Below are positions 1 to 44,504 of a stretch of DNA of 44,504 nt, piece by piece (position 1 is the stretch's first letter; every line of letters begins with the position of its first letter). Origin of the DNA: Methanobacteriota archaeon. GTDB lineage: Archaea > Thermoplasmatota > Poseidoniia > Poseidoniales > Poseidoniaceae. The notes beneath the pieces were generated by a model. The model saw only the letters and a program-made list of their open reading frames with translations, did no database searches and had not been told where the DNA came from. The stretch covers positions 14,965-59,468 of the forward strand of contig PBMS01000008.1 in assembly GCA_002722695.1 (NCBI GenBank), written 5' to 3'. The translations under genes and the position numbers were made by a program.

Positions 1-3000
1 AGGTCGAACTCCATCAGTAGGCTGCTTTGGCCGGTACCCAGAGCGTTGACGCCCAACACCATCGTGTTGGATGCGCCACGGTTGACGGTGGCGTTCGAAT
101 CAATTTCGACATCCTTCACGGTCGGAAGCAAGCCGGTCGCTTCGAAAATGGAGCCACGTGAGAGATTGAGCGTCTGATTCCCGTCGCCGTCATCGCTGCC
201 CTGATCAACGGGCACACGCAATTTTTGCGTTGCTGACCATTCACCGATTCGGTCGCCCTGATCGGCCCTGAAACGCCAGTGTTGCCAGAGGTCGCCTTTC
301 AGAAGAACCGAATCCGTGTACGTGTTGTTGGTCATGTCGATGGTGTCGTTGCCCAACAAACCGGCGTTGATGTCATCGGAAGTCCAGCAGAGCGTATTGC
401 TGCTCAGGAACCACGGGTCGTCGCTGCCGCACGCTGCGATTCGTGTGTGGTTGGAATAGGAGAGGTTCCACGTGTAGTCCGTGCTGTTCAAACCGGACGG
501 TCGAGGCTTTGTGAGATCCCAAAGCGTTGAGCCGTCCGCAGGTGTGAGGCCTGTCGGCTGACTGGGGGTCCACGCCGTTGTGGTCCGGTAGGTCAGATTG
601 AGGCGGGGACGGACGTCAACCAACGCCGCCTCGCTGGACGAGAACTGGACTCGACCTTCCACGTTGTTGGGTCCGTCAACCGGGAAAAGAACGACGTCGA
701 GGGTGGCCGAGTTTTGAGCCAGAGCGTGCTGAACAAGACCCGTGACGTTGAACGCCACCGTACCGGTGGTGTTGACCCATTGAGCGGGGTTGAACGGAAC
801 GTCAAAGTCGTCCCCTGAGAAAGGACCGCCTGAGGCCCAGGATGACGTGTTGCCCGACGGGTAAGCGTACACCGATGATTCGGTCCACGCCGATGTGGAT
901 TCACCGACTGCAATGAGCGTGTCCTCGAACACGTCGATGGTGCTGAGCTCCAGACTGGCGTTCACAACTTCGTAGGTTCCGGGCAGAGGAAGACCGCTGA
1001 AATCCATGTTCATCAAGGCGATGGAAAACAGGTTGGGATTGCTCGTTGACACTTGGCTTCGCCCAACATAAAGCGAGGACGATGAACCGGTGTTGGCGTA
1101 TATGTTGCCCGTGTCGAGGTAGGTGTCTTCGGTCACCGTTGGGTAGCCCATCGACGTCACGATGGAACCTTCCTGAACGGACAGGGTGGCGTGAGTGGCG
1201 TTGATCTCTTCACCCACATCGTTGGGCAAGTAGAACAGTGTGGATGCGCTTCGTGGACCAAGCATGCCGTTGTTCATGGGTTGAACCATCCAGCGAATCT
1301 CTTGTGCGAAATCCAACTCTTGGGGCGGAGTGAAAGTTTGGTTGGTGATGTCAAACGCTGCGGAAAGGACCCTCGAATCGTAGGTGTACAGACCGGCCAT
1401 GTCGTTGTTGGCGTCGGCTTGGATGAACACTCGCCACCCCGTGGGCACCACGGTTCCGCTGTAAGACCAGCTGAAGGTGGGCGAGCGGTCGGCCACAACT
1501 GCGTGGGAGGTTGAATTCCACACGATGGCGTTGTTGCTCGGGCCTGTGTTCACGCCGCTCACTGCGGGTGTCGAGACGGTGCCGTCCTCCCACGTCAGCG
1601 TGAGGTAGGGCCGTTCGCTCGCACTTCCACCGGTGGAGGTGAACGTGATCTCATCGGTCGTTTGTGTTGACGTGTAGACCATGAGAGAGACGTGGTTTTG
1701 GCCTGCGGCGAGAGCGGCCTGGACGGATTCGGTCACATCAAAATCCATCCAATCGTCGGCAACGCTGGACACCAGGTCGACCACCACACCGATGTCGGAG
1801 CCGACGGCTCGTCCACCCTGTTGAGACCACGCGTTCACGCCGTCGTACGTGGTGGCGTTTGCACCGGTCGTCCACGGTCGAAGAACGGGACGTATCGCCA
1901 CCGGCTCGTCCTCGACCGAGCCGTATTCGGCGAACAAGCTGAGTTCGGCGCCTGTGACGCGAGCGCCAGCGGGCTGGGGCACCTCGGCCAGAGGAATGCG
2001 AATGAGGGCTGCGGATTGGTAGCCGGTGGAAAGTTCGCCGACCCTGAGGGTGGTGGAATTTTCGTTTGTACCATCGGAACCCGTTCCGTTCTCGACGATG
2101 TAGGTGTCGACGAGGTGAGGCGTGTTGAGGTGAGGCAGTGCTCCATGGTGTCGCAATTCAACCGAGGCCTTGGTGGAATTGAACACGACGGTGTTCAAAT
2201 CGGGCAACTGGAAATGGTAGGCAGAGGTCCAGTTTCCAATTTGGTTGGTGGCGGAGACGGCACGAACGCGCCAGTACCACGTCTCACCCTCGTCCAAATC
2301 GGATTGCAACGTGAACGACTTGTTGGTGACGTCGAAGCCCGCATCGTTCCACGACGCATAGGTCAGTGCACCGACGGAGGAGAAATCCGCCTGCGTGTCG
2401 AGCTGGACAATGTAGCCCGCCAGCGCCATCTGATTGTTGAACGACCAGGTAAGTTCAGGCCGTGCAACAGGGGTCAGGTCAACGCCGGAGCCGATGGACC
2501 ACGAACCGTTGACCGGTGTTAACAAGGAAGGGTCGGCTGGAAGAGCGTCGGAGCCCGGCACGTAGACGAAGGTGAGTTCAGGTCGGCTGGACATCGAGTC
2601 CTCAGCCGTGCTGAGATAGGCGGTACGAGCACCGCCTGAACCGGCCCCGAGGACCCCGACAATGAAGTCCACACGGCGATCTTCTCGCATCGCATTCTGC
2701 ACCGCAAGGGTGACGTTCCACTCCACGCTGTCGCCTTCAGAAAACGACGAGCCTACCGAAACGCTGTCCAGCAACGAGCCGCGTTCGCTGCCCTTTGCGC
2801 CTGCTGTGGCCCACGAGTTTGAGCCGTCGTAGCTGGACCACGTGGCGTCCTCTGCGTTCCAGTCGTTCTGATTGCTCTCCCAAACGCCGATGATCGGTGT
2901 TCCAAAGGTCGTTGACGTCAACGACATTGAGAGATGGGCGGATTCAACGGCGTATCCGTCGGGCAGCAGATTCGAGACGAGGTTGCAGCCCATGAGACCG

Positions 3001-5201
3001 GTGACCTCGCCGCCAAAGTTGCTGTACGCCACGGTCATTTCCGAATCACCATCGAAGTTGTCGTTGCTGGCTGAGCTGTCGATGTAGGTGTCCATGCACT
3101 CGGGGTATTGGTTGTCTTGCGAGCCGTTCCCGTGCTTGAGGCGGAATTCGTAGCGATCGTCGCCGAGGTACGTGCTCTCGAGCTGCGAAACCAGGAAACT
3201 TGAGGCCACCCACGAGCCGTAGTGCCCATCGCTGTCCACCGTCGCCATGCGCCAGAAGTACATGTTTCCGACCTCCAGGGTGTTGCTGCCCGTCATGGCC
3301 AGCGTTCCGTCTGTGGGGTTGAAATCGCTGTCCACACGAGTGTCGACGCGCATCTCTCGCAGGCGGAAATCTTCGTCGGTGGCCAACTCAAAGACGATGT
3401 CGTCACCTGAGGAAGGTTGCGTCCAGTTCAGCGACGGTTGGGTGTTGCCCGAGAGGTTGTCCCCGGTTTGGTTCCACACTGCGAGACCGTCAGCGGGGGC
3501 CGTGAGGCTCACGGCGTTGGGCGCCGTTCCGCTGCCCCACTCGTAAGTGATGGAAAAAGAGGGGGCGTCGCTGGGGTTGCTGGTCTCGCTGGAATGGAAA
3601 AACACACCCTCGTTGTTTGTGTACGATTCGAATTTACCGCGAACCGCCATCATCAGGTCGAGGGGTGCTTCATCACCGGCGTCGAGGTAGTTTTGGACGG
3701 CGTGGACAAGGTCAAAGGTGAAGCTGTTACTGGTCTGGTCGCCGTTGGCCAACGCGACCGTAGCGGTACCGTTTGATCGGCCACCATCGTACCACTGCAC
3801 GCCGTCGAGAGACATACGGTTCCAGGTCACTTCGTTTTCGGACCACAGACCCGAGTCGTCCATGCCGTGAATCGAAACCACCGGGCTTCCGGAATACGAC
3901 GAGCGCGTGAGTTTCAGGTCGGCGCTGAGGACGGTCAGATTGTCGTGGAGGCCAAGTTGATTGAGCGAGGTACGGAAGTGAATCAAGCGCTCTTTGTTGG
4001 ACGTCATGCTCGATTCCAACAGCATGTCGTCCCCGTAACTGAGTGTTTTTCGGGTTTCGTTCACGAACGTGTCCTGCAGGAAATCGTGTTCCAATCCCGT
4101 GTCGGTTGGACCCATCGTCATGGTGGCGGTGCCGTCGCCGTTGTCAACCACGTCAAGGTTCGGCAAAAGGAAACTGGTCGAGGCCCAAGCGCCCCACTGG
4201 TCGTTGGCGTCAACCGAACGAATGCGCATGTGCATGGTGGTCCCGTTGTCCATCGCCAGCGTGGACGGAAGATTGTACGTCCCCGAAGTGCCGCTGGAGG
4301 CAAAGGACGACCACAACGTGGAGAAGTGCCAGGCGAGGTCGGACGATGAGCGCCAGTCCTCGCTGTTGCTCAACTGAATCTCAACGTCGGTACCGTTGTT
4401 CATGGCGTAGGAAATCGATGGGGTCGTGACCGGTTTGAGGAAGAAATCAGCTTCCATCCAGGGCGCTCCGTCAGCGACGGGCAGATTCGGGAGGACGCTT
4501 GATCCGCTTGTCGCAGCGGTGCCGGTGGTGGCGTCGATGACCAGCCTAGGTCGGTCGGCAGCAACGATCGACTCGGACATGGCGCAGTTGTACTCTGCGC
4601 CGTAAGACGCCACGATCACCGAAAGATGGGACGCACTTGAGCGAGATGCTTGCTGGGCCAGAGAGGTGACGTTCAGCGACAACGTACCGTTGCCAATCAG
4701 CGATGTTGTGGGTTCCCAAGCCCCTCGATCCGTGACCCCTTCGGCACCGGCGACATCCCAAAGTTGGTTGTTCTCGAAGACGTTCCAAGAAGCAAACGAT
4801 CCGTTCCAAACCTCCTTCATTTCAGCGACGTACGCCTTCAATTCTGGGGCTCCGAGGATCTCCGTGGTGCACTGCAGTTCAATGCTGGCCTCGTGGATGG
4901 TGTCGCTCTGAGTAAAATTCATCGGGAATCGCAAAAGAATCCGAGATTGCTGCCCAAGTCCGTCGGCGAGTGTTCCCGAATCCGATGTGTTGTAGGTTGA
5001 CGAGGGATCAGCTTCTGATAGGTGGGTATCGGCGTGAACCGAATGATACGACGTGGCACGATGAACCGGATTGTCCTCGTCCAATTCCGACCAACCCTCC
5101 AGCGTCTGGGGCAAGGAAAGGTCGGCGAAAATAAACATCAAAGCAAGCAAAATCGCCGTGGCTTGGGGACGAAGAAATCGTACGCTACGCATGGGACTCA
5201 T
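1..5201 (-). CDS. Giant secreted surface protein with tandem DNRLRE-like plus Fn3-like repeats (C-terminus truncated by window edge)
   Basis: Translated by eye from the minus strand. ATG at 5201 (or in-frame ATG at 5192): MSPMRSVRFLRPQATAILLALMFIFADLSLPQTLEGWSELDEDNPVH..., a signal-peptide-like start. The frame reaches the left edge (...GVNALGTGQSSLLMEFDL) and both ends are in the same frame; I saw no stop. Recurrent 'DTYxx...L.VG' starts and 'P.L.P.dGs..w....P...W' Fn3-like segments. The ORF track omits it because no stop lies in the window. Confidence 0.85.
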   Translation of the reverse strand, partial: MSPMRSVRFLRPQATAILLALMFIFADLSLPQTLEGWSELDEDNPVHRATSYHSVHADTHLSEADPSSTYNTSDSGTLADGLGQQSRILLRFPMNFTQSDTIHEASIELQCTTEILGAPELKAYVAEMKEVWNGSFASWNVFENNQLWDVAGAEGVTDRGAWEPTTSLIGNGTLSLNVTSLAQQASRSSASHLSVIVASYGAEYNCAMSESIVAADRPRLVIDATTGTAATSGSSVLPNLPVADGAPWMEADFFLKPVTTPSISYAMNNGTDVEIQLSNSEDWRSSSDLAWHFSTLWSSFASSGTSGTYNLPSTLAMDNGTTMHMRIRSVDANDQWGAWASTSFLLPNLDVVDNGDGTATMTMGPTDTGLEHDFLQDTFVNETRKTLSYGDDMLLESSMTSNKERLIHFRTSLNQLGLHDNLTVLSADLKLTRSSYSGSPVVSIHGMDDSGLWSENEVTWNRMSLDGVQWYDGGRSNGTATVALANGDQTSNSFTFDLVHAVQNYLDAGDEAPLDLMMAVRGKFESYTNNEGVFFHSSETSNPSDAPSFSITYEWGSGTAPNAVSLTAPADGLAVWNQTGDNLSGNTQPSLNWTQPSSGDDIVFELATDEDFRLREMRVDTRVDSDFNPTDGTLAMTGSNTLEVGNMYFWRMATVDSDGHYGSWVASSFLVSQLESTYLGDDRYEFRLKHGNGSQDNQYPECMDTYIDSSASNDNFDGDSEMTVAYSNFGGEVTGLMGCNLVSNLLPDGYAVESAHLSMSLTSTTFGTPIIGVWESNQNDWNAEDATWSSYDGSNSWATAGAKGSERGSLLDSVSVGSSFSEGDSVEWNVTLAVQNAMREDRRVDFIVGVLGAGSGGARTAYLSTAEDSMSSRPELTFVYVPGSDALPADPSLLTPVNGSWSIGSGVDLTPVARPELTWSFNNQMALAGYIVQLDTQADFSSVGALTYASWNDAGFDVTNKSFTLQSDLDEGETWYWRVRAVSATNQIGNWTSAYHFQLPDLNTVVFNSTKASVELRHHGALPHLNTPHLVDTYIVENGTGSDGTNENSTTLRVGELSTGYQSAALIRIPLAEVPQPAGARVTGAELSLFAEYGSVEDEPVAIRPVLRPWTTGANATTYDGVNAWSQQGGRAVGSDIGVVVDLVSSVADDWMDFDVTESVQAALAAGQNHVSLMVYTSTQTTDEITFTSTGGSASERPYLTLTWEDGTVSTPAVSGVNTGPSNNAIVWNSTSHAVVADRSPTFSWSYSGTVVPTGWRVFIQADANNDMAGLYTYDSRVLSAAFDITNQTFTPPQELDFAQEIRWMVQPMNNGMLGPRSASTLFYLPNDVGEEINATHATLSVQEGSIVTSMGYPTVTEDTYLDTGNIYANTGSSSSLYVGRSQVSTSNPNLFSIALMNMDFSGLPLPGTYEVVNASLELSTIDVFEDTLIAVGESTSAWTESSVYAYPSGNTSSWASGGPFSGDDFDVPFNPAQWVNTTGTVAFNVTGLVQHALAQNSATLDVVLFPVDGPNNVEGRVQFSSSEAALVDVRPRLNLTYRTTTAWTPSQPTGLTPADGSTLWDLTKPRPSGLNSTDYTWNLSYSNHTRIAACGSDDPWFLSSNTLCWTSDDINAGLLGNDTIDMTNNTYTDSVLLKGDLWQHWRFRADQGDRIGEWSATQKLRVPVDQGSDDGDGNQTLNLSRGSIFEATGLLPTVKDVEIDSNATVNRGASNTMVLGVNALGTGQSSLLMEFD

Positions 5202-5285
5202 CCCTTACACCACTCCCCGATATAGGGACTTTTCCCTTAGCGGCGCTGAGGGGCCTCCTTTGAAGTTCCGCAGATGCGGGTAAAA

Positions 5286-5313
5286 ATCAACATTGAGCCA
5301 TCCCAATGTTGAT
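5286..5313. promoter_or_regulatory. Perfect 10-bp inverted repeat (8-nt spacer) upstream of rfcS
   Basis: atcaacattg (5286-5295) - agccatcc - caatgttgat (5304-5313); lies 28-55 nt before the rfcS ATG at 5341. Confidence 0.55.
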
Positions 5314-5340
5314 GGAGGCTCGTCGGTGACAAGCCAACGC

Positions 5341-6297
5341 ATGAGCGAACTCTGGGTGGAGAAACATCGACCCCAGACGGTCGCTCAAATCCGAGGCCAA
5401 GCGGCCGTGGTTCAACGGCTGGGAACCTACGCTGGAAACAAGAATTTCCCTCATCTGTTGTTTGCAGGCCCGCCGGGCACCGGAAAAACGACGGCCGCCA
5501 TGGCGTTGACCAAGGACATTTTCGGGGCCGATTTCCGACAAAACCTCCTCGAAATGAACGCTTCTGACGAACGCAAATTGGAGAGCATTCGGACCAAAGT
5601 AAAGCAGTTTGCACGGACGCAACCCTACGGCGGTGCTGCATTCAAAATCATCTTTCTGGACGAAGCTGACGCTCTGACCAACGACGCCCAAGGTGCTCTT
5701 CGTCGAATCATGGAGCAGTATGCGGAAACGTGCCGATTCATCCTGTCGTGCAATTACTCATCCAAGATCATCGAGCCCATCCAGTCGCGTTGTGCAGTGT
5801 TCCGCTTTCGTCCGTTGTCCGACGCCGACGTCGCCTCCCAAGTCGCCCACGTGGCCGGGTTGGAAGGACTCACGCTGGGCGATGGAGCGGTTGAGGCGTT
5901 GACGCGCATCTCACAAGGCGATCTCAGGAAAGCGCTCACGGCGTTGCAAGTCGCTGCAGCCCTGAACGCCACGGTCAGTCGAGAACTCGTCTACGAAACC
6001 TCAGCCACCGCACCGCCCGAGGCCTTGCACCAGTACCTCATGGCCTGCCGGGACGATGGCTTCCACGTCGCGCGTCGACGTCTGAGGGAACTCCTTGACC
6101 AGTTCGGACTTGCAGGCACCGACTTTGTGAATCAACTTCACCGTGAACTCTACAGCGCCGATTTTCTTGATGAGCGTTCAAAACTCGCCCTAACGGAATG
6201 GATGGCGGAGATCGATTATCGCTTGGTGGAAGGGGGCGGAGAGCAAATCCAGTTGGACGCCCTAACGGCTCAAATCGTTCAACATCTCCGGGCTTGA
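5341..6297 (+). CDS. rfcS: Replication factor C small subunit (clamp loader AAA+ ATPase)
   Basis: MSELWVEKHRPQTVAQIRGQ...; Walker A GPPGTGKTT, Walker B FLDEAD, SRC motif (IQSRCAVFRF). The ATG at 5341 fits the family N-terminus better than the TTG at 5293 used in the ORF track. Confidence 0.95.
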   Translation: MSELWVEKHRPQTVAQIRGQAAVVQRLGTYAGNKNFPHLLFAGPPGTGKTTAAMALTKDIFGADFRQNLLEMNASDERKLESIRTKVKQFARTQPYGGAAFKIIFLDEADALTNDAQGALRRIMEQYAETCRFILSCNYSSKIIEPIQSRCAVFRFRPLSDADVASQVAHVAGLEGLTLGDGAVEALTRISQGDLRKALTALQVAAALNATVSRELVYETSATAPPEALHQYLMACRDDGFHVARRRLRELLDQFGLAGTDFVNQLHRELYSADFLDERSKLALTEWMAEIDYRLVEGGGEQIQLDALTAQIVQHLRA

Positions 6298-6344
6298 TTC
6301 ACTTTCAGTTTGCGTTAACGGGCCTACCAAACGTAGCAGTAGGT

Positions 6345-6539
6345 ATGAACCGTGGCATCACCATGACCACCGTGCTTGCCCAGGTTGAAGATGCGTTGTG
6401 TTGGACGATTTTAGCGCCGGTGGTCCGTGCCCGCCGCCGTCGAGTTGAGCGACGTGTTTCCCAAGAACTCCACGACCGTGAGCGCATCGACCGAGTGCTC
6501 AACGAAATCGTGGAAAATCACGCTGATTTACTCTGCTGA
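6345..6539 (+). CDS. Small hypothetical protein (64 aa)
   Basis: MNRGITMTTVLAQVEDALCWTILAPVVRARRRRVERRVSQELHDRERIDRVLNEIVENHADLLC; in-frame segment of ORF 6198..6539 lying in the gap after rfcS; 12 bp convergent overlap with the next gene. Confidence 0.4.
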   Translation: MNRGITMTTVLAQVEDALCWTILAPVVRARRRRVERRVSQELHDRERIDRVLNEIVENHADLLC

Positions 6540-7442
6540 GGCCGCTGGGGGATTGACCGAAAAGGTCCATGTGTAGGTGCGAGTGTTCTCCCAAGGATCA
6601 CCTTGCTCAACGATTTCCACAACGATGGTGTGTTCGCCCGCTGCAAGACCATCACCGAGGAAAACAGCGAACGGTAGGTCCAAGTCAGCGTGAGGAAGGA
6701 GAATCGGTGCTGATTTGTTTTCGGCGGTCCGCCACGTACCGACGTCGCTGCCGTGTTCATCCCAGAACGACGGGTCGGATTCAATGACTTGGTCGGTGTT
6801 TTGGAAACTGTGCAGGATGGTCACGTTGGCACCGGTGTGGTCCACGTTGTCAGCCAGCCCAAACAGAACCCAAGCACCACCCACAATGCGCTCACCGCTT
6901 TCAAGGGTCCACTCGTTTTCAGAACCACTGACCTCGTCAGCAAAGGTGTAGTTGCCGTTGTGCTCAATGACAACGCCCCATTCGTTCGCAAGTTGGGGTG
7001 CAACGATGTCACCAAACGGAGGGTTGACCACCAGAAACGAGAGTGAAAGGAAGGTGAACGTGTAGAGAAAAAAGGCCCGAAACCATGTGCCTTTGGTGTA
7101 GTGTTCTTTGAATCGTTCCGGCATGATCATGCGGTGCAGTTGGGGAATCAGAATGAGCATGCTCAACGGAAGGATGTAGAGAACGTCGGTTTTGTCAAGG
7201 GTGGTGGAGGGCATCAGAATGTACCTCATCATGGCCGTGACGACCACTGCGTAGAGGATCACCAACCACATCGAGGCGGTGTCGGCTCGTTCCTTGACGT
7301 GGTACTTTACCGGGTCGAACGGTTCGATACCGAGGTCGGCACCCGAACGTCGCTTCTTTCTCTCTGCATTCTTTGCCCCATCCCGTTTTGAACGCTCGGC
7401 TTGCGCCGCCGCCATGGCCGTTTTGAGGTCCACCATAGCCAA
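6528..7442 (-). CDS. Hypothetical membrane protein (charged cytoplasmic N-terminus, about three TM segments, extracytoplasmic C-terminal domain)
   Basis: 304 aa ORF with hydrophobic segments WLVILYAVVVTAMMRYIL, VLYILPLSMLILIPQL and AFFLYTFTFLSLSFLVV. Confidence 0.8.
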   Translation of the reverse strand: MAMVDLKTAMAAAQAERSKRDGAKNAERKKRRSGADLGIEPFDPVKYHVKERADTASMWLVILYAVVVTAMMRYILMPSTTLDKTDVLYILPLSMLILIPQLHRMIMPERFKEHYTKGTWFRAFFLYTFTFLSLSFLVVNPPFGDIVAPQLANEWGVVIEHNGNYTFADEVSGSENEWTLESGERIVGGAWVLFGLADNVDHTGANVTILHSFQNTDQVIESDPSFWDEHGSDVGTWRTAENKSAPILLPHADLDLPFAVFLGDGLAAGEHTIVVEIVEQGDPWENTRTYTWTFSVNPPAASAE

Positions 7443-7558
7443 TCCTGAGCCGAACAGGTGTTAGAACACATCGGTCGGTCTCCCCTGAATGTGGGAGGGT
7501 CTTGTTCAGCGCTAACCTCCGATTTCTTCAAAGAGGGCATGGCTCACCGTCTGTGTAG

Positions 7559-7688
7559 GCCGGGGTGGCGTAGTTGGTAGCGCGTCGGACTCATAGGGCA
7601 GCCTCCAAGGCGATCGTATGACGTGCAAGCCCCTTGTGGTGTCTGAGACATCCGAAGGTCGCGGGTTCGAGCCCCGCTCCCGGCACCA
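7559..7688 (+). tRNA. Elongator tRNA-Met(CAT) with a 54-nt canonical archaeal intron (7596-7649) and encoded CCA
   Basis: Acceptor GCCGGGG/TCCCGGC, anticodon stem TCGGA/TCCGA, loop CTCATA^intron^A (position 37/38), T-arm GCGGG-TTCGAGC-CCCGC, 3' end ACCA. Confidence 0.9.
7596..7649 (+). other. tRNA intron (bulge-helix-bulge type, position 37/38)
   Basis: Removing gggcagcctcc...gtctgagac restores a 7-nt CTCATAA anticodon loop on a 5-bp stem. Confidence 0.8.
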
Positions 7689-7746
7689 CCCTGCTGCGTC
7701 AAAGTGAACACTATAAGAGACCGAATCGTGGGCCATTCGAGGCATC

Positions 7747-8439
7747 ATGGCAGAACCCTTGCTCCAGATGGAAGGCATCGAACGGCACTACGAAACCCCG
7801 GCTGGCGTGGTCAAGGCGCTCGACGGTGTGAGCTTTGAAATCCACGAAGGAGAGCGCGTGATTCTCCTCGGCCCGTCCGGGTCGGGCAAGACCACGCTGC
7901 TCAATTGCCTCTCAGCCCTCGACAGCCCAACGGGCGGTAACTATCGATTTCAGGGGAGCGATGTCCCCCGGTCCCATTCCGAGAACATGACCTCGTTTCG
8001 AAGGGACAACATCGGCTATGTCTTCCAATTTTTCAACCTCCTGCAAGACCTGACGGTGCTTGAAAACATCTTGCTGATTCAGGAGCTTGCAGGTAAGAAA
8101 GACCCCGCTCGAGCCAAAGAACTCCTCAATCTGGTTGGACTGGAAGCCGAAGTGGACCGTTTTCCCGGGGAGGTCAGCGGTGGACAACAGCAACGCGTTG
8201 CCATCGCTCGAAGCATCGCCAAGCGACCTAAACTTCTGCTGGGGGACGAATTGACCGGAAATCTCGACACCGAAACGTCCCAAAAGGTGATGACTGCGCT
8301 GGTGGAAGCCTGCGAACAAGAAAACATCACCTCGGTCTTTGTCACTCACGACGAGGGGCTCATTCGCTACGCGACCCGGGTGATTCGAATCGACAGCGGC
8401 GCCATCGTTTCCGATGAACGCGTTGATGCAGAGCAGTGA
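7747..8439 (+). CDS. ABC transporter ATP-binding protein, LolD/MacB type
   Basis: Walker A GPSGSGKTT, signature VSGGQQQRVAIARS, Walker B LLLGDELTGNLD. Confidence 0.93.
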   Translation: MAEPLLQMEGIERHYETPAGVVKALDGVSFEIHEGERVILLGPSGSGKTTLLNCLSALDSPTGGNYRFQGSDVPRSHSENMTSFRRDNIGYVFQFFNLLQDLTVLENILLIQELAGKKDPARAKELLNLVGLEAEVDRFPGEVSGGQQQRVAIARSIAKRPKLLLGDELTGNLDTETSQKVMTALVEACEQENITSVFVTHDEGLIRYATRVIRIDSGAIVSDERVDAEQ

Positions 8440-8448
8440 GGCGGGACC

Positions 8449-10899
8449 ATGTCGGCGTTGCTCAACAAACGGTTGGCTCGAAGCCTGTGGAGGACGAAAC
8501 TTCGTCTCCTAGCCGTCGTGCTGATGGTGTTTGTGGGCGTCTTCGCCGGCATCACCTTCGGCGGTTATGCCCACAACCTCGACGGAATGTACTCCACCAT
8601 GCAAGCCGACGAGGACACCGGTTCAAATTTGGCCGACTTGTGGATCGACAACCGTAGCACGACGTGGACAGCCGAACAAGCCAGTGCGTTCTGCAGTGCC
8701 CTGACAGCGGCGTGGGCAACAAGCCCGCCGTTGGAGGCGAATCTCGACAGTTGCGAAGCGCGTCGCGTCGTTCAGGGGGCGCTGTTTCACACCAACGACA
8801 CGGGCGACCACATCATCAACTCGCTTTGGCACGGCATCCCAGCCAACGCCAACGCCGATCGCGTTTGGATGCCGGACGGTCATTCGGAGGGGCGTGTTGC
8901 ACAAACAGCCTCGGAAATCGTCATTGACGCGCACGTTGCAGAGGCGCTTGAGCTTGATTTGGGCGACACCGTGAACGTGGGAGCCGGCAACGCCAGCGAA
9001 GCGTTCGAAGTCGTCGGCATCGGCTACCATCCTCTTCATGTCATCATGGCACCCGAAGGATCCCTGTTTCCACCCGAAGCAGGACAATACGTCGTCGGGT
9101 ACCTTTCCGAGGAAGGCATGGCGCGAATGGTCGGCGACGAGGTTGGCGCGAGCAACACCTTGCTGCTTGATGTTGAAGGTACGCCAGGCTTTGATTTACC
9201 AGACACTGAAGACTACGAAGGCGAGGAAATGGACGCCGTCAAAACCCTTGTTGAAGGTGTCATGGACGAGGTTGAACTCGACGGGCGAGTCCGAGACCGA
9301 GGCCAAAACGAACAGGTGGAAGTGCTGCGCCAAGACCTCGAGGCAACCAAGCGCACCACCGTCCCGTTCACCGTAATGATCGCCGTCATCGCCTCCATCA
9401 CCATCGTTCTGAGTCTTCAGCGGCTGGTCCAGAGCCAAGCGAAGGAAATCGCCGTGCTTCGGACACTCGGTGTGCGCCGTTCGTCGCTGATGACCGGCTA
9501 CCTCATCGCACCGATCGCAATCGGTGCGGTTGGGTCAACCCTCGGTGCCCTCTCAGGGCCTTGGGGAATGAACGGCATGTTGGATTTCTATCAGGACCTG
9601 GTGGGTGTTCCCATCGTGGACCGGGTGGTACCGGTCTCAGTCTACACCACCGTCGTCGCCTCAACCATGTTGGTGGTGTTTTTTTCAGGCGCCTTCCCAG
9701 CGTGGAAGGCAAGTCGTCTTGACCCGTTGGAGGTGCTGAGCGGGCAAAACGAAATGCGTGTGGGCTCCTCCTTGCTTCGCAGACTGACCGCGTGGATGCC
9801 AACAACCCTCGGCCTCTCGATTCGCTCGAGCGTGCGAAAACCGATTCGTCTGGTCATGACCTTCCTCGCCGTTGGCATATCGCTGATGCTCTTCGGTTCG
9901 GTCCAAATGATGTCAGCGGGCCTTGAGGACACGATCGTCGGAGGACTGGAAGACCAGCAAACTTGGGACGCACAAGCCTACGTCCTGCCCGACGGTGAGG
10001 GAAGCGTCATCGATTGGGCAACGGCCAACGGGGCGACCTACGAACCGTTGATCGAACTCCCGCTCGGTTCCGTGCAGGATGCCGACGGCGTGGACCGAGT
10101 GTTCAGCATGGTGGGATTAAATTCCTACGAAACGGGCATGCGCGCCGTGAGCGTTCTCGAAGGCGCCACACCCGCACCTGATGCGGAACGGACACAGGTT
10201 ATGATGGACGAGGGAGCGATGGCTTTCCTTGGATGGGAGGTGGGTGAAACCGCCACGGTCAGCTTGAGCGGCATCGACCACGAGGTCGAGGTCGTCGGTG
10301 TTTCTCGAGGTGAGCTGGCGAGAACGATGTACTTCTTGCGCTCTGACCTCAGCGAAATCGTCGGCGTCAACATGACCTCGTTTTACCTCCAACTCCCGGA
10401 CGGTGTCGAGGTCGACACCTCCTTGGGTGAAGCCTCGGCAGGGGTAGCTGAACGACAGACGATTCTCGACGGCATCAACAGCCTCATCGACCAGCAGACA
10501 CAGATTTTCGACGCCATGATGTACCTCGGACTGATGTTCACGATCGCGGTCATGTTCAACACCATGATCATGAACGTTGCCGAACGGGATTTCGAACTCG
10601 CAACCCTTCGTGTCCTGGGCGCCTCCACTCGAAGTCTCGGCACCATGCTCCTGTTCGAAAGTTTGCTCATCGGCATCATCGGTGGCTTGGTTGGGGTTGC
10701 TTTTGCCTACGGTGGAGCCATCGGTTTAGCCGCCTCGTTCTCATCGTGGCAGTTCTTTGTCCCCATCGTGGTCGTTCCATCCGTAGCGGCTCAGCTCATG
10801 GCGGGCGTCATCGTCATCGCCGTGGCCATGACACCCATCGGGGTGTGGCGCCTGCGTCGAATGGACCTCGTGGAGAAGGTGAAGGACCTGTCTCAGTGA
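8449..10899 (+). CDS. FtsX/MacB-like ABC transporter permease
   Basis: 816 aa; N-terminal TM plus large extracytoplasmic domain; two permease blocks (IASITIVLSLQRLVQSQAKEIAVLRTLGVRRSSL and MFNTMIMNVAERDFELATLRVLGASTRSL) typical of FtsX-domain proteins; directly follows the ATPase gene. Confidence 0.9.
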   Translation: MSALLNKRLARSLWRTKLRLLAVVLMVFVGVFAGITFGGYAHNLDGMYSTMQADEDTGSNLADLWIDNRSTTWTAEQASAFCSALTAAWATSPPLEANLDSCEARRVVQGALFHTNDTGDHIINSLWHGIPANANADRVWMPDGHSEGRVAQTASEIVIDAHVAEALELDLGDTVNVGAGNASEAFEVVGIGYHPLHVIMAPEGSLFPPEAGQYVVGYLSEEGMARMVGDEVGASNTLLLDVEGTPGFDLPDTEDYEGEEMDAVKTLVEGVMDEVELDGRVRDRGQNEQVEVLRQDLEATKRTTVPFTVMIAVIASITIVLSLQRLVQSQAKEIAVLRTLGVRRSSLMTGYLIAPIAIGAVGSTLGALSGPWGMNGMLDFYQDLVGVPIVDRVVPVSVYTTVVASTMLVVFFSGAFPAWKASRLDPLEVLSGQNEMRVGSSLLRRLTAWMPTTLGLSIRSSVRKPIRLVMTFLAVGISLMLFGSVQMMSAGLEDTIVGGLEDQQTWDAQAYVLPDGEGSVIDWATANGATYEPLIELPLGSVQDADGVDRVFSMVGLNSYETGMRAVSVLEGATPAPDAERTQVMMDEGAMAFLGWEVGETATVSLSGIDHEVEVVGVSRGELARTMYFLRSDLSEIVGVNMTSFYLQLPDGVEVDTSLGEASAGVAERQTILDGINSLIDQQTQIFDAMMYLGLMFTIAVMFNTMIMNVAERDFELATLRVLGASTRSLGTMLLFESLLIGIIGGLVGVAFAYGGAIGLAASFSSWQFFVPIVVVPSVAAQLMAGVIVIAVAMTPIGVWRLRRMDLVEKVKDLSQ

Positions 10900-10911
10900 A
10901 GCGATTCATTC

Positions 10912-12294
10912 ATGGGGCGACTTCACCTGCTTCCGTTCATGGTGGCGTTGCCTGAACCCGGCCTTCGCGTCAAAGTGAGCGTCTCAACCCACAACGGTAC
11001 GGTGACCCACAGCGGCCTTGTTCTTCCGCCAGCGGCCAAGGGACACCTCTCGATCAAACTCGACAACGGCTACAACGTCTCCTACCCCGGTGACGACCTC
11101 GAAGCCTGGGAAGCGCTGGACGCTCCGCACACCGCTCCAGTCTCGGACCTCCACGCACCCGAGGAAGACGGTACGCTCCCCAGAGTTCGACTCATTCACA
11201 CCGGCGGAACCATCGCCTCGAAGGTGGATTACGCCACGGGCGCTGTGGACGCAAAATTCGAGCCAGAGGAAATGCTTGATGCCGTCCCGGAACTGGCCAC
11301 CATCGCCCGGCTCGACGCTGTGAAAATCGGCAACATGTTCAGCGATGACATTCGGCCGCAGCACTGGAACATCGTCGCTGAGGCCTGCGCTCAAGCGTTT
11401 GCAGACGGTTGTCGCGGTGTGATCGTCGCTCACGGCACCGACACTCTTCACATCACATCGGCTGCGCTGAACTTCGCCTTTGCGGGTGACGAACGCCGTC
11501 CTGCAGGCCCCATCGTGATGGTCGGGTCTCAACGAAGCAGCGACCGGGGTTCCTCGGACGCCACCGAAAATTTGCTCGCCGCCGTGCATTGGGCCGCTCA
11601 TGGACCGTTGCCCACCGGCAGCGCCGGCGATGCGGTGTGCGTTGTTATGCACCACACGCAAAGCGACGGTGTGATGGCCGTTCACTCGGGGTTGGCCGTC
11701 CGTAAAATGCATTCATCTCGACGCGATGCGTTCCAAGCGGTGAACGGCCAACCGATGGCGACCCTCACGCTCACCGGTCACGGGTTTGAAACGCATCACT
11801 TCCCGTGGTATCAAGCGGCTCTTGAAGCCGAAAACAATCGACCCGTCGCCCAACGTCCAACCACCTACGAACCCGGTGTCAGAATCGCCCAATTCATCGC
11901 AGGGCCATGGCTCCACGCCGAACAGGTCGAGGCCGTGGTCAGCACCGGCGTCCAAGGCGTGGTGTTTCAAGGGACAGGACTGGGGCATCTCCCCATCGAC
12001 GATACGCAGAACGATGCTCCTGAAAACCTCCGTTTGTGGCGCGTGTTGACGAGATGCGTTAATCGCGAACTCCCGGTGGTCGTGGTCAACCAGTGCATCC
12101 ACGGCCCCGTTGACATGAACGTGTATTCCAAAGGACGAAAGCAGCAAGCGATGGGGTTGTTGGGTCACGGCATCAGCTCCACCCCCGAAACCATGGTGGC
12201 AAAACTTCACTGGGTGCTCTCGCAAAACGTTGATGTGAAAAAGGCGCTTTCAGCCAACCTTTGCGGCGAACATCGCGATGTTCTTCGAGAATGA
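10912..12294 (+). CDS. gatD: Glutamyl-tRNA(Gln) amidotransferase subunit D (asparaginase-like)
   Basis: RVRLIHTGGTIASKVDY, VIVAHGTDTLHITSAAL, MVGSQRSSDRGSSDA; N-terminal GatD-type beta domain (RVKVSVSTHNGTVTHSGLVLPP). Start could be 10939. Confidence 0.92.
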   Translation: MGRLHLLPFMVALPEPGLRVKVSVSTHNGTVTHSGLVLPPAAKGHLSIKLDNGYNVSYPGDDLEAWEALDAPHTAPVSDLHAPEEDGTLPRVRLIHTGGTIASKVDYATGAVDAKFEPEEMLDAVPELATIARLDAVKIGNMFSDDIRPQHWNIVAEACAQAFADGCRGVIVAHGTDTLHITSAALNFAFAGDERRPAGPIVMVGSQRSSDRGSSDATENLLAAVHWAAHGPLPTGSAGDAVCVVMHHTQSDGVMAVHSGLAVRKMHSSRRDAFQAVNGQPMATLTLTGHGFETHHFPWYQAALEAENNRPVAQRPTTYEPGVRIAQFIAGPWLHAEQVEAVVSTGVQGVVFQGTGLGHLPIDDTQNDAPENLRLWRVLTRCVNRELPVVVVNQCIHGPVDMNVYSKGRKQQAMGLLGHGISSTPETMVAKLHWVLSQNVDVKKALSANLCGEHRDVLRE

Positions 12295-12331
12295 GCGCGT
12301 GTATCAAGAACCGACAAGGAGTGGAATTTAC

Positions 12332-13891
12332 GTGAACAGGCAAGACGACGCCTTGGAGGAACTGCGCGCCAAACGTGAGACGGCGCGCCTCGGAGGTGGT
12401 CTCAAACGACAAGAAGCGATTCGTTCCAGCGGCCGAGGCACTGCTCGAGACCGTGTCGGCCTGTTGTTGGATGAAGGTTCCTTCATCGAAGTGGACGCGT
12501 TTGTGACCCACCGAACCGACGACCACAACATGTTCCTGCACCAGACCTTGGGCGACGGTGTCGTGGCCGGACAGGGAACCATCGAGGGGCGACGGGTGTA
12601 CTGCTTCGCCCAAGATTTCTCCGTCCATGGTGGCAGCATGGGAGAAATGCACGCGTTGAAAATCGCCAAAATCGTTGAGATGGCCGAACGAGCGAAAGCA
12701 CCGCTGATCGCCATGTGGGACGGTGGAGGACAACGCGCTCAAGACGGTGTCAGCGCTCTTGCCGGAACGGGTGAAATGCTCGACCGGCTCGTTCAATGCA
12801 GCGGCCGAATTCCGATGATCAGCCTCGTGCTGGGACCCGTGGTGGGTGTTTCCGCTCTTGCAGCCTCGCTGTCCGACTTCACGATTTTGGGTGAGGAGCA
12901 CGGCCAACTCTTCCTGTCGTCGCCCCTTGAAACCCCGGAAGTCCTCAGCGGAGAAGTGGACGCAGCTGGACTCGGTGGTGCGAACCTTCACGCCTCTCGC
13001 TCGGGCATTGCGTCCCTCATCGCCGACGATGAGGAGGACGCATGCGATCTCGCTGCCACCCTTCTCTCGTACCTGCCCGACCACAACATGGCTGACCCAC
13101 CTGAGGTGACGACCGCCGATCCGACGACAAGACTCAACGAGACCTTGCAAGAAATCGTGCCCGACAACCCCAACAAACCCTACGACATGGTGAAGGTCGT
13201 CGAAGAGGTGGTCGACGACGGCGTCTTCATGGAACTCTTCCCGTCCTACGCCGACAACATCATCATTGGTTTTGCCCGAATGAACGGCTCAACCGTGGGT
13301 GTGGTTGGCAACCAACCCAAGGTGCTTGCGGGCTGCCTCGACATCGATGCCTCCATCAAAGCTGCACGGTTCATCCGAACGTGCGATGCCTTCAACATCC
13401 CTCTGCTGACCTTTGAAGACGTGCCCGGATTTCTTCCGGGTGTTGTCCAGGAGTGGGGCGGCATCATCCGACACGGTGCTAAGCTTCTGTTTGCGTACGC
13501 CGAAGCCACCGTGCCAAAATTGACCTTGGTCACACGAAAGGCGTACGGTGGAGCCTATTTGGCCATGTCGTGCAAGCACCTTCAGAGCGATTACAACGTG
13601 GCGTGGCCCACCGCCGAATTGGCCGTGATGGGAGCCGAGGGGGCCGTCAACATCATTCATCGACGAGAGATTGGTGAGGTTCCCGAAGATGAAAAAGAAG
13701 GCGTTCGTCAACGGCTTGTTGGGGAGTACAAAGCGAAGTTCGGCGACCCCTATGTCGCTGCTCGAAACGGCTGGCTCGACGACGTGATCGAACCGCAAGA
13801 AAGTCGCTTGCGCCTTTGTCGAGCGTTGAACATTCTCAAATCAAAGCGTGAGTGGTCGCCGCCCAAGAAACACGGAAACATACCGCTTTGA
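12332..13891 (+). CDS. Acyl-CoA carboxylase carboxyltransferase (propionyl-CoA carboxylase beta / methylmalonyl-CoA decarboxylase alpha family)
   Basis: GTG start VNRQDDALEELRAKRETARLGGG...; VYCFAQDFSVHGGSMGEMHALKI, TFEDVPGFLPGVVQEWGGIIRHGAKLLFAYAEATVPKLTLVTRKAYGGAYLAM, and C-terminal AARNGWLDDVIEPQESR. Confidence 0.93.
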   Translation: MNRQDDALEELRAKRETARLGGGLKRQEAIRSSGRGTARDRVGLLLDEGSFIEVDAFVTHRTDDHNMFLHQTLGDGVVAGQGTIEGRRVYCFAQDFSVHGGSMGEMHALKIAKIVEMAERAKAPLIAMWDGGGQRAQDGVSALAGTGEMLDRLVQCSGRIPMISLVLGPVVGVSALAASLSDFTILGEEHGQLFLSSPLETPEVLSGEVDAAGLGGANLHASRSGIASLIADDEEDACDLAATLLSYLPDHNMADPPEVTTADPTTRLNETLQEIVPDNPNKPYDMVKVVEEVVDDGVFMELFPSYADNIIIGFARMNGSTVGVVGNQPKVLAGCLDIDASIKAARFIRTCDAFNIPLLTFEDVPGFLPGVVQEWGGIIRHGAKLLFAYAEATVPKLTLVTRKAYGGAYLAMSCKHLQSDYNVAWPTAELAVMGAEGAVNIIHRREIGEVPEDEKEGVRQRLVGEYKAKFGDPYVAARNGWLDDVIEPQESRLRLCRALNILKSKREWSPPKKHGNIPL

Positions 13892-16708
13892 TCATTTCAG
13901 CCGCTCAGCACGAGCCAAGAGACCGCCGCTTGATGAAGCGGATTGCGATGATTCCTCGACGACCTCGTCGTCGTTGAGGGGGGTGAAAACCTCGGTTTCG
14001 CTGGTCGAACCGGAACGTCGCAGGGCGAGGACACCCCCCACGACGGCGAGGACAAGCACGAACATCAACAGCGCAACGTCCGAGCCTGTGATGCCGCCCG
14101 ACTCATCCCCGAGGGCAGCGTCTTGGTCGGTGTCCACCGTTGCACCTGCCTCAAGCGTGTACGATGCCACGACCGTTCGGTTGAGCGGCTCATCGACGAT
14201 CCGGAGCTCAACGAGATACAGCGGGCTGGTGGTCGGAGACAGCGGCAAGAGGGTCACGCACTGGTGAACCCCGTCGTTGCTCGAGAGACACGAGTGCGAG
14301 ACGTTGAGGAGCACACCATCAACGAACACCGAGCCGTTGGTGTCAACCTCGCCGTCAACGTCGGAAACGACCCACTGCATCGACGCGCTGAGGAGACCTT
14401 CCAGGCGTTGGACGCTCGTGATTGAAACAATCGGTGGGTCAGGTTCAGCCTCCACGTAAAGGGAGAGTTGGGCGGAATGATTGCTGGAACCGTCGGAGAC
14501 GTTGAGCCAAAGCCCCTCAAAGACACCGAACACGTCGGGTGCCGGCGACACCGTGAACGTCCCGTTTTCAAACACGACCGAAAGATCGTCGTGCTGCTGT
14601 TCAAGCGTCCAGTTCAGCTCATCCCCGTCCACATCGTACGCCAAAGCTTCGACGTCCAGTGAAACGGATGCGTCTTCTTCCGTGGTGAGGTTCGTCCATG
14701 CTGATGCGTTGATTCGAATCGGATCGTCAACCGACATGACAACCACGGGAACTTCGATGTCCACGCCCGGTTGGGTGCCGTCGCTAACGACGGCCCGTAG
14801 GACGATCGCTCCGAAGGCATCGGGGAGCGGTGTAAGCGTGAGCACATTGTCAGCAAAGGCGAATTGGACGGGGCCTTGCTGTCCGGACGCCGCACCGTCG
14901 ATGGTGAATTGAAGCGGCGTGTCTTCTGGGTCGTAAACCGCAGCTCGCATGTCGTACATTCGAGCGTCGCCGTCTTCGGTCAACTCTTGGATGGGAACCG
15001 CTGCAAGGACGACCACCGGATCATCGACGGGTGTGAGCACAACACGCAGCGAAGTGTTTGCAACGTCCTCCGTCTCACCATCGGACCGCAGGTTTACCTC
15101 GACGTCGCACTCACCAAGCCATTCCTCATCCAGCGCATGGAACACATGAACGGCCTGGCCGTCCTCGACAATCGACACGCCGAAATGGTCTGCATCGGTG
15201 CAGTTGAGCTCAACATTCGTCGCTCGCACGATTTGGCCGTCCGGGTCCACGGCGACCTCGGACATGTTCAGGATGCGTTCGCCGTGTTGGGGCACGTACA
15301 CCGTTGGCTTGGGCACAGCCAAGTCCATGGGCGTGTTTTCTCTGTGATAGGTTTGCGTCCATTCAGCACCACCGCCCTCCACATCGACGCGTACGACGAG
15401 CTCGTGAGCACCGGGGGGCACGGTCGCCATGGGCAAAACGCACTGCACCGTTCCGTTGGGTGAAATCGTGGTCGTCGCACCGTGAGGACCGATGCGCCAA
15501 CCGCACGTCGCACGAACGTCCCAGTCAGCGGGTAGGTCGAGGAAAGCGTCGCCGTTGCGAAGCACCCAATCCACGTTCACCTCCAAGTCTTCGCTACCGT
15601 TCAGGTGTGAGGACGGAGGATGACTTGCCGTGGTGTTCTCGAAGCGAATCCACTCGCTCGTCGAGAGGTCTTCTTGGATGTAGGCCTGAGGGTGGCTGAC
15701 CGTGTACGGTTCAGACGGTCGATTGAAGGCCGCTCGGAATTGGCCGTGATCCCCACGAAGCGTCGTGTCAAGGTAAGGGACGACTTGGCCCGCGGCCAAA
15801 GCGATTTGTTCCTCCTGCGTAAGGGAAGCATCGGCCTCGTTCTCAAAGATTGAACGGGTGTCTTGGAATTGGTAATGGTCAGCCCCCAGCACGTGCATCC
15901 AGTGCCACCCGATTCCGTCCAGTTCCTTGAGGCGGTCAAGCGCCTCCTGCGAGGGTGCGACTTCGTCCACGGTGCCGGTCATGAACAACCCCGCTTTCGG
16001 TGTGAAAAACTGTGGCTCGGTCGGCCCGTCGTCCCAATCCCAATCCTCGTCGAGGCCCTCAAAATCGGTTCCCAAGCCGACCACGCCCCTCGGAGGATGA
16101 TCCCACACGGTGAGAAACGGCTGGAGAAGATAGGCGGCTGCAGCACCCGTGCCGTGCCCGGCGATGGCCCAATGGTTGTAATCGATGTTTTCCGCACCGC
16201 CGGTGACGTGCTGGCCGCTGTTGGTCTGGCCGACCCTTTCTCGCATCTCGCTGAGGGTGTTTCCGTTGGACTCAATGTCTGATGAATCGGAAAGGGCGCC
16301 GGAAATGATGGTGATGTAGCCCCGTTTTGCCAAAGCGGAGGAAAGCAGCATGTAATCGTCGGAGGCTTCACCGTTGTCTCCGAAGAACGCAATCCACGGA
16401 AACGGCCCGTTGCCCGCCATCTCTGCATCCTCGCCGTCCTCCATGGCGGGATAAACCAGACGAAGTTGGACGTTGAACGCCGGATTAAACGGGTTGGTGT
16501 CGATGTCGGTCCAGCCAACGGGATAGTCGACACCGGTGTGCCTCGGCATGAAATTGGTGTCTTCTGCTGCACTTGGAGCGAACGGCATGCACAGGGACAG
16601 AACCATGAGCAGCGCCAATGACGCACCATGAGACGATGGAGGACGCTTCACGTTCGCCACACCCTGCAAAGACAACATCAACCCTTTGCCCTCATGCATA
16701 GGCTCCAA
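13892..16708 (-). CDS. Secreted alpha/beta-hydrolase-fold protein with Ig/cadherin-like domains and C-terminal TM anchor
   Basis: Signal-like N-terminus; lipase-like region HWAIAGHGTGAAAAYLL, TGTVDEVAPSQ, HVLGADHYQFQD; repeated VDDPI/VSDGT-type domains; C-terminal SDVALLMFVLVLAVVGGVLALRRSG. Confidence 0.8.
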   Translation of the reverse strand: MEPMHEGKGLMLSLQGVANVKRPPSSHGASLALLMVLSLCMPFAPSAAEDTNFMPRHTGVDYPVGWTDIDTNPFNPAFNVQLRLVYPAMEDGEDAEMAGNGPFPWIAFFGDNGEASDDYMLLSSALAKRGYITIISGALSDSSDIESNGNTLSEMRERVGQTNSGQHVTGGAENIDYNHWAIAGHGTGAAAAYLLQPFLTVWDHPPRGVVGLGTDFEGLDEDWDWDDGPTEPQFFTPKAGLFMTGTVDEVAPSQEALDRLKELDGIGWHWMHVLGADHYQFQDTRSIFENEADASLTQEEQIALAAGQVVPYLDTTLRGDHGQFRAAFNRPSEPYTVSHPQAYIQEDLSTSEWIRFENTTASHPPSSHLNGSEDLEVNVDWVLRNGDAFLDLPADWDVRATCGWRIGPHGATTTISPNGTVQCVLPMATVPPGAHELVVRVDVEGGGAEWTQTYHRENTPMDLAVPKPTVYVPQHGERILNMSEVAVDPDGQIVRATNVELNCTDADHFGVSIVEDGQAVHVFHALDEEWLGECDVEVNLRSDGETEDVANTSLRVVLTPVDDPVVVLAAVPIQELTEDGDARMYDMRAAVYDPEDTPLQFTIDGAASGQQGPVQFAFADNVLTLTPLPDAFGAIVLRAVVSDGTQPGVDIEVPVVVMSVDDPIRINASAWTNLTTEEDASVSLDVEALAYDVDGDELNWTLEQQHDDLSVVFENGTFTVSPAPDVFGVFEGLWLNVSDGSSNHSAQLSLYVEAEPDPPIVSITSVQRLEGLLSASMQWVVSDVDGEVDTNGSVFVDGVLLNVSHSCLSSNDGVHQCVTLLPLSPTTSPLYLVELRIVDEPLNRTVVASYTLEAGATVDTDQDAALGDESGGITGSDVALLMFVLVLAVVGGVLALRRSGSTSETEVFTPLNDDEVVEESSQSASSSGGLLARAERLK

Positions 16709-17696
16709 GCACGGTTTCGGCCTCGACCAACTTCGTCATCAGCAAGCCAAGCGAGGGGAGTTCATCCGACCGTTCGGGCGACCACAGTCGTCTCCAGCAC
16801 ACCAAATGCTGTGCAACGAGAAGCCATCGACCGTCGAGAAGACGGCCGTCGAGGAGCGTTGTGCGCTCTTCAACAGTTCCTTTCATCGGACCGTAGGTGG
16901 CGCTCAGTCGCAACACGTTGTCGTTGGCTTCCGAACGATCGTCAAAGTCAACCACGGCATGCGCGGGCTGATTGCAGAGCGCCGACGACCAGACCCCTTC
17001 TTCCAGAACTCGACGACTCTCGAGCAGGGTCAACGCACCCCCCAACTTGGCCCATGCGCTGGCGGTTGAGCGCGCCCCACCCCCACCGCCGTGCAGCCCC
17101 AGCACGTGCTTATCGGGAACCACACCGTGGTGCCTCAAGACGTCGACCACGCCCTCGCCATCAAAGCCTCCGCACCACCAGCCGCGACCGTCCCAACGAA
17201 GGGTGTTGACGGATTTGGTCTCCATGGAGTCGTCGACGCTCATCACAGCACTCGAGACGAGTTGATGCTTCAAGGGCGCGGTCAAATTCAGCCAAATTTC
17301 TTTTTCGAACATTCGAGTTGGCAGACCCTCCACCCTCGAGGCAGCCGGTGAAGGTTCCACAACGCCATCGACCGGTAAAAAGGCTGGAGCGGCGTGCTTC
17401 ACGAGACGGGCGGCTTCAACCGCTTTGCTGAGCAATGCCGAGGTCCTGAATTTTCCAAACACGGACCGCGTGTACGTCCATTCCACCGGAGAAGGGACGG
17501 CTCCGGCATACCCCCATGCCAGTGCGTCGGTCATGCTGTCGACCTCAACCAGTTCCATGCGGAGTTGCTTTCCGTTGACGTCCATCCCGAGATGATCACA
17601 GACGATGGCCATCAACAGAGGCGAGAGACTGTGCTGCACGGGCTGTCCAGCGATCCCGTATCGTATCGCTGACACATCACGACCAAGGGTGGACAA
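16692..17696 (-). CDS. aroE: Shikimate dehydrogenase-like protein (divergent AroE)
   Basis: GIAGQPVQHSLSPLLM (substrate site), LNLTAPLKHQL (NVTxPxK-like), KSVNTLRWDG, FDGEGVVDVL, GLHGGGGGARSTASAW (nucleotide-binding loop), C-terminal LVAQHLVCWRRLW. Confidence 0.8.
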   Translation of the reverse strand: MSTLGRDVSAIRYGIAGQPVQHSLSPLLMAIVCDHLGMDVNGKQLRMELVEVDSMTDALAWGYAGAVPSPVEWTYTRSVFGKFRTSALLSKAVEAARLVKHAAPAFLPVDGVVEPSPAASRVEGLPTRMFEKEIWLNLTAPLKHQLVSSAVMSVDDSMETKSVNTLRWDGRGWWCGGFDGEGVVDVLRHHGVVPDKHVLGLHGGGGGARSTASAWAKLGGALTLLESRRVLEEGVWSSALCNQPAHAVVDFDDRSEANDNVLRLSATYGPMKGTVEERTTLLDGRLLDGRWLLVAQHLVCWRRLWSPERSDELPSLGLLMTKLVEAETVLGAYA

Positions 17697-17756
17697 CTCA
17701 AAAAGGCGACGAATGCAGTGTTAACCTTCAAGAGGGAGCGTCCCTTATCCCGCATC

Positions 17757-18068
17757 ATGGGAAGACTTGTGGGTCTCATGACCACCGGGCTCGGCGCTTA
17801 TCTCACGCTGAAGATGTGGGCCCAGTTTGAAGAGAATCTCGGCACGGTGTTTGGAGCGGCGTGGGGCGGAATCATCGCCTTTGCAGTTTTTTTGATTTAC
17901 CAGTCCAACAAAAACGAGAAGGCCTACGAAGCGTCCTTCGGCGAGATGGTGCCAGCCTCCATCAGCAAAGGACAAATGGAAGCCGACAACCCGCAGCCCG
18001 TCGCCTTCATCGCCGGCCTCTACCTCTCCATCATCGTCATCTTCGAAATCCTGCTCGGCAGTTTGTGA
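17757..18068 (+). CDS. Small membrane protein
   Basis: MGRLVGLMTTGLGAYLTLKMW...; two or three hydrophobic segments; first gene of a run ending in flotillin. Confidence 0.7.
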   Translation: MGRLVGLMTTGLGAYLTLKMWAQFEENLGTVFGAAWGGIIAFAVFLIYQSNKNEKAYEASFGEMVPASISKGQMEADNPQPVAFIAGLYLSIIVIFEILLGSL

Positions 18069-18080
18069 GGATGAGTCCTC

Positions 18081-18365
18081 ATGGCGGGCTTGATGGAAGT
18101 TTTTCTTCTCAAAGACCGCGTGTCTCGAGACCGGGACAACATCTTTCTCATTCTGTTTGAGAAAGCCTTCATCCTCATCTCCCTGCTGATCGTTTTGCTC
18201 ATCGGTGTTTCGCTTAATCTGCCCGGCTGGGGCGTGGTCGCGCTCGTAGGAGCATCGCTGGGGCCCATCGTCTACGGCCACTACTACGTGATTTACATCC
18301 GGCCCGTCAAGAAAAAGCAGAACCTTGATGTGGAAAAGAAGAAAGGCAAAACCAAGAGGAAGTGA
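18081..18365 (+). CDS. Small membrane protein with basic C-terminal tail
   Basis: MAGLMEVFLLKDRVSRDRDNIFLILFEKAFILISLLIVLLIGVSLNLPGW...KKKQNLDVEKKKGKTKRK. Confidence 0.7.
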   Translation: MAGLMEVFLLKDRVSRDRDNIFLILFEKAFILISLLIVLLIGVSLNLPGWGVVALVGASLGPIVYGHYYVIYIRPVKKKQNLDVEKKKGKTKRK

Positions 18366-18369
18366 AATC

Positions 18370-19002
18370 GTGCTCGGCTTTTCGACAATTTTGGAATTTT
18401 TCGGACTGGAAGGCATTCAAGGCATTGACATCTTCTTTGCGGCCATGGCCGTCATCGGCACCGTTCTGTTCACCATCTACTTCCTGCTGGTTCTGATCGG
18501 CGGTGTGGCCGACGGCATCGCTGAAGCCATCCCGTTCTTTGATGTCAGTTTCGAAATGGACGCTGAGGGCGTCTTCCACATGCTCACCATTCAGGGCCTG
18601 CTGAGCTTTATGATGATGTTCGGCATCTTCGGGCTGGCCGTCTCCCAAGGCGACTACCCGGCAGGGCTCGCCATCGGAGCCGGCTCCGTTGCAGGTATCG
18701 GCTCCATGTGGGCGGTTGGGAAGGTGTTCCAAGCCATTGCGGGGCTGGAGACGGACGGGACCGTTCAGCACAGCCAATCGCACGGAGCAAAAGGGACGGT
18801 GTACCGCACCATCAAACCCGGACAATCGGGCCAGGTCCAAGTTGAATTCCAAGATGCCTTGCGGACGTGCGAAGCCGTGGCTGAGGACGAAACGCTCACC
18901 ATAGCGACGGGCAAATTCGTTCTGGTGACAGGAAACATAGCCGAAGTGCTGGTGGTTCGCCCGCTCAGCGTCGCTGACGCCGTCAAGACCGAAGAAGAGT
19001 GA
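18370..19002 (+). CDS. NfeD/YqiJ-like membrane protein with C-terminal OB-fold-like domain
   Basis: GTG start; several TM segments followed by GAKGTVYRTIKPGQSGQVQVEFQDALRTCEAVAEDETLTIATGKFVLVTGNIAEVLVVRP; directly upstream of flotillin. Confidence 0.65.
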   Translation: MLGFSTILEFFGLEGIQGIDIFFAAMAVIGTVLFTIYFLLVLIGGVADGIAEAIPFFDVSFEMDAEGVFHMLTIQGLLSFMMMFGIFGLAVSQGDYPAGLAIGAGSVAGIGSMWAVGKVFQAIAGLETDGTVQHSQSHGAKGTVYRTIKPGQSGQVQVEFQDALRTCEAVAEDETLTIATGKFVLVTGNIAEVLVVRPLSVADAVKTEEE

Positions 19003-19053
19003 ACACAGACCGCCGTGTTAAGTCTCTTAAAGGAGATGCAGGGTAGCACCCAT

Positions 19054-20445
19054 ATGGCCGTAATGGATACACTGATACTCGTCGGAATCTCCTTGTTCGT
19101 GATTACCGTTCTTGCGACGGTTTATGTCGCGACCAGCCGATACAAGCTTGCACCCGCCAACAAGATTCTCGTCGTTTACGGTAACACCCAAGGCGCCGGT
19201 GCGGCGAAGTGTTACCACGGCGGTGGAAAAATCGTTTGGCCGCTCGTTCAAAACTACGCGTTCCTCGACCTCAAACCGATGACCATCAACATCAATCTCG
19301 AGCACGCCCTCTCGCAACAGAACATCCGTATCAACGTGCCCTCGACGTTTACGATCGGTATCGACACCAAACCGTCCATCATGCAAAACGCTGCAGTCCG
19401 TTTGCTGAACTTGGACCAAGCGTCAATTGAAGACATGGCCAAGGAAATCATCTTCGGTCAACTTCGTCTGACGGTGGCTTCTCTCACCATCGAAGAAATC
19501 AACGGCGACCGTGAAGCCTTCCTAAGCTTGGTCGTCAACAACGTGGACACCGAACTGCACAAGATCGGCCTCTACCTCATCAACGTCAACATCACGGACA
19601 TCACCGACGAAGCCGACTACATCAAGTCCATCGGTGCCAAGGCAGCAGCCCAAGCCATCGCCGCCGCAGATGTTGACCGAGCCAACGCCACCCGAGACGG
19701 TGCCGTGGGTCAGGCAGAAGCCGACCGAACTCGTGAGATTCAAGTGGCTATGAACCGAGCGGAATCGGACAAAGGTCAGAAAGAAGCCGAAGCGGACCGA
19801 CGTGTCTTCGTTCAGCAACAAGAATCCAAGGCCGTCGAGGGTGAGAACATTTCACGAGCCGACATCGCCAGTTTCAACGCTGACCTTGCGGAAAAGGAAG
19901 CAGAAGCACTGAAGCGCTCCGAGGTTGCCAAGCGTATGGCGCAGGTCGAAATCGAGAAGGCTCAGTACGAGTTTGAAGGAACTCGTCTCCGAGCCGAAGA
20001 GATTGCCCGTGAGGAAGTCTCGAAGCAGCAAATCGAGATCGCAGCTGAAGCAGAAGCAGAACGCCAACGCCGCATCGCCCAGGGGCAAGCCGACGCAACC
20101 CTTGCAGCGTACAACGCTGAAGCAGAAGGTCAGCGAGCTGTCCTGGAAGCCAAAGCAGAAGGTTATTCCAAACTCGTGGCAAGCGCCGGTGGCGACGCAA
20201 AAGCGGCCGCTACGCTGCTGATGGTTGAGAAGATCGAGGAACTGGTCGCTCGCCAGACGGAGGCCATCGCCAACCTCAAGATCGACAAGATCACCGTTTG
20301 GGACTCTGGAAACAACAGCGGAGATGGTGGAGCCACCTCCAACTTCGTTTCCTCTCTCATCCAAAGCCTCCCACCGGTCCACGACGTGGCCAAGATGGCA
20401 GGCGTCGACCTGCCCGACTACTTGGGCAGCATGAAGGAAGAGTGA
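19054..20445 (+). CDS. Flotillin-like (SPFH/band 7) membrane scaffold protein
   Basis: N-terminal TM, YKLAPANKILVVYGNTQGAGAAKCYHGGGKIVWPLVQNYAFLDLKPMTI, then long Ala/Glu-rich coiled region; flotillin architecture. Confidence 0.92.
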   Translation: MAVMDTLILVGISLFVITVLATVYVATSRYKLAPANKILVVYGNTQGAGAAKCYHGGGKIVWPLVQNYAFLDLKPMTININLEHALSQQNIRINVPSTFTIGIDTKPSIMQNAAVRLLNLDQASIEDMAKEIIFGQLRLTVASLTIEEINGDREAFLSLVVNNVDTELHKIGLYLINVNITDITDEADYIKSIGAKAAAQAIAAADVDRANATRDGAVGQAEADRTREIQVAMNRAESDKGQKEAEADRRVFVQQQESKAVEGENISRADIASFNADLAEKEAEALKRSEVAKRMAQVEIEKAQYEFEGTRLRAEEIAREEVSKQQIEIAAEAEAERQRRIAQGQADATLAAYNAEAEGQRAVLEAKAEGYSKLVASAGGDAKAAATLLMVEKIEELVARQTEAIANLKIDKITVWDSGNNSGDGGATSNFVSSLIQSLPPVHDVAKMAGVDLPDYLGSMKEE

Positions 20446-20535
20446 ATCTCCCGCCCGGTCAAGGCTCGTTAAACCGGCTTTCGCCGTCACCAAACGGGCG
20501 ACGGCTTCAAGGACCGGATGTACCGGAAGCGTTGC

Positions 20536-22251
20536 ATGACCACCGACCTTGAAATCGCTCGTGCTGCTCAAATGGAGCCCATTGAGGCCGTCGCTTGGAA
20601 ACTCGGCATTTCCGCCCACGAACTGATGCCGATGGGCAACGGTGTGGCCAAGGTGAACTGGCGTGCACTGAAAGACCGGTTTTCAAAGCCCCAAGGCAGC
20701 CTTGTGCTCGTCACCTCGGTCAACCCCACTCCCTTTGGCGAGGGGAAGACGGTCACCACGATTGGATTGACTCAGGCCCTCTGCAGAATCGGTCAGTCCG
20801 CCACATGCGTCGTGCGAGAGCCTTCGATGGGACCTGTGTTCGGCATCAAAGGCGGTGCTGCGGGCGGCGGCCACGCGCAAGTGCTTCCGATGGAGGACAT
20901 CAATTTGCACCTGACCGGTGATCTACACGCCGTCACCTCAGCCCACAACCTCCTCTCTTCACTCATTGACAACCACATCAAGCACGGAAACGAGCGAAAA
21001 CTGGACCCAACTCGAATATCCTGGCCGAGGGTCATCGACATGAACGACCGTGCGTTGCGAACCATCGTCATTGGCATGGGTGGTCCGGCCAACGGGCACG
21101 TCCGAGAGGACCGTTTTGACATCACGGCCGCAAGCGAGGTGATGGCCATTCTCGTGCTGGCCAACGATTACGCTGACCTTCGCAAGCGTTTGGGCGACAT
21201 CGTCGTGGGCACCTCGACCGAGGGCCACCCGGTCAAAGCCAGCGACATCGGTGGGGCTGGGGCAATGGCCTTGCTCTTGCGCCAAGCCTTCCTGCCCAAC
21301 ATCACCCAAACCCTCGAAGGGGACCCCGCCTTCATCCACGGCGGACCCTTTGCCAACATTGCCCACGGCAACTCGAGCATCATCGCCGACCGAATGGCCC
21401 TTGCTTCAGCAGATTTGGTGATCACTGAAGCAGGGTTTGGCTCGGACATGGGTGCAGAGAAATTCATGCACATCAAGGCCGCTACCTCCGGGAAAGCCCC
21501 GGATTGCGTGGTCATGAACGTCACCGTTCGTTCAATGAAACTCCACGGGGGGGCGTTCGGAGACCGAGGAGGAATCCGCCCGGACAAAGCCACCCTTGAG
21601 GCGGAAAACGTGGAGGCAACCACACTGGGCGCCAAAACCAATCTTGACCGCCACATTCGAAACATGAGCGCTTTTGGGGTTCCCGTGGTCGTTTCCATCA
21701 ATCGTTTTGCATCGGACACCGACGCTGAATTGGACGCCATTGCCCAAGCCGCTCGCGACAGCGGAGCGAGTTCGGTCTGCGTCACCGAGGTCCACGCTCA
21801 CGGCGGCAAAGGCGGGAAGGACCTCGCAGAAGCGGTGGTGAAAGCCGTCCAAAACCATGCAGCGGCCGGCCGTCCGTTCGTGCCCTTGTTCACCCCGGAA
21901 ACCGACGTGCTTGAAAAAGCGGAGTCGATCGCCAAACGGATGTACAAAGCGGACAAGCTTGATGTGACCCCGAAAGCAATGCGAGAACTGGAACGGATAC
22001 GCTCGTGGGGATACGGCCACCTTCCGGTGTGCATGGCCAAAACGCAGTATTCCTTCTCCCACGACGCCTCCCTTCTCGGTGCTCCAACTGGGTTTTCGAT
22101 TCCCGTTCGAGAGTTCAGACTGAACGCAGGGGCAGGGTTCGTGGTGGCGGTCCTTGGAAACATGATGACCATGCCTGGATTGCCCAAGCGACCCGCAGCG
22201 CTTGACATGGACATGGATGAAGACGGGAACCTCCTCGGCGTCTTTGGGTGA
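20536..22251 (+). CDS. fhs: Formate--tetrahydrofolate ligase
   Basis: TSVNPTPFGEGKTVTTIGLTQALCRIG, VREPSMGPVFGIKGGAAGGGHAQVLPMEDINLHLTGDLHAVTSAHNLLSSLIDNH, EAGFGSDMGAEKFMHIK. Confidence 0.97.
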   Translation: MTTDLEIARAAQMEPIEAVAWKLGISAHELMPMGNGVAKVNWRALKDRFSKPQGSLVLVTSVNPTPFGEGKTVTTIGLTQALCRIGQSATCVVREPSMGPVFGIKGGAAGGGHAQVLPMEDINLHLTGDLHAVTSAHNLLSSLIDNHIKHGNERKLDPTRISWPRVIDMNDRALRTIVIGMGGPANGHVREDRFDITAASEVMAILVLANDYADLRKRLGDIVVGTSTEGHPVKASDIGGAGAMALLLRQAFLPNITQTLEGDPAFIHGGPFANIAHGNSSIIADRMALASADLVITEAGFGSDMGAEKFMHIKAATSGKAPDCVVMNVTVRSMKLHGGAFGDRGGIRPDKATLEAENVEATTLGAKTNLDRHIRNMSAFGVPVVVSINRFASDTDAELDAIAQAARDSGASSVCVTEVHAHGGKGGKDLAEAVVKAVQNHAAAGRPFVPLFTPETDVLEKAESIAKRMYKADKLDVTPKAMRELERIRSWGYGHLPVCMAKTQYSFSHDASLLGAPTGFSIPVREFRLNAGAGFVVAVLGNMMTMPGLPKRPAALDMDMDEDGNLLGVFG

Positions 22252-22255
22252 GGGA

Positions 22256-23320
22256 ATGGACGTTCTGGGGCGGGACCAACACGAGTGGCGTTTACGGGTT
22301 CAGACCGTCGACGACCTTTGGGTCCTGCAGCGCTTGATACAGCCGAGCATGTCGGTGGGCATGCTCGGTGAGCGTCGCGATCAAACCACAGGTGGTGAGG
22401 ACGGCGGTCGCGCAAAGCAAGCCGAACGAAAGAAAATGTGGATTCGTCTGTCCGTAGAACACACCGAACATCAGACGTTCTCCGACGTCCTGAGGGTCCA
22501 CGGAATCATCGAGAAAGCCCCGGTCGACATCGGCATGCACCACACGCATGTGGTGGGGCTTCGAGACGACCTCAAGCTCAGCACCGCCAAAGGATTCAGC
22601 AAACTCGACCGAGACCTGCTCGAGGAAAGTCTCCGCGCTGCAAATCAGCCTCAGGTGGCTTTGCTGGTGGTTGAGGGAGATGAAATTATCCTCTTTTTCG
22701 TGACGGCACGGGGCCTCAAGGAATCCGCCACATGGACCATGCGAGGCGGAGGGAAGCGAGGAGACTTGCGACAAACGGACAGCATCGCCGGCCAATTCCG
22801 CAAAACCGTGGTCAACGGATTGACCCAGCAGCTGAGCGAAACCATGCCGTTGGTTGTTTGTGGCCCGGGGCGCAACAGAGACAGGGTGCTTGCCGACCTC
22901 AAGGAGGCGGGGCACCAGCGCCCGATGATGTCCGTCGGAACGACCATGGGCGGACGCGGAGCCGCCAACGAAGTGCTGCGTGAGGGATTAGCGGGCGAGA
23001 TGCTTGCTCAGCACAGAATGGTGCAGGAAATCGGCCTCCTCGAAGAGGCGTGGCAGCGGATATCAACGGGAGGTGCTGTCGCCTACGGACGCGCCGATAT
23101 TCACCGTGCGACCGATGAGGGCGCCGTTGAGACCCTTTTGATCGGAGCGGACGTGTTGCGGGAATCGAGCGAGACGAACGGACTTCCATCGTGGACGACT
23201 CTGGCTGAAAAAGTGGAGGCCTTTTCAGGGAAGGTCGTCCAGTGTTCCCTTGATCACGACGCCGGCGAGCAGCTGCTTGGCTTCGGAGGTGCAGTGGCGC
23301 TGTTGCGCTATGCGATGTGA
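22256..23320 (+). CDS. pelA: Pelota/Dom34-like mRNA surveillance protein
   Basis: VQTVDDLWVLQRLIQPSMSVGMLGERRDQ... (pelota N-terminal domain pattern), eRF1-like central and C-terminal domains; ATG at 22256 fits better than 22202. Confidence 0.85.
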   Translation: MDVLGRDQHEWRLRVQTVDDLWVLQRLIQPSMSVGMLGERRDQTTGGEDGGRAKQAERKKMWIRLSVEHTEHQTFSDVLRVHGIIEKAPVDIGMHHTHVVGLRDDLKLSTAKGFSKLDRDLLEESLRAANQPQVALLVVEGDEIILFFVTARGLKESATWTMRGGGKRGDLRQTDSIAGQFRKTVVNGLTQQLSETMPLVVCGPGRNRDRVLADLKEAGHQRPMMSVGTTMGGRGAANEVLREGLAGEMLAQHRMVQEIGLLEEAWQRISTGGAVAYGRADIHRATDEGAVETLLIGADVLRESSETNGLPSWTTLAEKVEAFSGKVVQCSLDHDAGEQLLGFGGAVALLRYAM

Positions 23321-23324
23321 GGCC

Positions 23325-23627
23325 ATGATGACCATCCGATTTTCAGAACTCGGCGACGACATTCGTGCCGACCTGCAGGGCAAACGCTGGCTGCTCCTCA
23401 GCGGTGAGGAACTGCTCCACGCCACGGCTGCACTGGCCTTCAGCGAGCTCGAGGACGTCTTGGTGGCGGTCGATCATCGCGGAAGCGAGGTGCAAATCGG
23501 GTTGTGGATGAGAGCCACTCACCTGCTGCTGGTGGACGACGATGCGCTTGCAAACGAGTTGCGAACAACAAGCGGCATCACTCGTGTCATCGCCTCCAAA
23601 GCCGATGTTGAAACCCATCTATGGTAG
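23325..23627 (+). CDS. Small hypothetical protein (100 aa)
   Basis: MMTIRFSELGDDIRADLQGKRWLLLSGEELLHATAALAFSELEDVLVAVDHRGSEVQIGLWMRATHLLLVDDDALANELRTTSGITRVIASKADVETHLW; begins 5 nt after the pelota stop; stop abuts the tRNA-Val 3' end. Confidence 0.65.
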   Translation: MMTIRFSELGDDIRADLQGKRWLLLSGEELLHATAALAFSELEDVLVAVDHRGSEVQIGLWMRATHLLLVDDDALANELRTTSGITRVIASKADVETHLW

Positions 23628-23700
23628 TGGGTCTGGAGGGACTCGAACCCTCGATCAACTCCGTGTAAGGGAGGTGTCATAGCCGCTAGACCACAGACCC
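23628..23700 (-). tRNA. tRNA-Val(TAC)
   Basis: Minus strand GGGTCTGTGGTCTAGCGGCTATGACACCTCCCTTACACGGAGTTGATCGAGGGTTCGAGTCCCTCCAGACCCA; acceptor GGGTCTG/CAGACCC; anticodon loop CTTACAC; no CCA encoded. Confidence 0.92.
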
Positions 23701-23779
23701 TGTTGTTGCTGTGAGGGCCCCCTCTTGAAAAGTGCGCCCCAACGGAACGCTCAAGAGATGGACCTGCGAGCGCGGACCA

Positions 23780-24472
23780 ATGGATGCGAATATCCAGTCC
23801 GCTGCGGCCAAACTTGTCCGTCGGCTCAAAGAGGGCGATTACTCCCTAACGCTGGCGGAATCCTGCACGGGGGGCCTTCTTGCGAGCACCCTCACCGACA
23901 TCGCCGGCGCCAGTTCGTGGTTCAAAAAATCCTGGATCACCTACGCCAACGAGGCAAAAGTGAGAGAATTGGGCGTTGACCAAGAGGAACTTGCCTCCAA
24001 AGGAGCGGTCTCTGCGCAGGTGGCCATCATGATGGCCAAGGGTGCGCTTGAACGAGCCAACGCAGACTTTGCCATTGCCGTGACGGGCATTGCTGGACCC
24101 ACCAACGAGGGAAGCAAAAAGCCGGTGGGCACCGTGTACGTCGGCATCGCTTCAATGCACGGTTGGGCCAACGCCCTTCGTACCCAAATCGGCGGTACGA
24201 GAGCTGAAAACAAAGCTGGGTTTGTTCACTTCGCCCTGCTCACGGCGATGAAGTGCTGGGACGACGCCATGGTTCGAAAAGACGAGGAGGCCAAGGAACA
24301 GATGAACGCCCTCGAAGAAGCCCTGCGTTTGGAGGCGGAACGGGAAGCGGAACGAGAGCGCCGGGACATGGAAGCTCGAGAAAGCGCCCCCTGGCAGGAC
24401 GAAGCATGGTCCGAAGAAAACGAAGGTGAAGAGATCGGCCTCGTGGTCGAATGGACAGAAGGCGAGGAATGA
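23780..24472 (+). CDS. CinA C-terminal domain protein (nicotinamide-nucleotide amidase, PncC-like) with charged C-terminal extension
   Basis: LTLAESCTGGLLASTLTDIAGASSWFKKSWITYANEAK, AVTGIAGPTNEGSKKPVGTVYVGI; C-terminal Glu/Arg-rich tail. Confidence 0.9.
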   Translation: MDANIQSAAAKLVRRLKEGDYSLTLAESCTGGLLASTLTDIAGASSWFKKSWITYANEAKVRELGVDQEELASKGAVSAQVAIMMAKGALERANADFAIAVTGIAGPTNEGSKKPVGTVYVGIASMHGWANALRTQIGGTRAENKAGFVHFALLTAMKCWDDAMVRKDEEAKEQMNALEEALRLEAEREAERERRDMEARESAPWQDEAWSEENEGEEIGLVVEWTEGEE

Positions 24473-24524
24473 AGCCTTTCCATCCGAACACATACCTTTT
24501 GAATCGTCGTCCCTCGTTCCAACC

Positions 24525-26135
24525 ATGGGTGAGACATGGACCGACATCGTGGCTCACCTAAGGGGCCAACGTCTCCTTGCCCCGCAGTCGTTGCAGGAGC
24601 GATTGTTGAGCCTGTCGGACCCAAAATCTGTGATTGAGTCGGCTGCTGCGCTCAACCTCTCGGGCGGAATGCTCACCGCCTCCATGCTCGACGAGATGAT
24701 CGCTCACATCGACCACGATTCCGCACCCATCACCGTCGACGCGCCCCAGGCCGCAGATGTCATCGGACAACCGCCTGAAGACCTTGCTCGAACCATCGCT
24801 CCAATGAAGGAACCTGAGCCCATGGACCTTCTGCTGCGCAACAATCTTCCGGACTGGAGCGAAAGCGACTTCTCCACACACGCCAGCGATGCTCCATCCG
24901 ACATCACGGTGCATTACGACATCACGGGAAATTCCACCACCGAAGGAAAAATGAGCGACATCTCGGCCTGTTTTAACGACCGACTGCAGAGCATACGAAA
25001 GCTGATCGTGCAGAACTCCAATCTTCCACGAAAACACCAGGAAATTTCTCGCCTCCTGGCCGAATACAGCCGCTATCAGGGCTACGACAACAAAGCGGTG
25101 GCCATCGGTTTGGTGAACGAACCACGCTACACGAAAAACGGCCACCTGATGTGGGGGCTGGAAGACGAAACCGGCGAGATGACGTGCTTGCTCACCAAGC
25201 GAAGCGGCGAGGACAGAGACCGGGCCCACGAGCAGATTCTGGAAGCGGGCCTGATGCCCGACGACGTGATGGGTGTTTCGGGAACTTTCAGCCAAACCGG
25301 TGACATCTTTTACGTGGACGACCTGCATTTTCCGCTTGAAACCAAACACCAGAAGGTGAGTTCAGAGATTGGCGTCAGCGTTGCGTTCCTCTCTGACATC
25401 CACGTCGGCTCCAAGACCTTCCTCGAGGCGCAGTGGCACAAGATGGTACGATGGTTCCACACCGACCCTTTAGCAAAGACCGTCAAATACCTCATTCTGT
25501 CCGGCGATTGCGTCGACGGCGTCGGCATCTACCCGGGCCAAGACAGCGAATTGGCCATTCCCGACCTGTTTGCACAGTACAGTGAATTCGCGCGGCTGCT
25601 CGAGCTGCTTCCCGAATGGGTGGAATGCTTGATGCTGCCTGGAAATCACGACGCCGTGAGGCCTGCGGAACCCCAACCCACCTTCGAAAAAGACATCCAA
25701 CAGGACTACAACACCACGACTTTTGTCGGAAACCCGTGCGATTTTTCTCTTCACGGTGTCCGTTTGCTCTCCTACCACGGCAAATCCATTGACGACTTCG
25801 TTGCAGGTTTGAAAACCGTAACCTACGCCGACCCGGTGGAAGCCATGCGAGAAATGCTCCGAAGGCGCCACCTTGCTCCTCAGTGGGGTGGAAAGACACC
25901 ACTGTCCCCTGAACCAGAAGACGGCCTTGTGATCCGGACCGTGCCCGACATCTTTGTCACCGGACACGTCCACGGGCACGAATGTTTGGATTTCAGAGGA
26001 ACGACGTTGGTGTGTTCGAGCACTTGGCAGGACCAAACATCCTACCAGCGAATGCTTGGGTTCCAACCCAAGCCGTGCATGTTGACGATCATCAACCTCA
26101 AGAGCCACAAATCGATTTCAATCCCGTTTGCTTGA
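24525..26135 (+). CDS. polB: DNA polymerase D small subunit DP1 (MRE11-like 3'-5' exonuclease)
   Basis: MGETWTDIVAHLRGQ...; phosphoesterase motifs LSDIHVGSKTF, LSGDCVDGVG, LPGNHDAVR, SYHGKSIDDF, VTGHVHGHE. Confidence 0.94.
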   Translation: MGETWTDIVAHLRGQRLLAPQSLQERLLSLSDPKSVIESAAALNLSGGMLTASMLDEMIAHIDHDSAPITVDAPQAADVIGQPPEDLARTIAPMKEPEPMDLLLRNNLPDWSESDFSTHASDAPSDITVHYDITGNSTTEGKMSDISACFNDRLQSIRKLIVQNSNLPRKHQEISRLLAEYSRYQGYDNKAVAIGLVNEPRYTKNGHLMWGLEDETGEMTCLLTKRSGEDRDRAHEQILEAGLMPDDVMGVSGTFSQTGDIFYVDDLHFPLETKHQKVSSEIGVSVAFLSDIHVGSKTFLEAQWHKMVRWFHTDPLAKTVKYLILSGDCVDGVGIYPGQDSELAIPDLFAQYSEFARLLELLPEWVECLMLPGNHDAVRPAEPQPTFEKDIQQDYNTTTFVGNPCDFSLHGVRLLSYHGKSIDDFVAGLKTVTYADPVEAMREMLRRRHLAPQWGGKTPLSPEPEDGLVIRTVPDIFVTGHVHGHECLDFRGTTLVCSSTWQDQTSYQRMLGFQPKPCMLTIINLKSHKSISIPFA

Positions 26136-26140
26136 TGCCA

Positions 26141-29100
26141 TCACTTCCACGGGTCATCACCGTCAGGCTCGTGCCCGCGAACCCGCAAGAACGCAAGCAA
26201 CACCAGGACGACCACGATGAGCGCGACGAGTTGGAGGGTCGTGTTGGAGACCTCAGCGGCCGGTTGAGGTTCATCCGTCGGGGCGTTCTGAGTGTCTGAA
26301 TCATCCGCCGGCGAGGCGCCCGCATCGACGGTGAACGAGAGACTGCTTTGGTTGACATTGCCCGATGCATCGGCGCTGATCACCTCCAGCGCATAGGTTC
26401 CGTCGGCCAAGATGTCGGTGGTAAAGACGTGGTTTTTCTTGGTTGCAAAGGCGTCCTCATGCACGGAACTTCCGTCGATGAGAATGCTTTCTGTCGCGCT
26501 TTCTGAGGTGTACCACGATACGGTCACACGTCCGTCCTCGAGAACTTCAGCAGCGAGGTTGAGCACGTCGGGTGGAGTTTCGTCGACCACGCTGCTGGTG
26601 TTGAACCACACGGTCGCATCGGTTGATTCGTTGGCCTTGATGTGGGCCCAATACGCCGTGCTGACCTCGAGTCCTGTGAGGGTCACGGCGTGGTCCATGC
26701 CCGCCGCCGTCCACACCTGTTCGGCGGTAGGGTCGGGGTCTTGACCCGCCGGAGCCACCTGTATCGAGGTGGCGTCCGCCACGGTGGTTGACCATGTAAC
26801 CACCGCTGAGGAAGAGGTTACGGTGTCCACCGATGCACCGAAGATTTGCTGCGGAACCTCGGGCATCTCAAACCCAGTCAGTTGCGCATAGGTGTGACCG
26901 GACACGTCGTAGCTGGAGAGCATGTCCGTCTGACCTTCGCCTTCCAAAATCACGTCGATGATGTTCGGGTCGTAATCGATGCCGTCGTCCGGAGCGGGGT
27001 TTTCACCGCCGCCCAAGGTCCACGTTGCGGGCTGCTCCATGACATCGCGCCATTTTCCTGTTCCGAACCCGTCCTGACTTCCGATAACGATGATGTAGCG
27101 ATAGTTGGGGATGTCGGACCCGATGACGCCTTTGCTGACGGTGAAGGTGATCGTCTTCGATTCCACGTCCCCCGAGACGTCAACGCCCCGGGCTGAAGCG
27201 CTGCCGGTTTGAGCCTGAACGGCTTGCACCGCACCCGGTTCCCCCGTTCCGCTGATCGCCACTTCCCAAGCCCAGTCCGGGTGCACTTCGGCGTTGGCGC
27301 CCGTCAACATGGACGTCCGCCCGTACGAGGTTTCACCTTGGTCCACGTAGATTTGAACGATTTGATGACTGAAGCCGTTCGATAGACCCCAGATGTCGGT
27401 CATCTCGCCCATGGTCAAAATGAACTGTGCGTTCCAGGCGCTTTGCCGGACGGTGAGGTGCGTGGCGTCCCAAAGACCGCCACCGTTGGGGGTGTTGAAG
27501 TCCGAGGCCAAAGGGTAGACGTAATCGCCGTCACCGGTTTCGTCGCCCACGGCGTCCTCCAATTCCAGCAGAGTGACCCAGTCTTCAAGGTCAGGAAGCA
27601 CCATTTCTGCGGGCGCTGGTGGCGCCATTTCAGCGTCCGTCCCGTCACCGTAGGAAAGGGAATCTCTCCACGACGTGACCACCTTGACTCGAGTGGAGTA
27701 TCGTGGTGCAAGACCAATGTCGGCCCACGGGACAGCAAACTCGTAGACCTCGTCCACTGCGCATCCCCCGAGATTCGAGCTGCCTGAAAGAACCCATCGT
27801 TCTTGATCGCCAACCTTCCCTTGGGCACTGAAAAGATTCCATTTGGCCCGCCCGTCTTCTCGAAGCGTGTCGAAATCAAACGCCACCATGTACTTTGACG
27901 GGAAGCCGAGGATTTGGTTTCCGTAATACGTCCTAAAGTTGGTTTCTGCTTCGTTGAAATTGACCGCATTGGGCTGCATGAAGTAGATGGCCAAGTCGGG
28001 TGAGTCGTATTGAGTCGTGCCCTCGATGAGGCTCAAGTCGTCCAGCGTGGTGGCGTCAACGCGAAGGAAAACATTGGATGCATCGTAGCCAAAGTGGAAC
28101 GATTCTATGTCAAACTCGCCGCCCGAAATCGGCGCGTCGTATCGTGCAGCACCGTCCCACTCCCCGGGCAGTGCAACACCGTCAATCATCGGTTCAACAA
28201 TGCCACTTGCGGCCGGGTTGGGAACCGCTGGGTTGGTCCAAAGATCTTGAAGATAAGGGGGTAGGTCGAGATTGATGGCTCGATAAATGTTGGAGAGGTG
28301 GACCTTGAACAAGACGTCCCAATTCTCGTCGTAACCGCTGTCCTGATCGAGCCCGTACCACCAATACCAATCGCTGCCCTCAGCGATGTAGAGCGATTCC
28401 CAAGCGGCTGGCAAACCCGGGTCGTCCGGGTTGGTTTCCTCAAAGTCAACGAGGGCCTGCCGCGCCTCAACGAGCCGTTGCCACCCAAGACTCTCCTCTT
28501 CCTCTCCAGCCCATGTCCTCAGGGTACCGTCAATCCATGAACCGGTTCCAATGGTGTCGATTTCGGGCAGCGTCGTTCCTTTGCTGAGGAATTCCGATGG
28601 CGTGGTGGTGACGATGGTGGGATGTTCAGCCAGCCGTCCGTACCACTCTTCCATGAAGGGGCGAGCGTTGTCGTAATGCTGAAATTCGGACATGAACATC
28701 CAGTTTTCCCCGTCCAAGGCCACCGTGAGAAGGTGTTGGGATGGGTCCTCCCCGGCGTCCAAAAGTTGCTGGCGAACGTTGTCAAGGTAGGAGATAAAAT
28801 CGGAGACTGCGGCCTCGGGGGTCATCGTTCCGTACTGGAAGGCGATTCGATCGGAGATGACTCGGTCTCGGAAGATCACGGCGATTTCACCGCCCTCCTC
28901 TCCGGTCGCCATCCAGGGCGTTGCAAGGTTCGCAGCGTCTTCAACATCGACGTATTGACCGGTCGTGTCGGTGGACTGCTTGAGGATCTCCTCGTCGGAG
29001 ACCATCCATTGGATGCCGACGTCGGTCACCGGTTCCACCATGGCTGGAGACACCGCTTGTTCACTCGGCCACATGCCGACGGGTCGGAAACCGAGTTCTG

Positions 29101-30610
29101 ATTCGAACAGGTCCATACCGGTCACGAGGTGGTTTTGAACGTCCGCTGGCCAAGCCTCTTTGTTGACGCGGATGCCGTCTTCCATCGTCCACCCGTCCAT
29201 CATCAACAGCGGCATGATGGGGTGGTAATACGGGGTCGTGGTCAATTCAACTTGACCCTCGGCGGCCAATTCGCTGTACATCGGGAGGACGTTGCCCATG
29301 TGCTCGTGCTGCGCATCGAGCACGTAGTTGAGATTCGCAAGTGTGTAATTCCCGTTTTGCATAAACAACGCCAGCAAGCCCTCGTCCCGATGAGTGCTGT
29401 TGTAATCCCCTTGGACGTAATCGGGCGAAAACTGGTAGAGGTACCACAACACCTGAAGGTCGAGGAAATCTTGCGGTGCGAGGAGTTCGTCGTCCATGAT
29501 GGTGTCGGGTTTTAGATTGTGAAGCGTCATGTCGTAGAGTTCCTTGTAGCGAGCGCTCGACGGATAGAGCCACCCGAGTTTTTCATCGCTTTGCGAGACA
29601 TTGTAAATCCAGCCGCTGTTCCAAAACGATTGGAACTGCATCGTGTGGAGCTCAAGAGCGGTTGCGTTTGGATAACCGCCGTCGCTCCACGACCTCTTAG
29701 CGATGTCCGTGTGAACATCGAGCGTTTCGTTGAGGTTGTAATCAACGAGTTGCTCGATGAACGACGGAACGAGGTTGTAGGTGACTTTGGTGTCGGTTTC
29801 AGCCAATATGCCCGGCGAATCGACGTATTCGGTCATGGCGTGAACCCGAACCCAAGGCATCTCGTACATCCCGGTCAGCTTGTTCTTGTAGTACGGTTGG
29901 TGCTGGTGAAAGACGATGGCGAGGTTGAGTGCGTCGTCCACTTTTTCAACGGTGAGCGATTCAACGATTGGGAGATCTCTGGGGACGGTTGTGTTGGTGA
30001 TGTTTTCTGCGTGCCAAGCATGCGTGAAGGTTTCTGCCCCGTTGTTGCTGGCGGGATTTTGTGTGGGAAACGAAGCCCAGACGTTGCCTTCATCCTGCCA
30101 CTGTGCGTAGACGATGATTTCAAACGAGGTGGGCGAACCGAACGCCGACCAGGGCAGCGCGAGTTCAGTGGCCTGATTGTCAGCCCAGCCCGCATAGAGC
30201 TCGACCGGCGTGGACTGGTCGACCCACGCATTTCCATCGTAAGCGATGTGCTGGTTGTAGGTGTCGTCTTCCAGCACAAACCCGTGGTCTGCAGCGAACG
30301 GAAGGGTGTGTGCAAAACCCCAATCTCGAGCGAGGACGGAACCGCCCTCCGAGGTGTTCAGATAAACGAAAAGATCCGCTCCCTCAACGGTGGACTTCCA
30401 GTCCGTCCCGTCCCAACCGAGGAAGAGCATGGTTTCGTTCCAGGTCATTCGGAACTCAACGCCGCTGTCGTCGGTCGCCATGAGCGAATCCGCAGTCCAG
30501 TCCGAATGGGCCCCGTCAACCGTGATGTCGTCGGGGGTTTGTCCTTCGACAAATCCTGTAAAAAGAGAGGCGAAAAACACCAACACGATGAACACGGCCT
30601 TGGAGCGCAT
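26141..30610 (-). CDS. Secreted, membrane-anchored GH57 glycoside hydrolase (amylopullulanase-like) with flanking DOMON/CBM9-like and Fn3-like domains
   Basis: Signal peptide MRSKAVFIVLVFFASLFTGFVEG; GH57 regions AIVFHQHQPYYKN, GMWPSEQAVSPAMV, TVALDGENWMF; C-terminal Fn3-like domains and TM LQLVALIVVVLVLLAFLRVRG. Confidence 0.92.
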   Translation of the reverse strand: MRSKAVFIVLVFFASLFTGFVEGQTPDDITVDGAHSDWTADSLMATDDSGVEFRMTWNETMLFLGWDGTDWKSTVEGADLFVYLNTSEGGSVLARDWGFAHTLPFAADHGFVLEDDTYNQHIAYDGNAWVDQSTPVELYAGWADNQATELALPWSAFGSPTSFEIIVYAQWQDEGNVWASFPTQNPASNNGAETFTHAWHAENITNTTVPRDLPIVESLTVEKVDDALNLAIVFHQHQPYYKNKLTGMYEMPWVRVHAMTEYVDSPGILAETDTKVTYNLVPSFIEQLVDYNLNETLDVHTDIAKRSWSDGGYPNATALELHTMQFQSFWNSGWIYNVSQSDEKLGWLYPSSARYKELYDMTLHNLKPDTIMDDELLAPQDFLDLQVLWYLYQFSPDYVQGDYNSTHRDEGLLALFMQNGNYTLANLNYVLDAQHEHMGNVLPMYSELAAEGQVELTTTPYYHPIMPLLMMDGWTMEDGIRVNKEAWPADVQNHLVTGMDLFESELGFRPVGMWPSEQAVSPAMVEPVTDVGIQWMVSDEEILKQSTDTTGQYVDVEDAANLATPWMATGEEGGEIAVIFRDRVISDRIAFQYGTMTPEAAVSDFISYLDNVRQQLLDAGEDPSQHLLTVALDGENWMFMSEFQHYDNARPFMEEWYGRLAEHPTIVTTTPSEFLSKGTTLPEIDTIGTGSWIDGTLRTWAGEEEESLGWQRLVEARQALVDFEETNPDDPGLPAAWESLYIAEGSDWYWWYGLDQDSGYDENWDVLFKVHLSNIYRAINLDLPPYLQDLWTNPAVPNPAASGIVEPMIDGVALPGEWDGAARYDAPISGGEFDIESFHFGYDASNVFLRVDATTLDDLSLIEGTTQYDSPDLAIYFMQPNAVNFNEAETNFRTYYGNQILGFPSKYMVAFDFDTLREDGRAKWNLFSAQGKVGDQERWVLSGSSNLGGCAVDEVYEFAVPWADIGLAPRYSTRVKVVTSWRDSLSYGDGTDAEMAPPAPAEMVLPDLEDWVTLLELEDAVGDETGDGDYVYPLASDFNTPNGGGLWDATHLTVRQSAWNAQFILTMGEMTDIWGLSNGFSHQIVQIYVDQGETSYGRTSMLTGANAEVHPDWAWEVAISGTGEPGAVQAVQAQTGSASARGVDVSGDVESKTITFTVSKGVIGSDIPNYRYIIVIGSQDGFGTGKWRDVMEQPATWTLGGGENPAPDDGIDYDPNIIDVILEGEGQTDMLSSYDVSGHTYAQLTGFEMPEVPQQIFGASVDTVTSSSAVVTWSTTVADATSIQVAPAGQDPDPTAEQVWTAAGMDHAVTLTGLEVSTAYWAHIKANESTDATVWFNTSSVVDETPPDVLNLAAEVLEDGRVTVSWYTSESATESILIDGSSVHEDAFATKKNHVFTTDILADGTYALEVISADASGNVNQSSLSFTVDAGASPADDSDTQNAPTDEPQPAAEVSNTTLQLVALIVVVLVLLAFLRVRGHEPDGDDPWK

Positions 30611-30619
30611 TGCTCAGCC

Positions 30620-30631
30620 CTATCATGATAG
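30620..30631. promoter_or_regulatory. Perfect 12-bp palindrome between divergent GH57 and malQ genes
   Basis: ctatcatgatag equals its own reverse complement; lies between start codons at 30610 (minus) and 30662 (plus). Confidence 0.45.
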
Positions 30632-30661
30632 ATTGAAAGGCTTTATCGCTTGATGGGGGCC

Positions 30662-31903
30662 ATGGAAGGGAAAGGTGTTCTGTGCCACATCACCTCCCTG
30701 CCCAATTCAACCTTGGACGACGCTCTTCGTTTTCTGAGGTGGCTGCGCGATCAAGGGTACAGCGCCTGGCAAATGCTCCCACTGACACCGCCCGATGAGC
30801 ACGGTTCACCTTACGCATCCCCAACCGCATTTGCGACCTGGCCGGCGTTGATGCGTGGGACGGAAGCTGAATCAATGCCCGACGACGACTATTGGCTGGA
30901 GGACTGGGGGCTCTATGCAGCCATCAAAGAGGCTCACGGTCATCGACCGTGGTTTGAATGGCCACGTCCGCTTCGCGACCGCCATCCTGAGGCGCTTGAG
31001 GCCTATCGAGACCAAGCCAAGCACCACGTCCTCGAGCAGCGGACGGTCCAGCACGCATGGAACCAACTGGCTCATGAGGCCCGAAAATCAGACATCTCCC
31101 TCATTGGCGATGTACCGATGTTCGTCTCCCACGATTCAGCGGATGTTTGGGCCCATCGCAACCTGTTCCAACTCAATTCGGACGGAATGCCCGCTTTGGT
31201 CGCTGGCGTCCCACCGGATTATTTCAGTGAGGGCGGACAAAAATGGGGCACTGTTCTTTACGATTGGGACGCTCATCGCGACGAAGATTGGCGCTGGTGG
31301 AAGGAACGTATGAAGCGCATGCTCCGATTGTTTGACGTGGTACGGATTGACCATTTTCGAGGCATCCATTCCAACTGGGCGGTGCCCGTGGAGGACGACG
31401 ATGCACGAAACGGTTGTTGGCAGGACGGCCCGGCGGACGATTTGCTGAACGCCATCCACGATGTGGTGGTTGACGCCGATCAAATCCTCGCAGAGGACCT
31501 CGGTGTTGTTCCCAACGAGGTGGTGGAACTCCGCCGTCGTTTCAAGCTCCCCGGAATGGCCGTTCTGCACTTTGGTTTTGGAGGTGAAGCAAACAACCCA
31601 CACCATCCGCATGCGATCCAATCCGACCAGGTGGTGTACACCGGTACCCACGACAACAACACGACGAAGGGGTGGTGGGAGATGCTTGACCGGGAAACAA
31701 AAGGGAGGGTTTGTGCGCTCCTCGGGGACGACGAATCACCTCACAAAGGCCTGATTCGAATGGCCATGGAGAGCGCGGGGCGGATGGTGGTGCTCCCGCT
31801 CCAAGACGTGCTGGGCTTGGACAGCACCGCTCGAATGAACACCCCCGGAACACACGATGGAAACTGGCGGTGGTCGTTTGCTTGGTCCGACCTCCCGGGT
31901 TGA
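30662..31903 (+). CDS. malQ: 4-alpha-glucanotransferase (GH77 amylomaltase)
   Basis: GVLCHITSLPN, YSAWQMLPLTPPDEHGSPYASPTAFA, DVVRIDHFRGIHSNWAVP, LAEDLGVVPNEV, YTGTHDNNTTKGWW. Confidence 0.95.
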   Translation: MEGKGVLCHITSLPNSTLDDALRFLRWLRDQGYSAWQMLPLTPPDEHGSPYASPTAFATWPALMRGTEAESMPDDDYWLEDWGLYAAIKEAHGHRPWFEWPRPLRDRHPEALEAYRDQAKHHVLEQRTVQHAWNQLAHEARKSDISLIGDVPMFVSHDSADVWAHRNLFQLNSDGMPALVAGVPPDYFSEGGQKWGTVLYDWDAHRDEDWRWWKERMKRMLRLFDVVRIDHFRGIHSNWAVPVEDDDARNGCWQDGPADDLLNAIHDVVVDADQILAEDLGVVPNEVVELRRRFKLPGMAVLHFGFGGEANNPHHPHAIQSDQVVYTGTHDNNTTKGWWEMLDRETKGRVCALLGDDESPHKGLIRMAMESAGRMVVLPLQDVLGLDSTARMNTPGTHDGNWRWSFAWSDLPG

Positions 31904-31919
31904 AGAATGCTCCACCGTG

Positions 31920-31929
31920 AACAATATAA
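31920..31929 (+). promoter_or_regulatory. Putative TATA box for glgP
   Basis: AACAATATAAC about 25-30 nt before the ATG at 31953, consistent with a leaderless archaeal promoter. Confidence 0.4.
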
Positions 31930-31952
31930 CCCATTTTTTGGTGGTGCTACTG

Positions 31953-33602
31953 ATGCCACCCGTTGCGTATCTCACCGCCGAAATAGGGCTGTGGTCCGAA
32001 CTCCACACCTATTCCGGAGGTCTGGGGGTCTTAGCGGGCGATCACGTGAAATCAGCAGCCGACGCCGAGCTTCCTCTGGTGGGCCTGAGCCTGCTCTATC
32101 GAGAGGGATACGGTCGCCAGCACCTTGACGACAATGGTGTCCAATCCGAGTCCTACGGGCCCATCGACCCGGCGGAACACCTTACGAACACGGGAAAAAG
32201 CATCCAGCTGCCCCTCGATGGAACCGTTCTCCACGCCACAATTTGGAAAACCGACGTGGTGGGTGTGTCCGGACATGTCGTTCCCGTCTATTTCCTCGAC
32301 ACCTACCACCCCAACAACTCAACGGAATTCATCGGCCTAGGCGCTCGACTGTACGGGGGGGATGACCGAACACGCGTCCGCCAAGAGTACCTCCTCGGCG
32401 TGGGCGGTGTTCAGGCCCTTCAACACCTCGGCCACGACTTTGTTGGGATGCATCTCAACGAAGGCCACTGCACCTTTGCCATGCTCGAGATGCTGCGCCA
32501 GGGGTGGAGCCGAAAGGAACTGGCGCAACGTACGCTGTTCACCACGCACACACCGGTTCCAGCAGGGCACGACCGCTTTGAGTGGCAACTGGTCCGAGAC
32601 GTCGTTGGCGACCTGCTTCCTGCGGATGCTCAGGACCTCGTTCGAGGAGCCGGCGACCCAGAACAAGGGGGCCGTTGCTCCATGTCACATCTAGCGGTGG
32701 CCCTTTCAACATCGGTCAACGCTGTTTCAAATCTTAACGCCCAAGTTGCGTCCACGATGTTCGGCAGCACCCACATCGCACCCATCACCAACGGGGTTCA
32801 TCACATCACATGGACTTCGCCGCAAATGGGAGGACTGTTCGACAGCCACCTCCCCGGGTGGAAGGAAGACCCGGGCCAACTCGCCTACGCTGGAAGCCTT
32901 CCAGACGATGCATTGCTCGAGGCACGCACCGCCAGTCGTCGCATCCTGAGAGAACTGGTCCACGCCTCTACAGGTGTTCGATTGGATGAAGCCCGACTCA
33001 CCATCGGGTTTGCTCGCCGATTTGCAACCTACAAGCGGGCCAACCTGGTCTTCAGCGACCTCGAACGCCTCCGAGCGCTCGGTGCAGATCGGATTCAATT
33101 CGTGTTCAGTGGGAAAGCCCACCCCAAAGACGAAGGCGGCAAGCAGCTGATTCGAGACATCTTCTCCTCGGCCAAGGAGGTGGCTGACGACATCCCGGTG
33201 GCCTTCATCGAGAATTACGACATGGCGACGGGTCTTGCAATGACCAGCGGCGTGGACATTTGGCTGAACAATCCGATTCGACCTCTCGAGGCATCGGGAA
33301 CCTCAGGTATGAAAGCGGCCATGAACGGTGTTCCAAACTGTTCCATCTTGGACGGTTGGTGGCCCGAGGGTTGCGAGCACGGCGTCAACGGCTGGGCCAT
33401 CGGCCAATCCGAGGACGAGCGAGACGACGAGCGGGACGCCAACAACATCTACAACGTTCTGGAGCACGAAGTGTTACCTCTCTGGGACGAAGGCCCCGAG
33501 CGTTGGGCGAAACTGATGCGAGCCAGCATCGCCACGTCGGCCCGGTTTACGGGCACGAGGATGATCGCTGACTACCTGCACTTCTACAACCGATTTGCTT
33601 GA
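31953..33602 (+). CDS. glgP: Alpha-glucan (glycogen/maltodextrin) phosphorylase, short GT35 type
   Basis: MPPVAYLTAEIGLWSELHTYSGGLGVLAGDHVKSAADAELPLVGLSLLYREGYG; HLNEGHCTFAMLEML; PLP-site region EASGTSGMKAAMNGVPNCSILDGWWPEG. Confidence 0.95.
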   Translation: MPPVAYLTAEIGLWSELHTYSGGLGVLAGDHVKSAADAELPLVGLSLLYREGYGRQHLDDNGVQSESYGPIDPAEHLTNTGKSIQLPLDGTVLHATIWKTDVVGVSGHVVPVYFLDTYHPNNSTEFIGLGARLYGGDDRTRVRQEYLLGVGGVQALQHLGHDFVGMHLNEGHCTFAMLEMLRQGWSRKELAQRTLFTTHTPVPAGHDRFEWQLVRDVVGDLLPADAQDLVRGAGDPEQGGRCSMSHLAVALSTSVNAVSNLNAQVASTMFGSTHIAPITNGVHHITWTSPQMGGLFDSHLPGWKEDPGQLAYAGSLPDDALLEARTASRRILRELVHASTGVRLDEARLTIGFARRFATYKRANLVFSDLERLRALGADRIQFVFSGKAHPKDEGGKQLIRDIFSSAKEVADDIPVAFIENYDMATGLAMTSGVDIWLNNPIRPLEASGTSGMKAAMNGVPNCSILDGWWPEGCEHGVNGWAIGQSEDERDDERDANNIYNVLEHEVLPLWDEGPERWAKLMRASIATSARFTGTRMIADYLHFYNRFA

Positions 33603-36247
33603 GCCAATTCATCCTCGAGCTTCGCCTCCGCTCCCGGCGGCTTTTTCCCCGTGATGAGCAGCACCGCCAAGAGGAGAGCAACCACACCGATCAGCATCGT
33701 GCGAAGGGTCTCGCTGGTGGACGAACTGGAGGACGATGCGTCGTCCTCGCACGCACCGCATGTCGGCACCGGACATGCTTCGTTGGCGGGCACCTCCTGC
33801 GTGGTCCCGCAGCAATCGGGGCAGACCTGCATCGCAGGGCCCTCGGTGCTCTGGTTGGTGGGGTCGTCGGTCGAGTTGACGTCGGTGGAATTTGTTCCAG
33901 CAGGTGGTTCCGGCTCCGCCTCGGATTGGTTGGACGTGGTGTCGTTTGAGGCTTCGAAAACACACGACCCGTCGTCCTCGGTGGCTTGGGGGTCGTGGTT
34001 GGTGGCCGATGCGTCCGTGCACCCGGCAACAGCCGGCTCAGGGTAAGTGCAGGTTGCGTCGTCTTCGGTCGCCTCAGGGTCGTAATTCTCCGCAGCCGGG
34101 TCCATGCATCCCAACAACGGCGCAGCGTCCGTTCCACTGTCCGAGTCGTTGGCTGGAGGCATCGAATTCAGTTCAACCACGGAAACGGAATGAGCAGGGA
34201 TTGAAAGTGAACCGTTCTCCATGACGGCCGTCCCGAAACGAACGGAGTCGTTGGCTCCAAACCCGGACAGTTCCGTTGGACCACCTCGGTTCAACGCCAC
34301 GGTCATGACCTCATCGTCGTGCGTCATGTCGTAGACGAGAAGATTGGTCTGGGCGAGCCTGGTGCTGTACTCACCCTGACGCAGAGCGACGGAGGAGAGT
34401 CGAAGTTGACCGAGTTCGGAGATGTTCTCAAACAAGGAGGCTTCGTGACTGCTCCACTGGGATTCGCTGCGGTACATATGACGGTTGTCCGGGTCCGCTC
34501 CACCGTACTCTCCGTATTCGTCGCCGTAGTAAAGGAGCGGCGCTCCGGGCGTGGTCAGAAGCCAACCGTACGCTTGCAGGGCAGTGTGATACGCCGAAAC
34601 ATCGCCGGGTTGGCCGGGCAAACCCTGCTCCGCCCACTGGTTGTATGCATCGCCCGTTCCGGTGTCGGCACGACTGGTCAAACGAGGCACATCGTGGCTG
34701 CCAACGTAAGGCACCATCAGCGAGCCGGAAAGGTACTGGTCTTGGCTACGGTTGGTCCAGAAGTCGAGATGCTGGTAGTTCTCGTTGCCGGAGACAAAGA
34801 CGTTGTCCACCACGGCGTGGTACAGGACGAAATCGGCCTGGCCGTCCAAACCGTCCGGACCCATGTAGGCGTTGATGGCCCCGTACTGGCCCTGATTGGC
34901 CTCGAGAGAGTGGCCCGACCACCCCATGGCGGTTTCGCCCTTCAGGTAGACGTCGTTGCCGACCGTTTCGAACCGGTTGTTGATTTGAGCCACGAGGTTG
35001 GAAACAGCCAGGTTCTCAACGTGCTTCACCGCATCGATGCGCGCCCCGTCCAAATCAAAGGTTTCCATCCACCACAACGCATCGGCGATGAATTGCTCCG
35101 ATGCATTTCGGTTCTCCCAATTCACGTCGGGCATGTAGGCGGTGAACTGGCAGTCCAGTCGATGCTCGGTCCAATCGCACTCGGCCTGACCGCAAATGCA
35201 ACCGGAATTGAACCACTCCGGGTGGCTCTGGACATATTCGTGGTCTTCGTGAACGTGATTGACAACGAAGTCCATCATCACGCGAATGCCACGATCGTGA
35301 GCGGCGTTGATCATGGCATGAAGTTCGTCCTCCGTGCCCAAGCGAGGTTCAACGCCCCGAGCTTCCGTGGGCCAGTACCCGTGGAAGGCCGAGACGTCGT
35401 GCACGCCATCGGCCGCTTTACCCGTGCCCTGCGCAGCGGCGTTGAAGGGAGTAAGCCAAAGCGCATTGACACCAAGGTCTGCGAAATAACCGGATTCAAT
35501 CATGCTCGTCACGCCCGCAAAGTCGCCGCCCTGCCAGTCCGCACCGGAGGCCGCTCCGGTGGGGTTCCCGTCGTTGCTTTCGTTTCCATTGACGAAGCGA
35601 TCGGTCATGATCATGTACACCAGAGCGTCCTCCCAAACAAACGATGCGTGCGGTCCGCGCCAAAAGGGAACCAACAGGTCGTACGCTTGATGCCCGTGCG
35701 TGTCAAGACCTTCGATCTTCAGGGTGTGCTTTCCGTCTTCAAATCCATCGAGTGAGAGCGTCCAGACCGAGTGCTGGGCATCCCACGTCGCACCTTGGAG
35801 TGCAGTTGGCGTTCCGTCGGGCCCCGCCCCCGTGGAGCCAGCGTGATAGGTGACGCTGAGAGCCGTATCGGTCATGCTCGCAGTGTAGTAAGGACGGAGA
35901 TGGTCGTTTACTCGGAGCAGCGAATTCTCAATTCCATCGCAATACGATCGTTCGGGGTTTTCAGGGTCGAGGATGTACACACCATCGACCACGATTTTGT
36001 AGCAGTACAAGCCTTCTGCCAGTTCAATGTCCACCGACCACACACCTCCGGAGAGGTTCATGTCAACCGGTGCGTCCCAATCCCACTCACCTGCGAGTTT
36101 CACCGTGCTGGCTTCACCGACGTAGGAGACCGTGGTGGCCGTGGAAGATCGACCCGTGGTGGCCTGAGCGTCGTTGGAAAACAACGGCGAAAAGGAGACC
36201 ATCAGCAGGAGGAGGACCAGTCCCAACGAGGAGCGGACAAGGCTCAA
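33584..36247 (-). CDS. Secreted, membrane-anchored GH13 alpha-amylase family enzyme
   Basis: TTG start and signal peptide; N-terminal CBM48/Ig-like region; GH13 motifs VMMDFVVNHVHEDH, DLDGARIDAVKHVENL, YLKGETAMGW, VPYVGSHDVPRL; Cys-containing GCMDPAAENYDPEATEDDATC and GCTDASATNHDPQATEDDGSC repeats; C-terminal TM LRTMLIGVVALLLAVLLITGKKPPG. Confidence 0.94.
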   Translation of the reverse strand: MSLVRSSLGLVLLLLMVSFSPLFSNDAQATTGRSSTATTVSYVGEASTVKLAGEWDWDAPVDMNLSGGVWSVDIELAEGLYCYKIVVDGVYILDPENPERSYCDGIENSLLRVNDHLRPYYTASMTDTALSVTYHAGSTGAGPDGTPTALQGATWDAQHSVWTLSLDGFEDGKHTLKIEGLDTHGHQAYDLLVPFWRGPHASFVWEDALVYMIMTDRFVNGNESNDGNPTGAASGADWQGGDFAGVTSMIESGYFADLGVNALWLTPFNAAAQGTGKAADGVHDVSAFHGYWPTEARGVEPRLGTEDELHAMINAAHDRGIRVMMDFVVNHVHEDHEYVQSHPEWFNSGCICGQAECDWTEHRLDCQFTAYMPDVNWENRNASEQFIADALWWMETFDLDGARIDAVKHVENLAVSNLVAQINNRFETVGNDVYLKGETAMGWSGHSLEANQGQYGAINAYMGPDGLDGQADFVLYHAVVDNVFVSGNENYQHLDFWTNRSQDQYLSGSLMVPYVGSHDVPRLTSRADTGTGDAYNQWAEQGLPGQPGDVSAYHTALQAYGWLLTTPGAPLLYYGDEYGEYGGADPDNRHMYRSESQWSSHEASLFENISELGQLRLSSVALRQGEYSTRLAQTNLLVYDMTHDDEVMTVALNRGGPTELSGFGANDSVRFGTAVMENGSLSIPAHSVSVVELNSMPPANDSDSGTDAAPLLGCMDPAAENYDPEATEDDATCTYPEPAVAGCTDASATNHDPQATEDDGSCVFEASNDTTSNQSEAEPEPPAGTNSTDVNSTDDPTNQSTEGPAMQVCPDCCGTTQEVPANEACPVPTCGACEDDASSSSSSTSETLRTMLIGVVALLLAVLLITGKKPPGAEAKLEDELAQANRL

Positions 36248-37041
36248 GGGGACCCCTCCTGCGCCGGTTCGGTGGGTCGCAGCAACGTGTTGGCGGTTTC
36301 AACCAGTTCATCGAGGTGACGACAAAGGAAGGATTGGACGAACTCGTTGCTGGGTTGTCGATACGCTTCGAGTGGAGGTGCATGCTGTTGTAGCACGCCT
36401 TTGTCCAAGATGGCCACCCGGTCCGCAAGCGTCATCGCCTCGATTTGGTCGTGGGTGACGTAGATGGTTGTGGTTCCCAATTCATCGTGCAGTCGCCGGA
36501 TTTCATGGCGCATCTGGTGCCGAAGTTCCGCATCAAGGTTGGACAAGGGCTCGTCCATCAGCAACACTTGGGGACGACGAATGAGTGCGCGGCCCAGGGC
36601 CACGCGTTGGCGCTGTCCGCCGCTCAATTCCTTGGGTTTCTTGTCAAGGTGATCGGACAACTCCAGCATCGTGGCTGTTTCCTTGACCCGGCCCGCCATG
36701 TCTGCATCGGAAATCTTCTCCTCGCCCTTGGCCATACGCAGTCCAAACGTCAGGTTGTCGCGAACCGTCATGTGAGGGTAGAGCGCATAGGATTGGAAGA
36801 CCATGCCAAGCCCCCGGGCACCTGCTGGGAGGTGATTGACGGCCACGCCGTCGATGGAAACGGTGCCTTCCGTAATCTCTTCCAAGCCAGCCAACATGCG
36901 AAGCGTGGTGGATTTACCGCAACCAGAAGGACCGAGCAGGACAAGGAATTCACCGTCCCTGACTTCAAGATCGAGACCCTTGACCGCCTCAAAGCCGTCT
37001 TCGTACCGTTTCGAAACCCCTTCAAACTTTACACTCACCAT
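36244..37041 (-). CDS. malK: Sugar ABC transporter ATP-binding protein (MalK/MsmX-like), short form
   Basis: Walker A LGPSGCGKSTTLRMLAGLEE, signature LSGGQRQRVALGRALIRRPQVLLMDEPLSNLDAELR, H-loop YVTHDQIEAMTLADR; ends ~30 aa after the NBD. Confidence 0.93.
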   Translation of the reverse strand: MVSVKFEGVSKRYEDGFEAVKGLDLEVRDGEFLVLLGPSGCGKSTTLRMLAGLEEITEGTVSIDGVAVNHLPAGARGLGMVFQSYALYPHMTVRDNLTFGLRMAKGEEKISDADMAGRVKETATMLELSDHLDKKPKELSGGQRQRVALGRALIRRPQVLLMDEPLSNLDAELRHQMRHEIRRLHDELGTTTIYVTHDQIEAMTLADRVAILDKGVLQQHAPPLEAYRQPSNEFVQSFLCRHLDELVETANTLLRPTEPAQEGSP

Positions 37042-37047
37042 GTTGGT

Positions 37048-38295
37048 TCACCCCTTCACGCCTCCAGCTGAAAGCCCCTCGATGAGGAACTTCTGGAAGA
37101 ACAAAAACAGGAGAGCAACCGGCAGACTGACCAAGAGGCTGGCCGCAGCGAAATCGCCCCAAGCCTGTCCGGTGCTGGAAATCATTGAGGCCAGCCCGAC
37201 TGGAAGCGTGTACATGTCGTTGGACGTGTTGAACGTCAGCGCCAGGAGGAATTCGTTCCACGCTGCGAGAAAGCTGAACAACGCTGTTACCGCTACGGCC
37301 GGGAGCGAAAGCGGCAGCACCACCTTGGTGAAGACTTGGAACTGGTTGCAGCCGTCCAACAACGCCGCCTCTTCCAGCTCCCGAGGCACCGTGTCAAAGA
37401 ACCCTTTGAGCATCCAAACACACAGCGGGAGGGCGGTGACACAATACGCTAAAATCAGGCCGAGGTGGGAATTGAGCAAACCAAGCGATTTCATCACCAG
37501 GAAGTAAGGAACGAGAATGATGATGCCGGGGAACATTTGGACCAGCAAGAAGGAGAACATCGAGACGTCCCTCCCAGTGAACTTGTATCGGCTGAACGCG
37601 TATCCGGCCGGAACAGCCACCACCAAGCCCAGCAGTGTGGTGCCAACGCTGACGATGAGCGAGTTCGTCATCCATGTCCAAAACGCCTCGCTCCCCAACA
37701 TGTTTGAGAAATGCTCACCGGTGTAGGGCCCACCCAAGGTGCCGCCCAACGCGTTGCCTGGAGACAGGGCAATGTCCAAGATCCACACCAGTGGCAACAC
37801 CGTGAGCACCACAAAATGTACGAGCACAACGTGGGCGCCAAACGCACGTAAACGCGTCTCATTGCGTTGATTTCGAGCCAACCCGTACTCGATGGCGCCG
37901 ATGGAGAGAGAACGTGTGGACCATGCTGAAACAGGTCGACTGGAAACCCAGAGGATGGTCAGAGCCCCGGGGGCAACCAGCCAAGCCTGCATCCATCCGT
38001 CGAACAGCGTCATTGGCGACAAGGTGAACCGCACCAACCCCGTCAAGAGAACCCCCCCACCGAGGATGAGAGAAACGTTTCGAGACGACGGTGAGGCCTC
38101 CTTGGGGAGACCGTTCAGGAGGCCGGTGATGAGGACCAACCCCAGAACACCGATGAGGACCGTAGAGCCCCCGCCTCGAAGCATGTCAACGGACAGAAGG
38201 AGGAGGTTCACCACAAAACTCACCACGAGCCATCGGCGCAACGTCGAGACCTCGACGGGCGTGTACCACCGACGAACGGAGGCTTCGGAGATCAC
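37048..38295 (-). CDS. malG: Maltose/maltodextrin-type ABC permease (MalG-like) with extra N-terminal TM region
   Basis: GTG start at 38295 (VISEASVRRWYTPVEV...); EAA-type motif ELEEAALLDGCNQFQVFTKVVLPLSLPAVAVTALFSFLAAWNEFLLAL. Confidence 0.9.
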   Translation of the reverse strand: MISEASVRRWYTPVEVSTLRRWLVVSFVVNLLLLSVDMLRGGGSTVLIGVLGLVLITGLLNGLPKEASPSSRNVSLILGGGVLLTGLVRFTLSPMTLFDGWMQAWLVAPGALTILWVSSRPVSAWSTRSLSIGAIEYGLARNQRNETRLRAFGAHVVLVHFVVLTVLPLVWILDIALSPGNALGGTLGGPYTGEHFSNMLGSEAFWTWMTNSLIVSVGTTLLGLVVAVPAGYAFSRYKFTGRDVSMFSFLLVQMFPGIIILVPYFLVMKSLGLLNSHLGLILAYCVTALPLCVWMLKGFFDTVPRELEEAALLDGCNQFQVFTKVVLPLSLPAVAVTALFSFLAAWNEFLLALTFNTSNDMYTLPVGLASMISSTGQAWGDFAAASLLVSLPVALLFLFFQKFLIEGLSAGGVKG

Positions 38296-40916
38296 AGCGT
38301 CGCCTCCGTTGCGTTGGTTCGCTTCATGTAACTCCACGAAAAGACAAGCAGCATCAGGAAGATGACGACCGACCACGCTGCGGCAACACCGTAAGCCCCG
38401 TCCCGGAAGGCAACATCGTAAACGTACGTGATGAGAATATCGGTTTGTCCGGGCTCTCCAAAGTACAGGTCAGGGCCACCATCGGTGAGCAGATAGATGA
38501 CGTTGAACATGTTGAACGTCCAAATAAATCCGAGCAGGGACAGCGGCACCAAGGCGCTTTTGAGATTGGGTAAGGTGAGGTGGCGGAACGTGTCCCACGT
38601 GCTCACTCCGTCAAGTTTCGCAGCCTCGTACATCTCCTTTGGTAGGGCTTGGAGAGCCCCGCTTAACGACATCATCATGAACGGTACGCCCAACCATATG
38701 TTGACAAAAATCACCACGATCTGCGCCCCGGTCGGGTCGCCTAAGAAATTGAGATCCGTCCCGAGAAGTCCGTTCACAAGACCCTCAGGCTGGAACATCC
38801 CCTTCCACACGAGAACGGAGATGTAGGAGGGAATGGCCCATGGAAGCAAGAGAACGGTTCTGTAGACCGTTTTACCACGAATGTTGCCGTACTGCAGAAC
38901 CATGGCGAGGAACAAGCCCAAACCGATGTGAGCGGTGACGTTTACGACCGTCCAAACCAACGTAAAGAGCGTGACGCGCAGGAAGCCCGATGCGGTGAAC
39001 ACCTCGATGAAATTGACCAAGCCAACGAAAGATTGGTCTCCCAATCGCGTTGCGTCCGCATCGGTGAACGACAACCAAAACCCATAGAGCACTGGATAAA
39101 ACGTCAGAACAGCAAGGGCGAGCATGGCTGGAGCGATGTAGACATGAGCGGATTTTGCGTGCAAGCGGCCCGCCTTCACGTCCATGGCACGACCATAACT
39201 CAGCAGCGCAATCAGCGACACCACAATGGCTCCCAAAGCGAACAGCACGGCTGAAGTGTCCCCCGTCGGTGGGAGAACGTCGCCCACGATGGTGGTGAGT
39301 TCCGATTCAAAGACCGTGCCGTTGTCGCCCTGAATCTCGATGAGATGGACGGCGCCGGGAACCATGCCTGTCAACGTGCACGCGATGACCGACGTGCTTG
39401 GAGAATACACTCGTTCGGTCGCCGTGCGGCTCATGTCGACACCGTCCGCTTCGCACAATTCGTACGGTGGCAGGTTCGACAGAGAGGAGGTGTTTGTGGA
39501 GAGTCGACTGTGGAGTTGCCCGTCCACCAGGACGGTGTAGGCCGATGATTCATCCGTGCTGAAATTGACGGCGATGGTTCGGTAGCCTTCGTTTGATGGA
39601 GGCGGAGCAGCACGTTCGAGCCCGTCGATTTGAGACATCAGCTCTTCGTTGGCACCCGCAAGAGCCGCATCGGCGGTGGCCGTTGCTGTGTAGACCTGTT
39701 CGAAGGCCGTGACCAATGGACCGTAGATGAGCGCCATGGCGCGAGTGGTGGGGGCAGGTGTTCCCGCCTCAACCTGGTCAATGAACCCCGAAAGGACGGG
39801 ATCCTCTCGAATCGATGCGTCGTTTGCAAGCGACGCATGGGTCGGCAGTGTGTAGGTCTCAAGCGCAAATGATTTCTGAACGTCAGCGCTCGATAAATGC
39901 AATGCGAGGTCCACCGATGCAAGTTTGTGGAGACTCTGTTTGCTCACCGTCCATCCTTTGTAGGTGACCAACGGCGCCACTCGCTCACCCGTTTCTTCGA
40001 TGACTGGAAGCAGAGACTGGCCGACATCGAGGCGACTGGCTTCGTAGGTCGCCCAGTTCCATGGACCATCGACGATCATGGCCGCTTTTGAGGCGATGAA
40101 TTGGTTTTTCATGCCCTCCGTTTGGGTGCCGGTGGCGACCACACCGTGTTCAAGCTCCAAGTTGAGCAGCCAGTCAAGAGCCTCAGCAGAGCCGCCGGAC
40201 TCCAATGTTGGCGACCCGGTTTCGTTGAACAATGAACCGTTGTACCCTGCTTGAAATCCAAACCACCAATACGCCGATTTGACGGGTAGGGCGAGGCCCT
40301 GAACATCTTGGTAGGTCAGGGCTTGGGCGGCTTCGAGCAGGTCGTTTTGCGTCCACGAATCGTCAGGGTACGCAACGCCACGCGCATCAAAAATCGCCTT
40401 GTTGTAAACCAGGGAAAGCGCATCCTGACTGGCCGGTACTCCGTAAAGGGCCTCGTCGTACCGCATGGCGTGGAGCGCTTGTTCTTGGAATTGATTGCGT
40501 TGAACCGGAGTAAGGTGAGGACGAAGATCCTCAAGCAGTGGGAATCCATCCACGCGAACTTCGCCAATCGCTCCGAGCTGGTCGCTTGAAAGCCGCATTA
40601 AGTCCGGTGCTTCTCCACCCTGCGCAGCCGTCATGAACAGGTTGTCGGCGTCGCCAAACGGAACCAACGCAACGTCGATTGTGATGTTGGGATTGGATGT
40701 TTCAAACGATTGAATCGACTGCAGGAACACGTTCTCCTCCTTGCTCTCGGCTGCGAACGTGTGCCAAACCGTGAGGGTAATCTGGTCGTCTGAAACGGAA
40801 TCATCCAACGATGTGTCGTCCGAACCGCCCAGACATCCACTCATCAGGACAGTGCACAGCAGCAACGAAACCAAAGCTGCATGGCCGGCCTTTCGATGTC
40901 GAAGACGACCGGACAT
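38292..40916 (-). CDS. Lipoprotein sugar-binding protein fused to ABC permease (MalE-MalF fusion)
   Basis: Lipobox LLCTVLMSGCLGGSDD; family-1 SBP (ITLTVWHTFAAESKEENVFLQSIQSFETSNPNITIDVALVPFGD); then a linker domain, a TM, and MalF-type permease (YIAPAMLALAVLTFYPVLYGFWLSFTD; EAA motif PKEMYEAAKLDGVSTWDTFRHLTLPNLKSALVPLSLLGFIWTFNMFNVIYLLTDGGP) in one 874-aa ORF. Confidence 0.93.
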   Translation of the reverse strand: MSGRLRHRKAGHAALVSLLLCTVLMSGCLGGSDDTSLDDSVSDDQITLTVWHTFAAESKEENVFLQSIQSFETSNPNITIDVALVPFGDADNLFMTAAQGGEAPDLMRLSSDQLGAIGEVRVDGFPLLEDLRPHLTPVQRNQFQEQALHAMRYDEALYGVPASQDALSLVYNKAIFDARGVAYPDDSWTQNDLLEAAQALTYQDVQGLALPVKSAYWWFGFQAGYNGSLFNETGSPTLESGGSAEALDWLLNLELEHGVVATGTQTEGMKNQFIASKAAMIVDGPWNWATYEASRLDVGQSLLPVIEETGERVAPLVTYKGWTVSKQSLHKLASVDLALHLSSADVQKSFALETYTLPTHASLANDASIREDPVLSGFIDQVEAGTPAPTTRAMALIYGPLVTAFEQVYTATATADAALAGANEELMSQIDGLERAAPPPSNEGYRTIAVNFSTDESSAYTVLVDGQLHSRLSTNTSSLSNLPPYELCEADGVDMSRTATERVYSPSTSVIACTLTGMVPGAVHLIEIQGDNGTVFESELTTIVGDVLPPTGDTSAVLFALGAIVVSLIALLSYGRAMDVKAGRLHAKSAHVYIAPAMLALAVLTFYPVLYGFWLSFTDADATRLGDQSFVGLVNFIEVFTASGFLRVTLFTLVWTVVNVTAHIGLGLFLAMVLQYGNIRGKTVYRTVLLLPWAIPSYISVLVWKGMFQPEGLVNGLLGTDLNFLGDPTGAQIVVIFVNIWLGVPFMMMSLSGALQALPKEMYEAAKLDGVSTWDTFRHLTLPNLKSALVPLSLLGFIWTFNMFNVIYLLTDGGPDLYFGEPGQTDILITYVYDVAFRDGAYGVAAAWSVVIFLMLLVFSWSYMKRTNATEATL

Positions 40917-40937
40917 GGCTTCCGATGAAGGACGGCG

Positions 40938-40944
40938 AATTAAA
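40938..40944 (-). promoter_or_regulatory. Putative TATA box for the malEF-malG-malK-amylase operon
   Basis: Minus strand AGAGGTTTAATTCGCC; TTTAATT centred ~25 nt upstream of the ATG at 40916. Confidence 0.4.
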
Positions 40945-40961
40945 CCTCTTAGGAGGTCGCG

Positions 40962-41645
40962 TTAGACATCGCGGGAAAAACCCATCAGAGGCAGAATCGC
41001 TCGTAGGTCCTTTTCCACGACGACGGGGACCCCGGCGCTCGCAAAGGCTTCTTTTGAGCTGTCTCGAGACGGGTTGAAACCGATGAATCGGCTGCCCTCC
41101 ACGTGCATGGAAAGATCCATTTCAGAATCCCCAACAGAGACACAGTTCACCGCTTCATGACCGTTCATAGCAAGCAATTTGGTGATGACGTCACCTTTTC
41201 CGCTGGCGTGAAGGCGACACACGCCTTCGTCGGTCAGAAACCCGTCGTCGTCAAACACAAACCCGTTTGCAATCCAGTCGTCCACCTTCAGCATGCTGGC
41301 GACGGAACTCACGAACAGATCCACACCGGCGCTGACAATGGCGACGAAGACGCCCTGATCAAGCAAGTGTTGCACGGCCTCACGAGCCCCCGGCATGAGT
41401 TTGATGCCTGCGTATGCACGGAACAACTCATCCTGGTGAATCGGTGTTCTGACAGCCTTCCACATCTGAATGTCGGATCGCATGAACTCAACATCGCTGA
41501 ACTCTCCCCGGATGAACCGGTTCAGGTTCACAGTGTTGTCCGTACCGAACAAGTCGTGGAGGGTTCTCCAGGAACTCACCGCATCGACCAAGACACCGTC
41601 ACAATCAAACACGACGACCGTCGGTTTCGTTTCACTCTCTGACAT
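40962..41645 (-). CDS. HAD-family phosphatase, SerB (phosphoserine phosphatase)-like
   Basis: VVVFDCDGVLVDAVSSW (HAD motif I), VAIVSAGVDLFV (motif II), SVGDSEMDLSM (motif IV). ATG at 41645 more likely than upstream 41705. Confidence 0.85.
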   Translation of the reverse strand: MSESETKPTVVVFDCDGVLVDAVSSWRTLHDLFGTDNTVNLNRFIRGEFSDVEFMRSDIQMWKAVRTPIHQDELFRAYAGIKLMPGAREAVQHLLDQGVFVAIVSAGVDLFVSSVASMLKVDDWIANGFVFDDDGFLTDEGVCRLHASGKGDVITKLLAMNGHEAVNCVSVGDSEMDLSMHVEGSRFIGFNPSRDSSKEAFASAGVPVVVEKDLRAILPLMGFSRDV

Positions 41646-41780
41646 GGTTTCACCTGTGGTGCCTGACTTAACAGGCTTCGCAAACATCCGCTTACCGCGC
41701 GCCAAGGAGAGGAGGCCCTTGCGGGCCTCGCTCCCCGAGGCGATCGTCCGTTGGACGATTCGCTGGTTCGACGTTCAGGC

Positions 41781-44504
41781 TCAAGCCTTCTTGTCGTAGC
41801 TCAGGTCGTCCCAAGTTCGGAGCAGGGCACCGTCTCCGTTGATCGGAGCATAACTCAGGGTGATCGTAGCGTCTTCAAGAGGCGTACCGTCAGGTGCGTG
41901 GGTTCGCACAAAGATCGTGTCTCCAGAGTTGAAGGTCGAGATCGACCGGGTTTCTGACTCGGAGATTTGTTCCTTGGTCACGGAGTCCACGAAGGTCACG
42001 AAGGCGTCGCTGTTGGCTGGGTTGAACCCGTACACACCGGCGCTGTCGGCCAGATTCACCTGGAACGTGTTGAGAGCACCCGTGGCGTTGGTGTAGAACA
42101 CCTTGACCACAACCGCTTGGGTTGCAAGCGCCGTCTGGGATTGCTCAACGGTGATTTTCCAGTGTCCTTGGTCGGCATCAAAGGCGTTGATGTCTTCGAT
42201 GTCGAAGGTCACACGAGGCACACCTTTCACGTCGGTTTCGGCGAGGCTGGAAGCCCACACGTAGATGACACCGGACAGAACCACGGTGATGGCGACCATC
42301 AGGATGGTTGCGATCACCGGGCTGACTGCGGCGTCGTCCTCAGCCATCGATTCGACGTCCTCTTCGTCGTCAGCACGGCGGCTGGCGAAGGAGAGAGCAC
42401 TGACGAAGAGACCCGTCAGGGCCACTGCGACGATGCTTGGGGCGAACGATGGAACGGCGCTGGCACCGATGGTTTCCACAACATCTGGCAGGTTCTGGTC
42501 CGTGGACAAGAACGTGCTCGCAGGCTGGTTGGCGTGGTTGCACGTATCAGCGGTGGCGAGCGAGGTCATGATGTTGTTACACCAGTTGCTGTCCTCAAGG
42601 AGAGGTCGGCGTTCCGAGGTCTTCGTGGCGTTCTTACCGTATTGTCCGGGCTTGGACCATGGCTCGTCGCTCTGCACGTTGTTCACGATTGCGTAGTGGG
42701 ATCCGGGCTCATCGGCCTGGAAGCGGTCCGCAGCGGTCACCGACATGTCGCAGGGGTTGGCCAAACAGGTCACAACGTCCATCTCGACATACACGTGGGT
42801 GGTGTCCTTGGTGATGTAGACATCCTCGGTGTACTTGACACTGGCACCGTAGTCGGGCACAGCGTAGTATCGAGTCAACTCAACATCATCATGACCGTCC
42901 GTGTGATAGGTGATGGCCAGCATGTGGTCGTATCGGTAGGGGCCTTCGTCTCCACCGCCGTTTACAGCGACGGTGACCGGGACGTAGGTGCCGGTCATGA
43001 CGTTGGTGACACCGTTGAAGCTGAAGCCAGCCACATCGTCGAAGTAGTAGTCTGGGACCAATTCTCGGACGTTTTCGACACGCACACCGATTTCCTTCGT
43101 GGCAATACCTTGCTGGTAGTCTGCAATGGCCATGATGCTTGGGTCGTAGTTGGGCACATAGGTGCTGTACTCGCCTTGCGTGGTTGGCGCGGTTGCGGTG
43201 TCTCGAAGGACCAAGCGGATCTGACAGTACTCAGAGCCTGAAGGACCGATCTGGTGGATACCGTTGTTGTTGAGGTAGTCAATCTCCCAGTCGTTGGCGT
43301 TGGTCGTAGCGTCCTCGATGAGGTCGAACACGAGGTCGTCACCGACGATGGTCGTGGTGAAGTAGTTCGTGTAGACACACTGGTCCGTGGACTCGACCGT
43401 CCAGTAGAGGTCGTCCAGCTCATGGTCGACGTCGGCCTTGATGGCGGACATGTCGTAGGTCAAGTTGTCCAGGTTCTCGTCGTCTTCCATCAAGGAGATG
43501 GACCACGGGAGAGCGGGGATCGAACCGTTGTCGGCAACCATGACGGTCTCGGTCGTGCGGTTCCAGTCGAGGATGACCGGAGCGTCGTTGACCGGAGCAA
43601 CCGAGAAGACAACGTCGTACGTTTCGGCGTCTTGGTTCTCAGCACCGTTGTCGGCAAGGCCGAGCGTGACCGTGCACTTTCCACCCAACTCGTTGTTGGT
43701 GTTCTCGGTGATGGCCAGTTCGTTGTTGACGATGTCGACGTCGAAGGCGGAACATGCGTCCGTGGTACCAAAGTCTGCGGCGCTGGCGGACCAGGAGTAG
43801 ACTTGGCGGGTTGGAGCTTGCTCGTTGGCCATGTCACGGATGTAGGAACGTGTGGCGTTCGACACATCGCCGAGGAACTTGGTGTGTGTACCAAATCCTT
43901 CAGGCAGGATGTTGTAGTTGCCGTCGTCTTCAGAGAAGATTGGCATGCAGTCGGTGCGCTCAACGTTGCAGATCTCGGGAGCGTCGTTCACGTTGTTCAC
44001 CGTGTAGGTGATGTTGTGTGTGTCGCTCAATCCGTTGCTGTCAACGACCTCGAAGGAGAACACCACGTATCCGAACTGGTCGGTCAGTGGCGTAATCGTG
44101 ACGTCTTGTCCGTTCTGAGACCAGTCGACGAGGATGTTGTCAAAGGCAACCAGTGTGCCCTCGTCAACGGTCCACGTCAAGTCGGATTCCTCGTCCTGCA
44201 CGTCGTCAGCCAAGTTGGTCAGGCTGAACGTGAAGGCTGGAGTGTCCTCGTCCTTGTTGAAGTCCACAAGAGCGTCGCTGATACCGGATCCCTGTGTGGT
44301 GATCTCTGGGCACGCACGCTTGATGTCAATCGTGCTCTGAACGTTGGTCGTGTCGCCCGTACCTGCCACGTAGCTGTCGTCGAAGACAACGTTGGTGGCC
44401 ATCGAGATGTCCTCGACGGTGGCCCAGTCGTATGCACAAGCCGCAGGCGTCTTGATCATCATGTCGTAGTTCTTCTGACCGGTGGCGGTGGTGCTGCCCT
44501 TGTA
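41781..44504 (-). CDS. Giant surface protein with Ig/cadherin-like repeats, TM, then archaeal pilin-like N-terminal segment and C-terminal domain (N-terminus truncated by window edge)
   Basis: Frame stays open to the right edge (YKGSTTATGQKNYDMMIKT...), so the ORF-track start at 44462 is unlikely to be real. NVNDAP/PVNDAPVI domain boundaries; TM APSIVAVALTGLFVSALSFASRR; then DDAAVSPVIATILMVAITVVLSGVIYVWASS. Confidence 0.88.
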   Translation of the reverse strand, partial: YKGSTTATGQKNYDMMIKTPAACAYDWATVEDISMATNVVFDDSYVAGTGDTTNVQSTIDIKRACPEITTQGSGISDALVDFNKDEDTPAFTFSLTNLADDVQDEESDLTWTVDEGTLVAFDNILVDWSQNGQDVTITPLTDQFGYVVFSFEVVDSNGLSDTHNITYTVNNVNDAPEICNVERTDCMPIFSEDDGNYNILPEGFGTHTKFLGDVSNATRSYIRDMANEQAPTRQVYSWSASAADFGTTDACSAFDVDIVNNELAITENTNNELGGKCTVTLGLADNGAENQDAETYDVVFSVAPVNDAPVILDWNRTTETVMVADNGSIPALPWSISLMEDDENLDNLTYDMSAIKADVDHELDDLYWTVESTDQCVYTNYFTTTIVGDDLVFDLIEDATTNANDWEIDYLNNNGIHQIGPSGSEYCQIRLVLRDTATAPTTQGEYSTYVPNYDPSIMAIADYQQGIATKEIGVRVENVRELVPDYYFDDVAGFSFNGVTNVMTGTYVPVTVAVNGGGDEGPYRYDHMLAITYHTDGHDDVELTRYYAVPDYGASVKYTEDVYITKDTTHVYVEMDVVTCLANPCDMSVTAADRFQADEPGSHYAIVNNVQSDEPWSKPGQYGKNATKTSERRPLLEDSNWCNNIMTSLATADTCNHANQPASTFLSTDQNLPDVVETIGASAVPSFAPSIVAVALTGLFVSALSFASRRADDEEDVESMAEDDAAVSPVIATILMVAITVVLSGVIYVWASSLAETDVKGVPRVTFDIEDINAFDADQGHWKITVEQSQTALATQAVVVKVFYTNATGALNTFQVNLADSAGVYGFNPANSDAFVTFVDSVTKEQISESETRSISTFNSGDTIFVRTHAPDGTPLEDATITLSYAPINGDGALLRTWDDLSYDKKA

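Follow-up and report, generated by a model that had tools for sequence, protein, structure and literature searches.

Licht et al. (2019, Res Microbiol; PDB 6FFL) reportedly described a protein of Bdellovibrio bacteriovorus in which a MalE domain is joined to MalF. The initial annotation of the archaeal DNA analysed in this study did not say how common such fusions are among CUT1 systems, especially in archaea; the Bdellovibrio protein, as it is said to be built, is a known case. Where PMC7756565 cites Licht et al., MalE fused to MalF is treated as a transport-competent precedent. Binding domains covalently joined to the transmembrane subunit are also found in OpuA and GlnPQ, which belong to other ABC families and have dimeric transmembrane subunits, with at least two binding domains per transporter as against one here (PMC8025302, PMC11065425). 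The passage of PMC6461757 on Marine Group II records a maltose transporter that was lost in some genera and does not mention a fusion. SBP-permease fusions, including the CUT1 MalE-MalF type, are already known; no earlier report of an SBP-MalF fusion in archaea was found in the literature collection searched, and the widespread archaeal form described below appears to be new.

The fused gene and its neighbourhood

Analysis of the window (the whole stretch of DNA under study, 44,504 nucleotides) revealed a gene whose product very probably combines MalE and MalF of a CUT1 maltodextrin importer in a single polypeptide. The gene and its parts are as follows.

38292..40916, minus strand: SBP-MalF fusion gene, 874 aa, single uninterrupted open frame
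40836..40916, minus strand: signal peptide (aa 1-27) and lipobox M-S-G-C (Cys28), from the sequence, the hydrophobic stretch and lipobox comparison
39624..40784, minus strand: MalE-type sugar-binding domain (aa 45-431), from Pfam SBP_bac_8, a PDB sequence match and Foldseek
39579..39623, minus strand: junction peptide (aa 432-446), spacing constant in 75/76 fused homologues
39297..39578, minus strand: Ig/Fn3-like beta-sandwich (aa 447-540), equivalent to the exported MalF N-domain of two-gene relatives
39186..39254, minus strand: added TM helix (aa 555-577), predicted to run out-to-in (hydrophobicity, AlphaFold)
38313..39149, minus strand: MalF permease core (aa 590-868) with EAA loop (EAAKLDGVSTW...LP), from profile matches and alignment

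Both halves of the protein were recognised in a common frame. In Pfam, SBP_bac_8 covered aa 67-373 with E 1e-24, and BPD_transp_1 covered aa 664-859 with E 2e-18; the NCBIfam MalE and MalF models matched aa 78-426 and aa 629-866 (E 5e-59 for MalF), respectively. The binding domain and the transmembrane subunit share one open frame, which bears out the single MalE-MalF polypeptide proposed in the initial annotation; its estimate of the permease start (about aa 590) agrees with a core that starts near nt ~39149, and the lipobox that it had assigned to the binding protein was found at Cys28. By sequence, the signal peptide ends at the lipobox Cys, as is characteristic of archaeal lipoproteins. 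The system has the features of CUT1 importers, namely a family-1 sugar-binding protein, a BPD_transp_1 permease with an EAA loop that is conserved among homologues in the alignment, and MalG and MalK in the operon.

The bridge between the two halves (aa ~432-545) had been described as Fn3-like. As a description of fold this stands, since the region is predicted to form a 7-strand beta-sandwich (pLDDT ~90), also when folded alone, and its counterpart in a distantly related MalF (L152) reached 23.4 bits with Pfam fn3 at a cut-off of 25; as a family assignment it does not, since no Pfam fn3 match above cut-off was found in the window fusion protein. Foldseek of the N-domain returned generic Ig folds only, none of them significant. 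Two cysteines of the beta-sandwich, C488 and C513, are invariant. In the AlphaFold model, pLDDT values were ~80-95 over the beta-sandwich and most of the binding domain, and lower over the permease core. The added helix is the equivalent of E. coli MalF TM2 by position, the phmmer register with MalF being weak. From hydrophobicity we infer a topology in which the SBP would lie outside, the added helix would run out-to-in and MalF would begin, as is usual, on the cytoplasmic side. Comparison with nine fused relatives gave pN/pS values of 0.12-0.43 across the junction (aa 415-450), and the junction is under purifying selection.

The neighbouring genes are listed below.

37048..38295, minus strand: MalG permease of 415 aa, carrying additional TM segments at its N-terminus (Pfam, NCBIfam, hydrophobicity)
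36244..37041, minus strand: MalK-type ATPase, 265 aa, without C-terminal OB regulatory domain (Pfam, NCBIfam)
33584..36247, minus strand: GH13 alpha-amylase with AMPK1_CBM (CBM48-type), signal peptide and C-terminal TM (Pfam, hydrophobicity)
40962..41705, minus strand: HAD-family phosphatase upstream of the fusion, kept in fused and two-gene loci
26141..30610, minus strand: GH57 and Glucodextran_C glucanase (amylopullulanase-like), context
30650..31903, plus strand: GH77 4-alpha-glucanotransferase, context
31857..33602, plus strand: glycogen/maltodextrin phosphorylase, context

The GTG start of malG at 38295 overlaps the TGA of the fusion gene (GTGA) and lies behind a GGAGG. No Pfam match to OB_MalK was found in the 265-aa MalK, an OB/TOBE domain being usual and not strictly defining for CUT1, and the OB_MalK match of an outgroup (L142) fell below the cut-off. 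Together these genes appear to make up a locus for alpha-glucan uptake and breakdown.

Distribution and origin of the fusion

Among 324 Poseidoniales genomes, 163 matched the query, weak matches to other permeases included. The fusion was recovered as a single alignment in one frame in 78 genomes and as two alignments in one frame in 8 more. For the count of fused and two-gene forms, 97 distinct homologous loci were extracted from genomes of Poseidoniales (Marine Group II), of which 77 are fused and 20 consist of two genes. Fused loci are present in both Poseidoniales families, and the gene order is common to fused and two-gene loci. In the phylum sample of 394 genomes, orders other than Poseidoniales yielded no SBP-MalF fusion; the apparent fusions fetched from them, with shared open-frame lengths (e.g. 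G583, 810; G572, 845), proved to be separate ORFs. Two observations that would have told against the fusion, according to the initial annotation, were a stop or frameshift at the junction, of which none was found, and close relatives always encoding two genes, which is not so, the close relatives being fused.

Comparison with the two-gene systems indicates how the fusion came about. Two-gene MalF begins with a signal-peptide-like N-terminus (e.g. MKRVFVITILSFLFLLPIGHASE), followed by the same N-domain, TM and core, and the two-gene binding protein ends 26-32 residues past a conserved anchor (diverged outgroup aside). The fused proteins have no internal stop, start or MalF signal peptide. In the two-gene loci L090, L093, L097, L098 and L021, malE and malF lie in one frame with a single TAG directly before the start codon. 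Because unfused MalF carries a signal-peptide-like segment ahead of this beta-sandwich, it is strongly indicated that the fusion came from adjacent malE and malF genes when the stop codon, the start codon and the MalF signal peptide were lost. The bridge is evidently an old exported MalF domain, not a new linker; a de novo Fn3 linker is ruled out, since unfused MalF has the domain at its N-terminus. That the bridge copies the P2 loop of E. coli MalF is likewise ruled out by position, because P2 follows MalF TM3, whereas the bridge precedes the added helix. The conserved GYR motif of the N-domain lies 37 residues from the anchor in 75 of the 76 fused proteins; the remaining one has 36. This constant junction spacing favours a single origin, and independent deletions would hardly have produced it unless the length is strongly constrained. 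The N-domain up to the core comprises 174-179 aa in two-gene forms and 131-161 aa in fused ones, and its length seems to have varied after fusion. The comparison illustrates a simple route to such fusions, in which one internal signal peptide is lost and a pre-existing stalk domain is reused.

The fragmentary state of the source genome (50 contigs, 70.7% complete) could raise the suspicion that the fused frame is an assembly or sequencing error, with a stop or frameshift overlooked because the genome was assembled from metagenomic reads. However, dozens of independent assemblies, roughly 56-88% identical, have this frame open, which rules out an assembly artefact and leaves error of either kind exceedingly improbable. 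How often the genuine fusion arose is a closer question. Trees rooted with two-gene outgroups show the two-gene systems as basal, and the careful SBP+MalF+MalG+MalK tree places a two-gene genus, g16 (L127/L128), adjoining the fused genes of family f1. A single fused clade was rejected by the quick four-gene tree (AU p 0.008) and by the MalG+MalK tree (AU p 0.008), the latter because g16 stands beside the family-f1 fused genes. These results would suit a fusion that arose more than once, e.g. separately in each Poseidoniales family. On the other side, fused monophyly was not rejected for the SBP (AU p 0.33) or the MalF core (0.18), the N-domain already forms one clade, and the junction spacing is the same in both families; moreover, L127/L128 form a long branch, and recombination between neighbouring genes would give an identical conflict. 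Repeated fusion is therefore regarded as rather unlikely, and a single fusion as the most likely history, the position of g16 then being due to recombination, fission or long-branch error; one fusion plus one fission, two fusions, and recombination are the candidate histories.

Anchoring, stoichiometry and proposed mechanism

Analysis of the N-termini revealed that the lipobox Cys is kept in all 20 two-gene binding proteins (20/20) and that the lipobox is absent in 12 of the 75 fused proteins with a readable N-terminus. The proteins without lipobox belong to two clades, a Thalassarchaeaceae-type clade of nine (L016, L077-L081, L083, L085, L087) and a clade of three (L017, L020, L075), whose relatives retain it (L100; L082, L146). 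It is present in most homologues from Poseidoniaceae, the family of the window. The tree calls for three lipobox changes; counted on well-supported branches alone, the minimum is two. Loss of the lipobox in two fused clades, set against its retention in all 20 two-gene systems, makes the lipid appear dispensable after fusion; both the direction of the change and its restriction to fused lineages fit a relaxed need for the lipid anchor and, with few independent events, are suggestive. The double anchoring by lipid and permease predicted in the initial annotation fits the window protein and does not extend to the two fused clades that have no lipobox. It can tentatively be proposed that fusion to the permease replaced lipid anchoring in retaining the binding protein at the surface, with subsequent decay of the lipobox in two lineages. 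Archaea of this kind have no outer membrane; there is then no periplasm to hold a free pool of binding protein, and anchoring may matter more.

In the proposed mechanism, one N-terminal signal peptide would export the whole outer part of the fusion. Surface GH57 and GH13 enzymes would cut alpha-glucans, the tethered domain would bind the oligosaccharide and dock on its own MalF-MalG pair, MalK2 would power import, and GH77 and the phosphorylase would process the sugar inside the cell. MalF-MalG is a heterodimer, so exactly one binding domain would be present per transporter, most likely serving its own MalF-MalG-MalK2 complex. Tethered delivery and 1:1 stoichiometry are inferred from this arrangement, and the ratio would be fixed only if the protein is unprocessed and no second binding protein serves the transporter. 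No other SBP_bac_8 protein was found in the window genome (70.7% complete), the fusion being the sole one, so no free substitute is evident. The binding domain would be held at high local concentration and neither lost nor made in excess. For the 11-residue linker of OpuA, calculation gave an effective binding-domain concentration of ~4 mM (PMC11065425); by analogy, the ~15-residue junction, borne on a small stalk, should lead to a local concentration of similar order. The cost of fusion would be that the binding protein cannot be overproduced relative to the transporter.

The nature of the substrate and the integrity of the chain both bear on this mechanism. The closest PDB sequence to the binding domain is 6ffl_A (E 2.8e-29), and Foldseek with the SBP fold retrieved maltodextrin-binding proteins with maltotriose, maltotetraose or cyclodextrin bound. 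Because the best PDB and fold matches are maltodextrin-binding proteins, and in view of the neighbouring genes, maltodextrin is the likely substrate. The identity of the binding domain to known maltodextrin-binding proteins is ~23-26%, and CUT1 specificity is hard to infer from sequence, which would leave room for another glucan or oligosaccharide; with GH13, GH57, GH77 and the phosphorylase flanking the importer and with such top matches, that alternative is considered improbable. Cleavage within the junction or stalk, by which the fusion would be a precursor only and would yield a free lipoprotein SBP and a separate MalF, could account for a lipobox kept in the window's family, needless for a permanently tethered domain, and for a junction and N-domain that evolve faster than the remainder of the fusion. 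Yet cutting would release the domain in the two fused clades that lost the lipobox, a loss seen in no two-gene system; the junction length is nearly invariant, and two-gene forms make separate proteins by means of a stop codon and a signal peptide. Cleavage is thus judged very improbable, and an intact fused importer of maltodextrins is preferred.

Comparison with known systems

The uptake models discussed in PMC8168909 hold that ocean oligotrophs gain affinity through many binding proteins per transporter. A ratio fixed at one in abundant ocean archaea would make this prediction of excess binding protein testable; if the arrangement is true, an abundant ocean heterotroph would have one binding domain per importer, against the oligotroph-excess model. 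Among close relatives, fused versions occur beside unfused ones, and versions with a lipobox beside versions that have none, a natural series for studying the effect of tethering on an ABC importer.

The Poseidoniales fusion system shares MalF, MalG and MalK homologues with E. coli MalEFGK2 and differs from it in having no free periplasmic MalE, no MalF TM1 or P2 loop and no MalK regulatory domain. In Mollicutes, the name of NF043073 (MMSYN1_0195) describes a permease fused to a substrate-binding protein, as here; it belongs to the spermidine/putrescine class and gave only a weak match, to MalG of the window. The two-gene Poseidoniales systems (e.g. L138, L090, L022) have the same operon order, ~50-80% identity by subunit and the same exported MalF N-domain, and differ in that the binding protein is a separate lipoprotein and MalF has its own signal peptide. 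Bdellovibrio bacteriovorus is reported to have, like the archaea described here, a CUT1 importer for maltose/maltodextrin in which MalF carries a single fused binding domain. That organism is bacterial, with a periplasm. In the archaeal fusion the binding domain is N-terminal, a lipobox is present and the Ig-like stalk derives from MalF. Given the two-gene relatives within Poseidoniales, the data point to an origin separate from that of the Bdellovibrio fusion.

Fusions of transporter parts outside Poseidoniales

Four homologous loci (L151, L152, L153 and L154), from near relatives not belonging to Poseidoniales, encode MalF and MalG as a single chain of 900-964 amino acids, which contains two BPD_transp_1 domains and also carries a signal peptide and an Fn3-like N-domain. 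Two of these loci, L152 and L153, were extracted from genomes G532 and G570, which belong to the same phylum as the window and to a different order. They contain a single ORF of >1740 amino acids with a permease gene directly downstream. In this ORF, an enzyme is fused to a binding protein. Overall, the parts of this transporter lineage have become fused in at least three different ways.

Fused chains outside Poseidoniales
L151:5371-8070, MalF-MalG chain, two BPD_transp_1 domains
L152:5204-8095, MalF-MalG chain, two BPD_transp_1 domains
L152:3-5228 (also L153), amylopullulanase-like enzyme (GH57/Glucodextran_C), two TM helices, maltodextrin-type SBP

Variation among relatives of the SBP-MalF fusion

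In five two-gene loci (L090, L093, L097, L098 and L021) malE and malF share a reading frame and are divided by one TAG alone, after which an ATG, GTG or TTG start codon follows at once. Read-through of this TAG would give a single chain carrying an internal hydrophobic segment.

The lipobox was absent from the fused binding proteins of two groups of loci (L017, L020 and L075; L016, L077-L081, L083, L085 and L087), whose signal sequence is ordinary or anchor-like. The fusion locus occurred twice in genome bin G014, on C32 and C36 (L004, L029/L144), with 82% and 81% identity to the window, possibly reflecting two strains within the bin or a duplication.

Other proteins of the window

A large surface protein with cadherin/Ig-like repeats (41781-44504) also matched Pilin_N, the N-terminal domain of archaeal type IV pilins, at amino acids 726-775, an odd, internal place for this match. 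MalK (36244-37041) has only 265 amino acids and no C-terminal OB/regulatory domain; the MalK of outgroup L142 is longer and weakly matches OB_MalK. MalG (37048-38295) possesses additional N-terminal hydrophobic (TM) segments of about 130 amino acids. Since MalG is likewise long in two-gene relatives, this extension predates the SBP-MalF fusion. E. coli MalG, in contrast, is without these extra segments.
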